Shown here one piece after another: positions 1 through 64,000 of a DNA stretch of 64,000 bases (within the stretch, counting starts at the first letter, position 1; each line of letters opens with the position of its first letter). A program made the translations under genes and the position numbers. Below the pieces are notes generated by a model. It was not told the origin of the DNA. It saw only the letters and a program-made list of their open reading frames with translations, and ran no database searches. Origin of the DNA: Prevotella sp. (GTDB lineage Bacteria > Bacteroidota > Bacteroidia > Bacteroidales > Bacteroidaceae); contig JAFPZD010000263.1 of the NCBI GenBank assembly GCA_017417465.1, forward strand, positions 29,005-93,004. The letters are read 5' to 3'.

Positions 1-1094
1 GCAACAACGAGCACCATACTGCCGAGGGTCCTAAGTTCTACAAGCGCGATGGCTGGTACTGGATTCTCTGTCCGGCCGGTGGTGTGAAGGATGGCTGGCA
101 GCTGGCCATGCGTTCGCGCAATGTCTATGGCCCTTACGAGGCCAAGGTTGTCATGGCGCAGGGCAGCACCACCGTCAACGGCCCTCATCAGGGTGGATGG
201 GTGCATACCGCCCAGGGTGAGGACTGGTTCCTGCACTTTCAGGACAAGTATGAGTATGGGCGTGTTGTCCATCTGCAGCCTGTCACGTGGCGCGACGGAT
301 GGCCTGTCATCGGTCGCGTGCCTAAGAAGGGCTATTGTGGTGAGCCGGTGCTGACATGGACAAAGCCGAAGACCAATTCTCAATTCTCCACTCTCAATTC
401 TCAATCCTCAGTCTCCAACCCCGTCGAGAGTGACGAGTTTAACGAGCCGTGCCTCGGCCTGCAGTGGCAGTGGCATGCCAACTACCAGCAGCAGTTTGGA
501 CAGCCTACACCCTACGGTTTCTTCCGCATGTATTGCCATAAGCTCAGCGAGCAGTTCGTGAGCCTTTGGGAGGCGCCTAACCTGTTGCTGCAGAAGACGC
601 CTGCCGATGCGTTTACGGCCACTGCCCATGTCACCATGTCGGCCAAGAAGGACGGCGACTGCGGTGGCATCATCATGATGGGACGTGACTACTCAGCGCT
701 CGTCGTCTGCCGCACGGGCGACGGCTTCGAGCTGCAACAGCGCACCTGCTACGGTGCCGACAAGGGTAAAAAGGAGGTGGTGACGACGCTGGCTACGCTG
801 AAGGCTACGAGTCGCGATAAGGTGGATTATGATCCCGCCATCTACGAGGACATCTGCCTGCGCCTGACAGTGACGCCTGGTGGTGGTCCCGGCAGTGGAG
901 ACCCAGCGAAGGTGAACTTCGCCTATAGTCTTGACGGCAAGAAGTTCACCGCCGTCGGCGAGCAGTTCCGTATGCGCGAGGGCCAGTGGATTGGCGCCAA
1001 GTTCGGCTTCGTCGCCGTCCAGCCTGCCGGCAAGGGCGTTCGTGGCTGGCTCGATATCGACTGGATGCGTGTATCAGAAGTCAAAACGAAATAG
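1..1094 (+). CDS. Glycoside hydrolase family 43 protein, 3' part only
   Basis: The gene enters from upstream; its reading frame is open from base 3 and ends with TAG at 1092-1094. The first visible residues (NNEHHTAEGPKFYKRDGWYW, then LCPAGG) and the later NGPHQGGWV and HFQDKYEYGRVVHLQPV stretches match the late blades of the GH43 five-bladed propeller, the family of beta-xylosidases and alpha-L-arabinofuranosidases. From about residue 140 of the visible part an all-beta module follows (DEFNEPCLGLQWQWHAN to the end) that fits the C-terminal concanavalin-like sandwich common in these enzymes. Catalytic residues lie mostly upstream of the window, so substrate cannot be called. The Ser/Asn/Gln-rich linker between the modules is encoded by an AATTCTCAATTCTC-type repeat at 372-410 that elsewhere in the window is intergenic. 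A strong hairpin follows the stop codon. Confidence 0.85.
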   Translation, partial: NNEHHTAEGPKFYKRDGWYWILCPAGGVKDGWQLAMRSRNVYGPYEAKVVMAQGSTTVNGPHQGGWVHTAQGEDWFLHFQDKYEYGRVVHLQPVTWRDGWPVIGRVPKKGYCGEPVLTWTKPKTNSQFSTLNSQSSVSNPVESDEFNEPCLGLQWQWHANYQQQFGQPTPYGFFRMYCHKLSEQFVSLWEAPNLLLQKTPADAFTATAHVTMSAKKDGDCGGIIMMGRDYSALVVCRTGDGFELQQRTCYGADKGKKEVVTTLATLKATSRDKVDYDPAIYEDICLRLTVTPGGGPGSGDPAKVNFAYSLDGKKFTAVGEQFRMREGQWIGAKFGFVAVQPAGKGVRGWLDIDWMRVSEVKTK

Positions 1095-1099
1095 TTGCT

Positions 1100-1144
1100 T
1101 TCGCAAGTATGGCATTTGCGGGTCGTAAATGCCATACTTGCGAA
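1100..1144. other. 18-bp perfect hairpin after the GH43 gene
   Basis: Bases 1100-1117 pair without mismatch with 1127-1144 around a 9-nt loop (1118-1126). It starts 5 nt after the GH43 stop codon. There is no T-run on the 3' side, so it is not a classical intrinsic terminator; it could protect the 3' end of the mRNA or mark transcript processing. A second, short dyad (AGCGCAATTGCGCT followed by TTT) lies at 1216-1232. Confidence 0.6.
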
Positions 1145-1240
1145 TGTTTCCTTCGAAAAAAGTTTGAAAAAAGGGTCTCTAACGTCACTTATTAAACTTA
1201 TCTTCTTGTATACAGAGCGCAATTGCGCTTTTACGCAGTT

Positions 1241-1737
1241 TGTGGCATCGGTTCTACACGGTTTTTGTGGCATCGGTTCTACACGGTTTAACACGGTTTT
1301 TTGTGGCATCGGTTCTACACGGTTTTACACGGGCAAGTGTCAGGTGTCAGGCGATGCCGCCAATGTTGGCCGCCGATGTAGGGGCAGGCCCATTCCCGAG
1401 CTACGCTCGCCTACCCGTAGCCTTTGTGCCAGCCCGTTGGCCCGTAAGGGCCAGTGTGCCTTTCATTTTTAAGACAACCCACACAACCTGAACAACTTAT
1501 CCAACCACCGAATGAACAAAGACAACATCCTGGGCGCAAGCGCCCATCCACAACAACGCGGCGGAGGGGGAAGACGATGCCTGGCACCTGACACTGGCCC
1601 TTCGGGCCAACGGGCTGGCACAAAGGCTACGGGTAGGCGACGGAACGTCGGGAATGGGCCTGCCCCTACACTGGCGGCATCGCCTGGCACCTGACATTGG
1701 ACCGTGTAAAACCGTGTAGAACCGATGCCACAACAAC
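1241..1737. repeat. Large imperfect inverted-repeat element, copy 1
   Basis: Three direct copies of a 24-bp unit beginning TGTGGCATCGGTTCTACACG start at 1241, 1266 and 1302, and the same unit occurs inverted at 1709-1732. Inside these lie two GC-rich arms: 1379-1446 (AGGGGCAGGCCCATTCCCGA, then a stretch ending in AGCCCGTTGGCCCG) and its reverse complement at about 1600-1675. The central 130 bp shows no convincing gene. Related arms recur at 2960-3045 and 49911-50175, so this is a dispersed repeat family. No transposase or clear target duplication is visible. The short open frames that cross it on both strands are products of the repeat and are not annotated. Confidence 0.7.
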
Positions 1738-1888
1738 CGTGCAAAACCGTTACTATTGATCATGAGTTCACACGATAGAATAATGAAAGATTCGAACTAC
1801 CAAAAGGAATACTGGTGAATCGTCTAACCATTTCTATGGCAGTAATGACAACAAGGGATATTTCGTATTTGTTGCCATATTAGCCGCA

Positions 1889-2302
1889 TTGTTTATCATC
1901 GCCTTAGTCCTGATTTCTAATTTCCGCAGAAAGCGTGAAGAGCTACAGGCTCCACAGCAAGAACGGACGCTGCTGAAATATACGCCCCCGCCAATAATCC
2001 ATGAAGAAGCCTACCCGTCACCATCATCTCCAGTCATTACAACAGAAACGCCTCAGCGTATTGAGCCAGAAAAGCCATTAGAACCTGCCAAAACAGTCGA
2101 ACAGGTTAAGATATCCCGATACTACGAAGAAGACTACGATACTGGATATGACGATGGTGAAGACGATGCTGTAAGTGGTAACGGCTATGGTGGGCAGTTT
2201 GATGATAGCTGTCCATATAAGGGCAAGAAACGTAAAGAGTACCAGGAGGGCTATGAAGAAGGCTATGAAGCCGGATACGATGACAATATGTCTCAGGAGT
2301 AA
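1889..2302 (+). CDS. Small single-pass membrane protein, probably with a frameshifted start
   Basis: Not recognised. The listed start is a TTG, but the open frame runs back to a stop at 1784-1786, and residues before the TTG complete a clean transmembrane helix (about FVFVAILAALFIIALVLIS) followed by basic RRKRE. No ATG exists in this frame upstream. An ATG at 1762 in the neighbouring frame gives MSSHDRIMKDSNYQKEYW before a TGA at about 1816, and a single-base shift near 1800-1815 would join both parts into one protein of about 180 residues. The cytosolic or periplasmic tail is rich in Pro, then in Glu, Asp, Tyr and Gly (YYEEDYDTGYDDGEDD; EYQEGYEEGYEAGYDD). The stop codon lies in the GGAGTAAAGGAG repeat that follows. 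It may be a decaying gene, or the shift may be an assembly error. Confidence 0.5.
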   Translation: MFIIALVLISNFRRKREELQAPQQERTLLKYTPPPIIHEEAYPSPSSPVITTETPQRIEPEKPLEPAKTVEQVKISRYYEEDYDTGYDDGEDDAVSGNGYGGQFDDSCPYKGKKRKEYQEGYEEGYEAGYDDNMSQE

Positions 2303-2440
2303 AGGAGTAGAGGAGTAAAGGAGGTAAAGTAGAATACCTCTGGCCTGCAGGAGTAGAAGAGGTGGTTTTTCAGAAGTAAAGGAGGGTATTTGTTCAGGAG
2401 TAATGGAGTAGAGGTGTAGAGGAGGTAGAGTAGAATAGAC
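2296..2440. repeat. Polypurine GGAGTAAAGGAGGTAAAGTAGAAT repeats
   Basis: Imperfect reiteration of GGAGTAGAGG, GGAGGTAAAGTAGAAT and similar strings, purine-rich on the + strand, starting within the last codons of the preceding gene. The same family occurs at 17645-17712, 55775-56017 and 57240-57292. Confidence 0.6.
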
Positions 2441-2500
2441 CTGTCTCCCTCCCATCAATGCGCGAGCCAGAGTGTTTCTATATGTTTTCGACGATATGAT

Positions 2501-2557
2501 TCAACCCTTCATTTTTAGTGTATGTGGCTTTGTATCAAAAGGATATGGTGAAGGGTT
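2501..2557. repeat. 57-bp dispersed dyad element (AACCCTTCA...TGAAGGGTT), copy A
   Basis: The element begins TCAACCCTTCATTTTTAGTG, has a GTATCAAAAGGATAT centre and ends GGTGAAGGGTT, so its ends are inverted copies of each other. Close relatives lie at 49575-49631 and, inverted, at 50202-50256. In two of the three places it is the outer boundary of a cluster of other repeats. Confidence 0.6.
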
Positions 2558-2599
2558 CTGATGATGCCTCTTGTGAACGACTCAAGCCGCAAAAGACAT

Positions 2600-2631
2600 C
2601 GCCAGTGTAGGGGCCTGCCCCTACACTGGCG
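2600..2631. repeat. Perfect 15-bp palindrome related to the GC-rich element
   Basis: CGCCAGTGTAGGGGC at 2600-2614 pairs exactly with 2617-2631 around a 2-nt loop. The sequence is the terminal part (TAGGGGC and CACTGGCG) of the larger GC-rich element seen at 1379-1446 and 2960-3045, folded onto itself. It looks like a minimal or remnant copy of that element. Confidence 0.65.
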
Positions 2632-2703
2632 GATAGGCTGCGAATCGGGGCAATAGGACAACTCGTCACGCACATAAATGGTTCCAAATAGCGATTATTA
2701 GTT

Positions 2704-2791
2704 TTGCTGACGAAGGTCGGCAAATCTGCTGACGAAGGTCGGCAAATCTGCTGACGAAGGTCGGCAAATCTGCTGACGAACGTCAGCAATA
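2704..2791. repeat. Tandem array of four 22-bp dyad units, locus A
   Basis: Four contiguous units of the type CTGCTGACGAAGGTCGGCAA plus AT at 2704, 2726, 2748 and 2770; the last ends in GACGAACGTCAGC, which is a perfect palindrome. Units abut with no spacers. A five-unit array of the reverse complement is at 49781-49890. Reading frames across both arrays give similar peptides (FVSRFADLRQQI), which I treat as an accident of the repeat rather than a gene. Confidence 0.8.
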
Positions 2792-2894
2792 TATTATTCT
2801 GTATTTCAGACAATTAGAAATGGGTGTTTTTGGAGTGTTAATAAGGGGCATTTCTTATTTGTATCTCGATATCATGAGTGCTGACAGTTACTCA

Positions 2895-3150
2895 TCCAAA
2901 AGTTGCCAGTCGGCCAATATAGGGGCACAAGGTCAGTCTTGGCGAGAAAAATTATGGTTACACTGGCCCTGCCGGGCCATCGGGCTGGCACAAAGGCTAC
3001 GGGTAGGCGAGCGTAGCTCGGGAATAGGCCTGCCCCTACACTGGCGGAATTGCCCGTACACTGGTGGAATTGCCCGTACATAGTGGCATCACACTCGGCG
3101 GAATCGCCCCTACTGGCGGAATTGCCCCTACATAGTGACATTGTTAATTG
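2895..3150. repeat. GC-rich dispersed element, copy 2, with short tandem GGCGGAATTGCCCCTACA units
   Basis: Bases about 2960-3045 carry the reverse-orientation arm of the GC-rich family (GGGCCATCGGGCTGGCACAA, then GTAGGCGAGCGTAGCTCGGG). From 3040 to 3142 a short unit, GGCGGAATTGCCCCTACA, recurs four to five times with changes. No gene is visible between 2303 and 3344. Confidence 0.65.
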
Positions 3151-3344
3151 GTGGTACAAGATCAGTGTTCGCGAGATGGTTATGGTCACGCTGGCCTGAT
3201 GGGCCAACGAATCATTCACCGGAACTGGCTTTTAATGAGATGTTTACGTAAGAAGTGAATGGTTTTTGGAATACTGATTGCCTTTTGTATTCGCTGTTCA
3301 TTATTAGCGTTTATGCTGTTCACTTAGGTATTTGCTGCTTATTA

Positions 3345-6300
3345 TTAGCGCTTACGGCGATGGAAGAGATCGCCGAGGCCGTTGAAGTCGCGCTTCATGA
3401 TGAGTCCGATGCCCTGCGTGTTGAGCGAGGAACGGGTGAAGTAGCGGTCGTTGGTCTGGTTGTAGACCTTAAGGGCAAGGTTGCCGTTAGGGGTGAGTAG
3501 ATAGCGGATGTCGAAGTCGCCGATGAACGAGGGGTTGGCTTGTGTGGCATTGTCGCGGTAGCCGAACTGCCCGTTGATGAGCAGACGGTTGTTGAGCATG
3601 CGTCCGCTGATAAGTCCTTCGTATTCGGCGTTATGCCACCCTTCGTTTCCAGTGGAGATGTTGGCACCGAAGTTCCAGTCGTTCGACTTAATGACTTGCG
3701 AGAGGAGCTCGTTGATTTGCGTGGAGACAGTGCCCGAGAGGAACGACTGCATGGCAAGCTCCGTCTGGCCATACTGCTGCTGTCCGGCATTGTTGGCGCC
3801 CTGTGTGTAGAAGCGCCCGATGCCAAGGAGGTAGACCACCTGCTGGTTGAGCTCCTGCTCACTGGCGATGATCGACCGTATCATCTGCTGCTCCTCAGCA
3901 TTGACAGTGGGCATTTCAAGATCGAAGTCGACACGAGGCTGACCGGGCGTGCCCTGGATGTTCATCAGGCAGTTGACACGGACGGTATTGTTAGTGAACG
4001 AGTTGCCGATGTTCAGGTCGGAGAGCGACACACCGTTCACCGTATACTTGGCCAGCAGGTTTAGGCTTGCATCGTAGGGGTCACCACCAAAGACGATAGA
4101 ACCACCATCCTGGAACGTGAAGTTCTTCTTGATGATTTGCTGGATGGTGATGCCGTAGGTGCCGCGCTCCACTTGGTAGGTGCCAAACATCTGGAACGGG
4201 CCTTTGTTGTAGAACTGGGCGCGGAGAATGCCCGTGCCGTTGAGGTTGATGTAGTCGCCGGTCTGCTGGTCCATCAGCACGCGCAGGGTGGCGTCGGGGG
4301 TGGCGTTGATGCGGAAGTTGATGTAGAGGTCGGAGGAGCTGTCCGGGGCAGGCGGGGCGGTGCCGGCAAATATGCCGGCCACCCGACCGACGGGGGCGAC
4401 GGAGGCGGGGGCGGCAGAGGAGGAAGCGACGGAGACGGAGGAGGAGGGGGCGGCGGAGGCGGTGCCCCATGTTATAAACTCTTGGTTGGAGATGGCGTCG
4501 GGGTTAGCAGCGTTATAGGCGAAGAAAGAGTTGGCGTTCGGCGTGACATCGCAGTTGATGGTCACCTCGTTGGGACGACCGTGGATGTCAGCATGGCCAG
4601 TGGCATAAACGGTGCCGCAAATGGTGCCACCGTCGAAAGTGGGGAAGTCGTAGGCCAGCAGGTTACGGGCATCGACATCGAAGTCGAAGGTGAAATCCTT
4701 CAGCGTCAGGTGATGGACACCTCCCGTCAGCAGACCTACATGCTCGTAACGGTCGTAGAGATGCCAATTGTCGAAGACCATCTCGTTGGGCAAGAAACGG
4801 ATGGTGTCGCCATGGAGCGTGTAAGTGGTGTTCAGGGGTGTGATATAAGCGGTCGCTTCGACAGCCATCTTGCCCGTGAGATTCATGCCACCGAGGGGGC
4901 CTGAGAGGAGCAGATGACCACGCGCCTTGCCATCGATGCTGCCGATGAAACTCTTCGTGACGTCGTGGATGAAGTCGACGGGCGTGTCCTGTGCTTCGAT
5001 GTCGAGATGGATGTCGCTACGTGCCGGTGAGATATAGCCGTCGACGAGCGTGCGACTGTCGGCACCAGCATCAGCCATGGCGTGAATGTCGATTTGCTTG
5101 TCGTCGGTGTTCCAGGCCGCCTGGGCGTGGAGCGTGCCCATGTCGCCCTGCATGAACTTGAAATTGCTGACGTCGAGGTCGGCCCATGCTTGGAAATTGT
5201 CGCCCAGGGGCTGAACAACGTAAGCACGGCCAGTGGCCAATCCGTCGAAGTCGACGGCGTGGAAGTTGACCAGGTCGAGGACGTAGCCCACGTCGAGGCC
5301 ATGCATATCGATGACGAGGGTGTCACCCGCCTGACGCGATGCTACACCATCGATGATGAGGTGTTGATCGGCATGGTGCAGATTGAAGAAGTCGACCACG
5401 ACGAGCCCATCACTATAGAGGATGTCTGAAGGCTCCATCTCCCAGGTGGCCTCCTTCATGACGATGTGAGAGGGTAGCAGGCGTACGTGGGCTTCGGGCT
5501 TGCCAAGACTGTTGCGGTAGAGCTGGGCGATGGTGTTCATCTGTCCGTGCGACGTGCCATGGTTGTCCCACACGAGCGTCGTCGCAAGATTGTTGTCGCC
5601 AGCCATGGCTTGCAAGTGAAGGTTAAGGCGCTGACCGTCGTCGTTGACACGGGCCACCCGGATGTTGCACTGGGCGGTGTCGCCAAGGGTAGTCAGGTCG
5701 ATCTGTCCGCCAGCATAGCGGCTGTCGCCATAGGTAAAGGCAGGCATGAGACCATTCAGGTCAATCTGCCGCGTCTCGTCGTTGACAAGGGCGTTGAGGT
5801 GGAGGGGACGATGGAGGGTCAGCGGCACGTCGAAGAGCTGTCGGAGCCACTCACTGTCGTTAAGGCGCAGGTCGGCCTCGAAGTTGTTCAGGGTGGCAAC
5901 GGTTGTAGGTGGAAGTCCAGGCAGTGTTGGTAACTTCGACGCGATGAAGTTGGTGAAACTCTGCGGTAGCGTTGCCCAGTCGAACTGTCCAAAGAGCGTT
6001 GCCTCGCCGAAGTCGCCATCCATGCGCAGGTAGTGGAGCCCGTCGTCGTAGCCCGACTTTAGATGCAGATTGTCGAGGGCGAAGGTGGACGAGGGGACAT
6101 CGCCAGTGGCTGTGCGCCGCATCGTAAAGTCGTCGATATCGATGGTGCCCTCAAGGTCGTTTAGGGAACTGCCCGCGATGTCGGCATCGATGTCGCCACT
6201 GAAGGTGGCATCGCCCCAGCGGTCGGAGAGGTTAAGTGCCAGAGGTGCGATGTGGGCAATGCGCCCCAATAGGCGCACGTGCTTGGTGGCACTGGGCATT

Positions 6301-7763
6301 GCCGTTGCACTTCTCGTCTCGTAGGTCCCTTCGAGTTCGGCTTGCAGATTGCTGTCGTCTACCAAGAGGCGACCCGTGGTGCTGCCCTGCTGGTAGGTGG
6401 CGTCAAGCGTCAGGTTCTGGTAAGGGTAGCCACCAAAGTCGAAATGGCTAACGGTGCCTTCAGCATGGAGTGTCTGGCGGTCACCGCCGAGGCTGAGCTG
6501 TGTGGCGATGCGCCCAAGGCGGTCGTTGCTCAGCAGACGTCCCAGGTCAAGGCTGTCGGTAGACAAGGCCCCCGTGAACTGGCGGTCGTCGTCGACGCTC
6601 AGGCGTGCCGACAGGTTGCCGACGTCACATTGCAGGTCGGCCATCGCCGCGATGCTGCCATCGTCATGACACTCGGCATCGCCCGTCAGATGGAGGTTCC
6701 CCGCACTGGTTAGCAGGTTGGCGATGCCGTCAGAGGACTCACCCGCAAGGTCAGTCAGTGTGCGCAGCAGGTCGTTATCGAGGTCGAGTGTCTCAATGCC
6801 GACCTTCCAGCGCAGGCGCTGTCCGATGCCAGCGAGGGCGGCACGCCCCTGCAACTGGAGCGTGGCATCGTCGGCGAGGATGCTGAGCCGTGGCACGTTC
6901 AGGTTTCGTCCACGCCCCTCAATGGCAGCGTCGAGGCGAAATGCCTGTGTAAGCTGCGACAGGCGCGGCACGAGAAAAGCCAGGTCGCGGGGCGCGATGG
7001 TGGTGCCGTCGAGCGCACCGTCGACGGTGAGTGCATCGAGGGTGAACGGGTCGTCGTACGAAGCACGCAGTGTGTCGGCAACGAGGTTAGAGTGGGGCAG
7101 GGCAAGCTTGAAGCCGGTGAGCAGCGCCTGTCGGCGGTTAGCCTCCAAGTGGGCAGCGAAACGGTCGAGTTGCAACCCATGCTGTTCGCTGAGTGCGAGT
7201 CGCTTGACGTTGATGTTGAGCGAGTCGGGGCGTAGCACCTTCAGAGCGATGTGGGCGCTGATGCCACGGACGTCGACATCGTCGTAGCTGACACTGGAGT
7301 TGCGGATAATGAGCGAGTTGATGCGGAGGTCGACGCCACCCTGCTGCGTGCTGTCGGAGGGCGAGCTAAGGGCATCGAGCACAAATTGGTAATTGGGCGT
7401 GCGCAACGAGTCGTCAAGATGATAGAGACGGGCATGGACGCCAAAGAGCTGTGCTGAGGAGATGCTGACGCGCCCATCGAGCAGTAGCAGTAGCTGCAGG
7501 CGGGCCGTCAGACGGTCGGCCGTCAGGAGATGAGCCTGCTGGCGGTCGAGCACGTCGATGTCGTCGATAATGATGCGATTGAAGAATCCAAGATCGACAC
7601 GCCCGATGGTGACGTCGGTGCCTAGTTTGCTGCCAACGGCGGAGGAGAGCTGTCGCGCCATGAAATTCTGGACGGACGGCACACGAATAAGCACAAGCGC
7701 GAGCACGTGGATGGCAAGCACCACCCAAATGGTCCAACTGATGATGTGTTTTAGTCGTTTCAC
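3345..7763 (-). CDS. tamB: TamB-family translocation and assembly module protein
   Basis: A 1472-residue AsmA/TamB-type protein. Residues 1-30 form an uncleaved N-terminal helix (IISWTIWVVLAIHVLALVLI) that would anchor it in the inner membrane, and the rest is the long repetitive beta-rich body thought to span the periplasm as a lipid-conducting groove. The last 300 residues contain the conserved C-terminal TamB domain (GTYQVERGTYGITIQQIIKK and LMNIQGTPGQPRVDFDLEMP). The family acts with a TamA/BamA-type outer-membrane partner; here the candidate is the TamL lipoprotein encoded at 51511. Residues about 1098-1140 are an Ala/Ser/Pro-rich insert (bases about 4345-4470). It is transcribed away from the nqr operon, from a full promoter at 7791-7822. 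Confidence 0.9.
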   Translation of the reverse strand: MKRLKHIISWTIWVVLAIHVLALVLIRVPSVQNFMARQLSSAVGSKLGTDVTIGRVDLGFFNRIIIDDIDVLDRQQAHLLTADRLTARLQLLLLLDGRVSISSAQLFGVHARLYHLDDSLRTPNYQFVLDALSSPSDSTQQGGVDLRINSLIIRNSSVSYDDVDVRGISAHIALKVLRPDSLNINVKRLALSEQHGLQLDRFAAHLEANRRQALLTGFKLALPHSNLVADTLRASYDDPFTLDALTVDGALDGTTIAPRDLAFLVPRLSQLTQAFRLDAAIEGRGRNLNVPRLSILADDATLQLQGRAALAGIGQRLRWKVGIETLDLDNDLLRTLTDLAGESSDGIANLLTSAGNLHLTGDAECHDDGSIAAMADLQCDVGNLSARLSVDDDRQFTGALSTDSLDLGRLLSNDRLGRIATQLSLGGDRQTLHAEGTVSHFDFGGYPYQNLTLDATYQQGSTTGRLLVDDSNLQAELEGTYETRSATAMPSATKHVRLLGRIAHIAPLALNLSDRWGDATFSGDIDADIAGSSLNDLEGTIDIDDFTMRRTATGDVPSSTFALDNLHLKSGYDDGLHYLRMDGDFGEATLFGQFDWATLPQSFTNFIASKLPTLPGLPPTTVATLNNFEADLRLNDSEWLRQLFDVPLTLHRPLHLNALVNDETRQIDLNGLMPAFTYGDSRYAGGQIDLTTLGDTAQCNIRVARVNDDGQRLNLHLQAMAGDNNLATTLVWDNHGTSHGQMNTIAQLYRNSLGKPEAHVRLLPSHIVMKEATWEMEPSDILYSDGLVVVDFFNLHHADQHLIIDGVASRQAGDTLVIDMHGLDVGYVLDLVNFHAVDFDGLATGRAYVVQPLGDNFQAWADLDVSNFKFMQGDMGTLHAQAAWNTDDKQIDIHAMADAGADSRTLVDGYISPARSDIHLDIEAQDTPVDFIHDVTKSFIGSIDGKARGHLLLSGPLGGMNLTGKMAVEATAYITPLNTTYTLHGDTIRFLPNEMVFDNWHLYDRYEHVGLLTGGVHHLTLKDFTFDFDVDARNLLAYDFPTFDGGTICGTVYATGHADIHGRPNEVTINCDVTPNANSFFAYNAANPDAISNQEFITWGTASAAPSSSVSVASSSAAPASVAPVGRVAGIFAGTAPPAPDSSSDLYINFRINATPDATLRVLMDQQTGDYINLNGTGILRAQFYNKGPFQMFGTYQVERGTYGITIQQIIKKNFTFQDGGSIVFGGDPYDASLNLLAKYTVNGVSLSDLNIGNSFTNNTVRVNCLMNIQGTPGQPRVDFDLEMPTVNAEEQQMIRSIIASEQELNQQVVYLLGIGRFYTQGANNAGQQQYGQTELAMQSFLSGTVSTQINELLSQVIKSNDWNFGANISTGNEGWHNAEYEGLISGRMLNNRLLINGQFGYRDNATQANPSFIGDFDIRYLLTPNGNLALKVYNQTNDRYFTRSSLNTQGIGLIMKRDFNGLGDLFHRRKR

Positions 7764-7790
7764 CTCGTTGCAATTGACATTTTAAGAGTG

Positions 7791-7822
7791 CAAAAGTACG
7801 CATTTATTTCGAGACGACCAAA
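7791..7822 (-). promoter_or_regulatory. tamB promoter
   Basis: On the minus strand: TTTG (7822-7819), 20 nt, TACTTTTG (7798-7791), which fits the Bacteroidetes primary sigma consensus. The tamB start is about 28 nt downstream. Confidence 0.75.
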
Positions 7823-7892
7823 TTTTCGGCCTAATTTGCGGTGGTGAGCGTCTTTTTTCCTCAAAAGCGGTGGTTGTTTGAAAAAAAATGAT

Positions 7893-7900
7893 TACCTTTG
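7893..7900 (+). promoter_or_regulatory. nqr operon promoter (-7 box)
   Basis: TACCTTTG lies 43 nt before the nqrA ATG; the upstream TTTG at 7877-7880 is closer than usual, so the -33 box is uncertain. The tamB and nqr promoters are about 70 bp apart and face away from each other. Confidence 0.65.
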
Positions 7901-7942
7901 CGGCATATTTGTTTTTTCATAATTTATAAAACCATCAAAGCA

Positions 7943-9298
7943 ATGGCAAATGTAATTAAGCTACGTAAAGGCTTGGACATTCAGCTTCAAGGCAAGGCCG
8001 GAGAGAGCCGCATCGAACTGAAGTCGAACGGGCAGTATGCACTGGTTCCCGACGACTTCGAGGGCGTCACTCCGAAGGTGCTTGTGCATGAAGGTGACAT
8101 GATCAAGGCTGGAGAGCCCTTGTTCGTGAACAAGGCGTTCCCCGAGGTGAAGTTTGCCTCGCCCGTCAGCGGCAAAGTGACAGCGGTGGAGCGAGGTGAA
8201 CGACGAAAAGTGCTCTGCGTCAAGGTGGATGCCGACAGCCAGCAGAGCTATGTGGACTTCGGTCGTAAAGACCCGTCGAAGCTCGATGGCGCAGCTGTCA
8301 TCAGTGCGCTACTCGATGCAGGTATCTTTGGTTATATCAACCAGTTGCCGTATGCTGTCTCGACAAACCCTTCGGTAAAGCCGAAGGCCATCTTCGTGTC
8401 GGCCCTGCGTGACATGCCGCTGGCCTGCGACTTCGAAGTGGAAGTAAAGGGACAGGAGCAAGACTTCGTGACGGGCCTTGTGGCCCTGTCGCGCATCGCC
8501 AAGGTACACGTCGGCATCGGTACCAACTCAAATCTCCAGTCACAGCTCTCAAACCTCAACGCCGTTGAGGTGACGGTGTTCGACGGCCCGTGTCCTGCCG
8601 GCAACGTGGGCGTGCAGGTGAACCATTTGGATCCTGTGAACAAAGGCGAGGTGGTGTGGACGATTGGCGACCCCACGACGGTGCTCTTCATTGGGCGACT
8701 CTTCAACAGCGGACGTGTTGACCTGCGTCGTCTGGTAGCTTTCTGCGGCAGCGAGGTAAAGCAGCCCGCCCATGTGGAAATGCGCGTCGGCCAGGAGTTG
8801 GCAACGCTGGTGAGCAACAGCTATGAGCAAGATCACCACGTGCGCATCATCAATGGCAACGTGCTGACGGGACGTCCCACAACGAAGGACGGCTATCTTG
8901 GCGCCCATACCAGTGAGGTAACCATTATCCCCGAGGGTGACGACGTTGACGAGCTGGCTGGCTGGATTATGCCACGCCTGAAGCAGTTCTCGGTCAACCG
9001 TAGCTACTTCTCATGGCTCTTCAACAAGCGCAAATATGCGCTCGATGCCCGTGTGAAAGGTGGTGAGCGTCACATGATCATGAGCGGCGAGTACGACCGC
9101 GTGCTGCCGATGGACATCTACGCCGAATATCTTATCAAGGCCATCATTGCCGGCGACATCGACCGCATGGAGCAGCTGGGTATCTACGAGGTGGCTCCTG
9201 AGGACTTTGCCCTGGCGGAGTTTGTATGCTCGTCGAAGCTTGAGCTTCAGCGCATCGTCCGCGAAGGCCTGAACAACTTACGTAAAGAAAACGCATAA
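7943..9298 (+). CDS. nqrA: Na+-translocating NADH:quinone reductase subunit A
   Basis: First gene of a complete six-gene nqr operon. NqrA is a cytoplasmic-side subunit associated with quinone binding in this membrane complex, which moves electrons from NADH to quinone and pumps Na+ outwards. The 451-residue product has the expected start (MANVIKLRKGLDIQLQGKA), the barrel-sandwich region (HEGDMIKAGEPLFVNK, GKVTAVERGERR) and the motif CPAGNVGVQVNHLDPV. I chose ATG 7943 over an in-frame TTG at 7898 because that TTG is part of the promoter box. A short Ser/Asn/Gln-rich insert (NSNLQSQLSNLNAVEV, from 8527) sits just before the CPAG motif and is encoded by repeat-like sequence. nqrB follows after 6 nt. 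Confidence 0.95.
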   Translation: MANVIKLRKGLDIQLQGKAGESRIELKSNGQYALVPDDFEGVTPKVLVHEGDMIKAGEPLFVNKAFPEVKFASPVSGKVTAVERGERRKVLCVKVDADSQQSYVDFGRKDPSKLDGAAVISALLDAGIFGYINQLPYAVSTNPSVKPKAIFVSALRDMPLACDFEVEVKGQEQDFVTGLVALSRIAKVHVGIGTNSNLQSQLSNLNAVEVTVFDGPCPAGNVGVQVNHLDPVNKGEVVWTIGDPTTVLFIGRLFNSGRVDLRRLVAFCGSEVKQPAHVEMRVGQELATLVSNSYEQDHHVRIINGNVLTGRPTTKDGYLGAHTSEVTIIPEGDDVDELAGWIMPRLKQFSVNRSYFSWLFNKRKYALDARVKGGERHMIMSGEYDRVLPMDIYAEYLIKAIIAGDIDRMEQLGIYEVAPEDFALAEFVCSSKLELQRIVREGLNNLRKENA

Positions 9299-9304
9299 AC
9301 GACT

Positions 9305-10462
9305 ATGAAAGCATTAAGAAACTATCTGAACAAAATCAAGCCGAACTTCGAGCCAGAAGGCAAGCTGCATGCTTTCCGTAGTCTGTTCGACGGCTTTGAG
9401 ACATTCCTGTTTGTGCCAAACACGACGTCCAAGACGGGCGTGAACATCCATGATGCCATCGACTCGAAGCGCATCATGTCCGTGGTGGTCATCGCACTGA
9501 TACCAGCCCTGCTGTTTGGTATGTACAACATTGGCTACCAGAACTATGCGGCAGCAGGCACGCTCGCCGACGCCTCGTTCTGGGAGCTGTTCTTCTTTGG
9601 CTTCCTCGCCGTGCTGCCCAAGATTCTGGTCAGCTACATCGTTGGCCTTGGCATTGAGTTCGCTTGGGCCCAGTGGAAGGGCGAGGAGATTCAGGAGGGT
9701 TTCCTCGTGAGTGGCATCCTCATCCCGATGATTATTCCCGTGAACTGTCCGCTGTGGATACTGGCCATCGCCGTTGCCTTTGCCGTCATCATCGGTAAGG
9801 AGATTTTCGGTGGAACGGGCATGAACATCTTCAACCCGGCACTTGTCTGCCGCGCATTCCTCTTCTTTGCCTATCCAACGAAGATGAGCGGTGACCAGGT
9901 GTGGGTTGCACAGGACAGCATCTTTGGGCTTGGCAACACGCTGCCCGACGGGTTCACACAGGCAACGCCGCTTGGCCAGATAGGCCAGGGCACTGACGTG
10001 ACGGCTTCGCTCTGCGACATGATTACGGGCTTCATCCCCGGCAGCATCGGCGAGACAAGTGTTATCGCCATCGCCATTGGCGCCCTGATTCTGTTGACTA
10101 CGGGTATCGCCTCATGGAAGACCATGCTGAGCGTCTTCGTGGGCGGCGCACTGACGGCTTGCCTCTTCGAACAGTCAGGGCAGTCGCTGATTCCCTGGTA
10201 CGAGCACCTTGTGCTGGGCGGCTTCGCCTTTGGTGCCGTCTTCATGGCTACCGACCCTGTGACGTCGTGCCGCACTGAGACGGGTAAGTGGATCTATGGC
10301 TTCATCATCGGTGCCATGGCCATCGTCATCCGCGTGATGAACCCCGGCTATCCCGAGGGCATGATGCTCGCCATCCTGCTGATGAACATGTTTGCTCCGA
10401 CTATCGACCACTTCGTTGTGGAGCGTAACATTGCGAAGCGTCAAAAAAGACAACGAATTTAA
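9305..10462 (+). CDS. nqrB: Na+-translocating NADH:quinone reductase subunit B
   Basis: A polytopic membrane subunit of 385 residues with many hydrophobic helices after residue 55. It carries a covalent FMN in the family, attached by a phosphoester to the Thr of an ATPL motif; here that is Thr221 in DGFTQATPLGQ. Other family signatures seen are KEIFGGTGMNIFNPALVCRA and MATDPVTSC. It is cotranscribed with its neighbours, with 6 nt to nqrA and 15 nt to nqrC. Confidence 0.95.
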   Translation: MKALRNYLNKIKPNFEPEGKLHAFRSLFDGFETFLFVPNTTSKTGVNIHDAIDSKRIMSVVVIALIPALLFGMYNIGYQNYAAAGTLADASFWELFFFGFLAVLPKILVSYIVGLGIEFAWAQWKGEEIQEGFLVSGILIPMIIPVNCPLWILAIAVAFAVIIGKEIFGGTGMNIFNPALVCRAFLFFAYPTKMSGDQVWVAQDSIFGLGNTLPDGFTQATPLGQIGQGTDVTASLCDMITGFIPGSIGETSVIAIAIGALILLTTGIASWKTMLSVFVGGALTACLFEQSGQSLIPWYEHLVLGGFAFGAVFMATDPVTSCRTETGKWIYGFIIGAMAIVIRVMNPGYPEGMMLAILLMNMFAPTIDHFVVERNIAKRQKRQRI

Positions 10463-10477
10463 CGAATTTCACGAATT

Positions 10478-11119
10478 ATGGGAAAGTTAAATACAAACAG
10501 CAACGCGTACATATTTATATATAGCGCCATTCTCGTCGTCGTCGTGGCCTTCCTGCTGGCTTTCGTATTCCAGATTCTGAAGCCTTTGCAGGATGCCAAT
10601 GTGGCTCTTGACGTGAAGAAGCAGATTCTCTACTCGCTGAACATCCGCGGACTTGACGGCCAGGAGGCTGAGCAGAAGTATAGCGAAGTGGTAAAGACAG
10701 AAGTTGAGAAAGACGGCGTCAAGTACTATGCATGCAACGTCGACGGCCAGACAAAGTATGTGTTCCCCTTGAAGGGCTTTGGATTGTGGGGCGGCATCAG
10801 TGGCTTCGTTTCGGTCAACGATGACCTGAACACCATCTTTGGCGCCTACTTCAACCACGAGAGTGAAACCGCCGGCTTGGGTGCTGAGATCAAGGACTCA
10901 CAGGCATGGCAGGAGAAATTCCAGGGCAAGAAGGTGCTCGACGAGAGTGGCAATGCTGCCATCGCCGTCGTGAAAAAGGTTGAAAACCCTGCTTCCGAAG
11001 TTGACTGCGTGACGGGTGCCACCCTCACTTCCAATGGCGTCAGCGACATGCTCCGCGAGGGACTTGTAAAAGGTGTGAAACTCCTGCAGTCCTCAGCAAG
11101 TGAAACTACCGAAGAATAA
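10478..11119 (+). CDS. nqrC: Na+-translocating NADH:quinone reductase subunit C
   Basis: A 213-residue protein with one N-terminal membrane helix (about residues 9-31) and a periplasmic FMN-binding domain. The covalent FMN site of this family, S/TGAT followed by T, is present as VTGATLTS with Thr182 as the flavin-bearing residue. GLGAEIKD upstream is also typical of FMN-bind domains. nqrD starts after a 35-nt AT-rich spacer. Confidence 0.95.
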   Translation: MGKLNTNSNAYIFIYSAILVVVVAFLLAFVFQILKPLQDANVALDVKKQILYSLNIRGLDGQEAEQKYSEVVKTEVEKDGVKYYACNVDGQTKYVFPLKGFGLWGGISGFVSVNDDLNTIFGAYFNHESETAGLGAEIKDSQAWQEKFQGKKVLDESGNAAIAVVKKVENPASEVDCVTGATLTSNGVSDMLREGLVKGVKLLQSSASETTEE

Positions 11120-11154
11120 ATAGTAAATTGTCAATTCGCAAATCGTAAATTACT

Positions 11155-11778
11155 ATGGCATTATTCAGTAAACAAAATAGAGAGGCTCTCACCAATCCGT
11201 TGAACCTCGACCACCCCATATTGATTCAGGTATTGGGAATCTGCTCTGCGCTGGCAGTCACCAGCCAGCTGAAGCCGGCCATCGTCATGGGACTCGCCGT
11301 GACGGTGATTACGGCCTTTGCCAACGTTATCATCTCCGTGCTGCGTAACACCATCCCCAACCGCATTCGCATTGTGGTGCAACTGGTGGTTGTGGCAGCA
11401 CTGGTGACCATCGTCAGCCAGATACTGAAGGCTTACGTCTACGACGTCAGCGTGCAGCTGTCGGTTTATGTCGGCCTTATCATCACTAACTGTATCCTCA
11501 TGGGACGCCTCGAGGCGTTTGCCATGCAGAACAAGCCGTGGCCCTCGTTCCTCGACGGTGTTGGCAACGGCCTTGGCTATGCCATGATACTGGTTATCGT
11601 GGGTGCCGTTCGTGAGTTCTTCGGTCGCGGCTCGCTGTTAGGTTTCCAGATCATCCCGCAGGGTGCCTACGACGCCGGCTACATCAACAATGGCATGATG
11701 ACCATGCCCGCCATGGCGCTGATTCTCGTGGGTATTGTGATTTGGGTACATCGTGCTTATTTCTACAAGGAAAAGTAA
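11155..11778 (+). CDS. nqrD: Na+-translocating NADH:quinone reductase subunit D
   Basis: A 207-residue integral membrane subunit of the NqrD/RnfE type, with about six helices and the conserved NCILMGRLEAFAM segment, which in the family lies near an intramembrane iron centre shared with NqrE. The DGVGNGLGYA and RGSLLGFQI stretches are also standard. It is followed by a 155-nt palindromic spacer rather than the tight junction found earlier in the operon. Confidence 0.95.
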   Translation: MALFSKQNREALTNPLNLDHPILIQVLGICSALAVTSQLKPAIVMGLAVTVITAFANVIISVLRNTIPNRIRIVVQLVVVAALVTIVSQILKAYVYDVSVQLSVYVGLIITNCILMGRLEAFAMQNKPWPSFLDGVGNGLGYAMILVIVGAVREFFGRGSLLGFQIIPQGAYDAGYINNGMMTMPAMALILVGIVIWVHRAYFYKEK

Positions 11779-11933
11779 GGTGAAAGCCCACCCAAGCTCT
11801 CCCGAAGGGAGGGATGTCTGAATAGACAAAGTGGTGGGATGTGACAAATTAAAGATATTATAAATTAAACAAAAGGAGCACCCAATATGTAACTAAACAT
11901 CCCTCCTTGGGGAGGGCTTGGGTGGGCTTTAAT
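11779..11933 (+). repeat. Palindromic inter-cistronic spacer, copy 1 (nqrD-nqrE)
   Basis: Left arm 11783-11817 (AAAGCCCACCCAAGCTCTCC and on) is complementary to right arm 11897-11930 with a few mismatches, and each arm contains a smaller CTCC/GGAGG dyad. The loop holds AGGAG (11874-11878), 8 nt, then ATG-TAA (11887-11892), a start codon followed at once by a stop. The true nqrE ATG lies 3 nt after the right arm. The nqrE-nqrF spacer has the same layout. Confidence 0.8.
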
Positions 11934-12560
11934 ATGGATCATTCAATTTCTTTATTCTTTAGGTCGATTTTCGTCGACAACATGATATTCGCCTTCTTCC
12001 TTGGCATGTGCTCCTACCTTGCCGTGTCGAAGACGGTGAAGACATCGCTCGGATTAGGACTCGCCGTTACCTTTGTGCTCACGGTGACCGTCCCCGTCAA
12101 CTACCTGCTACAAACGAAGGTGCTGGGCCCCGGCTGCCTCGTCGAGGGTGTTGACCTGAGCTACCTTAGCTTTATCCTCTTCATTGGCGTCATCGCAGGT
12201 ATGGTGCAGCTGGTCGAGATGGTGGTTGAACGCTACTCGCCGTCGCTCTATGCCGCCCTGGGCATCTTCCTGCCACTGATCGCCGTGAACTGTGCCATCA
12301 TGGGTGCCTCGCTGTTCATGCAGCAGCGCATCCTGCTCGACCCGCAGAACACGCAGGCCATCACGAGCATCTGGGATGCCATCGTCTATGGCTTCGGCTC
12401 CGGCATTGGCTGGACACTGGCCATCGTCTCGCTTGGCGCTATCCGCGAGAAGATGCAGTACTGTGACGTGCCCCGTCCCTTGCAGGGCCTTGGCATCACG
12501 TTTATTGTGGTAGGACTCATGGCCATGGCTATGATGTGTTTCTCAGGACTAAACATCTGA
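11934..12560 (+). CDS. nqrE: Na+-translocating NADH:quinone reductase subunit E
   Basis: A 208-residue integral membrane subunit, paralogous to NqrD and of opposite topology in the family. The conserved [14 protein letters not shown] segment supplies a Cys for the intramembrane iron site. An upstream in-frame TTG at 11907 is rejected because it lies within the palindromic arm; ATG 11934 gives the family-typical beginning [17 protein letters not shown]. Translation may be influenced by the hairpin whose right arm ends just before this ATG. Confidence 0.95.
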
Positions 12561-12719
12561 AGGGTAAACCCACCCAAGCCCTCCCTAAAGGAGGAATGTC
12601 TGGATAGATAAAAGAGGTGGGTAAAGGATAATTAATAAAATGTACAACACTTAATAAAAAGGAGCACCCAGCATGTAATCAAACATCCCTCCCTTGGGGA
12701 GGGCTTGGGTGGGCTTTAT
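12561..12719 (+). repeat. Palindromic inter-cistronic spacer, copy 2 (nqrE-nqrF)
   Basis: Near-duplicate of the preceding spacer. The arms are 12566-12599 and 12683-12717, with AGGAG at about 12659-12663 and again an ATG-TAA pair (12673-12678). The nqrF ATG follows the right arm by 2 nt. The AGGAGCACCCA string is conserved in both copies, while the sequence around it has diverged. Confidence 0.8.
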
Positions 12720-13985
12720 ATGGTAGAATTTATAGCATATAGCATCGGAGTATTCCTCATCGTCATACTCCTCCTGGTGGCAATCCTGCTCGTAGCAAAG
12801 AAGTATCTCTCGCCATCGGGCAATGTGAATATTGTAATTAACGACGACCGCACCATCAGCGTCGATCAGGGCAACAACCTCATGCAGACACTCAACGAGA
12901 ACGGCATCTTCCTGCCGTCGGCATGCGGTGGAAAGGCCAGCTGCGGACAGTGCAAGGTGCAGGTGCTTGAGGGTGGCGGCGAGATTCTCGACTCGGAGCG
13001 TCCGCATTTCACCCGTAAGGAGATCAAGGCCCACTGGCGCCTTGGCTGTCAGACGAAGGTGAAGGGCGACCTGAAGATTCATGTCCCCGAGAGCATCCTT
13101 GGCGTCAAAGAGTACGAGTGTACCGTCATCTCGAACAAGAACGTTGCTACCTTCATCAAGGAGTTCAAGGTGCAGCTGCCTCCGGGTGAGCACATGGACT
13201 TCATCCCTGGCTCGTACGCACAGATCAAGATTCCGCAGTTCGACTGCATCGACTACAACGACTACGACCGCGACCTCATCACACCCGAGTATGTTCCTTC
13301 GTGGGAGAAGTTCAAGATGTTCGACCTGAAGTGTAAGAACCCCGAACCCACCATCCGTGCCTACTCCATGGCCAACTATCCGGCTGAGGGCGACGTCTTC
13401 ATGCTTACCGTGCGCATTGCAACACCTCCGTTCAAACCCGACAAGAGCGGCTTCATGGAGGTGAATCCCGGTATTGCATCCAGCTACATCTTCTCACTGA
13501 AGCCCGGCGACAAGGTCATTATGAGTGGCCCCTTTGGCGACTTCCATCCTCACTTCGACTCGAAGCGTGAGATGATTTGGGTAGGCGGTGGCGCAGGTAT
13601 GGCTCCGCTGCGTGCACAAATCATGCACATGACGAAGACGCTGCACACCACCGACCGTGAGATGCACTACTTCTATGGCGCACGTGCCCTGAACGAGGTG
13701 TTCTATCTCGACGATTTCCTCGGCTTGGAGAAGGAGTACCCCAACTTCCACTTCCACCTTGCCCTCGACCGTCCCGACCCTGCTGCCGATGCCGCTGGCG
13801 TGAAGTACACACCAGGCTTCGTCCATCAGGTGATGTACAACACGTACCTGAAGGATCACGAGGCCCCCGAGGATGTAGAGTACTACATGTGCGGCCCTGG
13901 CCCCATGTCGAACGCCGTCGTCCAGATGCTCGACTCGCTCGGCGTCGATCCCGAGTCAATCATGTACGACAATTTCGGAGGCTAA
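12720..13985 (+). CDS. nqrF: Na+-translocating NADH:quinone reductase subunit F
   Basis: The electron-entry subunit of 421 residues that oxidises NADH. Order: an N-terminal helix (residues 4-26); a 2Fe-2S ferredoxin domain with Cys69, Cys75, Cys78 and Cys110 in the CGGKASCGQC pattern; then an FAD domain (RAYSMANYP) and an NAD-binding domain (GGGAGMAPLR, YYMCGPGPMS). It ends DNFGG. ATG 12720 is chosen over an in-frame TTG at 12705. The last 26 bp overlap the 3' end of prmA on the other strand. Confidence 0.96.
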   Translation: MVEFIAYSIGVFLIVILLLVAILLVAKKYLSPSGNVNIVINDDRTISVDQGNNLMQTLNENGIFLPSACGGKASCGQCKVQVLEGGGEILDSERPHFTRKEIKAHWRLGCQTKVKGDLKIHVPESILGVKEYECTVISNKNVATFIKEFKVQLPPGEHMDFIPGSYAQIKIPQFDCIDYNDYDRDLITPEYVPSWEKFKMFDLKCKNPEPTIRAYSMANYPAEGDVFMLTVRIATPPFKPDKSGFMEVNPGIASSYIFSLKPGDKVIMSGPFGDFHPHFDSKREMIWVGGGAGMAPLRAQIMHMTKTLHTTDREMHYFYGARALNEVFYLDDFLGLEKEYPNFHFHLALDRPDPAADAAGVKYTPGFVHQVMYNTYLKDHEAPEDVEYYMCGPGPMSNAVVQMLDSLGVDPESIMYDNFGG

Positions 13986-14832
13986 GGCAACACCATTCTT
14001 CGTCCACCTTTTTAGCTGAGAGCTTGAGACCCAGGCTCTCAGCTTTTTCTGTGAGCATGGGTACGTCTGACTCGTAGAAGCCACTCAGCAGCAGCGTGCC
14101 CTGCGGAGCGAGCTTTCTGACGATGGCAGGCATGTCGGCCAGCAGGATGTTGCGGTTGATGTTCGCCACAATCACGTCGAACACGCCCTCCACCTTATTT
14201 AATATAGTCACGTCGCCAAGCAGCGACACGAAACGATCGTCGACACGGTTAATGACAGCATTGTGGCGGGCATTGTCAACGCTCCACTCGTCGATGTCGT
14301 AGCCAACGGCTTCGCGGGCACCCAACCGCAACGCGGCGATGGCAAGAATACCCGTACCCGTGCCGCAGTCGAGCAGTCGCTTGCCATCGAGTGGAAGGCT
14401 TCGCAGTGCTGCTATCATCATGCGGGTGGTCGCATGGGTGCCAGTGCCGAAAGCCATGCGCGCATCAATCTCGATTGAGATGGCCGAAGGGTTAAGGTCG
14501 GCGGGGAGGTGGCGCCCGTCGTGAACGACGATGCTGTCGTCAACCACGATAGGCTCAAAGCCTTCCTGCTCCCATACCTCGTTCCAGTCGCGATCTTCCG
14601 CTTCCTCGACCTGATAACTGACCGTAGCGTCAGGGAAGGGTAGGGCAGCGAGCGCTGACTCCAGCAGCGCTTCGTCGAACAGTTGCCGCTGAATGTAACC
14701 CGTCAAGCCATTGTCGTGCTGCTCAAAAGTCTCAAAACCTGTCTCACCGGCAAGCGCCGATACGACGTCGCAGACGCTCTCGAACAGTTCTTCGGGCGCC
14801 TGAATGCTGAATTTTACTTCGTAATACTTCAT
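13960..14832 (-). CDS. prmA: Ribosomal protein L11 methyltransferase
   Basis: An AdoMet-dependent methyltransferase of 290 residues, expected to methylate lysines and the N-terminus of ribosomal protein L11. Motif I is DCGTGTGILAIAALRLGA, and an IVANINRN motif provides the N-x-x-x catalytic-loop signature of PrmA. The N-terminal third is the substrate-recognition domain. I start at ATG 14832 (MKYYEVKFSIQAPEE) because the promoter box at 14854-14861 excludes the longer frame. The gene converges on nqrF with a 26-bp overlap, and the nqr terminator hairpin lies within its last codons. Confidence 0.93.
   Translation of the reverse strand: MKYYEVKFSIQAPEELFESVCDVVSALAGETGFETFEQHDNGLTGYIQRQLFDEALLESALAALPFPDATVSYQVEEAEDRDWNEVWEQEGFEPIVVDDSIVVHDGRHLPADLNPSAISIEIDARMAFGTGTHATTRMMIAALRSLPLDGKRLLDCGTGTGILAIAALRLGAREAVGYDIDEWSVDNARHNAVINRVDDRFVSLLGDVTILNKVEGVFDVIVANINRNILLADMPAIVRKLAPQGTLLLSGFYESDVPMLTEKAESLGLKLSAKKVDEEWCCLSLRNCRT
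14014..14048 (+). terminator. nqr operon terminator, inside prmA coding sequence
   Basis: AGCTGAGAGC (14014-14023) pairs perfectly with GCTCTCAGCT (14035-14044) around an 11-nt loop, followed by TTTTT ending at 14048. It lies 29 nt after the nqrF stop. The T-run serves only + strand transcription; on the - strand the same bases encode prmA residues. Confidence 0.75.
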
Positions 14833-14853
14833 GTCAATGTTAAAATTTGCTTG

Positions 14854-14861
14854 CAAAGGTA
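14854..14861 (-). promoter_or_regulatory. prmA promoter (-7 box)
   Basis: TACCTTTG on the minus strand, about 22 nt before the chosen prmA ATG. No clear TTTG is found at the usual distance upstream. Confidence 0.6.
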
Positions 14862-14903
14862 CAAAAAATAGGGAAAAACCTATCACGTTTTAGGGTTTTT
14901 CCG

Positions 14904-14934
14904 TATCTTTGCACGGGAAAAAGCAGTATTTTTG
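14904..14934 (+). promoter_or_regulatory. Two candidate -7 boxes before the Tyr/Trp/Gly-rich protein
   Basis: TATCTTTG at 14904-14911 and TATTTTTG at 14927-14934, upstream of the ATG at 14967. Either could serve; neither has a good TTTG 20 nt upstream. Confidence 0.5.
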
Positions 14935-14966
14935 CACCGTGTAAGAACAATTAAACTTCTGAAGAT

Positions 14967-15944
14967 ATGAAAAAGTGGACTTTCTTATTCATCATGTTGG
15001 GAGCATTCCAGCTCCCGGGTGCTGCACAGGACGATGACATGTACTTCATCCCGAGCAAGCAGAACGTTGCCAAAGAAAGGGCCGAAAGAGCTATGCCTAC
15101 CGAAGCCTACTACAGCGGCAGCAACCGCTCCGTCGAGGAGTATAACCGTCGTGGCAGCAGCTACGAGGTACTGCCTGCCGATACTGGCGACATCATCTCC
15201 TTCGCCCCCGTCGAGGGCATCTACCCCGACTCGACTGCCGACTATGCACTCACGCGCAAGATGGCACGCTGGGACGGCTACGAGCCTTCAGATGCCTACT
15301 GGCAGGGCTATGCCCAGGGACGTAACGACTCCTGGGGACGCTGGGGATGGCATTCACCTTGGTACTACTCCTACTACGGATGGTACGATCCCTGGTACTA
15401 CGACCCCTGGTATGGCTACTACGGTGGCTGGTGGGGTGGCTGGTACGACCCATGGTACTACGGCTGGGGATGGGGTTATCCCTACTACTCCTCCTACTGG
15501 CATTACCCCTGGAACTACGGCTGGGGATGGGGCGGCTACTATTACGGCGGCAGCTATGCCGCTCGCTACAGCCCTGGTACGCACAATCACGGACGCATCA
15601 GTGGCAGTGGCCCCTCGGGATTCAGCAACGGGCGCACCCACAGATACTCGGCAGGTACCTTCGGCGGACGTAACGTAGGATCATTCGGTGGCAGTCGCAA
15701 CGCTGGTGTACGCACCACGACGACACGTGCGGCAACGACACGCCAGAGCGGCACCTACTCGAACTCTAACGGCAACTTCGGTGGCAGCCGCTCGTCAGGT
15801 TCAACCTACACGCCCACACGTAGCAGTAGCTCAAGTGGTGGCTTCAGCGGTGGCGGTGGTGGTGGCTCCTTCGGTGGCAGTCGCAGCTCCGGTGGCGGTG
15901 GCGGTAGTCGCAGTGGTGGCGGCTTCGGCAGCGGACGGAGATAA
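14967..15944 (+). CDS. Secreted Tyr/Trp/Gly-rich low-complexity protein
   Basis: Function unknown. The 325-residue product has a signal peptide (MKKWTFLFIMLGAFQLPGAAQ) and a short ordinary region to about residue 120. There follows a Trp/Tyr/Gly/Pro tract (YYGWYDPWYYDPWYGYYGGW type) to about residue 200, then a Ser/Gly/Arg/Thr-rich tail ending in GGGGSRSGGGFGSGRR. The composition suggests an extracellular or surface-associated, partly disordered protein; aromatic-rich tracts of this kind are sticky and could bind sugars or other proteins, but that is inference. A repeat-bearing 150-nt spacer separates it from the FadL-like gene. Confidence 0.75.
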   Translation: MKKWTFLFIMLGAFQLPGAAQDDDMYFIPSKQNVAKERAERAMPTEAYYSGSNRSVEEYNRRGSSYEVLPADTGDIISFAPVEGIYPDSTADYALTRKMARWDGYEPSDAYWQGYAQGRNDSWGRWGWHSPWYYSYYGWYDPWYYDPWYGYYGGWWGGWYDPWYYGWGWGYPYYSSYWHYPWNYGWGWGGYYYGGSYAARYSPGTHNHGRISGSGPSGFSNGRTHRYSAGTFGGRNVGSFGGSRNAGVRTTTTRAATTRQSGTYSNSNGNFGGSRSSGSTYTPTRSSSSSGGFSGGGGGGSFGGSRSSGGGGGSRSGGGFGSGRR

Positions 15945-16080
15945 ACTACCCCTCCCGGCCTCCCCGAAAGGGAGGAGATGCCTCACGGGATTTCCGAAGG
16001 GAGGGGATAGTAAGCGAAAACCATCCCTGACTCCCCGAGGGGAGGAGAAAGTAAAGTGATAATTCCTAAACTCTTACCAT
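15945..16080. repeat. CTCCCC/GGGAGG palindromic elements
   Basis: Three partial dyads in tandem: CCTCCCGGCCTCCCCGAAAG onward, GGGATTTCCGAAGGGAGGGG, and CTCCCCGAGGGGAGGAG. They belong to the same family as the spacers in the nqr operon and the 60763-60856 region. Confidence 0.6.
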
Positions 16081-16093
16081 AATAATGATAACA

Positions 16094-17644
16094 ATGAAAA
16101 GATATTTCGCAATAGCCATGCTTGCACTCGCAGCAGTGCCCATGGCCGCACAAGAAACCTACGAGAACGCAAAACTTGCTGAGAACGATCTCAACGGTAC
16201 CGCCCGCTACGTGGGCATGGGTGGCGCCATGGAGGCTCTCGGTGCCGACATCTCTACCATCTCATCCAACCCTGCCGGCATCGGTCTTTTCCGCAAGTCG
16301 CAGATTAACCTCACCGCTGGCGTCGTCAGCCAGCAGGATGGCAAAAGCTTCGGCGGTGGCCATAAAACCAATATGAGCTTCGACCAGATAGGCTTCGTAT
16401 GGGCCTCACGCTCTGGCGAAAACGGCTTCCTGAACTTTGCGTTCAACTTCCACAAGTCGAAGAACTTCGACTACATTCTCTCGGCAGCCGACCGCCTGAG
16501 CAATGCCTCACAAAACAAGCTGACGTATGCCAAGCAGAAGAACGGGCTTCTTTTCCCCGCCAATAATAGTGGTGCGCCTGACTTCAACTCGCCGTACGTT
16601 CAGTGCAACCAGCTCGATGACATCTACGCTCGATACATCAACTACGACACACGCGACAACACGTGGTACTACGAGAACGCGAATGGCTACACCATGGATC
16701 GCACGCATGCCGGCTACATTGGTGAGTACGACTTCAACCTCAGCGGCAACATCAACAACCGCGTGTACCTCGGCCTTACCGTCGGCATCCACGACGTGCA
16801 TTACCGCCACTACGGCGAGTATGTCGAAAGCTTCGACGTCAACTCGCCCATCATGGTGCAGGACGACCGCAAGATCACCGGCTCTGGTGCCGACCTGAAG
16901 GCAGGCGTCATCTTCCGCCCCATCGAGTATTCGCCCTTCCGTATCGGCCTCTCCGTTAGCACGCCCACATGGTTCAATCTTGAGTCGTACAACTACACCA
17001 CGCTCAGCGATCAGGGTGGCACCTCCGACCCCAACCACGAGAGCTACGAGTTCAAGCTCTATACCCCCTGGAAGTTCGGACTTAGCCTCGGACATACCGT
17101 GGGCGACTACCTCGCACTGGGTGCCAGCTATGAGTTTACCGACTACGGCAATATGGACAGCCGCGAAGTGACGGGCACGCACTACGATTGGTGGACGGAC
17201 GATTACTATGACGACAGCGAGAGCGACGACGTCATGAACCGCCACACCTCGGAAACACTCCGTGGCGTCAGCACCCTCAAACTCGGTGCTGAGCTGCGCC
17301 CCTCACCAGAGCTTGCCGTGCGCCTGGGTTACAATTACGTGTCGCCGATGTACGAGAAGGAGGGCTTCAAGGATGGTTCGCTCAACAGCCTTGGCAGCTA
17401 CTACAGCTCGGCTACCGACTTCACCAACTGGGAAGCTACCCACCGCATCACCTGTGGCCTTGGTTTCCAGATTGAGAAGGTCAACCTCTCACTGGCTTAC
17501 CAGTACTCGGCTCAAAACGGCTATTTCGAGCCCTTCATGAGCTACTATGACAACGACTTTGCTGCCGACGATAACATCTCTGATGCCGTCAAGGTCAGCA
17601 AGAAGCGCCACCAGGTGCTCCTCACAGCTACCTATACTTTCTAA
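16094..17644 (+). CDS. Outer-membrane transport protein, OmpP1/FadL/TodX type
   Basis: A 516-residue protein with a signal peptide (MKRYFAIAMLALAAVPMAAQ) and an N-terminal segment (NDLNGTARYVGMGGAMEALG, then SSNPAGIGLFR) that is the hallmark of FadL-type hydrophobic-substrate channels, where a plug enters the barrel. The rest alternates aromatic and polar residues in beta-strand fashion and ends with the aromatic VLLTATYTF, a usual barrel C-terminus. The family carries fatty acids or other hydrophobic compounds across the outer membrane; the ligand here is unknown. An ATG at 16085, three codons upstream, is also possible. Confidence 0.85.
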   Translation: MKRYFAIAMLALAAVPMAAQETYENAKLAENDLNGTARYVGMGGAMEALGADISTISSNPAGIGLFRKSQINLTAGVVSQQDGKSFGGGHKTNMSFDQIGFVWASRSGENGFLNFAFNFHKSKNFDYILSAADRLSNASQNKLTYAKQKNGLLFPANNSGAPDFNSPYVQCNQLDDIYARYINYDTRDNTWYYENANGYTMDRTHAGYIGEYDFNLSGNINNRVYLGLTVGIHDVHYRHYGEYVESFDVNSPIMVQDDRKITGSGADLKAGVIFRPIEYSPFRIGLSVSTPTWFNLESYNYTTLSDQGGTSDPNHESYEFKLYTPWKFGLSLGHTVGDYLALGASYEFTDYGNMDSREVTGTHYDWWTDDYYDDSESDDVMNRHTSETLRGVSTLKLGAELRPSPELAVRLGYNYVSPMYEKEGFKDGSLNSLGSYYSSATDFTNWEATHRITCGLGFQIEKVNLSLAYQYSAQNGYFEPFMSYYDNDFAADDNISDAVKVSKKRHQVLLTATYTF

Positions 17645-17712
17645 AGGAGTTGAGGAGTTGAGGAGTTGTGGAGGTAAAGTAGGATAGAAGGAGGTAAAGG
17701 AGTAGAGTAGAC
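17645..17712. repeat. Polypurine GAGGAGTTGAGGAGGTAAAGTAG repeats
   Basis: Directly after the FadL-like stop codon; same family as 2296-2440 and 55775-56017. The rest of the 17645-17903 interval holds the GH2 promoter and nothing else recognisable. Confidence 0.55.
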
Positions 17713-17842
17713 CTTCAACTATCAAAATGTTTTCCCCGCTTTTTCGGCTTCAGTCATTGAAGTTGGAAGAGCGGGGAAAGCTGTATGGAGATGGTTGCCA
17801 CACCATTGCCGCCCAGTTAAGACATATTAACCGTTCGAGAGC

Positions 17843-17872
17843 TTTGATAATAGAAAAAAATGATTAACTTTG
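17843..17872 (+). promoter_or_regulatory. Promoter of the GH2 gene
   Basis: TTTG (17843-17846), 18 nt, TAACTTTG (17865-17872), then 31 nt to the ATG. Confidence 0.65.
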
Positions 17873-17903
17873 CACTCTCAAAACGATTCCATATAATACC
17901 GTC

Positions 17904-20831
17904 ATGACAATGAAACGCTTCCTGTTCACCCTGTCGCTCATCGTGTTTAATGTGTCACTCGCCTGCTCCCAGCAAATCATATCGCTGGCGGGCGGATGGG
18001 ATTTCCATCAGGGCGACTTGCCTACGGACGAAGGTCAGGCACCCTCGGCAAAACTGTTCGACGACTTCATCGTGCTGCCCGGCTCCATGCTGACCAACGA
18101 CAAGGGTGATCCCGTGTCGGTGACGACGCAGTGGACAGGTTCGCTTTACGATAGCAGCTTCTACTTCAACCCCTATATGGCCAAATATCGTGCTGAGGGT
18201 CGGCTGAAGCTGCCCTTCTTCCTCACCCCCGAGCGCCACTATGTCGGTGCGGCATGGTATCAACGTCAGGTTTACGTGCCTAAGACGTGGCGTCGACAGC
18301 GCGTGATGCTCTATCTTGAGCGTCCGCATATCGAGACGACGGTTTACGTCAACGGGCGTGAGATAGGCCACCAGATGTCGCTCTCCACGCCCCATGTCTA
18401 CGACGTGTCGTCGGCCTTAAAAGCCGGTCGGCAAAACATCATCACCATCCGCGTCTATAACGGCATTGAGAATGTCTGTGTCGGACAAGACTCCCACAGC
18501 GTCACTGACCAGACGCAAGGCAACTGGAATGGCATCGTTGGACGCATGGAGCTGCAAGCACGGCCACGCCATATCAACATTCGCCAGGTGCGCGTCTATC
18601 CACATTTGGAAGCGCGTAGTGCGCGTGTCGTCGTCGATCTTGAGAACCACGTCAACGAGCTGCTGGGCGACGTGCATATCATGCAGGTGAAAGAGTATGG
18701 CTTGGTGTACGAGGTTCGCCAGGTTGGACAACCCGACAGTGTGCCGCCAATCATCAGTGCCAAGAACAACTGGCGTGAGCTCAGTGGCAATCGCATGACC
18801 TTCGACATCCCCATGACCAATGCCATGCGCCAGTGGGACGAGTTCTCGCCCATCGTCTACAGTTTGACAATCTATGCTGGCGACGACAGCTACACGACGA
18901 CCTTTGGCTTCCGCGACATCAAGATTGAGGGGCGGCAGATGCTCATCAACGGTCGACCGCTCTTCCTGCGAGGCACCGTGGAAAACTGCTGCTTCCCTGA
19001 GACAGGTTATCCGCCTACCGACGAGAGCGAGTGGGAGCGCATCTTCCGCACCTGTAAGGAGTGGGGGCTCAACCATGTGCGCTTCCATAGCTACTGTCCG
19101 CCCGAGGCAGCCTTCGCCGCTGCCGATAGGGTGGGCATCTACCTGCAACCTGAGGGCCCCTCGTGGCCTAACCATGGCGTCAAGCTTCACCGCGGTATGA
19201 CCATCGACCAGTATCTCATGGACGAGTCGAAGCGCATCGTCGACACCTACGGCAACCACCCCTCGTTCGTCATGATGGCAGCGGGCAACGAGCCGGCAGG
19301 CGACTGGGTGACCTACTGCAACTACTGGGTGCAGGGCATGCACGACTACGACTCCACGCGCGTCTACTGTGGTGCCAGCGTCGGTGGCGGATGGGCATGG
19401 GACAGCGGCTCCGAGTATCATGTGAAGGGTGGGGCACGTGGCCTTAACTGGGATCGGCATGCACCGTCGTCGGACGACGACTATTACGACCAGATACTTT
19501 TTCCGCGAAACTACAAGGACAGTGTGCCCAACAACACGCCCATTATTGCACACGAGCAGGGGCAGTGGTGTGTCTTCCCCGACCTGAAGGAGACATCGCA
19601 GTATACGGGTGCCTACAAAGCCCGTAACTTCGAGATTTTCAAGGACCTGCTCAGCGACAACGGCATGGCTCCGATGGCCGAGAAGTTTCTCGCTGCCAGT
19701 GGGCGGCTGCAGGCGCTGTGCTATAAGTATGAGATAGAGCGCAACCTCCGCACAAAGGATTACGCGGGCTTCCAGCTGCTTAGCTTGAACGACTACAGTG
19801 GGCAGGGGACAGCACTCGTAGGGCCGCTCAATGTGTACTGGCGCAAGAAGGGCTACGTCACCGCGCGTGAGTGGACAGAGGCCTGCTCGCCATTTGTCAA
19901 TTTGGCGCACTTCCCCAAGTTCGTCTATGCCAACACCGATACGCTGCGGGTGCCCATCGAGGCGATGAATGCCCTTTGGGGAACACTCGTCGACTGCACC
20001 ACCACCTACGAGCTGTGGCAGGGTGACACCCTCTTATATGCGGCCGACACGCTCTCGGTCATGCCCGTCCCCGTGGGGAAGAACCACCTGCTGGGCACCA
20101 TCACCTGCCCCCTGAACGACGTCACGAAACCCACGAAGATGACGCTCGTCGTCAGCAATGTGGCTCGTAACCACTGGGAATTGTGGGTGTATCCGAAGGA
20201 AGTCATGGCTGAGGCGCCTGAAACGATTTGTGTGGCCGACAGCCTTGATGCGCGAGCCGAGGAGGTGCTGCGGCAGGGAGGAACGGTGCTGCTGACAGCT
20301 GCTGGCCGCGTCACGCTGGGCAGTGATGTCCGGCAGACTTATCTGCCCGTGTTCTGGAACACATCATGGTTCAAGATGCGCCCACCACACACCACCGGCG
20401 CCTATATCGACATCGCCCATCCTCTCTTCAACCACGACTTTCCCACCGACTACTGGGCGAACCTGAACTGGTGGGAGCTGCTCAACCGCGCACAGGTGAT
20501 GAATCTGCGTGAGCTGCCCGCTGACTATCAGCCACCCATTCAACCCATCGACACGTGGCATGTCTCTCGCAAGCTCGGCATGCTCATTGAGGCGCGGGTG
20601 CTCAACGGACGTCTGCTGATGACGACGATGGATATTACCAGCGACCTTGACCACCGCCTTGTGGCTCGTCAGATGCGCCATGCTATCATCAGCTATATGC
20701 AGAGCTCTGACTTCCAACCCTCGCTGACCCTCACTCCCGAGGTTGTGCGCCACTTCTTCACTGAACAGGCTCCCGCCGTGAACATGTTCACCAACGACTC
20801 TCCCGACGAGCTGAAGCCAAAGCTCAATTAG
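17904..20831 (+). CDS. Glycoside hydrolase family 2 enzyme, exported
   Basis: A 975-residue protein with a signal sequence (MTMKRFLFTLSLIVFNVSLACS; a lipid anchor at this Cys is possible but the lipobox is poor). Order: sugar-binding jelly-roll (about 30-210, with AAWYQRQVYVPKTWRRQRVM and GREIGHQMSLSTPHVYDV), an immunoglobulin-like domain, then the TIM barrel from about 330 (MLINGRPLFLRGTVENCC). The acid/base is Glu463 in the AAGNEPAGDW motif, and the likely nucleophile is Glu551 in AHEQGQW. Substrate among beta-galactosides, glucuronides or mannosides cannot be set from sequence alone; neighbouring GH43 and PL1 genes suggest plant cell-wall material. The region after residue 740 is a family-specific C-terminal extension. 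Confidence 0.88.
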   Translation: MTMKRFLFTLSLIVFNVSLACSQQIISLAGGWDFHQGDLPTDEGQAPSAKLFDDFIVLPGSMLTNDKGDPVSVTTQWTGSLYDSSFYFNPYMAKYRAEGRLKLPFFLTPERHYVGAAWYQRQVYVPKTWRRQRVMLYLERPHIETTVYVNGREIGHQMSLSTPHVYDVSSALKAGRQNIITIRVYNGIENVCVGQDSHSVTDQTQGNWNGIVGRMELQARPRHINIRQVRVYPHLEARSARVVVDLENHVNELLGDVHIMQVKEYGLVYEVRQVGQPDSVPPIISAKNNWRELSGNRMTFDIPMTNAMRQWDEFSPIVYSLTIYAGDDSYTTTFGFRDIKIEGRQMLINGRPLFLRGTVENCCFPETGYPPTDESEWERIFRTCKEWGLNHVRFHSYCPPEAAFAAADRVGIYLQPEGPSWPNHGVKLHRGMTIDQYLMDESKRIVDTYGNHPSFVMMAAGNEPAGDWVTYCNYWVQGMHDYDSTRVYCGASVGGGWAWDSGSEYHVKGGARGLNWDRHAPSSDDDYYDQILFPRNYKDSVPNNTPIIAHEQGQWCVFPDLKETSQYTGAYKARNFEIFKDLLSDNGMAPMAEKFLAASGRLQALCYKYEIERNLRTKDYAGFQLLSLNDYSGQGTALVGPLNVYWRKKGYVTAREWTEACSPFVNLAHFPKFVYANTDTLRVPIEAMNALWGTLVDCTTTYELWQGDTLLYAADTLSVMPVPVGKNHLLGTITCPLNDVTKPTKMTLVVSNVARNHWELWVYPKEVMAEAPETICVADSLDARAEEVLRQGGTVLLTAAGRVTLGSDVRQTYLPVFWNTSWFKMRPPHTTGAYIDIAHPLFNHDFPTDYWANLNWWELLNRAQVMNLRELPADYQPPIQPIDTWHVSRKLGMLIEARVLNGRLLMTTMDITSDLDHRLVARQMRHAIISYMQSSDFQPSLTLTPEVVRHFFTEQAPAVNMFTNDSPDELKPKLN

Positions 20832-20877
20832 CCTTCAGGTGTTGTGGAGGTATAGTGTTGTACAATATGTCAAGTTT

Positions 20878-21084
20878 TTAGCGCCCTCCGCCTGAGTGAC
20901 GCCTTTCGCCAGTGTGCTGCCTTTCCTGTCTGCCGCCTGCGTGCTGCCCCCGTACCGGCTTGGGGGCCTCACGTTCCTTTGCAGTCGTCATGCGTCTCGT
21001 GCGCGCAAGTGAGACGTTGATTCGTGCATTGGGAATCGCCGTTTTTCGTGACGGGAAGCGCCACTGCCTGGCTTTCTGAACCAC
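20878..21084 (-). CDS. Possible small Arg-rich protein (doubtful)
   Basis: Not recognised. A GTG at 21084 opens a 68-residue frame with 16 Arg (ARTRRMTTAKEREAPKPVRG; tail ERRHSGGGR). It is listed because a TAACTTTG box (21096-21089) lies immediately upstream and would give a transcript starting near this codon. An internal ATG would give a 38-residue version. Composition alone cannot distinguish a real basic peptide from chance; the transcript could instead be a small RNA. The rest of 20832-21313 contains only AT-rich repeats. Confidence 0.25.
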   Translation of the reverse strand: MVQKARQWRFPSRKTAIPNARINVSLARTRRMTTAKEREAPKPVRGQHAGGRQERQHTGERRHSGGGR

Positions 21085-21088
21085 GGTG

Positions 21089-21096
21089 CAAAGTTA
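21089..21096 (-). promoter_or_regulatory. Orphan -7 box
   Basis: TAACTTTG on the minus strand, downstream of the GH2 stop and upstream of no recognised gene. There is no TTTG at the usual spacing. Confidence 0.4.
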
Positions 21097-21195
21097 CGAA
21101 AAAGGTTTGCAGCCCTACGAATTTGTTAGTACCATTTAACTTTTTAGTGAGGAGTGAAATGTTTGCTACCGCCGTACCATCGGAAATACTGGTAC

Positions 21196-21335
21196 GGCGC
21201 AGCCAACTATTCACTATTCACTCAAATGCAGTCATTTTAGTCATTAGTCATTAGTCAAAATCGACTTCACACTTCGCCATTCGTATATGGCGCAGCCAAC
21301 TATTCACTATTCACTATAAACTATTCACTAAAAAC
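21196..21335. repeat. CTATTCACTATTCACT repeats running into the end of tilS
   Basis: Imperfect reiterations of ACTATTCACT and of a GCGCAGCCAACTATTCACTA unit (21197 and 21290). The run crosses the tilS stop codon and encodes its last residues (LVNSL). Confidence 0.6.
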
Positions 21336-22666
21336 CTGAGGCGAAGAGTTTGGCGCGTGTGAGAATCGATGCAGAAATGCGCATCAGGACGATGGCCGAC
21401 GAGCCATAACAGGCGTTCGTTGGCATCAGTGACTACCAGTTGCCGGCGTCGTTCAGGTGCTGACAGATGGCGGTCAGTCAGGAAGTCGCTGACGAGCTTA
21501 GTGCCCCGCATGCCAAAGGGCTGAAAACGGTCACCCTGACGCACAGGACGTAATGTCAGCGGAAAAGCCACTTTCGAGGCATCAAGACAACACGTGTCTG
21601 GCTGGCGCTCAATCACAGCATCATCGATCTGCTCGATGCGTAGCCGATAGTGCGTATCGTAAACGTAAAGCCCAACGGCAGGAAGACGTAGGGTAGGGCG
21701 CTCCGTGAGCAACGGGGTGACGCATAGCTGCCCCTGGTGACTGAAAAGCAGGTGAGTAGGCGATGTCCACTCGCGCCCACTTTCCATTCGCGTCAGGCGC
21801 TGACTGACGGCCTCGATGGTAGGTGCATTGAAACCCAGCGGATGGAGCCATTCGAAGAGCAGGCTTTCGGGCGACGGCTCCTGCAGCAGTGCTGCCATAT
21901 CGACGGTAGTGATACTTAAGCCGTCTGATAACATCACATTATGTAGCAGGCTGTTAAGAGCACGCTGCACAGCATCATCATAGATCTTTGTCGCCTCACC
22001 GACACGACGAGCCGTCGTGAGCAAACTTTCGCGTACCGCAGGGTTGACGGTGCGTAAGGCAGGCAGAATGTTCAGTCGCAGATAGTTGCGGGCAACATCG
22101 TCTATGAGGTTAGTGGAGTCGGTGACGTACGACTGTCCTTGTTGTGTGAGCCACGCCACAATGTCGTCACGACTGACGCAGAGCAAGGGGCGCACAATGT
22201 GCCCACGACGTGGCTGGATGCCCTGTAGGCCATGAATGCCCGTGCCGCGCAGCAGGTTCAGCAGAAGCGTCTCGGCAGAGTCGTCCTGATGGTGAGCCAC
22301 ACAGATGTCGTCGGCGCCAGTGTCACGCCGAAGCTGTTCAAAATAGGCATAGCGCAGTTGACGTGCCGCCATTTCAATGCTTACTTGATGTAGCTTAGCG
22401 TATGTGTCTGTATCGAAACATGTTAAGTGAAGCTTGACGGACAGATTTTCGCAAAGGTCTTTCACAAACTGCTCGTCGCGATGGCTCTCGTCACCACGTA
22501 GCATGAAGTTGCAATGGACGGCCTCGACGTGATAGCCAAGCTGGCGCAGCACTAACAGCAGGCAGACGCTGTCAGCACCACCGCTGACAGCAATTAGATA
22601 GCGACCATCGCTACGCAGCAGCTTCTCGCGCTCAATGAATGTCCGTACGACCTCTGGTAGCATCAT
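21314..22666 (-). CDS. tilS: tRNA(Ile)-lysidine synthetase
   Basis: A 450-residue enzyme that converts C34 of the CAU-anticodon tRNA-Ile to lysidine using ATP and lysine, allowing AUA decoding. The N-type ATP pyrophosphatase loop is AVSGGADSVCLL near residue 26, followed by HCNFMLRGDES and the HHQDDSAETLLLNLLRGTG motif. The C-terminal TilS substrate-binding domain covers about 370-450 (LRPVRQGDRFQPFGMRGTKL). The extreme C-terminus, LVNSL, comes from intergenic-type repeat sequence. The start ATG 22666 is preceded by a repeat-rich leader of about 120 nt. Confidence 0.94.
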   Translation of the reverse strand: MMLPEVVRTFIEREKLLRSDGRYLIAVSGGADSVCLLLVLRQLGYHVEAVHCNFMLRGDESHRDEQFVKDLCENLSVKLHLTCFDTDTYAKLHQVSIEMAARQLRYAYFEQLRRDTGADDICVAHHQDDSAETLLLNLLRGTGIHGLQGIQPRRGHIVRPLLCVSRDDIVAWLTQQGQSYVTDSTNLIDDVARNYLRLNILPALRTVNPAVRESLLTTARRVGEATKIYDDAVQRALNSLLHNVMLSDGLSITTVDMAALLQEPSPESLLFEWLHPLGFNAPTIEAVSQRLTRMESGREWTSPTHLLFSHQGQLCVTPLLTERPTLRLPAVGLYVYDTHYRLRIEQIDDAVIERQPDTCCLDASKVAFPLTLRPVRQGDRFQPFGMRGTKLVSDFLTDRHLSAPERRRQLVVTDANERLLWLVGHRPDAHFCIDSHTRQTLRLRFLVNSL

Positions 22667-22861
22667 TTGTATAATTGAGAATTGAGAAATGAGAATTTAT
22701 CGAATTGAGAATTGAGAAATGAGAATTGAGAATTTTGAATTGAGAATTTTGAATTGAGAATTATAGTAACACTGCAATGACTCACTGATAGCAAAGGTAA
22801 TCATAATTTTCAATTTCCAATTCTCAATTCCTAATTCTAAATTCTCATTTCTCAATTCCCT
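22667..22861. repeat. AATTGAGAAATGAGAATT repeats, inverted about a promoter
   Basis: From 22671 to 22762 the unit GAATTGAGAAATGAGAATT recurs; from 22808 to 22858 the complementary form (CAATTCTCAATTCCTAATTC) follows, so the two halves can pair. A minus-strand TACCTTTG box (22799-22792) lies between them. Confidence 0.6.
22792..22799 (-). promoter_or_regulatory. tilS promoter (-7 box)
   Basis: TACCTTTG on the minus strand, giving tilS a leader of about 120 nt made largely of AATTGAGAAATGAG-type repeats. Confidence 0.5.
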
Positions 22862-24055
22862 TCACTCCACATAGAGCACAAGGCCCTTGAGGTATTCACC
22901 TTCGGGGTGGTAGATGTTGATGGGGTGATCGGCAGGTTGGTGCAGCTGATGGAGTATGCGCACCTTGCGTCGTGCCTGTGCGGCAGCCGTGAAGACAGCA
23001 TTACGGAAATGGTCTTTCGTGACCACCTGCGAACAGGAGAAAGTAAACAAAATGCCTCCTTTAGCAATCTTCTCGAACGCTTTGTTATTCAAGCGCGTAT
23101 AACCTTTCAGTGCATTGTGTAGAGCCGCCCTGTGCTTGGCGAAAGCCGGTGGGTCGAGAATGATGAGATCGTAAGCCTCCGAGCCCTCACCAGACGCTTT
23201 CTCCAAGAACCGGAAAGCATCCTCGCAGAATGCCTCATGGCGGTTGTCGTCGGGGAAATTGAGCGCCACGTTTTGGCGTGTCAGCTCAATTGCCTTTGCT
23301 GAGCTGTCGACGGAGTGGACGAGCTGTGCGCCCCCACGCACGGCATAGACAGAGAATCCGCCCGTGTAGCAGAACATGTTCAGCACGCGCCGGTCATGAG
23401 CGTAGTGCTCGACGAGCAAGCGATTGTCACGCTGGTCGACAAAGAATCCCGTCTTCTGGCCTTTCAGCCAGTCGATATAGAACTGCAAACCGTTCTCCAT
23501 AGCCGTGTTTTCGATGCTGTTTCCAACGATGAAACCGTCGGAATTTGCCATAAATGGCAGTGTCGTCTCGCTCTTATAATAGATGCTGCTGAGGTTGTCG
23601 CCCATCACGTCCATGAGCGCTTTGGCGATGGCGTGGCGCGCGTTGTGCATGCCGATGCTGTGAGCTTGCATAACAGCCGTCTGGCCGTAGATGTCGATGA
23701 TAAGCCCTGGCAGGTGGTCGCCTTCGCCATGCACCAGTCGGTAGGCAGTGGTGCGTGCGGTGGGCGAGGGGAGTGCGAGGCCCAGTGCTTGTCGCATCTG
23801 GAGTGCTGAGGCAAGGCGAGCTGCCCAGAAGTTATCGTCGATGGGGACATCGTCGAAACTGAGCACACGGACGGCAATAGAGCCTTGCTGGTAGTGCCCA
23901 TTTGCGATGAAATCGGCATTTTCTGATACTACGCGGACGATTTCGCCCTCCTCAATGCCGTTGTCGGCATGTTTCACGGCTCCTGAAAATATCCAGGGAT
24001 GGAAGCGCAACAGGCTCTCTTCCTTGCCGCGCTTCAGCTGAATGGTCTTATACAT
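22862..24055 (-). CDS. Class I rRNA methyltransferase, RlmI/RlmK-like
   Basis: A 397-residue COG1092-type enzyme: an N-terminal PUA domain (about 1-75, FHPWIFSGAVKHADNGIEEG), a middle EEHEE-like region, and a C-terminal AdoMet fold with LNMFCYTGGFSVYAVRGGA as motif I and DLIILDPPAFAKHR as the catalytic DPP motif. Relatives methylate cytosine C5 of 23S rRNA; the precise position here is not determined. SCSQVV supplies the second Cys-containing motif. Its first 8 bp overlap the end of the exonuclease gene, so the two are probably translated together. Confidence 0.85.
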   Translation of the reverse strand: MYKTIQLKRGKEESLLRFHPWIFSGAVKHADNGIEEGEIVRVVSENADFIANGHYQQGSIAVRVLSFDDVPIDDNFWAARLASALQMRQALGLALPSPTARTTAYRLVHGEGDHLPGLIIDIYGQTAVMQAHSIGMHNARHAIAKALMDVMGDNLSSIYYKSETTLPFMANSDGFIVGNSIENTAMENGLQFYIDWLKGQKTGFFVDQRDNRLLVEHYAHDRRVLNMFCYTGGFSVYAVRGGAQLVHSVDSSAKAIELTRQNVALNFPDDNRHEAFCEDAFRFLEKASGEGSEAYDLIILDPPAFAKHRAALHNALKGYTRLNNKAFEKIAKGGILFTFSCSQVVTKDHFRNAVFTAAAQARRKVRILHQLHQPADHPINIYHPEGEYLKGLVLYVE

Positions 24056-24680
24056 TGCTGTCTTCGGGTTGAATGACGAGTTGATAATCTTTGGTTGTAA
24101 GGAGCCGCGTCAGCTCCTTGTAGAGTTGCAGGCATGCCCAGGCGTCGGTGGCCGCATAGAGCTTCTGCTTGTCGTTGAGCACGTCGGCTTCCCAGTTGCT
24201 CAGTTGCTGGCGCTTGCTGATTTTGCGTTCAAAGAGGTTGGCATAGAGCTTCTGAAGGCTTTGATCTTCGATTCCGAGCTCCCTGACGTACGTCTGGATG
24301 TCGATAAATGTGCCTGCATTGAACTTGTCAAGCCGGTGCAGGGCAATCAAGTCGTCGTGCCACGACAATCCGATTTTCTTGACGGTGGTGTCTTCCAAGA
24401 GCCGTTTCAGGGCAGGCGTCATGCCCGTGTGGTTCAGTCGGAAGAGGAAGCAGGTGTCCTCAGTGGCAACTTGGAGCAGCGCCACCGTGTTCTGCTGTCC
24501 ACGCTTGAACGACGGTTTCGTCTCAGTGTCTAACCCCAGCATGGGTTGCGCCAGGAGGTAGCGCACTGCTTTTTCGGTTTCACCCGATGTCAGTATGACG
24601 ATGATTCGCCCCTCGAATTGTGCCACTTCGAGGTCACTGATCAGGTGTTTGTCGTACTTATTATAGATGATTTTGGTCAT
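24048..24680 (-). CDS. DEDDy 3'-5' exonuclease, RNase D-like domain
   Basis: A single-domain exonuclease of 210 residues. The four metal-binding acidic positions of the DEDD superfamily are visible as LDTETKPSF (D and E), the HDD segment in GLSWHDDLIAL, and YAATDAWACLQLY, whose Tyr places it in the DEDDy group. It lacks the HRDC domains of full-length RNase D, so a role in RNA or DNA 3' trimming is likely but not specified. The stop overlaps the rlmI-like start by 8 bp. Confidence 0.85.
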   Translation of the reverse strand: MTKIIYNKYDKHLISDLEVAQFEGRIIVILTSGETEKAVRYLLAQPMLGLDTETKPSFKRGQQNTVALLQVATEDTCFLFRLNHTGMTPALKRLLEDTTVKKIGLSWHDDLIALHRLDKFNAGTFIDIQTYVRELGIEDQSLQKLYANLFERKISKRQQLSNWEADVLNDKQKLYAATDAWACLQLYKELTRLLTTKDYQLVIQPEDSNV

Positions 24681-24700
24681 GATATTTCGTTTTCGAGGTG

Positions 24701-24708
24701 CAAAAATA
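24701..24708 (-). promoter_or_regulatory. Promoter of the exonuclease-rlmI-like pair (-7 box)
   Basis: TATTTTTG on the minus strand, about 21 nt before the ATG at 24680; no strong TTTG upstream. Confidence 0.5.
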
Positions 24709-24727
24709 CAAAAAAAATGTGATTTTC

Positions 24728-24759
24728 TTGCTGTATCTGAAATATTTCAAGTAATTTTG
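24728..24759 (+). promoter_or_regulatory. ftsK promoter
   Basis: TTG (24728-24730), 21 nt, TAATTTTG (24752-24759), followed by 29 nt to the ftsK ATG. It is divergent from the exonuclease promoter, with about 40 bp between them. Confidence 0.6.
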
Positions 24760-24788
24760 CAGACAATTTAACGAATCGACCGCATAAA

Positions 24789-27230
24789 ATGGCTAAGAAA
24801 AAGAAGAAAACGGCCCCCAAGGAGCACCGTCCGTCGCTGATGGAATCGCTTGGCATCGACCATATCATTGACATTTTCCAGAACGAGCGTCTGTTTTTTT
24901 TCATCGGCGTGCTGATGTTTGCCGTGTCAGTGTGCATGGCGCTCTCGTTCTTCTCGTTTTTCACGACTGGTGCTGCTGACCAGAGCATCATCGAGAACCT
25001 GCGTAGTGGCGACATGCTGAACGAGCAGCATCAGTTCCGCAACATTTGTGGCTCAATAGGCGCCCGTACCTCCTATTTCTTTATGAAGGAGGGCTTCGGT
25101 GTGGCAGCGTTCGCCATTCCCGCGTTCCTGTTCCTCTGGTCGCTGAAGCTGATGAAGGCCTACCAGGCGAAGCTTATGAAGTGGTTCATGTGCCTCATGC
25201 TGGTGATGATATGGTCGTCGATAGCCCTGGCACGCTACCTGTCGTTTGCCGATGTACACTTCTGTCTTGGTGGTGACTGTGGTGCCCGTGTAGGGCATTG
25301 GGTTGAGGGCTTCGTGGGCGCACCCGGCTTGCTGGCTTTGCTGGCCGTGCTGGCTATTGCCTTCCTGATGTACCTCAGCTCTGAGACGGTTATCTTCATC
25401 CGTAAGCTGCTGAATCCCGTGAAGTTCTTCACTGACCGCGTGAAGTTCACCGTCACCAACGATGCGCCGCAAACCGACGACCTGCCCAACGAAACGGAGG
25501 AAGAGGCGCACAACGTGTTCGACAACCCAGAGCCGGAAACCGTCGAGTGGAAAGGTGAGAAGCTCGACGAGCCCCATGTGCCCACACCAACGGAAGCCGT
25601 CGCCCCGGCAGCCAAAAAGACGCCTGCCGACCCGGCATTGGACATTGTGGCGGCTGGCGAGGAGGAGAAGGCCGACGGCAAGGTTGCTGTTGCTGCTGAG
25701 CAGCTGGAGCCCTACGACCCCAAGCGAGACTTGGAGTTCTACAAGTATCCGACGCTCGACTTGCTGAAATCTTACGAGGACGATGGCAAGCCTTATATCG
25801 ACATGAGCGAGCAGACGGCCAACAAGAACCGCATTGTCGACGTGCTACGTAACTTCGGCATCGAGATTTCGAGCATCAAGGCCACCGTTGGCCCTACCAT
25901 CACCCTCTACGAGATCACGCCTGCACAGGGTGTGCGCATCTCGAAAATCCGTAACCTCGAAGACGACATTGCCCTGAGCCTCAAGGCCCTCGGCATTCGT
26001 ATCATTGCGCCCATCCCTGGCAAGGGGACCATCGGCATCGAGGTGCCTAACGAGAAGAAGAACATTGTGTCGATGCGCAGTGTGCTCGACTCGAAGAAGT
26101 TCCAGGAGACGACGATGGATCTGCCCTGTGCCATGGGTAAGACCATCACCAACGAAGTGTTCATGTTCGACCTTGCCAAGGCGCCCCACCTGCTTGTTGC
26201 CGGTGCTACGGGTCAAGGTAAGTCGGTCGGCTTGAACGCTATCCTCACGTCGCTGCTTTACAAGAAGCACCCGGCCGAGCTGAAGATTGTGCTCGTCGAC
26301 CCGAAGATGGTGGAGTTCAGCATCTACGGCAGCATCGCCAACCACTTCTTGGCCAAGGTGCCCGACGACAATGCCTCGCCCATCATCACCGATACCAGCA
26401 AGGTCATCCGCACGCTGCAAAGCCTCTGCGTCGAGATGGATTCCCGCTACGAGTTGCTCATGGAGGCAGGCGAACGTAACATCAAGGATTACAACCGCAA
26501 ATTCATTGCCCGCAAGCTGAATCCTGAGAAGGGCCACAAGTACATGCCTTACATCGTGGTGGTCATCGACGAGTATGGTGACCTCATCATGACTGCCGGC
26601 AAGGAGATTGAGCTGCCCATTGCGCGCATTGCCCAGAAGGCGCGTGCCGTAGGCATCCACATGATTATTGCCACACAGCGACCGACGACCAACATCATCA
26701 CGGGTACCATCAAGGCCAACTTCCCTGCCCGCATCGCCTTCAAGGTGAGCCAGGGCATCGACTCGAAGACCATTCTCGACCGCATGGGCGCCCAGCAGCT
26801 CATTGGCCGTGGCGACATGCTCTATTTGTCTGGCAACGATCCTGTGCGCGTGCAATGTGCGTTTGTCGACACGCCCGAGGTCGACGACATCAACCAGTTC
26901 ATTGCCGCACAGCAGGGCTACCTTGAGCCTTTCGAGCTGCCTGAGCCGGTGATTGAGGGCGATGGCGGTGGTGAGGGCAGCAGTAACGATGCCGACCTGA
27001 GTCACCTTGACCCGATGTTCGACGATGCCGCCCGCCTCATTGTCTCAACGCAGCAGGGCTCAACAAGTCTCATCCAGCGTAAGTTCTCTATTGGCTACAA
27101 CCGCGCCGGTCGTCTGATGGATCAGCTTGAAAAGGCAGGCATCGTAGGACAGGCACATGGCTCGAAGCCGCGTGAGGTGCTTATCCAAGACGAACTGAGC
27201 CTTGACCAGCTCATCGCATCGCTGCGATAG
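24789..27230 (+). CDS. ftsK: DNA translocase FtsK
   Basis: An 813-residue septal DNA pump that moves chromosome dimers and terminus regions during division. Four membrane helices occupy about residues 35-215. A Pro/Glu/Ala-rich linker (about 220-310) follows, then the alpha-beta motor domain with Walker A GATGQGKSVGLN, Walker B IVVVIDEYGDL and the TQRPTTNIITGTIKANFPAR stretch. The C-terminal gamma winged-helix domain (about 750-813, IQRKFSIGYNRAGRLMDQLE) would read orienting DNA sequences. The linker is short compared with E. coli FtsK, as usual in this phylum. Confidence 0.96.
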   Translation: MAKKKKKTAPKEHRPSLMESLGIDHIIDIFQNERLFFFIGVLMFAVSVCMALSFFSFFTTGAADQSIIENLRSGDMLNEQHQFRNICGSIGARTSYFFMKEGFGVAAFAIPAFLFLWSLKLMKAYQAKLMKWFMCLMLVMIWSSIALARYLSFADVHFCLGGDCGARVGHWVEGFVGAPGLLALLAVLAIAFLMYLSSETVIFIRKLLNPVKFFTDRVKFTVTNDAPQTDDLPNETEEEAHNVFDNPEPETVEWKGEKLDEPHVPTPTEAVAPAAKKTPADPALDIVAAGEEEKADGKVAVAAEQLEPYDPKRDLEFYKYPTLDLLKSYEDDGKPYIDMSEQTANKNRIVDVLRNFGIEISSIKATVGPTITLYEITPAQGVRISKIRNLEDDIALSLKALGIRIIAPIPGKGTIGIEVPNEKKNIVSMRSVLDSKKFQETTMDLPCAMGKTITNEVFMFDLAKAPHLLVAGATGQGKSVGLNAILTSLLYKKHPAELKIVLVDPKMVEFSIYGSIANHFLAKVPDDNASPIITDTSKVIRTLQSLCVEMDSRYELLMEAGERNIKDYNRKFIARKLNPEKGHKYMPYIVVVIDEYGDLIMTAGKEIELPIARIAQKARAVGIHMIIATQRPTTNIITGTIKANFPARIAFKVSQGIDSKTILDRMGAQQLIGRGDMLYLSGNDPVRVQCAFVDTPEVDDINQFIAAQQGYLEPFELPEPVIEGDGGGEGSSNDADLSHLDPMFDDAARLIVSTQQGSTSLIQRKFSIGYNRAGRLMDQLEKAGIVGQAHGSKPREVLIQDELSLDQLIASLR

Positions 27231-27379
27231 TGAAATCGTTAAACCGAGATAATATGATGGCGATATGACGTTGTGGCGTTAAACCGTAATAGTGCCTGAT
27301 CGTCAAAAAAATTGTGAATTAGTGAAATAGTCAAATAGTCAAATCAAATTGTGAAATCGTTAAATCGTGAAATAGTCAA
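27231..27379. repeat. GTGAAATAGTCAAAT repeats between ftsK and the lolA-like gene
   Basis: From about 27300 to 27379 strings such as GTGAAATAGTCAAATAGTCA recur with changes. Related runs lie at 44056-44090, 46636-46712 and 47821-47922. No gene or clear terminator is seen. Confidence 0.55.
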
Positions 27380-27982
27380 ATGAAAAAGATTGCTTTTCTG
27401 TTGTCGCTGATTGTGTTCAGCACCTCATTTTGTGTAGCACAAACCGCCCGCCAGGTACTCGACAAGTGCGCTGCCACTGTCAGTGCGAAAGATGGCGTGC
27501 AAGCCAAGTTCACCATGCAGAGCGCACAGTACGGCTCGACGAGTGGCACCATAGCCGTAAAGGGTCGCATGTTTCAGGCTTCCACCCCCGTCTCGTCCAT
27601 GTGGTTCGACGGCAAGACGCTGTGGACGTACATGTCGAAGAACGACGAGGTGAACGTCACGACGCCCTCTGAGTCGCAGCTACAAGCCCTTAACCCGTAT
27701 AACTTCATCAACCTGTACAAACAGGGCTTCAAGTACACTATGACGAAGTCGGGCACGGCATTCAACGTCCATCTCACCGCTACTGACCAGAAGCGCAAGA
27801 TCCGTGAGCTCTTCATCACCGTCGACCAAAAGACCTATCATCCCACTGAGGTGAAGATGCTGCAGAACCAGAAGTGGACGACGTTCACCATCAGTGACCT
27901 GAAAGCGCAGCAGCTCAGCGATGCAATGTTCCGCTTCAACTCCAAGGATTTCCCTTCTGCCGAGGTTATCGACCTGCGGTAA
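27380..27982 (+). CDS. LolA-like outer-membrane lipoprotein carrier
   Basis: A 200-residue periplasmic protein with a signal peptide (MKKIAFLLSLIVFSTSFCVAQ) and the half-barrel pattern of LolA: KFTMQSAQYGSTSGTIAVKG, STPVSSMWFDGKTLWTY and HPTEVKMLQNQKWTTFTISD. LolA ferries lipoproteins from the inner to the outer membrane. Its place directly after ftsK is common in Bacteroidales from general knowledge. The degree of similarity to proteobacterial LolA is low, so the function is inferred from fold pattern and context. Confidence 0.75.
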   Translation: MKKIAFLLSLIVFSTSFCVAQTARQVLDKCAATVSAKDGVQAKFTMQSAQYGSTSGTIAVKGRMFQASTPVSSMWFDGKTLWTYMSKNDEVNVTTPSESQLQALNPYNFINLYKQGFKYTMTKSGTAFNVHLTATDQKRKIRELFITVDQKTYHPTEVKMLQNQKWTTFTISDLKAQQLSDAMFRFNSKDFPSAEVIDLR

Positions 27983-28015
27983 GTGTCTGATTGTTTGACT
28001 TTTGAATCCTGAGTC

Positions 28016-29515
28016 TTGAATAGAATAACCCTGTTTCGACTGCTGCGCCGTAACAATAAGTTGGGCGTACGACGCAACCCCGCCTTTGAGCAGAGCGTGG
28101 TTGCCAAAGTGCTGATGTACATCGGTGCTGGCATGATGTGCCTCTACCTGATCATGTTCGCCGTGATCTTCTCGGGGCTTGCCAACGACGAGGCAGAACC
28201 TGCCATGTGGCTGGTCATCATGCCCCTGCTGATGTGCATCGACTTCGGTTTGCGCTTCGTCGTTCAGCAGACGCCGCTGATGCTTGTCAAGCCTTACATG
28301 CTGTTGCCCCTGCCCGTTCACAGTGTTATCGAGACGTTCCTGCTGACATCGCTGCTCAGTGGCTACAACTGGACGTGGCTCTGCTTCTTCGTGCCTTACT
28401 GCTTCATCGTGCTTTGCGGTTGTGCTACTTTCGGAGCCACGCTTGTGGTGCTGATCAGTGGCATATTCATCGTCATGGCCAACAGTCAGTGGTTCCTGCT
28501 TGTCCGCACGCTGACGCGCCGTTCGCTCTTTTGGTGGTTGCTGCCACTGGCCGTCTATGCTGTCTACTTCGTGCCGCTGTTTGCCATGAAGGACGCCAAC
28601 AACACCCCCTTCGACAATGCGATGGACGCATTCGTCGCCTTTGGCTCCACGTGGTGGTTCGTGCTCGTCTGTGCTGCCGTATTGGTTGCACTGCTGATGC
28701 TCAACCGCTGGATGCAGTTCCGTTATGTCTACGACGAGATCTCACGCGAGGAGCGCCGTGAGGGCGCCATGAAGCGCGTGGCACAGTTCACGTTCCTCGA
28801 GCGCTACGGACAAACGGGCGAGTACTTGAAGCTTGAACTGAAGTCTATTTTAAGAAATAAAGCGGTACGCGCGCGCGTGCTGATGAGCCTTGGCCTTATT
28901 GTCATGCTCACGCTGCTCATTGCCTATACCGACATGTACGACGGCAAGATGATGCTCAACTTCTGGTGCTACTACTGCTTCGCCATCTACGGCATGACGG
29001 CGCTGGTGAAGGTCATGGGCCCCGAGGGCAACTACATCGACCTGCTGATGGTTCACGAAGAGAACATCCTGTCGCTGCTCAAGGCGAAGTACTACTTCCA
29101 CGTCTGCATCCTCGTGGTGCCCCTGCTGCTCATGCTCCCCGCTGTCATCGCGGGCAAGTTCTCGATTCTCATGATGGCGGCTTACATGCTGCTCAGCAGT
29201 GGCGTGCTCTATTGCGTGCTTTTCCAGTTGGCCGTCTACAACAAGCAGACGATTCCGCTCAACGCCAAGATTACGGGCAAGAACAATGTTGAGAACGGCT
29301 TCCAGCTACTCATTGAGATGCTGGCCATGTTTGCGCCTCTGGTGCTGGTGGCCGTCATGATCCTGCTCTTCGAAGAGTCGACTGCCTACATCGTCTTGGC
29401 CATCCTCGGCTTGCTGTTCACACTCGCTCACCCCCTATGGCTACGCAATGTCTACCGCCGCATGATGAAGCGCAAATACACTAATCTTGAAGGTTTTCAT
29501 GCTACGCGTTCCTAA
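28016..29515 (+). CDS. DUF5687-type polytopic membrane protein, permease-like
   Basis: A 499-residue protein with about twelve hydrophobic helices. Its pattern (LLRRNNKLGVRRNPAFEQSV at the start, GPEGNYIDLLMVHEENILSL in the middle) resembles the DUF5687 family, whose members usually accompany an ABC ATPase and are thought to be export permeases. No ATPase gene is adjacent here. The start is unusual: an in-frame TGA lies at 28010-28012, and the only initiation codon before the conserved beginning is TTG at 28016. Confidence 0.65.
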   Translation: MNRITLFRLLRRNNKLGVRRNPAFEQSVVAKVLMYIGAGMMCLYLIMFAVIFSGLANDEAEPAMWLVIMPLLMCIDFGLRFVVQQTPLMLVKPYMLLPLPVHSVIETFLLTSLLSGYNWTWLCFFVPYCFIVLCGCATFGATLVVLISGIFIVMANSQWFLLVRTLTRRSLFWWLLPLAVYAVYFVPLFAMKDANNTPFDNAMDAFVAFGSTWWFVLVCAAVLVALLMLNRWMQFRYVYDEISREERREGAMKRVAQFTFLERYGQTGEYLKLELKSILRNKAVRARVLMSLGLIVMLTLLIAYTDMYDGKMMLNFWCYYCFAIYGMTALVKVMGPEGNYIDLLMVHEENILSLLKAKYYFHVCILVVPLLLMLPAVIAGKFSILMMAAYMLLSSGVLYCVLFQLAVYNKQTIPLNAKITGKNNVENGFQLLIEMLAMFAPLVLVAVMILLFEESTAYIVLAILGLLFTLAHPLWLRNVYRRMMKRKYTNLEGFHATRS

Positions 29516-29536
29516 TATAATGTCAACAAAAACGAT

Positions 29537-29971
29537 ATGAAACGATTCCTTATGTTTGCCACCGCATTGCTGATGTGCTGTGGCATGGCCTTTAGCGCAC
29601 AGCAAGGCCCGTCAGTCACTGTCAATGGTGAAGTGTTGGAGAAGCAGGTCGTCAGCCTTACTTTCTCAGGTAATAACGTTGTGCTCCATTTCATCGACGG
29701 TAGCGAGCTGTCTGCCGACATGCAGGAACTGGTGCTCCTGTTCGAGAAAGGCACGTCAACGGCCATCGAGGTGCTGAAGACGCCTGTCACCGACCGATTC
29801 CTGCTGGAGGGTCTTCCAGTGGGAACGCCCGTTACGATCTACGACGCCCAGGGAAAGATTGTCATGACGACAAAGACGCCCGCGGCGTCTCTACTCAACG
29901 TTCAGTCGCTTCGCAGCGGCATCTATCTCTTAAAGGCCGATGGCCATTTTGTCAAGTTCATTAAGCGTTAA
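29537..29971 (+). CDS. Short exported protein with a T9SS-like C-terminal domain
   Basis: A 144-residue product with a signal peptide (MKRFLMFATALLMCCGMAFSAQ). The first half (VTVNGEVLEKQVVSLTFSGN, then HFIDGSELSADMQELVLLFE) looks like the small domain at the start of the next gene's product. The second half (LEGLPVGTPVTIYDAQGKIV to SLRSGIYLLKADGHFVKFIK) matches type IX secretion sorting domains in length and pattern (G.Y.L....K). There is no obvious catalytic module. It precedes the pectate lyase by 9 nt, so the two are probably coexpressed; whether it is a scaffold, a partner or a remnant is unknown. Confidence 0.6.
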   Translation: MKRFLMFATALLMCCGMAFSAQQGPSVTVNGEVLEKQVVSLTFSGNNVVLHFIDGSELSADMQELVLLFEKGTSTAIEVLKTPVTDRFLLEGLPVGTPVTIYDAQGKIVMTTKTPAASLLNVQSLRSGIYLLKADGHFVKFIKR

Positions 29972-29980
29972 GCCACAGTC

Positions 29981-32287
29981 ATGAAGAAGTTATTAATTTG
30001 TGCTTTCACACTCCTGTCAGCACTGGTCGCTGCCCAAGGGCAAACCGACCATTCCGTAGCACGTAACACCAAAGTGAACCAGGCAGAACTCCTGCTTCAC
30101 GACAATCAGGTGAAATATTACGATACCGACGGCATCGAACATATCGACCTGAACGGCAACGACGTGACCGTCAACATCGCTCAGCAGCAGGACGTCTATC
30201 AAGGTGGCGTCAGTCGTCTCTCATTTATTAAAGGTGCTAACGCCCTGACCGTTATTGAGGCAAATGGATGGCTTGAGTCAGCATACGTTAAGTTCTCGCT
30301 GATGGAAGCAGCCACCAACTATCATGTCTACGTCAAGGGTGACAATAGTTTTGCCGACTGGACACGAATCGACGCCGAGCTCGTCAGGAACTACGGCGAC
30401 TATGGACGTGCCGACATGGTAGGACTGCCTGCTGGCAGCTACCAGCTGAAGGTCGTCCCCGTCGTTGGCGATGAAGAGCAAACTGACCTTGCTGCCGTGA
30501 CCGACGATCTCACCGTGCGCAGCTACGACCGTGCCGGCTATGCCCACTTCAACTATAGTGCCGGCGTGGGTGCCTACAACAACGATGGTTCACTGAAGCA
30601 GGGTGCCAAGGTGTTCTACGTCACTGCCAAGAGCGCAAAGACGATCACCACCAACGTCAATGGTGCCACGGAAAATCCCTGCGTGGGCATCCAGGCAATC
30701 CTCGCTGCCTATGAAAAGGGCAAGGACACCACGCCCATCGCATTCCGCTTTATCGGCGTCGTGCACCCCGACGACCTTGACTACCTGGGCAGCTCGGCTG
30801 AAGGCCTTCAGGTGAAGGGGCGCAGGGCCGACTCTGAACTCAATCTCACCTTCGAGGGCATTGGTGACGATGCCACCCTTTACGGTTTCGGCTTCCTGGT
30901 GCGCAATGCCAAGAGCGTCGAGTTCCGTAACCTCGCTTTCATGCGCTTCATGGACGACGGTATCTCGTTAGACACCGACAACTCGAACGTCTGGGTTCAC
31001 AACATCGACTTCTTCTACGGCAAGCACGGCTCAGGCGATCACGTCAAGGGCGACGGTGCCGCCGATGCCAAGAGCGACACGAAGTTTCTCACGATCAGCT
31101 ATTGCCGCTACTGGGATTGCGGAAAGAGCAGCATGTTCGGTATGAAGGACGAGTCGGGACCTAACTACATCAGCTTCCACCACAACTGGTTCGACCACAG
31201 CGACTCGCGTCATCCCCGTGTGCGCACCATGTCCGTACACGTGTGGAACAACTACTTCGACAACTGTGCCAAGTATGGTGTCGGTGCCTGTAGCGGCAGC
31301 AGCGTTTTCGTTGAGAACAACTATTTCCTGAAGACCAAGAAGCCCATCCTCTCGTCGCTTCAGGGCACTGACGGGTTGGGCAGCGGCACCTTCTCAGACG
31401 AGCAGCCGGGCTTCATCAAGGCCTACGGCAACTATTTTGACCGCTCGGCCAAGAACTTCAGTTACTACACCCAGAAAGCGCCTGCTTCGACTGGTTACGA
31501 TACCTACGAGACGGCTACCCGCGACGAGCAGGTGCCTGCCTCAGCCATGACGACGACGGTCACGAAGATTAAGGACGGCAAGGAGGTGACCATGGTTGCA
31601 GCAGGCAAGTTCGACTATAACAACTTCGATACCAATCCGCAGCTGATCTACCAATACACGCCCGACGATGCTGCCGATGTGCCCACCGTCGTTACGGGGT
31701 ATTATGGTGCAGGACGCCTTAACCATGGCGACATAAGCTACACCTTCGCTGACAACGTTGGAAACGATGATACTGACTCTGACTACGACACGCAACTCGC
31801 TGCGCTGATCGACAACTACAAGTCGGCTCTTGTGTCCATCTTCGGCGAAAATGCCGGAAGTGGCGAAGAACCTGGTGGTGGCGAAGAACCTGGTGGTGGT
31901 GAAGAACCCGGTGGCGACGCCCCCGACGTACAACCCACCGACGACGTCATCCTCTGTACTTTCGACAAGAGCGGCACACCCTCGTCATCGCTCTTTACCG
32001 TCTCAGGCAACGGCTCAAGCACGAAGGGACAGGCCACCGTCGACGGGCAGACGCTCACCACATGCCTGAAGATGGAGAGCGCCACCAGCATCCGCTTCAC
32101 ACTCACGCAAGCCATGAAGATGACGCTCTACTTTGCCGACACCGAAGTTGCCAGCATCAAGATTGACGGTGTGAAGATTCAAGGCACTTCCAGCACTTAC
32201 ACCACCACACTCGATGCCGGTGCCCATGAGCTCACGAAGGACAAGTCGGTCAACCTCTTTGCCATCAAACTGGAGCCTATAAAGTGA
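29981..32287 (+). CDS. Pectate lyase, polysaccharide lyase family 1
   Basis: A 768-residue secreted enzyme that would cleave polygalacturonate by beta-elimination. Order: signal peptide (to about 22), an N-terminal beta-domain (about 25-190), the PL1 right-handed beta-helix (about 200-610) with DGISLDTDNSNVWVHNIDFF, WDCGKSSMFGMKDESGPNYI and the conserved FDHSDSRHPRVRTM segment (Arg410-Arg413), a linker of three GGGEEP-like repeats (about 625-645), and a C-terminal beta-sandwich of about 110 residues that may bind carbohydrate. There is no T9SS tail on this protein. Neighbouring genes for GH43 and GH2 enzymes fit plant polysaccharide use. Confidence 0.88.
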   Translation: MKKLLICAFTLLSALVAAQGQTDHSVARNTKVNQAELLLHDNQVKYYDTDGIEHIDLNGNDVTVNIAQQQDVYQGGVSRLSFIKGANALTVIEANGWLESAYVKFSLMEAATNYHVYVKGDNSFADWTRIDAELVRNYGDYGRADMVGLPAGSYQLKVVPVVGDEEQTDLAAVTDDLTVRSYDRAGYAHFNYSAGVGAYNNDGSLKQGAKVFYVTAKSAKTITTNVNGATENPCVGIQAILAAYEKGKDTTPIAFRFIGVVHPDDLDYLGSSAEGLQVKGRRADSELNLTFEGIGDDATLYGFGFLVRNAKSVEFRNLAFMRFMDDGISLDTDNSNVWVHNIDFFYGKHGSGDHVKGDGAADAKSDTKFLTISYCRYWDCGKSSMFGMKDESGPNYISFHHNWFDHSDSRHPRVRTMSVHVWNNYFDNCAKYGVGACSGSSVFVENNYFLKTKKPILSSLQGTDGLGSGTFSDEQPGFIKAYGNYFDRSAKNFSYYTQKAPASTGYDTYETATRDEQVPASAMTTTVTKIKDGKEVTMVAAGKFDYNNFDTNPQLIYQYTPDDAADVPTVVTGYYGAGRLNHGDISYTFADNVGNDDTDSDYDTQLAALIDNYKSALVSIFGENAGSGEEPGGGEEPGGGEEPGGDAPDVQPTDDVILCTFDKSGTPSSSLFTVSGNGSSTKGQATVDGQTLTTCLKMESATSIRFTLTQAMKMTLYFADTEVASIKIDGVKIQGTSSTYTTTLDAGAHELTKDKSVNLFAIKLEPIK

Positions 32288-32387
32288 AAAGTGCCCTCAA
32301 TTCCTCACGGTTAGCATAAGAAATACCCTGCGAAACAGCTAAAAAACAGCTAAAAACAACATTTTTGGCAAAAAAGTAATTGAAAAG

Positions 32388-32419
32388 TTTGGCTGTTTCG
32401 CAGAAAAGTATTACCTTTG
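32388..32419 (+). promoter_or_regulatory. tRNA-Lys promoter
   Basis: TTTG (32388-32391), exactly 20 nt, TACCTTTG (32412-32419). Confidence 0.8.
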
Positions 32420-32451
32420 CACCCGCAAAACAAAAAGCTCCGTGAGAGGAT

Positions 32452-32524
32452 GCACCCTTAGCTCAGTTGGTAGAGCACCTGACTCTTAATCAGGGTGTCC
32501 AGGGTTCGAGCCCCTGAGGGTGTA
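32452..32524 (+). tRNA. tRNA-Lys (CTT)
   Basis: A full cloverleaf can be drawn: acceptor GCACCCT with AGGGTGT, D arm GCTC/GAGC, anticodon stem CCTGA/TCAGG with loop CTCTTAA (anticodon CTT at 32485-32487), and T arm CAGGG/CCCTG with TTCGAGC. The first acceptor pair is G-T. The CCA end is not encoded. A strong terminator follows. Confidence 0.93.
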
Positions 32525-32526
32525 CG

Positions 32527-32572
32527 AAGCGAAAGCGACAGACAGTTAATGTTTGCCGCTTTCGCTTTTTTT
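32527..32572 (+). terminator. tRNA-Lys terminator
   Basis: AAGCGAAAGCG (32527-32537) pairs with CGCTTTCGCTT (32557-32567), and a T-run continues to 32572. The 19-nt loop is long but the stem is perfect. Confidence 0.8.
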
Positions 32573-32582
32573 ATTCCATTCT

Positions 32583-32614
32583 TTTGGTCGTTCTCAAAAA
32601 AATGCTTATCTTTG
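32583..32614 (+). promoter_or_regulatory. Promoter of the DUF3078 gene
   Basis: TTTG (32583-32586), 20 nt, TATCTTTG (32607-32614); it starts only 11 nt after the tRNA terminator. Confidence 0.75.
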
Positions 32615-32706
32615 CAGTCAGTTCGTCGGGGGCGAAGCCGCAACCGACGATATTGGAACACAAACATGACGAATCTGAATAGTAGAAACCAAACAAATAA
32701 GAAACG

Positions 32707-33948
32707 ATGAAAACGAAGAAAATTGCATTGACACTTGCGGCAACCACCGTGCTGAGCATGGCTGCCGCGCAGACAAACAGTCAGACTACACAGAGCAACG
32801 GGCAGTACTACCGGCTTTTTGCCCCGCTGACATTCTATCACTCCGTAGCCGGCAACCAATTATCGCTCGACGAGCATGATCAAGATGCGACAGACGAGGC
32901 CATCGACCAGGCACTGCTGAACGTTTATCTGACGCGCCCTGACCTTGTAGAGGTGACGGAAACTGAGCAGCAAGAGTCGGGCTCACTACGCCACGACGTC
33001 ATCGACCAACCCATCGTTCAGAATGTCGACATCGTCGAACAAGCCGAGCAAATGGCTCCTTCGATGGAGGTTATACCTGCGTTGCCCGAAGCAGAGGTGG
33101 AAGTCACGAAGCCTAAGTTCTGGACACGTAAGGGCGATGGCTTCCTGCAGTTCATGCAGAACTACGTCAGTGGCAACTGGTACAAGGGCGGTGAGTCGAA
33201 CTACTCGGCTGTGGGGAGCCTCACGCTTGAAGCCAACTACGACAACAAGGCGAAATGGAAGTGGGACAACAAACTGGAGATGAAGCTGGGCTTCCAAACA
33301 TCGCGCACCGACAGCGTCCACAAGTTCAAGGCTAATGAGGACCTGTTGCGCTACACTGGCAAGGTCGGCCTGCAGGCTGCCAACAAGTGGTACTACACGT
33401 TGCAGCTGCTGGCTTACACCCAGTTCGCCCGCGGTTTTAAGTCAAACGACATCCGCACGTACTCTGACTTCTTCTCACCCTTCAACTTCAACGTTGGTCT
33501 TGGTATGGAATACAAGGTGGAGGCGTTCGACAAGAAGCTGACGGGTTCGGTTAACTTGGCGCCCATTGCCGTGAACTACCGCTATGTGGATCGCACGCTG
33601 TTCCGTACGAAGAACGACCCGAAGGTGGCTGAGTTCCAGTGGTATCCCGATCGCTACGGTATCGACGATGGCAAGCACCACCTAACCGACCTCGGTTCGC
33701 AGGTGACGGCTTCGTTAGAATGGAAGATGAGCGACGTGGTGACGTGGAAGACGCGTTTCTACGCTTTCACCAGCTACCACCGCGCTGAGATGGAGTGGGA
33801 GAACACGTTCCAGCTGCGGGTGTCGAAGTATATCACGGCTAACATATTCCTGTTCCCCCGTTTCGACGACTCGAACAAGTGGGACGACGATCTGGGCTAC
33901 TGGCAGTTCAAGGAGTACTCCTCACTGGGCTTTGCCTACACATTCTAA
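32707..33948 (+). CDS. DUF3078 outer-membrane beta-barrel protein
   Basis: A 413-residue protein of unknown role. It has a signal peptide (to about AAAQ, residue 22), a variable acidic segment (about 45-135), then the DUF3078 barrel, recognised from FWTRKGDGFLQFMQNYVSGN, WYKGGESNYSAVGSLTLEAN and YDNKAKWKWDNKLEMKLGFQ. Strands with alternating aromatic residues run to the final aromatic (SLGFAYTF), as expected for insertion by the BAM machinery. It is a single-gene unit between its own promoter and the convergent gdhA. Confidence 0.85.
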   Translation: MKTKKIALTLAATTVLSMAAAQTNSQTTQSNGQYYRLFAPLTFYHSVAGNQLSLDEHDQDATDEAIDQALLNVYLTRPDLVEVTETEQQESGSLRHDVIDQPIVQNVDIVEQAEQMAPSMEVIPALPEAEVEVTKPKFWTRKGDGFLQFMQNYVSGNWYKGGESNYSAVGSLTLEANYDNKAKWKWDNKLEMKLGFQTSRTDSVHKFKANEDLLRYTGKVGLQAANKWYYTLQLLAYTQFARGFKSNDIRTYSDFFSPFNFNVGLGMEYKVEAFDKKLTGSVNLAPIAVNYRYVDRTLFRTKNDPKVAEFQWYPDRYGIDDGKHHLTDLGSQVTASLEWKMSDVVTWKTRFYAFTSYHRAEMEWENTFQLRVSKYITANIFLFPRFDDSNKWDDDLGYWQFKEYSSLGFAYTF

Positions 33949-33975
33949 TAGCCGCTTTGGGGTATAAACCAACCT

Positions 33976-34014
33976 AAAAAGGGGGCCGCCTGGCATCATT
34001 GCCGGACGGCCCCC
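33976..34014 (-). terminator. gdhA terminator
   Basis: On the minus strand a 14-bp stem with one mismatch (33981-33994 with 34001-34014, GGGGGCCG/CGGCCCCC at its base) is followed by TTTTT (33980-33976). It lies 39 nt after the gdhA stop. There is no T-run on the + side. Confidence 0.8.
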
Positions 34015-34052
34015 TGGGTTGTGTAATATAGTATCTTTGTGTTGGTTGACGA

Positions 34053-35390
34053 TCAGACGATACCTTGTGCCATCATGGCCTTGGCAACCTTGATGAAGCC
34101 AGCGATGTTTGCGCCCTTGACGTAGTTGATGTAGCCGTCGGGTTGCGTGCCATACTTGACGCAGTTCTCATGGATGTCGTTCATGATGCGCTTCAGGTAG
34201 TCGTCGACCTCCTTGGCTGTCCACGACAGGCGCTCAGAGTTCTGGCTCATTTCAAGACCACTGACGCTGACGCCACCGGCATTGCTGGCCTTGCCAGGCG
34301 CATAAAGCAACTTGGCATCCTGGAAGATCTTGATAGCCTCGGGAAGCGACGGCATGTTGGCACCCTCGGCAACGGCGATGACACCATTCTTCACCAGGGC
34401 GGCTGCCTCTTCACCGTTGATCTCGTTCTGCGTAGCACAAGGCAGTGCGATGTCAGCCACCTCGTACCAAGGACGCTTGCCCTCGTGATACTGTGCCGTG
34501 GGGTACTCCTCGACATACTCGCGGATGCGGCCACGCTCAATATTCTTCAGCTCCATGATGAAGTCAAGCTTCTCGCGGTCGATGCCGTCGGGATCGTAGA
34601 TGTAACCGTCGGAGTCGCTCATGGTGAGCACCTTGGCGCCCAGCTGGAGGCACTTCTCGGCAGCATACTGGGCAACGTTGCCGGCACCCGAAATGAGTAC
34701 ACGCTTGCCAGCGAGCTCAATGCCACGGGTAGCCAGCATCGACGTCAGGAAGTAGACGCAGCCGTAACCAGTAGCCTCGGGACGGATGAGCGACCCGCCG
34801 AAAGGAATGCCCTTGCCCGTGAGGACGCCCTGGAACTGGTGGGTGAGCTTCTTGTACTGACCGAACAGGTAGCCTACCTCGCGGCCACCAACGCCGATGT
34901 CACCAGCGGGGACATCCTCGTCAGGACCAATGACGCGATAGAGCTCGTTCATGAAGGCCTGGCAGAAGCGCATCACTTCGGCGTCGCTCTTGCCACGCGG
35001 CGAGAAGTCGCTACCGCCCTTGGCACCGCCCATGGGCAGCGTCGTCAGCGAGTTCTTGAACGTCTGCTCGAAAGCAAGGAACTTCAGGATACCCAGGTTC
35101 ACCGTCTTGTGATAGCGCAAGCCACCCTTGTAGGGGCCAATGGCGTTGTTGTGCTGGATGCGGTAACCCATGTTGGTCTGCACGCGACCCTGATCGTCGG
35201 TCCATGTCACGCGGAATTCCAGCACGCGATCGGGGATACACAGACGCTCAATCAGATTCGACTGCTCGAACTCGGGGTGTTTGTTGTACTCTTCCTCAAT
35301 GGTGGGAAGTACTTGGCTAACGGCCTGAATGTACTCTGGCTCGTTGGGGAACCGTTGCTTTAGGCTCTCTACAATTTGTGTTGCATTCAT
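34053..35390 (-). CDS. gdhA: NADP-type glutamate dehydrogenase
   Basis: A 445-residue hexameric-type GDH that interconverts 2-oxoglutarate plus ammonia and glutamate. Visible signatures are GGLRYHKTVNLGILKFLAFE, the catalytic-lysine region LPMGGAKGGSDFSPRGKSD, the DVPAGDIGVGGREVGYLFGQ stretch, and the dinucleotide site VLISGAGNVAQYAAEKC. The length matches bacterial biosynthetic GDH (about 445), and the sequence type fits NADPH preference, though cofactor choice is inferred. It is monocistronic, with its own promoter and terminator. Confidence 0.95.
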   Translation of the reverse strand: MNATQIVESLKQRFPNEPEYIQAVSQVLPTIEEEYNKHPEFEQSNLIERLCIPDRVLEFRVTWTDDQGRVQTNMGYRIQHNNAIGPYKGGLRYHKTVNLGILKFLAFEQTFKNSLTTLPMGGAKGGSDFSPRGKSDAEVMRFCQAFMNELYRVIGPDEDVPAGDIGVGGREVGYLFGQYKKLTHQFQGVLTGKGIPFGGSLIRPEATGYGCVYFLTSMLATRGIELAGKRVLISGAGNVAQYAAEKCLQLGAKVLTMSDSDGYIYDPDGIDREKLDFIMELKNIERGRIREYVEEYPTAQYHEGKRPWYEVADIALPCATQNEINGEEAAALVKNGVIAVAEGANMPSLPEAIKIFQDAKLLYAPGKASNAGGVSVSGLEMSQNSERLSWTAKEVDDYLKRIMNDIHENCVKYGTQPDGYINYVKGANIAGFIKVAKAMMAQGIV

Positions 35391-35423
35391 AATCTTTTTA
35401 CCTTAAAAGAACAATTTCGGTTA

Positions 35424-35454
35424 CAAAATTACACAAAAACAACAACACGACAAA
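35424..35454 (-). promoter_or_regulatory. gdhA promoter
   Basis: On the minus strand: TTTG (35454-35451), 19 nt, TAATTTTG (35431-35424), 33 nt before the ATG. Confidence 0.7.
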
Positions 35455-35543
35455 ACAAATCGTAACTTTTCTCCGCAAAACGCTAACAAATTGACATACG
35501 TCAAGGCTTTATGTGCTGCCGCTCTTATTTTCGTGGGAATTTA

Positions 35544-35575
35544 TTTGGTTTTTTGCTCGCTTATTCGTACCTTTG
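35544..35575 (+). promoter_or_regulatory. Distal promoter of the HD-domain gene
   Basis: TTTG (35544-35547), 20 nt, TACCTTTG (35568-35575). It lies in a 33-bp direct repeat (35543-35575) whose identical second copy is at 35617-35649. Confidence 0.75.
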
Positions 35576-35617
35576 GGCTACGCCCGAAAGTACTCCCGCT
35601 CGAAAAACCCAAATAAA

Positions 35618-35649
35618 TTTGGTTTTTTGCTCGCTTATTCGTACCTTTG
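35618..35649 (+). promoter_or_regulatory. Proximal promoter of the HD-domain gene
   Basis: Exact second copy of the distal promoter, 74 bp downstream. Its -7 box ends 8 nt before the ATG, so its transcript would be nearly leaderless. Confidence 0.75.
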
Positions 35650-35657
35650 CACCTGCA

Positions 35658-36878
35658 ATGAACGACTCTAAGATTATTAACGACCCCGTGTTCGGATTTA
35701 TCAAGATTCCGCGCGGGCTGCTTTACGACATTGTCAGCCACCCCCTGTTCCAGCGCCTTGGGCGCATCAACCAGCTCGGGTTGGCATCCGTAGTCTATCC
35801 CGGCGCACGCCACACGCGCTTTCAGCACTCACTGGGCGCCTTCCACCTGATGAGCGAGGCCATCCTCTCGCTACAGCAGAAGGGGCAGTTCATCTTCGAC
35901 AGCGAGGCCGAAGCCGTTCAGGCAGCCATCCTGATGCATGACATCGGTCATGGCCCTTTCTCGCATGTGCTTGAGAACACGCTCATCAGCGGCATCTCTC
36001 ACGAGGACATCTCGCTGATGATGATGGAGCAGATCAACCGTGACCTGGGCGGACAGCTTAACCTCGCCATTGCCATCTACCGCGACCAATACCCTAAGCG
36101 CTTCCTCCATCAGCTCATCGCGAGCCAGCTGGACATGGACCGTCTGGACTATCTGCGGCGCGACTCCTTCTTCACCGGCGTTACCGAGGGCAACATCGGC
36201 TCAGCACGCATCATCAAGATGCTGAACGTCGTCGACGACCGCCTTGTGGTCGAGCAGAAAGGCATCTACTCGCTCGAGAACTACCTGACGACGCGACGCC
36301 TGATGTACTGGCAGGTGTACCTACACAAGACGGCTGTCGGCTACGAGAAGATATTAGTAAATATGCTCATGCGCGCGAAGGAGCTGGCACGACGCTGTGA
36401 GCCTATTGACGCTTCACCGGCACTGGCTTACTTCATCTGCAACGATGTCGACCGTCAGTGGTTCGCCACCCACCCGGAAGCCCTGAAGATGTACGGTGAA
36501 CTCGACGACAGTGACATCTGGAGTGCCATGAAAGGCTGGAAGCACAACCCTGACCGCATTCTCTCGACACTGGCCACCAACATGCTTGACCGCCGGCTGT
36601 TCCGCGTTGAGGTTCACGAGACGCCCGTGCCACAGGAGCGCATCGACGAACTGCTGACGCAGATTGCCGCCGCCTTCAACATTCCCCAAAGTGACGCCCA
36701 CTACCTGATGAGCTTGAACACCATCCAGAAAGACATGTATTCTACCGACGACGACTCCATCGACATTCTCCTGAAGGATGGCACCATCCGTCCCATCGCC
36801 GACGTCTCCGAGATTCTTAATGTTGAGTTGCTCTCGAAGAAAGTGCGTAAGTACTATCTCTGCTATCAGCGGGTGTAA
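35658..36878 (+). CDS. HD-domain phosphohydrolase, dGTPase-like (COG1078)
   Basis: A 406-residue metal-dependent phosphohydrolase. The HD signature is split as usual: ARHTRFQHSLGAFHLM supplies the first His, MHDIGHGPFSHVLEN the HD pair, and SQLDMDRLDYLRRDSFFTGV the distal Asp. Relatives hydrolyse dNTPs or other nucleotides; substrate is not shown. I start at ATG 35658 (MNDSKIINDPVFGFIKIPRG). A longer frame from 35511 is rejected because it would translate through both promoters. Confidence 0.85.
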   Translation: MNDSKIINDPVFGFIKIPRGLLYDIVSHPLFQRLGRINQLGLASVVYPGARHTRFQHSLGAFHLMSEAILSLQQKGQFIFDSEAEAVQAAILMHDIGHGPFSHVLENTLISGISHEDISLMMMEQINRDLGGQLNLAIAIYRDQYPKRFLHQLIASQLDMDRLDYLRRDSFFTGVTEGNIGSARIIKMLNVVDDRLVVEQKGIYSLENYLTTRRLMYWQVYLHKTAVGYEKILVNMLMRAKELARRCEPIDASPALAYFICNDVDRQWFATHPEALKMYGELDDSDIWSAMKGWKHNPDRILSTLATNMLDRRLFRVEVHETPVPQERIDELLTQIAAAFNIPQSDAHYLMSLNTIQKDMYSTDDDSIDILLKDGTIRPIADVSEILNVELLSKKVRKYYLCYQRV

Positions 36879-36908
36879 ACTGAATGGATTTGAGATTTGA
36901 GTGACAAA

Positions 36909-39332
36909 TCAGTTGAAGAAGTTCCAGGAGACGCCGAGGTGCAGGGTTGAGCGGTTAAGGGGGTAGTGGGGCGTGAGGAACGTCATACGGTCAAAGTTGT
37001 TGGCCGTAGCATTCGAGAGCATGATGAAGAAGCGGGCATGCTTCAGGTGCAGGTTGGCGTAGGCGTCGACGAAGGGGAAGTTGCCCAGCTCCATGCGTGC
37101 CGTCTCGTTCTCCTGTACGGCAAAGCGGTTGAGGTGCGGCAGGAAGTCGGGGGCCTTGTACTTCGAGAACCATGTGGCGGCCGCTCCTAACTCGACACGT
37201 AGCACGTGTGCGACCATAAATTCGAGGTATAGGTTCGAGAAGACGTTCAGCTCAGGCAATGGCAGCACGTCAGTGTTGCTACAGTTCTGCCACGTGACGA
37301 TGTTGTCCCAATGGAGTGGGCCAAGGCGCAGGCGCTGGTCGAGCTGTGCCGTGAGGATGCTGACGTTACCGTCGTGCTGGCGAACGGCAGCCGTCAGTCC
37401 TGAACGTATCAGGTCGGCTGAATTATCCACGGTTCCATCGTCGTTCAACGTGGGGCTTAGTTTGTAATCCATACCCAGGTAGGTGTAGTTCTGGATCTCC
37501 TCGATGGCCACACGCAGACGGGTGTTCGTCTTCTCGTAGCTGAAGATACCCTCAACGCGCGAGCGGGTCTCCTTACTGAGGTCGTTGTCCCACCAGAAGT
37601 GCTTCGAGTGGTAGCGCCGCTCTACGAACGAGGGGTTCAGACGGTAGAAGTAGGCCTTGGCGGCCAGGCGGACGGTGTCGCCGAAGAGCGGGAAGTTAAG
37701 GTCGGCTTGTGCGTCGACCTTCAGCTGTCCGGCGTCCTCACCGGCTAGCCACGTCTCGGCCAGCAGGTTGTAGTGCAGCATGGTGCCCTGCGTGCGTTGC
37801 AGTTGTCCGCCGATGCTGACGCTGTGTTCCGACCACCGTCCCAGGCGTGCCGTCTTCGTTTCTGTGGTAGTGCCCGTCTGCTCGTCGGTGACAGTTATCA
37901 GTTCGGGCATCTCGTAGCGCCGCAGGTCGTGAGCCGCAAAGGCTTTCAGTCCCGCCGGCACATATTTGTTGAAGCCTTCAAGGAGGGCGATGGCAACGGT
38001 GTTGCGCACGTTGAGCAGCCGTGTGTTGTCGTAGATGGAGTCGGTGCCATAGCCTTTCCAGCTGTCGTTGAAGTAGGTGTTGGCATAATAGTCCTCGGGC
38101 GACCAGTAAGCCAGGTAAGTGCGGTCGTAGCGTCCCACATCGAGGGTGTGGATAAAGCTGGTGACGGGTACGAACTCACGCTTCATCGTGGCCTCGATGG
38201 AATCCTCGAGGGCTTTGGCGGCCATGAGCGAGTCGGCCTGTGCTTTCGAGTCCACGCGGATGCGGGTGGTGTCGGCCAGCAGCGAGTCGGTGGTCACCAC
38301 GGGTGCGTCGCCCATCACCTGCGCATCTTCGGGGCGCCCTTGCGGTGCTGCCACTTCGGCATTGTCAGGACGTCCTTGCGGTGCCCTGTCCCTGCCGCGT
38401 CGGTCTTCGTCATCGTCGCCACTCTCGCGTGCCTCTTTTTCGGCTGCTGCCTGCTTGGCAAACTGGCGTGCCTTCAGCTCTTCCTCAGTCATGGGCACCT
38501 TGCGGTAGAAGCCCAGTGCATAGCGGTGGGTAAGGAAGAGCCGCTGGTTGTCGTTGCGGTTCCAGTTGCGGTCGAGCACGGTAGGTATCTCGTTGTCAGA
38601 GAAGCTCTCCGTATAGAGCTCGGGGTGGGTGACGTAGTTGTCGTTGGTGATGCCGCCGTTCTCAGCCGTCTTCTGGTGATGGGTCGAGAAGAGGGCGTGC
38701 ATCTGGTAGTGGTCGCCCAGGTAGGATGTGTAGAATGTGGCCCCAAAGTGGCTGGCGTTCTGGTTCTGGTAGAAGCCCCGGGCGTAGAGGTAGTTCAAGT
38801 CGAATCCCAAGCCTGTACGCTTGTCGGCATTGACGGCAAAGCGTGCGTCGACATGGTCTTCGCCATACTGACCGCTGGCCTTGTCGTAGGTCAGGTTGGT
38901 GATGGGCGAGTAAGTATTGGTGAAGTGCCACTCGTCGGGCTGTCGCAACACTTGGTCGTAAGTGTCGGTAAAGTAAAAGTTGCCTTGTGCAGGACGGTCG
39001 GCGAAGATGCGGCTGAGGCGTGCGGTATAGTTCGACCCTACAGTGTTGTACTGCAGGTTGCGCCCCGTGCCAATGGTGGTTTGCGGAAAGAGGTGGGGCA
39101 TGGTGTCGATTTCGGCTTTGGTGATGTCGCCAAACCTGCGGTCGACGGTCCATACGTGTAGTCCGCGTGGCACCTCCTTCTGGCTGTTGGTTGTGTCGTT
39201 TTTTCCGTGAGGATTGAAGGTGTTGCCACGCTGGGTAATATTACCGTCAGCGTCCATGGCATTGAAGTCCTGGGCACTGGCGGGAAAGATGCTAATAAGG
39301 AGTAGAAGCGAAAATGCGAGAAATACCTTCAT
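36909..39332 (-). CDS. Putative porin (Porin_10-type outer-membrane barrel)
   Basis: An 807-residue protein with a signal peptide (MKVFLAFSLLLLISIFPASAQ) and long runs of amphipathic beta-strands, ending in the aromatic LHLGVSWNFFN. The N-terminal third (GLHVWTVDRRFGDITKAEID, NYTARLSRIFADRP, GRGLGFDL-like turns) fits the putative porin family common in Bacteroidetes. A charged insert rich in Asp, Arg and Ala (about 320-365) looks like an external or periplasmic loop. The start ATG 39332 overlaps the stop of the small membrane protein gene as ATGA. Transported substrate is unknown. Confidence 0.8.
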   Translation of the reverse strand: MKVFLAFSLLLLISIFPASAQDFNAMDADGNITQRGNTFNPHGKNDTTNSQKEVPRGLHVWTVDRRFGDITKAEIDTMPHLFPQTTIGTGRNLQYNTVGSNYTARLSRIFADRPAQGNFYFTDTYDQVLRQPDEWHFTNTYSPITNLTYDKASGQYGEDHVDARFAVNADKRTGLGFDLNYLYARGFYQNQNASHFGATFYTSYLGDHYQMHALFSTHHQKTAENGGITNDNYVTHPELYTESFSDNEIPTVLDRNWNRNDNQRLFLTHRYALGFYRKVPMTEEELKARQFAKQAAAEKEARESGDDDEDRRGRDRAPQGRPDNAEVAAPQGRPEDAQVMGDAPVVTTDSLLADTTRIRVDSKAQADSLMAAKALEDSIEATMKREFVPVTSFIHTLDVGRYDRTYLAYWSPEDYYANTYFNDSWKGYGTDSIYDNTRLLNVRNTVAIALLEGFNKYVPAGLKAFAAHDLRRYEMPELITVTDEQTGTTTETKTARLGRWSEHSVSIGGQLQRTQGTMLHYNLLAETWLAGEDAGQLKVDAQADLNFPLFGDTVRLAAKAYFYRLNPSFVERRYHSKHFWWDNDLSKETRSRVEGIFSYEKTNTRLRVAIEEIQNYTYLGMDYKLSPTLNDDGTVDNSADLIRSGLTAAVRQHDGNVSILTAQLDQRLRLGPLHWDNIVTWQNCSNTDVLPLPELNVFSNLYLEFMVAHVLRVELGAAATWFSKYKAPDFLPHLNRFAVQENETARMELGNFPFVDAYANLHLKHARFFIMLSNATANNFDRMTFLTPHYPLNRSTLHLGVSWNFFN

Positions 39333-39577
39333 ATTTTTAGAATCCTGAGTGCCAGCTCTATGAACTTGAACACGGAGGCGCCAATGAGAATGATGGTGGC
39401 CCAATGGTGGCTCCACAAGTAGTAGCAGGCAAGTCCGACCACGGCACCTATGAGGAAGATGACGTTCAGCCAGAAGCGCAGCCGGCGGGTGCGCGACGAG
39501 TCGGTGAAGGGCTCCAGGTTGTGGTGGCGCTTGTGGGGAATGGTGTTGAGGGTGTTGTCAGTATTGTCGGTGCTCAT
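39329..39577 (-). CDS. Small two-helix membrane protein
   Basis: Unrecognised 82-residue protein: a hydrophilic N-terminus (1-32), then two hydrophobic helices (about 33-53, FWLNVIFLIGAVVGLACYYL, and about 57-76), ending LALRILKI. Both ends overlap the neighbouring genes by 4 nt (ATGA), so it is probably translated with the DUF4468 gene upstream and the porin downstream, and may serve the same process. Confidence 0.75.
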   Translation of the reverse strand: MSTDNTDNTLNTIPHKRHHNLEPFTDSSRTRRLRFWLNVIFLIGAVVGLACYYLWSHHWATIILIGASVFKFIELALRILKI

Positions 39578-40194
39578 TGCTGAAGGGCTTTGGTGAAGAG
39601 GTTGAAGAGGTAGTCTTTACGGTCGATGGTCTTCCGGCGGAACTTGCCACTGATACGTGCCAGCTTCGTTCCTCCCTTGCTGAGCCCGTAGTGGTCGGTG
39701 ATCCAGTCCTCTGCACGCATGACGGTGGCATCGCGCTCAGGGTCAGTGATATAGATGATGCGCGTGAGCTTGACGATGGCTTCGCCGTCGCTACAGTCTG
39801 CAATGACGTGATAGTTGAAGATGGTGTAGTCGAGGTTCAGCGGCTTATTCTTGAAAATCAGACGCTCGCGGTAGCTGCCAACGACCTGTCCCTTCTCTGC
39901 ATCGTCGATGACCAGGCGGCTCTGCTCCGTTTGGCTGGCATCCTTGGCGAGGGCTGCCAGCTGCTGGCGCATAATGTCGAACACCTGAGCCCGGCTCTTG
40001 CCAGGGGCTGCGATCTTGGTTTCGAAGACGACGTGGTCGTCGACGACGGGCACTGCCCCTGTCAGGTATTTCTGATCGGGGTTGACTTGCTGGGTCGTGG
40101 TGGCGCTTGCCTGCTCCCATGCGTTGTCTTGAGCTGTGGCTGACAGTGTTGTCAGCGCCAGCATCGAGGTTATCAGTAGTTGTCTCATTGCCAT
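39574..40194 (-). CDS. DUF4468 (TBP-like fold) exported protein
   Basis: A 206-residue protein with a signal peptide (MAMRQLLITSMLALTTLSATA) followed by a DUF4468-type domain (VFETKIAAPGKSRAQVFDIM, LDYTIFNYHVIADCSDGEAI, VKLTRIIYITDPERDATVMR). Function of the domain is not known; it is frequent in Bacteroidales periplasmic proteins. ATG 40194 or 40188 are equally good starts; the frame extends to 40218 but that region is the promoter. First gene of a three-gene unit with the small membrane protein and the porin. Confidence 0.75.
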   Translation of the reverse strand: MAMRQLLITSMLALTTLSATAQDNAWEQASATTTQQVNPDQKYLTGAVPVVDDHVVFETKIAAPGKSRAQVFDIMRQQLAALAKDASQTEQSRLVIDDAEKGQVVGSYRERLIFKNKPLNLDYTIFNYHVIADCSDGEAIVKLTRIIYITDPERDATVMRAEDWITDHYGLSKGGTKLARISGKFRRKTIDRKDYLFNLFTKALQQ

Positions 40195-40215
40195 GCTTTT
40201 GTTATTTTGACTGTG

Positions 40216-40247
40216 CAAAGGTACGACTTTTTTCCCGAACCACCAAA
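40216..40247 (-). promoter_or_regulatory. Promoter of the DUF4468-porin operon
   Basis: On the minus strand: TTTG (40247-40244), 20 nt, TACCTTTG (40223-40216), about 21 nt before ATG 40194. Confidence 0.8.
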
Positions 40248-40303
40248 TCTGCTTTCTTTAATGTCGTGTGAAAGTTTGTGAACGATGGTCAATGGTGTAA
40301 TGA

Positions 40304-42325
40304 TTATTTCAACTCTATCTCTTTCTGCAGACGGATGATTTCGTCGCGGTACTGGGCTGCCTGCAGGAAGTCGAGCTGCTTGGCAGCCTCCTTCATGCGG
40401 CGCGTGGTTTCGGCGATGAGCTTCTCGATCTGCTGACGGGTGAGGTGCTCGACGACGGGGTCGGCAGCGATGTCGAGGGACGTGCGTCCCATGGTGGCAT
40501 TGCGCAGCTCCTTGATATCGGGGCGGTCGTCGTGGCTCAACGCGCTCTGGCTAATATTCTTAACTATCTGTGTAGGAGTGATATGATGCTCTTCGTTATA
40601 GCGAAGCTGCTTGTCTCGACGCCGATTGGTCTCGTCGATGGTTTCCTGCATGGAGCGGGTGATGGTGTCTGCATACATGATGACGCGCCCGTTGACATTG
40701 CGTGCAGCACGACCTGCCGTCTGAACCAGTGAACGGCGTGAGCGGAGGAACCCTTCCTTGTCGGCATCGAGGATGGCAACGAGCGACACCTCGGGCAGGT
40801 CAAGGCCCTCACGCAACAGGTTGACGCCAACGAGGACATCGAACTCGCCTTGTCGTAGTTTTTCGAGAATCTGCACACGCTCGAGCGTTGCCACGTCGCT
40901 GTGGATATAAGCCGTGCGTACACCGTGGTTCAGTAAGAATTCGGACAGCTCCTCGGCCATGCGCTTGGTCAGTGTGGTCACCAGCGTGCGCTCGTGACGT
41001 TCGGTTCGCAGGCGTATCTCCTCAAGGAGGTCGTCGATCTGGTGTTCCGATGGCCGCACCTCAATCTCTGGGTCAAGGAGGCCCGTCGGACGGATGAGCT
41101 GCTCGACGACGACGCCCTCGGCTTCCTGCAATTCAAAATCGGCAGGCGTAGCCGAGACGTAGATGGTTTGTCCCGTCATCTGCTGGAACTCGTCGAAGGT
41201 CAGCGGGCGGTTGTCGAAGGCAGCGGGCAGTCGGAAGGCGTACTCCACAAGATTGGTCTTTCGGGCTCGGTCGCCGCCATACATGGCCCCTATCTGTGGC
41301 ACAGAGACGTGACTCTCGTCGATGACCATCAGGAAGTCGTCAGGGAAGTAGTCCAGCAGACAGTAGGGCCGTTCGCCGGCCTTCCGCCCATCGAAGTAGC
41401 GCGAGTAGTTCTCGATGCCCGAGCAGTGCCCCAGCTCCTTGATCATTTCCATGTCGTACTCAACACGCTCCTTGATGCGCTGAGCCTTCAGGGTGTCGCC
41501 CAGCTCCTCGAAGAAGGCCACCTGCTTCATCAGGTCGTCCTGAATGTCGTGAATGGCGCGGTTGGTCTGCTCCTGGGTGGTCATGAAGAGGTTAGCGGGG
41601 TAGACCTTGTAGTCGGCATAGCGCCCTAAGCGCTGAAGCGTCACTGGGTCGAGCTCCTCGATCTGCTCTATCTCGTCGTCCCAGAAAATAACGCGCAGCA
41701 CCATGTCGTTATAGGCCATGTAGATGTCGACGGTGTCGCCCTTCACACGGAAGTTGCCCCGCTCCAGCGTCAGGTCGTTACGCACATAGAGCGACTGTAC
41801 GAGTTTTCTTAACAGCACGTTGCGGTCGATGTGCTGTCCCTGCTGTAGTGCGATGACGTTATCTGACAATGCATTGGGGCTTCCCATGCCGTAGATACAC
41901 GAAACCGAAGATACAACGATAACGTCTCTTCGTCCTGACAACAAGGCAGATACGGCACTGAGACGCATACGGTCGATTTCCTCGTTGATGTCCAAGTCCT
42001 TCTCTATGTAAGTATCGGTATGGGGCAGGTAAGCTTCTGGCTGGTAGTAGTCATAATAGCTGACATAGTATTCGACGGCATTCTCAGGAAAGAAGCCACG
42101 CATCTCGTCGAAGAGCTGGGCGGCAAGCGTCTTGTTGTGCGAAAGGATGAGCGTCGGGCGCCCGACATTCTGAATGACGTTGGCAATCGTGAACGTCTTT
42201 CCAGAACCAGTCACGCCAAGCAACACCTGCGCACGGTCGCCCCTCAGGACACCCTCCGTGAGCTCCCTGATAGCCTCGGGCTGGTCGCCCGTCGGCTGGT
42301 ACTTTGAGGTCAGTTTGAATTTCAT
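40304..42325 (-). CDS. uvrB: Excinuclease ABC subunit B
   Basis: A 673-residue helicase-like damage-verification subunit of nucleotide excision repair. It contains Walker [11 protein letters not shown], the beta-hairpin region [39 protein letters not shown], helicase motif [20 protein letters not shown] and QTAGRAARN, and the C-terminal UVR motif ([20 protein letters not shown]). Length is standard. The -7 box ends about 8 nt before the ATG, giving a very short leader. Confidence 0.97.
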
Positions 42326-42332
42326 TTGGGCT

Positions 42333-42340
42333 GCAAATAT
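42333..42340 (-). promoter_or_regulatory. uvrB -7 box
   Basis: TATATTTG on the minus strand, 7 nt upstream of the start codon; no clear TTTG partner. Confidence 0.5.
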
Positions 42341-42392
42341 AACAATTATCTGTGAAAACTGCGCTGAAAGCGGTTAAAAAATATATAAAAGC

Positions 42393-42423
42393 TTGCGTTT
42401 TCGGGCAAAAATGAGTAATTTTG
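42393..42423 (+). promoter_or_regulatory. bamD promoter
   Basis: TTG (42393-42395), 20 nt, TAATTTTG (42416-42423), 21 nt before the bamD ATG. Probably the promoter of the long gene string up to 49553. Confidence 0.65.
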
Positions 42424-42444
42424 CACGCTAAAATACGCGAACCA

Positions 42445-43269
42445 ATGAAAAAGAGTGTCATTCTGATGGCTTTTGCAGCACTGCTGACCAGCTGTGCGGG
42501 CGAATTCAACAAGGTGTTCAAGAGCACCGACTACGACTATCGGTACGAATATGCCAAGCAGGCATTCGCCGAGGGCAAGTACAGTCGTGCCGTGCCGTTG
42601 CTGCAAGACCTTATCACGATGAAGAAAGGTACCGAGGACGCACAGGAGTCGCTCTACATGCTTGGCATGGCTGAGTATATGACGCGCGACTTCGAGTCGG
42701 CATCGGCCACCTTTAAGAAATATGTGCAGACCTATCCGAAGGGTCTTTTTGCTGAGCATGCCTCTTATTACGTCGGACAGGCACTTTACGAAGGTGCTCC
42801 TGAGCCGCGCCTCGACCAGACGCCAACCATCGGCGCCATCAATGCCTACCAGCAGTTCATGGACCTCTTCCCTGAGTCGCAGCTTCGTGCCAAAGCACAG
42901 GAGCGTCTCTTTGAGCTGCAGGACAAACTGGTGCAGAAGGAGTTGCTGTCAGCACAGCTGTACTATAACCTAGGCGGCTATTTTGGCAACATCAATTCAA
43001 ACAACGAGAGCAACTACATTGCCAGCATTGTCACGGCTCAGAACGCCCTGAAGACTTATCCCTTCTCAAAGTGGCGCGAGGACTTTGCCCTGCTCATCAT
43101 GAAAAGCAAGTTCTATCTGGCCGAGAACTCCAGCCAGGAACGACAGCTGGAGCGCTACCGCGATGCCGAGGACGAGTGCTATGGTTTCCTGAACGAGTAT
43201 CCTGACTCTAAGGACTGCGATCTGGCCCTTCGCTTCATTGCTAAGTGCAAGAAGGCCATTGGCGACTAA
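42445..43269 (+). CDS. bamD: Outer-membrane assembly lipoprotein BamD
   Basis: A 274-residue lipoprotein (signal MKKSVILMAFAALLTSC, lipobox LTSC) made of TPR-like helical repeats: YEYAKQAFAEGKYSRAVPLL, YMLGMAEYMTRDFESASATF, and AINAYQQFMDLFPESQLRAK. BamD is an essential partner of BamA in inserting barrels into the outer membrane. ATG 42445 is used rather than 42421 because the latter falls in the promoter region. rpoZ follows after 54 nt, an order typical of Bacteroidales. Confidence 0.92.
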   Translation: MKKSVILMAFAALLTSCAGEFNKVFKSTDYDYRYEYAKQAFAEGKYSRAVPLLQDLITMKKGTEDAQESLYMLGMAEYMTRDFESASATFKKYVQTYPKGLFAEHASYYVGQALYEGAPEPRLDQTPTIGAINAYQQFMDLFPESQLRAKAQERLFELQDKLVQKELLSAQLYYNLGGYFGNINSNNESNYIASIVTAQNALKTYPFSKWREDFALLIMKSKFYLAENSSQERQLERYRDAEDECYGFLNEYPDSKDCDLALRFIAKCKKAIGD

Positions 43270-43323
43270 ATTGTGTAAAAATAGAAAACATCGTAAAACC
43301 GTTAAATTGTCAAAATAAGAAAG

Positions 43324-43677
43324 ATGGATTACAAGAAATCAAAGGCTCCGGTAAATACCGTGACCCGCAACATCATGGACATGGCTGCCGAGACAGGCAA
43401 CATCTACGAGACAGTAGCTATCATTGCCAAGCGCGCCAACCAGATTTCCGTACAGATCAAGGAAGACCTGTCGAAGAAGTTAGCTGAGTTCGCATCGTAC
43501 AACGACTCCTTAGAGGAGGTGTTCGAGAACCGTGAGCAGATAGAAATCTCGCGCTACTATGAGAAGTTGCCAAAGCCGTCGCTGCTGGCAACCCAGGAGT
43601 TCATCGATGGCAAGGTCTACTGGCGTGACCCCTCAAAGGAGACGCAGCAGCAGAATGTGGAAGTGATGACCCTTTAA
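43324..43677 (+). CDS. rpoZ: RNA polymerase omega subunit (Rpb6 type)
   Basis: A 117-residue protein of the Bacteroidetes omega/Rpb6 family. Expected helical segments are VTRNIMDMAAETGNIYETVA and IIAKRANQISVQIKEDLSKK, after which comes a phylum-specific tail (EQIEISRYYEKLPKPSLLAT). It promotes folding and assembly of the beta' subunit. Position between bamD and the DUF4293 gene is conserved in the order. Confidence 0.9.
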   Translation: MDYKKSKAPVNTVTRNIMDMAAETGNIYETVAIIAKRANQISVQIKEDLSKKLAEFASYNDSLEEVFENREQIEISRYYEKLPKPSLLATQEFIDGKVYWRDPSKETQQQNVEVMTL

Positions 43678-43693
43678 GGCACTGCACTCAGTT

Positions 43694-44056
43694 ATGATTC
43701 AGCGTAAACAAACCGTATTCCTGCTGTTGGCGTTCATCGCCCTGTTGCTTTGTGGCATCTTCGACCAGACGTTCGGATTCCTTTGCGGATGGACGATTGG
43801 CCTGTCACTGGTCACTCTAGCCGACGTGTTCCTCTACAAGAACCGCAAGCGTCAGAACCTTCTATGTCTGGTGCTGATGGTGCTGGCTGTGATTTACTAT
43901 GTGGCCCTCGCTGTGTTTAACCACAGTCAAGGCGGACAGCTGACGCTGACGTGGCCCATGGCACTGCCTGCCGTCGCCATCGTCCTGCTGTTTATGGCGC
44001 ACAAAGGCATTGTTCACGATGAGAAGCTCGTGCGTTCGCTCGACCGCATCAGGTAA
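43694..44056 (+). CDS. DUF4293 membrane protein
   Basis: A 120-residue protein beginning MIQRKQTVFLLLAFIALLLC, with four hydrophobic helices and a basic C-terminus (DEKLVRSLDRIR). The MIQRxQTxxLL start is diagnostic of DUF4293. Function unknown; it is almost always next to rpoZ in this phylum. It lies 17 nt after rpoZ. Confidence 0.88.
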   Translation: MIQRKQTVFLLLAFIALLLCGIFDQTFGFLCGWTIGLSLVTLADVFLYKNRKRQNLLCLVLMVLAVIYYVALAVFNHSQGGQLTLTWPMALPAVAIVLLFMAHKGIVHDEKLVRSLDRIR

Positions 44057-44092
44057 GTGAATAGTGAATAGTGAAGAGCGAAAAATGATCGT

Positions 44093-44707
44093 ATGGAGAT
44101 AAAATCCGCCGCTTTTAGCATTTCATCACCGCGTGTGTCGATGTGTCCCGTTGACACCAAGCCCGAATATGCCTTCATTGGCCGAAGCAACGTTGGCAAG
44201 TCGAGCCTGATAAACATGCTCTGCCGCAACAGGAAGCTGGCAAAGACATCGTCAACGCCTGGCAAGACGCTCCTCATCAATCACTTCATTATAAATAAGG
44301 AGTGGTATCTGGTCGACTTGCCCGGCTATGGGTTTGCGAAGCGGTCGAAAAGCGAGATTCAGAAGATTGACCAGATGATTCGTGGCTACATTCTTGAGCG
44401 CGAACAGCTGGCCAACGTCTTCGTGCTTATCGACGTGCGCTTGGAGCCTCAGGCCATCGACCTGGAGTTTATGAACTGGTTAGGGGTGTCGAGAGTACCT
44501 TTCTCCATCGTTTTCACCAAGGCCGACAAACTGACGGGCGCCAAGATGCGCGCCAACATCGAGGCTTACAAGCAGCGCATGCTCGAGACGTGGGAAGAGA
44601 TGCCGCCCTACTTCGTCACCTCGGCCGAGAAGGGCGAGGGTAGGGACGAGGTGCTCGACTATATCGACAGTATTAACAAATCAATGGCGCAGGCCGTTGC
44701 TCCTTGA
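44093..44707 (+). CDS. engB: Ribosome biogenesis GTPase YsxC/EngB
   Basis: A 204-residue GTPase needed for large-subunit assembly. G1 [15 protein letters not shown]3 [12 protein letters not shown]4 FTKADKL and G5-like TSAEKGEG are all present. It starts at ATG 44093, 36 nt after the DUF4293 stop, across a short GTGAATAGTGAA repeat. A terminator-like hairpin follows before the ABC-F gene. Confidence 0.95.
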
Positions 44708-44733
44708 GCTTAGCCAGGGGCACTTTCAATGAC

Positions 44734-44755
44734 AGCCCCCTGATTGGGGGCTTTT
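44734..44755 (+). terminator. Terminator or attenuator directly before the ABC-F gene
   Basis: AGCCCCC (44734-44740) pairs with GGGGGCT (44746-44752) around TGATT, followed by TTTT. It ends 3 nt before the ABC-F ATG and 27 nt after the engB stop. As an intrinsic terminator it would block the downstream gene unless relieved. Confidence 0.65.
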
Positions 44756-44758
44756 ACT

Positions 44759-46636
44759 ATGGCAAAAGAAATCCCATATCTTGACGTGCAGAACCTGACG
44801 AAGTCGTTTGGGGCGCTACTGCTGTTCGAAGATATCAGTTTCTCGATTGCCGAGGGCCAGAAGGTGGGGCTCATTGCCAAGAACGGCACGGGTAAGTCAA
44901 CGTTGTTGTCGATACTCTCTGGCAAGGAGGGCTACGACTCAGGAAGCATCATCTTCCGACGTGACCTGCGCGTAGGCATGCTTGAGCAATCACCACGATT
45001 CGACCCAGAGGAGAGCGTGCTCGATGCATGCTTTAACCACGAGGGCGACCCTGAGAAGGTGCTCAAGGCCAAGCAGATACTGACGCAGCTGAAAATCCGC
45101 GACCTGCAGCAGCCCATGGGGCAGCTCAGCGGTGGTCAGCAGAAGCGTGTGGCACTGGCCAACGTGCTGATTCTGGAGCCCGACCTGCTGATTCTTGACG
45201 AGCCGACCAACCACCTTGACCTTGAGATGATAGAATGGCTGGAGGGCTTCCTGGGCCGTGGCAATCGCACGCTGCTCATGGTGACCCACGACCGCTATTT
45301 CCTCGACCGTGTGTGCTCAGTCATTATCGAAATCGACGATCGCACCATCTACACCTACCGTGGCAACTACTCCTACTATCTTGAGAAGCGTCAGGAACGC
45401 ATCGACAACCGTCGTGCCGAGATTATGCGTGCCAACAACCTCTACCGTACCGAGCTGGAATGGATGAGGCGCATGCCTCAGGCACGTGGCCATAAGGCCA
45501 AATACCGCGAGGATGCCTTCTACGAGCTGGAGCGTGTGGCCAAACAGCGCATCGAGGAGCGAGCCATCCGCCTGAAAGCCTCCAACATCTATATCGGTTC
45601 GAAAATCTTCGAGTGCCAGTATATCTCAAAAGCATTTGCACGCGACTATGGTGACGCCGATGCACAGGGAGGCGAAAACGCCGAAACGGTTATCCTCAAG
45701 GACTTCTACTACAACTTCTCACGCTTCGAGAAGATGGGCATCGTGGGCAACAACGGCACGGGCAAGACCACCTTTCTGCGCATGCTCCTTGGCGAGTTGC
45801 AGCCTGACGAAGGACGCATCGTCATTGGCGACACCGTGCGCTTCGGCTACTTCTCACAGGAAGGGTTGAAGTTCGATGAGAGTCAGAAGGTCATCGACGT
45901 GGTGCGCGACATTGCCGAATACGTCGACCTGGGCTCTGGACGCCATCTCTCAGCCAGTCAGTTCCTGCAGCACTTCCTCTTCACGCCCGAGCAACAGCAC
46001 AACTACGTCTACAAGCTCTCGGGTGGCGAGCGTCGTAAGCTCTACCTCTGCACAGTACTCATGCGACAGCCAAACTTCCTGGTGCTCGACGAGCCTACGA
46101 ACGACCTCGACATCGTGACCCTTCAGATTCTGGAAGAGTACTTGCAGGATTTCCCGGGCTGTGTCATCGTCGTGAGCCACGACCGCTACTTCATGGACAA
46201 AGTGGTCGACCACCTCCTGGTGTTCCGTGGGCAGGGTGTCGTGAAGGACTTCCCCGGTAATTACACGCAGTACCGGGAGTGGGAGAAAACCACCCCGCGA
46301 CCACTGTCGGAGAAAGCTGTAGGCAGTAAGACACCTGCACAGAACCATGGACAGCAGCCGTCTGCTCCCCCTGTTCAGAACGAGGGCCAAGGTGGTGGAG
46401 CGCCGTCCAAGCGCAAAATGTCGTACAAGGAAAAGCGCGAGTTCGAACAGCTTGAGAAGGACATCGAAGCCCTCGAAAACGAGAAGCGCCAGATTGAGGC
46501 AGCCCTTTGTGGCGGCACCACATCGGTCGACGAGATCACAAGCCTGAGCAAACGTCTGCCCCTCCTTAACGACGAGCTTGACGAGAAGTCCATGCGCTGG
46601 CTGGAACTGTCGGAAATTGAGAATTTGGGCCAATAG
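44759..46636 (+). CDS. ABC-F family ATPase (Uup/EttA-like)
   Basis: A 625-residue soluble protein with two ABC domains and no membrane helices. Domain 1: Walker A AKNGTGKSTLL, signature LSGGQQKRVALANVL, Walker B DLLILDEPTNHLD. Domain 2: GNNGTGKTTFLRML, LSGGERRKLYLCTVL, VLDEPTNDLD. Between them is the charged interdomain linker (about 230-300) that reaches the peptidyl transferase centre in this family; after residue 530 there is a coiled-coil C-terminus (KREFEQLEKDIEALENEKRQ) like Uup. Roles include relief of stalled ribosomes or, in some members, antibiotic protection. ATG 44759 is chosen, as the earlier TTG at 44744 is in the hairpin. Confidence 0.9.
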   Translation: MAKEIPYLDVQNLTKSFGALLLFEDISFSIAEGQKVGLIAKNGTGKSTLLSILSGKEGYDSGSIIFRRDLRVGMLEQSPRFDPEESVLDACFNHEGDPEKVLKAKQILTQLKIRDLQQPMGQLSGGQQKRVALANVLILEPDLLILDEPTNHLDLEMIEWLEGFLGRGNRTLLMVTHDRYFLDRVCSVIIEIDDRTIYTYRGNYSYYLEKRQERIDNRRAEIMRANNLYRTELEWMRRMPQARGHKAKYREDAFYELERVAKQRIEERAIRLKASNIYIGSKIFECQYISKAFARDYGDADAQGGENAETVILKDFYYNFSRFEKMGIVGNNGTGKTTFLRMLLGELQPDEGRIVIGDTVRFGYFSQEGLKFDESQKVIDVVRDIAEYVDLGSGRHLSASQFLQHFLFTPEQQHNYVYKLSGGERRKLYLCTVLMRQPNFLVLDEPTNDLDIVTLQILEEYLQDFPGCVIVVSHDRYFMDKVVDHLLVFRGQGVVKDFPGNYTQYREWEKTTPRPLSEKAVGSKTPAQNHGQQPSAPPVQNEGQGGGAPSKRKMSYKEKREFEQLEKDIEALENEKRQIEAALCGGTTSVDEITSLSKRLPLLNDELDEKSMRWLELSEIENLGQ

Positions 46637-46712
46637 TCCAATAGTGAAATAGTCCAATCGTGAAATAGTGAAATCGTGAAATAGTCAAATAGTGAAATAG
46701 TCAAATCGTCAA
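46636..46712. repeat. GTGAAATAGTCAAAT repeats between ABC-F and recR
   Basis: About eight imperfect copies of (G/C)TGAAATAGTCAAAT fill the spacer. Confidence 0.6.
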
Positions 46713-47327
46713 ATGCAATATTCCTCCCGCCTACTCGAAAACGCCGTTCAGGAGTTTGCCAAACTGCCTGGCATAGGGCGCAAGACCGCCCTTCGACTGG
46801 TGCTGCATCTGCTGCGTCAGGAGACCTCCGACGTCGAGCAGTTTGCCACAGCCGTCGCTACGATGAAGCGTGAGGTGAAGCATTGCCGTGTCTGCCATAA
46901 CATCAGCGACACCGACCTTTGTCCCATTTGTGCCGACCCACGTCGCGACACCACCACGGTCTGTGTCGTTGAGAACATCCAGGACGTGCTGGCCATCGAG
47001 AACACCCAGCAGTTCCATGGTCTCTACCACGTGCTGGGAGGCCTTATCTCGCCCATGGACGGCATTGGGCCCAGCGACCTTCAGATCGACGCTCTGGTAG
47101 CGCGCGTGGCTGCTGGCAACATCAAGGAGGTCATCCTCGCCCTCAGCTCCACCATGGAGGGCGACACCACTAATTTCTATATCTTCCGCAAGCTCGCGCC
47201 CTATGTCGACCAGGTGCGTGTAAGCATCATCGCACGCGGCATCGCTGTTGGCAACGAGTTGGAATACACCGATGAAGTGACCCTCGGGCGCTCCATCCTT
47301 AACCGTACACCCTTTGAAGGAAAATAA
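46713..47327 (+). CDS. recR: Recombination mediator RecR
   Basis: A 204-residue protein of the RecFOR pathway that helps load RecA on gapped DNA. The helix-hairpin-helix ([17 protein letters not shown]), the C4 zinc finger ([16 protein letters not shown]) and the Toprim domain ([53 protein letters not shown]) are complete. Confidence 0.96.
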
Positions 47328-47339
47328 AACTGAACGATC

Positions 47340-47822
47340 ATGAAGAAAACCCATGACATGCTGATGGTGCTGTTCTGGTCACAGCTGATTGTCCCTGCCA
47401 TCATCTACGTCTGCTGCGAATACTTGAATGTCGACCTCGCCTTCCTCGCTGGCACCTCCGAGAACGGGCGCTATGTGGTTTCCACCGTGATGATTCTTGC
47501 CACACTGGCCCTGCTGCCGTTAGCCCTGCGCCTGTTCAAGTTTCAGCGCATACACAACGACCTCATCGAACGTCGAGCCGATGCCCTCCACAAGTGGGGC
47601 ATCATCCGCTTGATCATCCTGGGCGACCTGCTGCTCATCAACACGCTGCTCTACTATGCCTACGGCTTTGAGTCTGCCTTTGGCTATCTCGCCGTCGTGA
47701 CGCTGCTCGCCATGCCGTTCGTCTATCCCACCATGGAGCGCTGCTACGCAGAGGTTGAGGACGAGAAGACATCAGTGGAGAGTGAAGAGTCACCAAGTGA
47801 AGAGTCAACAAGTGAAGAGTGA
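47340..47822 (+). CDS. Four-helix membrane protein with repeat-derived acidic tail
   Basis: A 160-residue protein of unknown function with four membrane helices (about 8-28, 42-62, 90-107, 112-132). The C-terminal 20 residues are a Glu/Ser run (SVESEESPSEESTSEE) encoded by GTGAAGAGT-type repeats that continue past the stop codon into the intergenic region. It is 12 nt after recR, so it is probably cotranscribed. Confidence 0.7.
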   Translation: MKKTHDMLMVLFWSQLIVPAIIYVCCEYLNVDLAFLAGTSENGRYVVSTVMILATLALLPLALRLFKFQRIHNDLIERRADALHKWGIIRLIILGDLLLINTLLYYAYGFESAFGYLAVVTLLAMPFVYPTMERCYAEVEDEKTSVESEESPSEESTSEE

Positions 47823-47922
47823 ATAGTGAAATAGTGAAGAGTTGGGCTATCGCCGTACCATGAGGAGCAGGGCTGGCGCAGCCAAATAGTGAAATAGTGA
47901 AATAGTCAAATAGTCAAATCTC
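47821..47922. repeat. GTGAAGAGT/GTGAAATAGT repeats before the GT2 gene
   Basis: Continues the repeat coding for the tail of the preceding gene, then returns as GTGAAATAGTGAAATAGTCA up to the next start. A GCGCAGCCAAATAGTG piece resembles one in the 21196-21335 run. Confidence 0.55.
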
Positions 47923-49035
47923 ATGAAGCTCTCTGTCGTCATTGTCAGCTACAACGTGCGCTACTTCCTCGAGCAGTGCCTCGTCAGCGTCCTCCGTGCT
48001 ACTGAGGGCATCGACCACGAGATTTTCGTCGTCGACAACGACTCCCACGACGGCACTGTCGACTACCTGAAACAGCGCTTCGGCACCCGAATCACGCTCA
48101 TCGAGAGCCAGCACAACCTCGGCTTTGCCCGAGCCAACAACATAGCCATTCGGCAGTCGACAGGACAGTACGTCCTGCTGCTCAACCCTGACACGTTTGT
48201 GGCCGAGGATGCCCTCAAGACCGTCATCGATTTTATGGATGCCCATCCACAGGCGGGTGGGGCAGGGGCAATGATGCACAATGCCGACGGTACCCTTGCC
48301 CCAGAGTCGCGCCGTGGTCTTCCTACACCGTGGGTGTCGCTGCTGAAAATGTTTGGCCGAAGCAATCGCTACTACATGCGCCATCTGCCGTGGGATGCCC
48401 CTGGTCGCATCGACGTCATGAGCGGCGCCTTCTGCATGCTGCGCCGTGAGGCCCTCGATGCTGTGGGCTTGCTCGACGAGGACTTCTTCATGTATGGCGA
48501 GGACATCGACCTCAGCTACCGCATCACAAAGGGCGGCTACGAGAACTGGTACGTGCCTGCTCGCATCCTTCACTACAAGGGCGAGTCGACCCAGAAGTCG
48601 AGCTACCGCTATGTCCACGTGTTCTATCAAGCCATGCTCATCTTTTTCCGCAAGCACTATGGCCACCTGTCGCTCTTTGTGACGCTGCCCATTCGGCTTG
48701 CCATCTACTGCCGCGCTTTCATGGCCCTGCTCTCCATGCAGACACAACGCCTGCGCCGCTCACTCGGAATGGACGACGACAAGCCCGACAACGTCGTCTA
48801 CCAGTTCAAAGGCAGCTCCCAGATGATTGAAGAGTGCGACGAGCTGGCTCGCCGTAAAGGGCTCACCATTACTGCCCACGCGTCCAGCGGGCCTGCCTGC
48901 ACCGTCTACGACACTGCCCACTTCAGCTTCTCCGACATTATTCGTCAGGCCGCAGCCGACGACAGCCATCCCATGATTGGAACCTACAGCACCGACACCC
49001 ACGTGCTTATAACACCCTTGGAGGTCATCAGATGA
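47923..49035 (+). CDS. Glycosyltransferase family 2
   Basis: A 370-residue GT-A enzyme, resembling rhamnosyltransferase-type GT2 members. It begins MKLSVVIVSYNVRYFLEQCL, has the sugar-nucleotide region VVDNDSHDGTVDYLKQRFG, the metal-binding motif LLLNPDTFV (DxD variant NPD), and the acceptor-side MSGAFCMLRR and DEDFFMYGEDIDLSYRI with the likely base in EDID. Amphipathic segments after 240 (FYQAMLIFFRKHYG) suggest membrane association. It may build surface polysaccharide. Its stop overlaps the next ATG by 4 nt. Confidence 0.85.
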   Translation: MKLSVVIVSYNVRYFLEQCLVSVLRATEGIDHEIFVVDNDSHDGTVDYLKQRFGTRITLIESQHNLGFARANNIAIRQSTGQYVLLLNPDTFVAEDALKTVIDFMDAHPQAGGAGAMMHNADGTLAPESRRGLPTPWVSLLKMFGRSNRYYMRHLPWDAPGRIDVMSGAFCMLRREALDAVGLLDEDFFMYGEDIDLSYRITKGGYENWYVPARILHYKGESTQKSSYRYVHVFYQAMLIFFRKHYGHLSLFVTLPIRLAIYCRAFMALLSMQTQRLRRSLGMDDDKPDNVVYQFKGSSQMIEECDELARRKGLTITAHASSGPACTVYDTAHFSFSDIIRQAAADDSHPMIGTYSTDTHVLITPLEVIR

Positions 49036-49553
49036 AACGGATAGTATTACGGGCCATGGAGCCCGAAGACCTCGAATTGCTCTACGTCATCGAGAACGAC
49101 CCTGAGCTATGGGAAGTCGGCTCCACCACTGTGCCTTATTCGCGCTACGTCCTTCACGACTATCTGGCACACGCCTCGGGCGATATCTATACTGACCGAC
49201 AAGTGCGACTTGTCATCGAGAACGAAGCCCACGAAGCTATCGGACTTGCTGACCTTCTGAACTTCGACCCCAAGCACTGCCGTGCTGAGGTGGGCATCGT
49301 CATCGTTGCCGCTCACCGTGGCCAAGGCTACGCCACCGAAGCGCTCAGCGCCCTCCACGACTATGCACGCCTAACTCTTCATCTCCATCAGCTCTACGCT
49401 TTCGTGAGCACTGCCAACCAACCCTCCATCGCGCTCTTCGAAAAGCTCGGTTACCGTTTCTCACAACCCCTTACCGACTGGCTCTTCGATGGCCATGCCT
49501 ACAGCGACGCCCTCATCGCCCAGAAAATTTTGGGGAGCAACACAGCAGTATAA
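49032..49553 (+). CDS. GNAT-family acetyltransferase (RimJ/RimL type)
   Basis: A 173-residue protein of the Acetyltransf_3 pattern: start VLRAMEPEDLELLYVIENDP, AcCoA-binding motif A VIVAAHRGQGYATEALSAL, and a C-terminal ALFEKLGYRF motif. The acceptor (protein N-terminus or small molecule) is unknown. It is coupled by ATGA overlap to the GT2 gene, perhaps in one pathway. Confidence 0.85.
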   Translation: MKRIVLRAMEPEDLELLYVIENDPELWEVGSTTVPYSRYVLHDYLAHASGDIYTDRQVRLVIENEAHEAIGLADLLNFDPKHCRAEVGIVIVAAHRGQGYATEALSALHDYARLTLHLHQLYAFVSTANQPSIALFEKLGYRFSQPLTDWLFDGHAYSDALIAQKILGSNTAV

Positions 49554-49574
49554 AAGGGTGTTTGGAAAAGATGT

Positions 49575-49631
49575 TTCAACCCTTCACTTTTGTGTATATT
49601 GCTATGTATCAGAAAGATACGGTGAATGGTT
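49575..49631. repeat. 57-bp dispersed dyad element, copy B
   Basis: Begins TTCAACCCTTCACTTTTGTG and ends near GATACGGTGAATGGTTG, very like 2501-2557. It is the first element after the GNAT stop. Confidence 0.6.
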
Positions 49632-49780
49632 GTTTTTTAGGTCCTCCGTACATGGGTTAGAAGGGTGACATACCTACTCTTCGGCACTTTGTGACTTAAC
49701 GTCAGCAAAGAGCTAGTGAGAATTTTAACCTGTCTTTTTCTCCTATTGTATTGTGCTGAAATACAGGATAATGCGTTGCT

Positions 49781-49890
49781 GACCTTCGTCAGCAGATTTG
49801 CCGACCTTCGTCAGCAGATTTGCCGACCTTCGTCAGCAGATTTGCTGACCTTCGTCAGCAGATTTGCCGACCATCGTCAGCAGCTATTTG
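49781..49890. repeat. Tandem array of five 22-bp dyad units, locus B
   Basis: Units of the type GACCTTCGTCAGCAGATTTG plus CC start at 49781, 49803, 49825, 49847 and 49869; the last is diverged (GACCATCGTCAGCAGC). They are the reverse complement of the 2704-2791 units and abut without spacers, so this is not a CRISPR array. Confidence 0.8.
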
Positions 49891-49910
49891 ATTCGCTAGT
49901 TGGGCCGTCA

Positions 49911-50175
49911 GTGTAGGGGCAGTCCTCGTGCCAGCCCGTTGGCCCGACAGGGCCAGTGTTCGCGATAATGATTAAGGCATAAAAGCCAATGACCACAAGA
50001 ATGGTTATAAGCACGCTAGCCAATGACCACAAGAATGGTTATTACCTTACTTGCCCCATCGGGCCAACGGGCTGGGACAAAGGCTATGGGTAGGCTAGCG
50101 CAGCTCGGGCGCTCGAGCTCTGCTCGCTTGCTACCGCAGGGACGCAAGAATGGGCCTGCCACTACACTGCCGAGC
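49911..50175. repeat. GC-rich dispersed element, copy 3
   Basis: Left part 49911-49965 (TGTAGGGGCAG, then GTGCCAGCCCGTTGGCCCG) and right part 50060-50175 (CATCGGGCCAACGGGCTGGG, then AAAGGCTATGGGTAGGCTAG) are inverted relative to each other. Between them a 34-nt unit with CCAATGACCACAAGAATGGT occurs twice (49988, 50020). No coding sequence is seen. Confidence 0.6.
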
Positions 50176-50201
50176 TCGCTACCACTATCTTTTGCAAAAG
50201 G

Positions 50202-50256
50202 AACCCTTCACCATAACAGGCTTGCAATGAAACGGTTACGCCAAAAGTGAAAGGTT
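50202..50256. repeat. Dispersed dyad element, copy C, inverted
   Basis: AACCCTTCACCAT at 50203-50214 and CAAAAGTGAAAGGTTTT at 50241-50257 are the reverse complement of the copy at 49575-49631, so the two copies flank the array and the GC-rich element as inverted ends about 630 bp apart. Confidence 0.55.
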
Positions 50257-50329
50257 TTATGATTACTGCTTAAAGAAGTAATAGAGTAAATTATTCAAGT
50301 ATCTCAAGTTCTGCGCAAGTTCTGCACAG

Positions 50330-50590
50330 CCGATGCCGTAGGCATCAGACAATGGTAGCCAGCCATTTCCGCTCGACCTTGTCGCTTGCTACCAACGGGA
50401 CGCAAGAATGCTGGTACACAGGGCTGGGATAGCGAGCGTGCCGTAGGTACGCGACAGCATCCAATCCTTGTCGCGTACCTATGGCACGCTTTTCCTCTCG
50501 TATCTTTACACCAGCCATTAAAATGGCTGGCTACCACTGTCATGCCCCTACGGGGCTGGCTGCGCATAGTTTCCATAGTTTGCGGAAGTT
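50330..50590. repeat. Nested inverted-repeat element before the SpoU gene
   Basis: Outer arms TGGTAGCCAGCCATTT (50353-50368) and AAATGGCTGGCTACCA (50521-50536) are perfect complements. Inside them lies a 22-bp stem (50435-50456 with 50469-50490), and CCAGCCATT/AATGGCTGG is a further dyad at 50511-50530. GATGCCGTAGGCATC (50332-50346) is another small hairpin. No gene is visible here. Confidence 0.65.
50435..50494 (+). terminator. Terminator-like 22-bp hairpin
   Basis: AGCGTGCCGTAGGTACGCGA onwards (50435-50456) pairs with 50469-50490 through 22 positions with one G-T wobble, then TTTT. It lies 880 nt after the last + strand gene, so it may be part of the repeat element rather than a dedicated terminator. 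Confidence 0.45.
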
Positions 50591-50626
50591 GAGTAAATTA
50601 TCTCCCCAAGAAGCTCACGCTATCGT

Positions 50627-51370
50627 TCATCTTCGTCTGAACTCTGAGCAGGTGATAGCCGTGGCAATGGCAACGTTCAGACTCTCAGCCCCTTCGCGGA
50701 AAGCAGGGATAAGGAGCTTGTGGGTGACCAGGCGTCTGACAGGTTCCGAGATGCCATTACCCTCGTTGCCCATCACGATGATGCCATTGGAGGGCAGCTC
50801 TTGCTGGTAGATGTTTTCGCCGTCCAACAGGGTGCCAAAGATGGGCACCTGTGTCTTTTCGAGGAAATCCACCATATTAATATAAATAATGTTCACGCGC
50901 GCGATGCTTCCCATCGTGGCCTGTACCACTTTTGGGTTCCACGCATCAGCCGTATCTTCCGAGCAGACGATGGTGCCAATGCCAAACCAGTCGGCAATGC
51001 GAATGATGGTGCCAAGGTTTCCTGGGTCCTGGACACCGTCGAGTGCCAATAACAACCCCTCGACAGGTCGTAAGCTGTCAGTCTTCATGGTGCTCGCAGG
51101 CATTTCGAACACGGCCAGCACCTGTTGCGGATGCTGTAGGAAGCTGATCTTTCGCAGTTCTTCATCGGTCACTGTCTGTGCTACGGGCGAGCCAGACTGC
51201 ATGCACCACCCCTCCCATGCCTCCGTTGCAAACACCATCCGCGCCACGAAACCTGCCCGCAACAGATCGCCGACGACCTTCGGCCCCTCAGCCACGAAGG
51301 CTCCCTCGCGTCGCCGCCACTTTTTTTGTTCAAGTTGGCGCACATATTTTATCTGATTCTTGCTTACCAT
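50627..51370 (-). CDS. TrmH/SpoU-family RNA 2'-O-methyltransferase
   Basis: A 247-residue SPOUT enzyme. An N-terminal substrate-binding domain (1-95, KYVRQLEQKKWRRREGAFVA) precedes the knotted AdoMet domain with motif 1 NLGTIIRIADWFG, motif 2 IIVMGNEGNGISEPVR and motif 3 LIPAFREGAESLNVAIA. Close in type to RlmB-like 23S rRNA guanosine methyltransferases; the target nucleotide is not known. It is divergent from tamL, as commonly found in Bacteroidetes. Confidence 0.88.
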   Translation of the reverse strand: MVSKNQIKYVRQLEQKKWRRREGAFVAEGPKVVGDLLRAGFVARMVFATEAWEGWCMQSGSPVAQTVTDEELRKISFLQHPQQVLAVFEMPASTMKTDSLRPVEGLLLALDGVQDPGNLGTIIRIADWFGIGTIVCSEDTADAWNPKVVQATMGSIARVNIIYINMVDFLEKTQVPIFGTLLDGENIYQQELPSNGIIVMGNEGNGISEPVRRLVTHKLLIPAFREGAESLNVAIATAITCSEFRRR

Positions 51371-51374
51371 GCTG

Positions 51375-51382
51375 CAAAGTTA
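51375..51382 (-). promoter_or_regulatory. -7 box of the SpoU methyltransferase gene
   Basis: TAACTTTG on the minus strand, 4 nt before the ATG at 51370, so the transcript would begin at or within a few bases of the start codon. Confidence 0.5.
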
Positions 51383-51490
51383 CGGCTTTTTGGGCATTTC
51401 TCCCCGCCTTGCTCCCTGCTTTAACTCCCTTTAACTACGATTATCTTCACTTTTTTTACGCTTTTACTTTCCTACGTCCCCAAACTTTTG

Positions 51491-51498
51491 TACCTTTG
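51491..51498 (+). promoter_or_regulatory. tamL -7 box
   Basis: TACCTTTG ending 12 nt before the ATG at 51511; leader of only a few nucleotides. Confidence 0.6.
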
Positions 51499-51510
51499 CA
51501 CTTTGAAAGA

Positions 51511-53805
51511 ATGAAGTACGCACAGCTAAAACCGTTGCTCATAGCCGCCACGATGCTCGTTTTGGCATCGTGCAGCACCACGCGTTATGTACCCGACGGC
51601 CAGTATTTGCTCAACGCCGTGAAGCTGAAGGCGGAAACGTCGGCTACGGCCAGCGAGGACTCCCTGCGCAACGCCCCCCTCGCGACGCTGGGCACCTTGC
51701 GTAACTATGTGCGCCAGAACCCTAACGCGCGATGGTTCTCGGCCTTCAAGCTGCCACTGGCCACCTACTCGCTCTCAGGTCGCGACACCACGCGCTGGCT
51801 GAATCGTACGCTGCGTAACCTGGGTGAGCCGCCAGTGCTTTTCGACAGTCTCAAGGCTGCGCTCACCGTGGCCGATCTTCGCCAGCAGCTGCGCAACGAA
51901 GGCTTCCTCAATGCTGACGCACGCATGGAGCTTCGTCCCCACGGCAAGAAGGTCGACGTCACCTATTGGCTTCGTCCTGGCGAGCCCTATTTCATTCATC
52001 ATATTGACTACCAAATAGCCGACTCCGTCATCCGCGAGATGCTGTTTCAGACGCCCTCGCTGATAAGCCTCAAGGAGGGCATGCGCTTTAACGTGGCACG
52101 CCTGGACGACGAGCGCAAGCGCATCACCACGTTCCTTACCTCCAACGGCTATTTCCGCTTCCATAAGGAGTACATCACGTATCAGGCAGACACGTTGGCA
52201 GGCACACGCCTCATCGACCTTACACTGCGGCTGGCGGCTCCTCGTGCTGCAACTGACGGAGAGGCGGCAGGGACAGGCAGCACCCTGCACCAGCGCTTCA
52301 GCATCCGCAACATCACGTACGCGAACAGTGACCCACAGGACGCCCGTCTGCATCTGCGCCATCACGTCCTCGACGAGTGTACACACCTCTACGAGGGAGG
52401 CCTCTACAGCGCAGCCGCCCTGCAAGACACCTACAACCACTTTGGCCGGCTGCAGGCGGTGAAGTACACTAACATCACTTTCCGTCCCGCCGATACCGTC
52501 CCTGACAGTTCTGCGTTGGGCATCCCCCTCGACTGCGACATTCAAGTGCTCACAAACAAGCCATCGACCCTCAGCTTCCAACCTGAGGGAACCAACACCG
52601 CCGGCGACCTCGGAGCAGCTGCATCGCTAACCTACCAAAACCGTAACCTCTTCAGAGGCAGCGAAGTGCTGAGCATCGAGCTGCGTGGCGCCTACGAGGC
52701 CATCAGGGGCCTTGAGGGCTACAGCAACCAGGACTTCGTGGAGTACAGCGTCGAGTCGCGCCTGCAGTACCCACGACTGATAGCGCCCTTCGTCAGTCGA
52801 CAGCTTCGTCAGCGCCTGAACGCCACGTCACAGGTGTCGCTGCTCTACGACCTGCAGAACCGCCCTGAGTTCCATCGGCGCCTCCTCTCGGCCGTCTGGC
52901 GCTACCGTTGGTCACCGTCAGCACCCACCACGCGCCACCAGACGTTCACGCTCGACGTGCTCGACCTGAACTACGTCTTCATGCCGTGGATATCGTCAAC
53001 CTTCCACAAGGAGTACCTCGAGAGTGAGTCGAACCGCAACGCCATCCTTCGCTATAACTACGAAGACCTCTTCATCACCAAGATTGGCTTCGGATTTTCG
53101 CACGCTACTGACAACTTTGCCCTCAAGACCAACATCGAGACATCGGGCAACATCCTCAGCCTTGGCGCCAAGGCGCTTCGTGCCTCAAAGGACGAGCGTG
53201 GGCACTACCGTCTCTTCAATATCGCCTTTGCGCAGTATGTCAAGGGCGACATCGACCTGACACGCTCGTTCACCATCGACCGCAACAACCAGCTCGTGCT
53301 GCACTTCGCCCTCGGCATTGCCTATCCCTATGGCAACTCCACGGTGCTCCCCTTCGAGAAGCGCTACTTCTCAGGCGGCGCCAACAGTGTGCGTGGGTGG
53401 AGCGTACGCTCGCTCGGACCAGGAAAATACAAGGAGCACGACGGACGTATCAACTTCATCAACCAAACGGGTGACATGAAGCTCGACCTCAATGCTGAAT
53501 ACCGTTCAAAACTGTTCTGGAAGTTCAGTGGGGCTGCCTTTATCGATGCGGGCAATATCTGGACGCTGCGTGCCTACGACGAGCAACCTGGCGGCCAGTT
53601 CCGCCTGAAGGACTTCCCCTCGCAGCTCGCCGTCGGCTATGGCCTCGGCTTACGTCTGAACTTCGACTATTTCATCCTCCGCTTCGACCTGGGTATGAAG
53701 GCCGTCAATCCTGCCTACGAGGACGACGACCGCCACTTCCCCATACTTCATCCTCGCTTCAGCCGTGACTACGCCTTCCACTTTGCCGTGGGAATGCCGT
53801 TCTAA
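51511..53805 (+). CDS. tamL: TamL: BamA/TamA-like outer-membrane lipoprotein
   Basis: A 764-residue Omp85-superfamily protein. Start at ATG 51511 gives a lipoprotein signal (MKYAQLKPLLIAATMLVLAS, then C); the longer open frame from 51178 would cover the promoter and is rejected. After the Cys comes TTRYVPDGQYLLN, typical of TamL, then POTRA-type domains (about 130-370) and a 16-strand barrel ending in FHFAVGMPF. The conserved VRGWSVRSLGPG is the lid-loop V/IRG motif of the superfamily. In Bacteroidetes TamL is the proposed partner of TamB, whose gene is at 3345-7763. Confidence 0.9.
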   Translation: MKYAQLKPLLIAATMLVLASCSTTRYVPDGQYLLNAVKLKAETSATASEDSLRNAPLATLGTLRNYVRQNPNARWFSAFKLPLATYSLSGRDTTRWLNRTLRNLGEPPVLFDSLKAALTVADLRQQLRNEGFLNADARMELRPHGKKVDVTYWLRPGEPYFIHHIDYQIADSVIREMLFQTPSLISLKEGMRFNVARLDDERKRITTFLTSNGYFRFHKEYITYQADTLAGTRLIDLTLRLAAPRAATDGEAAGTGSTLHQRFSIRNITYANSDPQDARLHLRHHVLDECTHLYEGGLYSAAALQDTYNHFGRLQAVKYTNITFRPADTVPDSSALGIPLDCDIQVLTNKPSTLSFQPEGTNTAGDLGAAASLTYQNRNLFRGSEVLSIELRGAYEAIRGLEGYSNQDFVEYSVESRLQYPRLIAPFVSRQLRQRLNATSQVSLLYDLQNRPEFHRRLLSAVWRYRWSPSAPTTRHQTFTLDVLDLNYVFMPWISSTFHKEYLESESNRNAILRYNYEDLFITKIGFGFSHATDNFALKTNIETSGNILSLGAKALRASKDERGHYRLFNIAFAQYVKGDIDLTRSFTIDRNNQLVLHFALGIAYPYGNSTVLPFEKRYFSGGANSVRGWSVRSLGPGKYKEHDGRINFINQTGDMKLDLNAEYRSKLFWKFSGAAFIDAGNIWTLRAYDEQPGGQFRLKDFPSQLAVGYGLGLRLNFDYFILRFDLGMKAVNPAYEDDDRHFPILHPRFSRDYAFHFAVGMPF

Positions 53806-53832
53806 AAAGGGTTGAAGCATCAGCAGTCGAGT

Positions 53833-54975
53833 TTACCACCCGAAGACATTAAGCCGTGCGGCTGAGTACCACTGCATGCGACTGATGGTTTTGTTCAGTT
53901 GGTCGAAGAACAGGTTATAGTTGCCATCTTGCGGCACAAACATGCTCACTCCACCATAACGCTCTTCAGTCACATCGAAAGTGAATTTCACATGATTAGC
54001 CATCCAACGCTTCGCCATTGTCTTGTAGACCACGGCTTTGTCAAAGGCGCGTCGCCACTCCTGATAGTCGTTGTCGGAAGCATGGCGCAGGATGAAGTCG
54101 TTCATGTCGAAGAACGCCCGGTCGTAGTAGTAGATAAGGCCGCTGACGTCGGGGTAGCTCATCTCCGATGCAGGCAGGAACGTTGAAAGCACAGTGTGAG
54201 TGGCTGCTGCAAGGTCGTCGAGCTCGCTGGTCTTCACTACCGACAAGGGTTCGCGGTAGTTGTAGATCGACTGTGCGTAGTAGGCATCGACAATGGCTTT
54301 GTAGAAGTCGTTGCCAGTGCCGAAGAGCGCAGGAACCACGGTCTGATAGGGTGCACCATCGCTAGGAATCTCGGCTGCAGAGGCGATGATGTAGTCGGCG
54401 ACGTTACGCAACTCGTAGTCGACCTCGATGCACTGCAGGCAGCAGCAGTCGGCAAAGATATAGGCCAGCTTGGGCAGACGTGACAGTGCACGCGCCATGT
54501 CGGGAATCTGCATCCACGTCGTGCTGTGCTCAATGGCGTAAGCCTTTCGCGGGCCTCGGCTCGCTGCCACTCCCGTGAATTCCCAGCCGGTGGCATGTCC
54601 CCAAAGCACCAGACCGTAGCTCTCAGCCTTGTATCTATTGACAATCCATGTCAGCACGTCGCCCATCACTGTGGCGTCGGACGAGTTGAGCGACTCATCA
54701 AATTGGTGTACGCGTGTAGTGTCGCCTTGAGCTATCTCGAGGATATAGGGCTTCTCGTTAGGATTATCGATGAATGCCACGACCTTTTGGTCACGCGTCA
54801 GGGATTCCGTGCCTTCTATCATCTCACGGACGTCCGACCGTTGGCCGAGATAAAATCCGCCTGTGTTGTCGTTGGCCATGTAAACCATGACGATGCGCTC
54901 GTAGGTGCGATCATCGTCATCGTGGCATGAGGTAAGCAGGCAGAGGGCTGCTAAGATTGTTAAGAATTGCTTCAT
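53833..54975 (-). CDS. Clostripain-family (C11) cysteine peptidase lipoprotein
   Basis: A 380-residue lipoprotein: signal MKQFLTILAALCLLTSC with lipobox LTSC, then HDDDD, an acidic run right after the lipid-carrying Cys like the export tags that send Bacteroidetes lipoproteins to the cell surface. The C11 catalytic dyad is visible as His in LVLWGHATGWEF (about residue 127) and Cys in YIFADCCCLQCIEV (first or second Cys of the cluster, about 176). The family cleaves after Arg or Lys. Surface placement is an inference from the acidic tag. The convergent tamL ends 27 nt away. Confidence 0.85.
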   Translation of the reverse strand: MKQFLTILAALCLLTSCHDDDDRTYERIVMVYMANDNTGGFYLGQRSDVREMIEGTESLTRDQKVVAFIDNPNEKPYILEIAQGDTTRVHQFDESLNSSDATVMGDVLTWIVNRYKAESYGLVLWGHATGWEFTGVAASRGPRKAYAIEHSTTWMQIPDMARALSRLPKLAYIFADCCCLQCIEVDYELRNVADYIIASAAEIPSDGAPYQTVVPALFGTGNDFYKAIVDAYYAQSIYNYREPLSVVKTSELDDLAAATHTVLSTFLPASEMSYPDVSGLIYYYDRAFFDMNDFILRHASDNDYQEWRRAFDKAVVYKTMAKRWMANHVKFTFDVTEERYGGVSMFVPQDGNYNLFFDQLNKTISRMQWYSAARLNVFGW

Positions 54976-54991
54976 CTTTCTAAATTTGTTG

Positions 54992-54999
54992 CAAAGTTA
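54992..54999 (-). promoter_or_regulatory. C11 peptidase -7 box
   Basis: TAACTTTG on the minus strand, 16 nt before the ATG at 54975. It is divergent from the lysozyme promoter, only 22 bp away. Confidence 0.55.
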
Positions 55000-55021
55000 C
55001 GGTTTTTTGCCCGAAAAATGC

Positions 55022-55029
55022 TAACTTTG
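55022..55029 (+). promoter_or_regulatory. GH25 lysozyme -7 box
   Basis: TAACTTTG, 19 nt before the ATG at 55049. The 73-bp interval between the two start codons contains both promoters, which therefore probably overlap in their -33 parts. Confidence 0.6.
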
Positions 55030-55048
55030 CACCTCAAATTTGCATTGT

Positions 55049-55747
55049 ATGAAAAAATTTTTGTTTTTTTGCCTTTTCATCGCGCTGCTACCGGCTGTCA
55101 GTCGGGCGCAGATTAACCCCTATTTGTGTTGTGAGGACACGTGTCGTCACGTCCACGGCATCGACATGAGCCATTATCAGGGAGAGGTGTTCTGGCAGAC
55201 AATTGGCGACAATACCAACATGGCTTACGTCTATCTGAAGGCTACGGAGGGCGGCGACCGCATCGATCCGCGCTACGAGCGCAACATCGACCTGGCTCAC
55301 CGCCACGGCCTGAAGGTGGGGTCGTACCACTTCTTCCGTCCGAAGACCAACCTGCAGAAGCAGCTCCAGAACTTCAAGACGCAGTGCCTGGCATGCGAGC
55401 AGGACCTCATTCCCATGCTCGACGTCGAGACCACCGGTGGCCTGGAGACGAAGGAGTTCTGCGACTCGCTGTTCAAGTTCCTCCAACTTATGGAGGAGGC
55501 CTATAACCAGAAACCGCTGGTGTACACCTATCGCAACTTCTACAACAAACACTTGCAGCAAAAGCTCGACGATTACCAGCTGATGATTGCGATGTATACC
55601 GACACCATCCCCGTGCTGGCCGACCATCGCGACTACACACTCTGGCAATACACCTGCAAGGGGCGTATCGTCGGTGTGAAGGGCGACGTCGACAAAAGCC
55701 GCTTTGTCGGTCGTCACCGTATGAAGGAAATTAAGTTCATCAGGTAA
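55049..55747 (+). CDS. GH25 lysozyme, exported
   Basis: A 232-residue muramidase-type protein with a signal peptide (MKKFLFFCLFIALLPAVSRA). The GH25 barrel signature HGIDMSHYQGEVFWQTIG, the strand YVYLKATEGGDRIDPRYERN, GSYHFFRP, and the acidic pair in PMLDVETTGG (catalytic Asp and Glu) are all present, and WQYTCKGRIVGVKGDVDKSR ends the domain. It hydrolyses peptidoglycan, in self-remodelling or against other bacteria. Confidence 0.9.
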   Translation: MKKFLFFCLFIALLPAVSRAQINPYLCCEDTCRHVHGIDMSHYQGEVFWQTIGDNTNMAYVYLKATEGGDRIDPRYERNIDLAHRHGLKVGSYHFFRPKTNLQKQLQNFKTQCLACEQDLIPMLDVETTGGLETKEFCDSLFKFLQLMEEAYNQKPLVYTYRNFYNKHLQQKLDDYQLMIAMYTDTIPVLADHRDYTLWQYTCKGRIVGVKGDVDKSRFVGRHRMKEIKFIR

Positions 55748-55774
55748 CTACTCAAGTTTCGCACGTGCGAAACT

Positions 55775-56017
55775 TTAAGAAGTTGAGGAGATGAGGAGAT
55801 GAGGAGGTAAAGTAGAAGTTGAGGAGTTGAGGAGTTGAGGAAATGAGGAGGTAAAGTAGAAGTTGAGGAGATGAGGAGGTAAAGTAGAATAGATCTATTC
55901 CCCCATAAACCGCTCCTTTTGCTGGCGCAGAGGTATTCTACTTTACCTCCTCAACTCCTCAACTACCCATCTCCTCATCTCCTCAACTCCTCATCTCCTC
56001 ATCTCCTCATTTCCTCA
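55775..56017. repeat. Long polypurine/polypyrimidine inverted repeat between convergent genes
   Basis: From 55775 to 55895 the + strand is built of GAGGAGATGAGGAGGTAAAG-type units ending in TAGAATAGA; from 55935 to 56015 the complementary form (TATTCTACTTTACCTCCTCA and on) follows. The two halves can form an imperfect stem of about 80 bp. It lies between the GH25 gene and purM, which converge, and may end transcription from both sides. Confidence 0.7.
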
Positions 56018-56018
56018 T

Positions 56019-57203
56019 TCAATACTCAAACGTGCCATACTCGCTCTTGATGGTGAGCGAGCGAGGACCTTCGTCGATGTGTCCCACCACTTGTGCGTCG
56101 ATATTGAACGACTGTGCAATGTCAATGACCTGCTGTGCCACCTCTGAGCGGACGTAGATCTCCATGCGATGGCCCATGTTGAACACTTGGTACATCTCGC
56201 GCCAGTCGGTTTGCGAGCTGTCGTGGATGATGCGGAACAACGGCGGAATGGGGAACATGTTGTCCTTCACCACGCGGCAGTTGTCACCCACGAAGTGGAG
56301 CACCTTTGTCTGGGCACCGCCCGTGCAGTGCACCATGCCATGAATCTCAGGACGCAGCTCGTCGAGCACCCGCTTGATGACAGGAGCGTAGGTGCGGGTG
56401 GGGGAGAGCACCAGCTGGCCGATGTCGGGGAGGACATTTGCTTTGCCTTTTGAAGCCTCATTAAAGGGGTCGGTTAGGCGGTGACGCCCACTGTAGACAA
56501 GCTCGTCGGGGACAGCATGATCGAAACTCTCAGGATAACGCTCAGCCAGATACTTAGCGAAGACATCATGACGTGCAGAGGTAAGCCCGTTGGAGCCCAT
56601 CCCACCATTGTAACGGTGCTCGTAGCTGGCCTGTCCTGTAGACGAGAGGCCCACGATGACGTCGCCTGGCCGGATGTTGGCATTGTCGATGACGTCGGCA
56701 CGCTTCATACGGCAGGTAACGGTAGAGTCGACAATGATGGTGCGCACAAGGTCGCCGACATCGGCAGTCTCCCCGCCTGTTGGCCAAATACCGATGCCCA
56801 TGTCGCGCATCTGCTGCAGCAGCTCGTCGGTGCCGTTGATGATAGCCGAGATGACCTCGCCAGGAACCAACAGCTTGTTACGACCGATGGTACTCGACAC
56901 GAGGATGTTGTCGGTGGCACCCACGCAGAGCAGGTCATCGGTGTTCATGACGATGGCATCCTGGGCGATGCCTTTCCATACCGACAGGTCGTTGGTCTCG
57001 CGCCAATACATGTAGGCTAACGACGACTTGGTGCCAGCACCGTCGGCGTGCATAATGTTGCAATACTCAGGGTCGCCGCCAAGGATGTCAGGAATAATCT
57101 TGCAAAAGGCCTGAGGATAGAGCCCCTTGTCGATGTTCTTGATAGCGGCATGCACATCTTCTTTGGCGGCAGACACGCCGCGTTGCATATAGCGATTGTT
57201 CAT
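56019..57203 (-). CDS. purM: Phosphoribosylformylglycinamidine cyclo-ligase (AIR synthetase)
   Basis: A 394-residue purine-pathway enzyme that closes the imidazole ring of AIR using ATP. Signatures: MQRGVSAAKEDVHAAIKNID, HADGAGTKSSLAYMYWRETN, VMNTDDLLCVGA, WPTGGETADVGDLVRTI, VGLSSTGQASYEHRYNGG and the C-terminal VHCTGGAQTKVLHFVGDN. It is about 45 residues longer than E. coli PurM, as in other Bacteroidetes. Last gene of the long minus-strand set headed by purC. Confidence 0.95.
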   Translation of the reverse strand: MNNRYMQRGVSAAKEDVHAAIKNIDKGLYPQAFCKIIPDILGGDPEYCNIMHADGAGTKSSLAYMYWRETNDLSVWKGIAQDAIVMNTDDLLCVGATDNILVSSTIGRNKLLVPGEVISAIINGTDELLQQMRDMGIGIWPTGGETADVGDLVRTIIVDSTVTCRMKRADVIDNANIRPGDVIVGLSSTGQASYEHRYNGGMGSNGLTSARHDVFAKYLAERYPESFDHAVPDELVYSGRHRLTDPFNEASKGKANVLPDIGQLVLSPTRTYAPVIKRVLDELRPEIHGMVHCTGGAQTKVLHFVGDNCRVVKDNMFPIPPLFRIIHDSSQTDWREMYQVFNMGHRMEIYVRSEVAQQVIDIAQSFNIDAQVVGHIDEGPRSLTIKSEYGTFEY

Positions 57204-57239
57204 GGTTTGTGGTTTTGCTTTTTTACTTTTATTTCATGT

Positions 57240-57292
57240 TTCGTTTACCTCCTTACTCCTTTACTCCCTTTACCTCCTTACTCCCCATCTCC
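57240..57292. repeat. Pyrimidine-rich CCTTTACCTCCTTACTCC repeats
   Basis: Complement of the polypurine family, in the 89-nt spacer between the first TPM gene and purM. Confidence 0.5.
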
Positions 57293-58756
57293 TTACCAAT
57301 GGCTGGTAGAACCACCACCGCGAGAGCCACCGCCATGGTAGCCGCCACTCCTATGACTGCTGCTACTGTAGCTGCGACTAGAACTGTGATAACTTCTGCT
57401 ACTGCTGTAGCTGTTGCTGCTGCCATAATTGCCATAAGCATTGCTGGCGTAGGCGGTCGCCGAAGGCAAGAGCGTATCGTAAGCCCAAGGGCCATTATTC
57501 ACACCTAAGGGAAGTATCGAGTCACGTTGCCGCTTGACGAAGTTCCAAAGCACCAGAAGTACAACGCTCCAGATTAAGGAACCAAACGCGACAGGGACCT
57601 GCATGAGCCCGATCTTGTCTTCGTCAGACATGGAAGGCTTTGTAGGCACATGGACAACGGGCATGTCTTTGTGCGACAGCAAGCTGTAGCATGCATCAGT
57701 CAGGGCCTTCAAGCCCTCGTTGGGCATGTCTAGCTTCATGAAAGGTACCAGGTACTCGTCCTGCAGCCGTCGCGTCTCGATATCGGTGAAGTCGGCCTCC
57801 AAGGCGTTGCCCGTGTGAATGCGGGCATGGCGGTCGTCGACAGCAAGGACAATGACAAGCCCACGGTCGTCCTTGCCAATGCCATAGCGGTCGAAGAGGT
57901 CTTGGGCAAAGCGGAACACGTCGCCATTCTCTACATGGCGCACGGCGATGACGGCACTCTCAATGCCCAGTTCATCGTCCATCAGTAGCATGGTATGGTT
58001 GATGGCTGCCTCGGTCTCAGCAGTCAGTACGCTGTCAGGGTTCGAGACGTACAGTGAGCCATCGCTCAGGTGAGGAAGCTCGATGGTGGCTGCCGACCAC
58101 CCCTCAGCAGGCCCTTTGTTGGACTTGCCAAACTCCATGGCACCGAAGTTGAAGAAGAGTACAAAAGCCAAGGCCATCACTGCTAGCACTGATAAGATGC
58201 GGATGACCCACTGTTTTGGCAACGTGTTGGTGGGAATCTTCTCCAGCCACTCATCGCAGAGAGCTTGCTCTCGCTGACGGCACTCACGGTCGATGTTGCT
58301 GCCCTGTGTGCCATATTCTGCCTGTAGCATGCGGAACGCTTTGCCCTGTTTGCTGTCTTGAATCTTCTCCCTCAGAAGGTGCATGGCGGCATAGTTTATG
58401 CCAGCGGTGTTCTGGACATCCAACTGTTGTCGTGCTTCTTTCTTGAGGGGGCGCACCTCGCTTTCATACTGTTCGCCCAGCTTGTTGGACTGCTGCTGGA
58501 ATTCGGCACGAATAGCTCTCGACGCTTGTCTGAAGCCTTTAATGTCGATGCCTTGGTAGATGTTGTAGGCCAGGAAGCCCACAAGCCCGAGCAGCAGTAA
58601 GGTAACGACAAGCGTGCTCCACGTGACGGTGCTCACCATCTCAGGCGAGCCATACGTGATGCCAGCGCCCGCAGCAATGATAACCACGAGGCTGAGGACT
58701 AGCAGTCCTAAGCAGCCCAAGCCACAGCCCTTTGCGTATGATTGATAGTCAGTCAT
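57293..58756 (-). CDS. TPM-domain membrane protein, paralogue 1
   Basis: A 487-residue protein. Two N-terminal helices (about 12-36 and 46-68), a helical stretch with basic residues (70-175), a third helix (about 187-207), the TPM domain (about 228-375, LPHLSDGSLYVSNPDSVLTA, ELGIESAVIAVRHVENGDVF, GIGKDDRGLVIVLAVDDRHA) and a fourth helix (about 393-412). The tail is Ser/Tyr/Gly-rich and ends GGGSRGGGSTSHW. TPM domains are linked to membrane or photosystem protein maintenance; the cellular role here is unknown. It lies 18 nt after lemA, a pairing widely seen. Confidence 0.8.
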   Translation of the reverse strand: MTDYQSYAKGCGLGCLGLLVLSLVVIIAAGAGITYGSPEMVSTVTWSTLVVTLLLLGLVGFLAYNIYQGIDIKGFRQASRAIRAEFQQQSNKLGEQYESEVRPLKKEARQQLDVQNTAGINYAAMHLLREKIQDSKQGKAFRMLQAEYGTQGSNIDRECRQREQALCDEWLEKIPTNTLPKQWVIRILSVLAVMALAFVLFFNFGAMEFGKSNKGPAEGWSAATIELPHLSDGSLYVSNPDSVLTAETEAAINHTMLLMDDELGIESAVIAVRHVENGDVFRFAQDLFDRYGIGKDDRGLVIVLAVDDRHARIHTGNALEADFTDIETRRLQDEYLVPFMKLDMPNEGLKALTDACYSLLSHKDMPVVHVPTKPSMSDEDKIGLMQVPVAFGSLIWSVVLLVLWNFVKRQRDSILPLGVNNGPWAYDTLLPSATAYASNAYGNYGSSNSYSSSRSYHSSSRSYSSSSHRSGGYHGGGSRGGGSTSHW

Positions 58757-58774
58757 TGCTCACCGTAGCGCTGA

Positions 58775-59392
58775 TTATTGAATGACGTCGCGCAGAATGC
58801 CAGTGTCAGGATTCTTCATGGCGCCTTCTTCAGCCTCGAACTTCACCATTTTGTCGAAACCGAACATACTGGCGAAGAGCGTGGCAGGGAACGAGCGTAT
58901 CTTCGTGTTGTATTCCTGCACGGCCGTGTTGTATCTTAGGCGTGCCTCGTTACAGCGGTTGTTCGAGCCTTCAAGCTGCACCTCCAGGTTCTGGAAGCGA
59001 GGGTTGGCATCCAGCTCAGGGTACTCTTCCTTGATAACCATGAAGCGCCCCAGTGCACTGTTCAGTTCACCTTGTGCTTTGGCAAATGCTTCCATCTGCT
59101 CAGGAGTGGCGTGAGTGGGGTCGATGGTCACCTGCGAGGCACGGGCACGGGCGTTGATGACGTTCTCGAGTGTCTGCTTGTTGTACTTCACGGCGAGCAC
59201 CAGTTCGTCGATGGTGTTACCGATGAGGTCGGAGCGTCGCTGATAGGCCGACTCGACATTCGCCCATTCCGTAGTGGCAATTTCCTGCTTTTTGACCATG
59301 CCGTTGTAAACGCCAACGACCCACATAGCAACAATAATGATGAAAAGAACGATGGCGCCGAAGCAGCCGAGTGCGATGAATTTCTTGTTCAT
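58775..59392 (-). CDS. LemA family protein
   Basis: A 205-residue protein with an N-terminal membrane helix (MNKKFIALGCFGAIVLFIII onwards, about 5-28) and the antiparallel helical LemA domain: YNGMVKKQEIATTEWANVES, AYQRRSDLIGNTIDELV, GELNSALGRFMVIKEEYPEL, NNRCNEARLRYNTAVQEYNT. The start at ATG 59392 replaces a longer open frame that would run into the repetitive end of the second TPM gene. Function unknown; flanked by two TPM genes. Confidence 0.88.
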   Translation of the reverse strand: MNKKFIALGCFGAIVLFIIIVAMWVVGVYNGMVKKQEIATTEWANVESAYQRRSDLIGNTIDELVLAVKYNKQTLENVINARARASQVTIDPTHATPEQMEAFAKAQGELNSALGRFMVIKEEYPELDANPRFQNLEVQLEGSNNRCNEARLRYNTAVQEYNTKIRSFPATLFASMFGFDKMVKFEAEEGAMKNPDTGILRDVIQ

Positions 59393-59519
59393 AACTGTTA
59401 GTTGTTTATTAGTTGAAGATTTGATGTTGTTTCTAATTCTTAGCAGACGCCAATGCGCCACCTTCTGGCCTTGCATGACGGGTGTTAACGTGGCCAATGC
59501 TATCGATTGCGAGAATGAC

Positions 59520-60746
59520 TCACCAGCTTGAGGTAGCACCGCCACCGCCAGAGCCGCCACCGCTATAGCCACCACTGTAGCCGCCACCGCTGTAGCCGCC
59601 ATACGACGACCCACCACCGCTGAACAGTCCACTATGACTGCTGCCACCACTGCCGCCACGCCGTCGGCCTGACGAGTTTGAAGTGCGGTCGGAGAGCCAC
59701 CAGAAGTAGTCGTCGGTATAGACCCACGCTCCTATGAGCAGCAGTATCAGCAGCGGGCTGATAAGCAGGTAGGTGCACAATGAGTCCTCCATGTCAGCAA
59801 GGGCGTTAGGTCGCATCAGGGGTGTCACGACAGGACTGTCGACAACCTCGTCGCCCGCCTCGTTGTTTTTCAGAAGGGCGAAGATGGCATTGGCCCAGCA
59901 GAGCATGCCTTCGTCGGGCTGCTCGCTGCGCATGTAGGGCAGCAGGTAGTCATGCTGCAAGCTCGAACAATCTGTATCGGTGAGCTCGTCCTCAAGGGCG
60001 TAGCCAGTGTGCGTGCGTACCAAGTGGTCAGCGTAAGCCAGCACCATCACCAGTCCGCGGTCGTTCTTGCCAATGCCGTACTGGTCGAAAAGTGACTGCG
60101 CAAACTTGTAGATGTCTTTATCCTCGACGCGCTGGACGACAACGACGGCACTTTCAATGCCGAGTTCATCGTCAAAGCGGCGCATCAGACGGTTCAGACT
60201 GTCTTCAGTAACACTTGTGACAACGCTGTCAGGGTTCGAGACGTAGCGAGCGCCGTCTTTCAAGTGGGGCAGCTCAATGGTGCTGGCCGTCCATGCCTGT
60301 GTTGTGGCTAACAGCTGCTGGTAAGCCGCTTTCTGCTCAAGCTCCTGTTCGGCCTGCATGTCTGACACACGAAAGAATGACTGGATGATGATTGTGGGGA
60401 TGGCGAGGAGTCCTGCCCATAACACACACTTCCACAATGAGCGAACAGCCCTGAACCTCAGCGGCATCAGGTGCTTCCACTTATAATAGTCGGCAGCGCT
60501 CTTGGGCTTCACCTTCAGACGCTTTCTGATGGCGTCCTTCACCTCATTATCGCGCTTGAGAGCGTACATCAGGACACAACCGATGACGAATCCTACAACG
60601 ACGACAATACTCAAGGCCGTGACAATAGTCACGGGCGGAAACAAACGACCTACAAGACAGGCAACGACGATGACGCCGACGAAAGCGCCTATCTGCATCA
60701 GGCACGAAATCGTACCGCTACGTTCTTTCTCTTTACTTCCCACCAT
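59520..60746 (-). CDS. TPM-domain membrane protein, paralogue 2
   Basis: A 408-residue relative of paralogue 1, with two N-terminal helices (about 17-60), a third near 110-130, a TPM domain (about 165-300, IELPHLKDGARYVSNPDSVV, ELGIESAVVVVQRVEDKDIY, GIGKNDRGLVMVLAYADHLV) and a helix near 325-345. The C-terminal tail is Ser/Gly-rich and ends SGGGGATSSW. Similar tails (GGG followed by S and W) on both paralogues suggest a shared function for the end. lemA follows after 127 nt. Confidence 0.8.
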   Translation of the reverse strand: MVGSKEKERSGTISCLMQIGAFVGVIVVACLVGRLFPPVTIVTALSIVVVVGFVIGCVLMYALKRDNEVKDAIRKRLKVKPKSAADYYKWKHLMPLRFRAVRSLWKCVLWAGLLAIPTIIIQSFFRVSDMQAEQELEQKAAYQQLLATTQAWTASTIELPHLKDGARYVSNPDSVVTSVTEDSLNRLMRRFDDELGIESAVVVVQRVEDKDIYKFAQSLFDQYGIGKNDRGLVMVLAYADHLVRTHTGYALEDELTDTDCSSLQHDYLLPYMRSEQPDEGMLCWANAIFALLKNNEAGDEVVDSPVVTPLMRPNALADMEDSLCTYLLISPLLILLLIGAWVYTDDYFWWLSDRTSNSSGRRRGGSGGSSHSGLFSGGGSSYGGYSGGGYSGGYSGGGSGGGGATSSW

Positions 60747-60762
60747 TCACTGTTCACTTTCC

Positions 60763-60856
60763 ATCTCCTCCCCCTCGGGGAGGTCGGGAGGGGTTTACTT
60801 TTCACTGTTCACTTCCCATCTCCTCCCCTTCGGGGAGGTCGGGAGGGGTTTACTTA
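60763..60856. repeat. Two tandem CTCCCC/GGGGAGG palindromic elements
   Basis: A CATCTCCTCCCC...GGGGAGGTCGGGAGGGGTTTACT unit occurs twice, separated by TTTTCACTGTTCACTTC. It follows aroE and precedes the second TPM gene. Same family as at 15945-16045 and in the nqr spacers. Confidence 0.65.
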
Positions 60857-61606
60857 TCACTTCTCTCTCCCTTCCCAGAATTCCCACGAGGCAAAGGCCT
60901 GCAACAGCAGCATCTCAAGCCCATTCTTCACCGTGGCGCCCTGCTCACGGCCCTTGCGCATGAACAGCGTTTCGTCAGGATTATAGATAAGGTCGTACAG
61001 AATATTGCGCTCGTCGAGGGCCTCATAGGGCAGCTGCGGACAAGTGTTCACCTTCGGCGACATGCCCAGTGGCGTGCAGTTTACAATGACATTGTACTCC
61101 CTGACAACTTCGGGCGTGATACGTTCGTACTGGATAGTGTCAGGACGCTCGTAGCGTGAGACATAGACATACTCGAGTCCTAACGACTTCAGTCCGTAGG
61201 CAATGGCACGCGCCGCTCCGCCAGTGCCCAGCACGAGGGCCTTCTTATGGTAAGACTCAAGCAGGGGCTCCATGCTCTGCACGAAGCCAATGACGTCGCT
61301 GTTATAGCCCCGCAGCCTGACATTCTTGCCATCGTGAACCACACGGATAACGTTGACCGCACCGATGGCCCTAGCCTCAGGACTGATATAGTCGAGGAAG
61401 GGTATGATTTTCTGCTTGTAGGGAATCGTGACGTTGAGTCCTTTCAGCTCAGGGTTCTGGCTGAGCACCTGGTTCAAGTCGTCGATGGAGGCAATCTCAA
61501 AGTTGATGTACTTCGCGTTGATACCCTCGTCAGCAAACCGCTGGTTGTGGTAGCTGATAGAGAACGAGTGGCCTAAAGGGTAGCCGATGAGTCCGTATTT
61601 GTCCAT
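60857..61606 (-). CDS. aroE: Shikimate dehydrogenase
   Basis: A 249-residue NADPH enzyme of the aromatic pathway. The shikimate site (GYPLGHSFSISYHN, LNVTIPYKQKIIPFLD with its catalytic Lys, GYNSDVIGFV) and the nucleotide site VLGTGGAARAIAYGL are present, and the final helix includes NGLEMLLLQA. ATG 61606 is chosen; a longer frame to 61660 would overlap the menG end. Third gene after purC and menG. Confidence 0.94.
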   Translation of the reverse strand: MDKYGLIGYPLGHSFSISYHNQRFADEGINAKYINFEIASIDDLNQVLSQNPELKGLNVTIPYKQKIIPFLDYISPEARAIGAVNVIRVVHDGKNVRLRGYNSDVIGFVQSMEPLLESYHKKALVLGTGGAARAIAYGLKSLGLEYVYVSRYERPDTIQYERITPEVVREYNVIVNCTPLGMSPKVNTCPQLPYEALDERNILYDLIYNPDETLFMRKGREQGATVKNGLEMLLLQAFASWEFWEGREK

Positions 61607-61656
61607 TGTCGTAATAACTTTTTGCTGATTGACGAGTGACGATTGGGGCTGCACAA

Positions 61657-62391
61657 TCACTTGGCAGCAAAGTAGACCGTGCAGATGCCGAAGGTGAGCC
61701 GATGGAACGAGGCCTCACGGAATCCGGCATCGCGGAGTATCTGCACCATGCGCTCGCCCTGCGGGAAAGCCTCGATGGTGCGTGTCAGATAGGTGTAAGC
61801 GCTGCTGTCTTTCGACACGAGGCGTCCGTACAGGGGCAACACCGTGTGCGAATAGACATGAAACAGCTGCTTCATAGGGGTGCCGACGGGCGTTGTCAAC
61901 TCGGCGATGCTCAGGTGCCCACCAGGACGAAGCACACGGCACATCTCACGCAGGCCAAGGTCCAAGTCGGCAAAGTTGCGGATGCCGAAGGCGGCAGTGA
62001 CAGCGTCGAACGTTGCGTCAGGGTAGGAGAGGGCCTGACAGTCTTCACGCTCAAAGCTGATGACCTGCTGCAAGCCGGCGGCAACGACCTTCTGTCGTCC
62101 CACGTCCATCATCTTCTCGCTGATGTCAGCACCGATGAGTCGCCGTGGCTGCAGCATCCGCGCTGCCATGATGGCGAAGTCGCCCGTACCCGTGGCAATG
62201 TCGAGCATGTCCTGCGGATGGTAGGGCTCCAGCAGGCTGATAGCCTTACGCCGCCAACGACGGTCGATATTCCACGACAGTCGATGGTTCAGACGGTCGT
62301 AGGTTGGGGCGATGTTGTCGAACATCGTCTCCACCTGCTCGGTCTTCGAACCGTCAGCGGCGTATGGCTTTATCGTCTCCTGCGTATACAT
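61657..62391 (-). CDS. menG: Demethylmenaquinone methyltransferase
   Basis: A 244-residue UbiE/MenG enzyme, last step of menaquinone synthesis, which feeds the quinone pool used by NQR. Family motifs: [36 protein letters not shown], and [20 protein letters not shown]. The start follows the purC stop by 1 nt. As this phylum uses menaquinone, MenG is more apt than UbiE. Confidence 0.93.
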
Positions 62392-62392
62392 C

Positions 62393-63340
62393 TTATATCT
62401 TTAAGTAACCCATCACGTTCCGCTCGATGCGCTCAGCCAGGTCACCCTCGCAGGCCTCACGCTCGAAGCGCTCGCCAGTGATGTGCTCATAGAGCTCTAT
62501 ATAGCGTTCGCTGACGCTCAGGGCGTATTCGTCAGTAATCTCTGGCATCACCTGGCCAGGCTCGTTCATGAAGCCACGCTCAATGAGCCACTGGCGCACA
62601 AACTCCTTCGACAGCTGGCGCTGCGGCTCGCCTTTGGCTAATTTCTCCTCGTAGCCGTCAGCATAGAAGTAACGGCTGGAGTCGGGCGTGTGAATCTCGT
62701 CGATGAGTATCACCTTTCCGTCGCGCTTGCCAAACTCGTACTTTGTGTCGACGAGGATTAGGCCACGCTGGGCAGCTATCTCCTGGCCACGACGAAAGAT
62801 GCGGCGCGTATAGTCCTCCATGACAGCATAGTCCTCAGCAGAGACGATACCCTGACTGATAATCTCTTCGCGCGAGATATTAAGGTCGTGTCCCTCGTCG
62901 GCTTTCGTCGTCGGCGTGATGATAGGCTCAGGGAAGCGCTCGTTCTCCTTCATGCCGTCGGGCAGGGGAACACCACACAGCATCCTGGCACCATTCTTAT
63001 ACTCGCGCCAGGCGGAACCTGTCAGTATGGAGCGGATGATCATCTCCACACGGAAGCCCTCACACTTCAGGCCAACGGTTACCATCGGGTCGGGCGTGGC
63101 CAGTTTCCAGTTTGGACAGATATCGGCAGTGGCGTCAAGCTGCTTCGCTGCTATCTGGTTGAGTACCTGGCCTTTAAAGGGGATGCCCTTGGGCAGAACC
63201 ACGTCGAATGCTGAGATGCGGTCAGTGGCAACCATCACTAAAAGGTCGTCGTTAAGGTTATACACGTCGCGTACCTTTCCGTGGTACACGCTCTTCTGTC
63301 CAGGGAACTGGAACGATGTTGTTGTTAATGCTTTTGCCAT
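62393..63340 (-). CDS. purC: SAICAR synthetase (phosphoribosylaminoimidazole-succinocarboxamide synthase)
   Basis: A 315-residue purine enzyme joining aspartate to CAIR with ATP. Signatures: [53 protein letters not shown], and [20 protein letters not shown], with TPDSSRY. It is longer than the E. coli form (237), like the larger class of PurC. First gene of the minus-strand set; its promoter is at 63372. Confidence 0.95.
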
Positions 63341-63371
63341 AGCTAATTGTTGATTGATTGTAATTTGCCTG

Positions 63372-63379
63372 CAAAGATA
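63372..63379 (-). promoter_or_regulatory. purC promoter (-7 box)
   Basis: TATCTTTG on the minus strand, 31 nt before the purC ATG; no clear TTTG at the usual distance. Confidence 0.55.
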
Positions 63380-63460
63380 CTAATAATTATTGGAAAAGAA
63401 GAACACTTTGCCGACAAAACATGCAGAAAATGTTTTTTTCTTCAATTTTTTAGTAAAATG

Positions 63461-63492
63461 TTTGGCAGTTACAAAAAAAAGTCGTACCTTTG
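63461..63492 (+). promoter_or_regulatory. tRNA-Ser promoter
   Basis: TTTG (63461-63464), 20 nt, TACCTTTG (63485-63492); identical in layout to the tRNA-Lys promoter. Confidence 0.8.
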
Positions 63493-63508
63493 CACCCGCA
63501 AAACCAAA

Positions 63509-63596
63509 GGAGAGTTGGCAGAGTGATCGATCGCGCTGGACTCGAAATCCGGTATACCCTTTCCGGGTATCGGGGGTTTGAATCCCTCACTCTCCG
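63509..63596 (+). tRNA. tRNA-Ser (CGA)
   Basis: An 88-nt class II tRNA: acceptor GGAGAGT with ACTCTCC and discriminator G, anticodon stem CTGGA/TCCGG with loop CTCGAAA (anticodon CGA), a long variable arm (TACCC/GGGTA), and T arm GGGTTTGAATCCC. CCA is not encoded. Confidence 0.93.
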
Positions 63597-63602
63597 CAAA
63601 GC

Positions 63603-63636
63603 CCCTGTAAGTCCCTGACTTACAGGGATTTTTATT
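63603..63636 (+). terminator. tRNA-Ser terminator
   Basis: CCCTGTAAGTC (63603-63613) pairs with GACTTACAGGG (63617-63627) without mismatch around CCT, followed by ATTTTTATTTTT. Confidence 0.85.
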
Positions 63637-63746
63637 TTTCAAGACTCAGGTAGTTACCCCATTGGGTTTAATAAGTCTTTCAAGTTTCGCAAGCTATGAA
63701 ACGACGTTTTCATAACAGAAAACGACATTTTCATAGCAAGTTTGTA

Positions 63747-63848
63747 GTCGGTTTCCCAGCAAGAAACTGTTAATCAAACAACGAATGTCGGTTTCCTGCT
63801 GAGAAACCGATGGTTTCCTACGCAAGAAACCGATGGTTTCCTACTAGG
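63747..63848. repeat. GGTTTCC...GAAACC dyad repeats, 22-23-bp period
   Basis: Dyad units GTCGGTTTCCCAGCAAGAAA (63747), GTCGGTTTCCTGCTGAGAAA (63787), GATGGTTTCCTACGCAAGAA (63809) and a half-unit (63832). The last three are 22-23 bp apart, about the same period as the arrays at 2704 and 49781 but of unrelated sequence. Preceded by GAAACGACGTTTTC and GAAAACGACATTTTC dyads (63689-63732). No gene is visible from 63641 to 64000. Confidence 0.55.
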
Positions 63849-64000
63849 ATCCCATCAGGAAATGCCTTTTCCTGATTTCACTTGACAGTTTTCACCGGGT
63901 TAAACTGAATTGCTTGTCAACATCGTTTGCATCGTACTGAAAATCTTGTCACTCTGTGCCGTTGCTTCCTGAAAGACTTGACGGTTAGGAAAATATCGGA

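Follow-up and report, generated by a model that had tools for sequence, protein, structure and literature searches.

REP, BIME and REPIN sequences are short, GC-rich, imperfect palindromes that occur in many copies, often as inverted pairs. The arms of the element described here resemble them in being short, GC-rich, palindromic and multicopy and in forming inverted pairs, but the subtype that carries GGAG differs in being bound to start codons in one orientation.

Split ribosome-binding sites have been shown experimentally, by mutation, in genes 25 and 38 of phage T4, where a structure shortens the gap between signal and AUG from 27 to 11 nt and from 22 to 5 nt (PMC3014915, available portion). 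The element is like these sites in that its signal is set apart from the AUG and is predicted to be brought near it by structure. The T4 sites, however, belong to single phage genes in a host that uses SD sequences, whereas the element is REP-derived, occurs in dispersed copies within a phylum described as SD-independent, has a competing left arm and is folded here by prediction.

HMP2_4205, HMP2_1065 and HMP2_1032 are palindromic, intergenic, 80-132 bp long and found mostly or only in Bacteroidetes; in the excerpts available, they are reported near TPR, RuvA and TonB genes and taken as likely terminators (PMC8040213). Their likeness to the element, and their difference from it, is one of description and not of sequence.

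Leaders in Bacteroidota are portrayed as SD-less, with weakly structured starts (PMC3155529, PMC6847099 and PMC9976891, each in part). The element shares with them an A-rich stretch, but here a folded, GC-rich arm, flush with the AUG, separates this stretch from the start. In Prevotella bryantii reporters, adding or omitting an SD had no effect, a structure of -5.2 kcal/mol holding the SD lowered expression fivefold, and a hairpin of -9 kcal/mol about 20 nt upstream caused no such drop (PMC3155529, in part).

The element in the nqrD-nqrE-nqrF spacers

The window is a 64,000-nt stretch of a Prevotella assembly of 4.4 Mb in 278 contigs; the closest named relatives of its NqrE are Prevotella records, mostly ruminant MAGs. 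In it, nqrD (11155-11778; family assigned, as for the other two genes, by an NCBIfam match) is followed by a 155-nt spacer and nqrE (11934..12560), and nqrE by a 159-nt spacer and nqrF (12720..13985); both nqrE and nqrF, and all features given below, are on the plus strand. Each spacer is a copy of one and the same element. The sequence-only reading had described both as long palindromes containing AAAAGGAGCACCC and an ATG-TAA pair, and the sequence, together with folding against shuffled controls, bears this out. The outer arms of element 1 (11783-11808 and 11905-11930) are complementary over 26 nt (92%), and those of element 2 (12566-12609 and 12673-12716) over 44 nt (82%). Predicted folding energies are -73.8 kcal/mol for the nqrD-nqrE spacer (z -8.6) and -67.8 kcal/mol for the nqrE-nqrF spacer (z -6.1), and none of 200 shuffles was equally stable. 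The true start codons, as had also been noticed, lie just past the right arms, at 3 nt for nqrE and 2-3 nt for nqrF.

Element 1 begins with a left half (left arm plus GGTGGG; 11783..11838) that is predicted to adopt a Y-shaped fold alone. It continues with an A/T-rich interior (11848..11870), by its sequence a candidate ribosome-landing stretch, and with AAAAGGAG (11871..11878), which includes AGGAG (11874-11878). The adjoining CACCCA (11879..11884) is the complement of TGGGTG in the right arm and would form the 5' strand of a stem termed P1. After the ATG-TAA pair (11887..11892), the right arm (11897..11930) comprises the predicted P3 hairpin, CCCTCC/GGAGGG, and a tail, CTTGGGTGGGCTTT, that would supply the 3' strand of P1. 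Element 2 has a left half at 12566..12621 (from arm pairing and fold), AAAAGGAG at 12657..12664 with AGGAG at 12660-12664, CACCCA at 12665..12670 (the putative P1 5' strand, from sequence and right-half fold), the ATG-TAA pair at 12673..12678, and a right arm at 12683..12717 (from arm pairing and right-half fold).

Recurrence before start codons

In the composite, a left arm and an A-rich stretch are followed by GGAG-CACCC and the inner GTAA, and these by the right arm and the start codon. Exact AAGGAGCACCCARNATG occurs at three places in the source assembly, the third being the spacer before nuoM; of 198 other genomes, 3 have it, one copy apiece. A looser pattern, imposing no ATG, TAA or start-codon condition, matched 64 places in 48 of 398 genomes of the genus. 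The inner GTAA is present in the matched text at 30 of these, and at 33, in 28 genomes, if GTAT and GCAA are allowed, a widening defined after the places had been read. All 33 places with AAAAGGAG and the inner motif precede an ORF of at least 60 aa in a single orientation; near-identical copies in close genomes (L138/L165 and L158/L168) make these 33 not independent. The distance from AAAAGGAG to the ATG is 58-67 nt in them, bar two with duplicated right arms (75 and 102 nt). Three further places (L142, L161 and L174) are without the inner motif, yet lie upstream of ORFs. Of the other 28, the 22 that were read either match by chance or have AAAAGGAG adjoining a left arm, and none is an element.

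A second sample, not selected for GGAG, consisted of right arms followed by 0-6 nt and an ATG. It comprises 35 places in 18 of 299 genomes, of which 30 distinct sites were read, and 24 of these precede an ORF of at least 60 aa. GGAG-CACCC is present at 19 of the 24 long-ORF sites (nine with AGGAG and ten with T or C before GGAG), is missing from five, and is found at none of the six short-ORF sites. GGAG is common in the copies, but not universal. The composite is a distinct, recurrent element, with good support for its identity and recurrence and for where and in which direction it lies.

Two families are distinguished by their interiors, GGAG-CACCC in family A and GGAG-ACCCC in family B. Family-A right halves (n = 34) have AAGTAA in 3, GTAA in 27 and GGAG in 29; family-B right halves (n = 14) have them in 9, 12 and 14, respectively. 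For 19 of the family-A and all 14 of the family-B halves, which were taken from the looser pattern, GGAG was a condition of selection. The inner-end GTAA is kept in 39 of the 48. Two loci with duplicated right arms (L067 and L163) and a short one with no clear arm (L142) were excluded from the alignments, from these counts and from the set of 43 used below, and the start codon of L174 was set by homology with other copies. The earlier suggestion that a repeat copy had twice landed downstream of an old ribosome site, ahead of the gene, is rejected, because AAAAGGAG, the inner GTAA and the right arm recur as one unit; it also misfits the element-free junctions, which are short.

The 51 copies, two of them doubtful (L142 and L197), lie before about 21 gene kinds (20 classes, one of which joins lutB at L163 and an mmdA-like gene at L172), and 16 are at nqr, nuo or rnf genes. 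The downstream gene is nqrF or serA-like in six copies each, ackA in five, and LutC-like, a MacB-like permease or DAHP synthase in four each. Three copies each precede nqrE and nuoH, and two each nuoM, a lactate/glycerol-type Fe-S subunit and a prephenate dehydrogenase-like gene; rnfA, rnfD, lutB, the mmdA-like gene, hisS and five others have one. Names follow NCBIfam matches where found, made from 99-150 residues and mostly under full-length cut-offs; one of the nuoH assignments (L147) is of this kind. The LutC-like protein had no NCBIfam match; its name is our assumption, as are the labels MFS (L190), JAMM (L188) and kinase (L142). A role peculiar to the ratio of NqrE and NqrF, as first proposed, is not supported for an element that also precedes ackA, serA-like, nuoH, nuoM, rnfA, rnfD and lactate genes.

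The nqr junctions without the element are mostly short: 2-3 nt between nqrD and nqrE in 57 of 77 parsed, while of the 66 parsed between nqrE and nqrF, 37 measure 4-8 nt and 26 measure 10-36 nt. On an nqrE tree of 70 loci, from slightly fewer genomes (G072 and G224 contribute two each), the seven carrier loci need 7 changes (5 for the nqrE-nqrF junction, 3 for nqrD-nqrE); support is weak, with 9 of 66 inner branches starred, and such counts cannot separate gain from loss. Two more carriers (L235 and L284) are among 80 named loci that partly overlap the genomes already handled. The sequence-only reading had reasoned that absence from relatives would make a regulatory role unlikely. Most relatives do lack the element at nqr, but its scattered return to these junctions speaks against a mere relic, without thereby proving function.

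Other inserts share these junctions. Unrelated inserts of 75-153 nt (L075, L111, L112, L116, L089/L252, L221, L232, L256 and L250) each have a folding energy below all 100 of their block shuffles, and most are palindromic by eye. At L222:1084-1440, and likewise at L073, a gene for a four-helix-bundle protein (TIGR02436) lies within the nqrD-nqrE junction, and one genome (G072, contigs C38 and C148) has two nqrE copies with differing junction inserts.

The element is so far known only in this genus. Searches beyond it used the strict family-A pattern, which hit G000 alone in a set of 399 genomes from 30 genera in the family, and exact AAGGAGCACCCARNATG, found in its own genus only among 80 genera of the order. 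The strict pattern matched no stretch of viral_contigs, which provides no candidate for a viral carrier. Rfam gave nine matches up to E 1, eight of them to microRNA models, and none at the gathering score, so no known Rfam family was recognized. The element is undescribed in the titles and opening parts of abstracts of the literature matches listed.

The arms are copies of a palindromic, REP-like repeat that is spread through the genome. A genome search with one spacer returned 63 matching pieces, mostly arms, with extragenic position checked for part of the copies, and inverted arm pairs occur in several of 23 fetched regions. These regions and the window hold 34 oriented arm copies (at most 3 mismatches). 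All three that bear GGAG-ACCC end shortly 5' of a long ORF, whereas 2 of the 31 without this interior end near an ORF start. One of these two is a fourth, degenerate element copy, before ackA, and the other is the left arm that belongs to the nuoM copy.

Ordinary arm copies are clustered within about 9 kb at G000:C27:23134-32386. The source genome has two Y1_Tnp (Y1-transposase) genes; no arm (at most 5 mismatches) lies in the 3.2-3.3 kb read around either, and no RAYT (TnpA-REP) gene flanked by the palindrome was found in this incomplete assembly. At L155 (G418:C73), a palindrome arm (AAAAGGAGACCCACCCC ... GGGGGTGGGTCTCCTTTT) has AAAAGGAG at its outer end, and an arm end of this type is a possible origin of the interior motif.

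Predicted structure at the start codon

Most family-A right halves are predicted to form P1 (CACCCA/TGGGTG), a small ATGT/ACAT hairpin and P3 (CCCTCC/GGAGGG), and in part of the family-B cases ACCCC/GGGGT would pair around P3. GGAG sits immediately 5' of P1, and the predicted gap between GGAG and AUG falls from 46-59 nt in the linear sequence to 6-11 nt when the P1-P3 hairpin is subtracted (n = 43). The left halves in the window are predicted to fold alone as CCCACC/GGTGGG around two hairpins. Because the halves of the element are mutually complementary, one long stem competes with the two local folds: with flanks, it is predicted at -74.7 and -71.0 kcal/mol in the window elements, against -49.8 and -50.1 kcal/mol for the two local folds. 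The predictions include the far signal and gap-shortening hairpin of a split site, but the long stem remains the stabler.

The 20 nt 5' of GGAG average 64% A in 46 copies. A TGTATAACAATTAAAT-like stretch recurs before AAAAGGAG, upstream of GGAG, in many copies.

Sequence next to the AUG differs between nqrE loci with and without the element. The four loci that have it show a GC fraction of 0.55 at -20..-1 and a mean folding energy of -16.5 kcal/mol over -40..+20, and the 143 without it show 0.21 and -6.6 kcal/mol (range 0 to -15.3); in six nqrE loci with other inserts, the GC fraction before the AUG is 0.15-0.20. Across the copies, predicted structures against the AUG range from about -17 to -87 kcal/mol. 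In eight element spacers, with L067 and L123 (mis-delimited) and L078 (undelimited) left out, 3-7 nt between stop and AUG lie outside helices, versus 6-24 nt in nine other inserts of 75-153 nt; between 8 and 27 of every 100 shuffled element spacers leave equally few. When 12 nt past the stop are masked in silico, the start-proximal stem is released. Masking 15-25 nt lets the released nqrE tail pair with the beginning of nqrE, and P1 re-forms for nqrF at 25 nt only.

Covariation was sought in four ways and gave no formal support for the fold. RNAalifold on 38 right halves yielded 12 pairs, none with both sides changed, and in six ackA copies of the family C described below one pair has G-U, A-U and G-C states, not above shuffles. 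Interior-tail complementarity scarcely exceeded shuffles and was alike in plain arms: it was matched by at most 10 of 200 shuffles in 3 of 47 elements versus 3 of 16 plain arms, the control being a home-made dinucleotide shuffle. P1 is stronger with its own tail between families A and B, a single contrast, and no such effect is seen within a family. The pairing of the long arms is preserved with many pair types, as a DNA-level inverted repeat would likewise predict.

The ackA start was picked as a second junction independently of the motif. The gene is present in 97 of 100 genomes, and 50 upstream regions were read. GC is at least 0.45 at -30..-5 in ten of them, and all ten have a strong hairpin there: the degenerate copy of the source genome (L339), a family-A variant with GGAGCACC (L322), four copies of a family C (L302, L311, L319 and L324), two of a fourth type (L299 and L334), L316 and L337. 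In the local minimum fold, an internal C-rich strand is paired with the tail in family C and is present and unpaired in L299 and L334. GGAG precedes the C-rich strand in none of the four family-C copies and is missing from the copy of the source genome and from most other ackA-flush hairpins, which indicates that AUG-flush folding extends wider than GGAG. The family-C pattern occurs at 12 places in 9 of 299 genomes, five at ackA (three known and two new) and seven that are not the element. Long palindromes of another family (GCCCCCT.../...AGGGGGC type) lie before both nqrF and ackA in one genome (G044; L116 and L316).

Possible roles of the element

Placement and orientation at start codons agree with the earlier proposal that the element is tied to translation of the downstream gene, and an action at this level is likely. 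The reading that we prefer, with a probability of roughly 0.4, is that an insert of REP origin, about 150 nt long and lying between cistrons, shapes downstream translation through a split ribosome site that is possibly gated by coupling. The complementary arms, the interior, the placement and orientation, and the return to one set of genes in scattered species are observed; the split site and coupling gate are the mechanism that we infer as best. The right half would fold with P1 (CACCC/GGGTG or ACCCC/GGGGT) around P3, moving the A-rich, GGAG-bearing landing site to within 6-11 nt of the AUG as a split ribosome-binding site. The left arm would compete for the tail of the right arm, and the whole insert could then fold out as a single stem that leaves few nucleotides between the upstream stop and the downstream start. 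A ribosome ending the upstream gene at the base of this stem might peel it open, and downstream initiation would thereby depend on upstream translation. The ATG-TAA would arise incidentally from the sequence where the right arm ends on its inner side.

Counted for this split, coupling-gated site are the arms bearing GGAG, 3 of 3 of which lie before starts versus 2 of 31 others, the single orientation and start adjacency at 30-33 places, and the 7 changes that the seven carrier loci need on the nqrE tree. Also counted for it are GGAG-CACCC at 19 of 24 long-ORF sites and none of six short-ORF ones, the predicted shortening of the GGAG-AUG gap, the GC-rich, structured nqrE starts, the few nucleotides left outside helices compared with other inserts, and the T4 precedent. 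Counted against it are the long stem, which as the minimum-energy fold excludes P1, and the 3-7 nt outside helices, unremarkable among shuffles. The lack of GGAG in 5 of 24 copies and at ackA also weighs against it, as do the indifference of P. bryantii to an SD combined with the penalty that structure imposes there, the covariation and complementarity results and the outcome of masking at 15-25 nt.

The element may instead be a selfish palindromic insert that survives in junctions, an explanation we hold as tentatively plausible. Such an insert would fold out and leave ordinary termination-reinitiation to continue, with its orientation and interior inherited from a common source copy. This agrees with arms that are a dispersed repeat, with unrelated palindromic inserts at the same nqr junctions and with stops and AUGs that are, outside helices, near the spacing of native short junctions; in 49 of 51 copies, counted with no control, the right arm is predicted to form a duplex of -28 kcal/mol or stronger with the sequence 5' of it. 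The masking result shifts a little weight to this explanation from the split site. It leaves unexplained the single orientation at all 30-33 places, the confinement of the GGAG/GTAA type to start sites in the places read, and recurrence at so many gene kinds. Other inserts, moreover, retain an A/T-rich stretch before the AUG, and the element does not.

A broader possibility, which we consider somewhat unlikely, is that the element is a convergently recruited RNA switch. The palindrome of each genome would have come repeatedly to the same junctions (nqr, nuo, rnf, ackA, lactate and serA), where an added internal strand would compete with the left arm for the tail and so provide both coupling gate and split site, in a phylum said to need unstructured starts.

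REP-type elements elsewhere act in RNA processing and stability. A stem cut by RNase III, or one that shields RNA ends, might accordingly set the ratio of operon segments, and the long stable stem and a left arm that begins, by eye, 0-7 nt past the stop in nqr spacers would suit such a role. Processing, however, needs no right arm touching the AUG, no fixed orientation and no GGAG interior, and we regard it as improbable.

Attenuation or termination of transcription between the genes is highly improbable. Palindromic candidate RNAs of the human microbiome, some of them from Bacteroidetes, are mostly predicted terminators (230 of 250; PMC8040213, excerpts), but neither element has a sense-strand GC stem with a T run: a terminator scan matched the elements on the minus strand, and its sole plus-strand site is inside nqrE. 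The start-stop pair, proposed at first as a minimal ORF that holds ribosomes or feeds reinitiation, is hardly credible as a working part: ATG-TAA does lie 8 nt past AGGAG in both spacers, and ATGTAA is present in 23 of 34 family-A copies and two of family C (L319 and L324), but all 14 right halves of family B and 11 of the 34 of family A are without it, and its predicted pairing, ATGT with ACAT in the arm, gives another reason for its presence. In family A, the right arm commonly has ATG-TAA at its inner end, but the pair is no fixed part of the element.

Bacteroidota are the standard case of SD-independent starts that favor open, A-rich RNA. Dozens of AUG-flush structures at genes of respiration and central metabolism would either be bypassed by an unusual form of initiation or be used as control. 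The element makes it testable whether a split, hairpin-bridged landing site is used and whether GGAG matters in Prevotella, and it presents a REP-like repeat family that is linked to start codons with fixed orientation.
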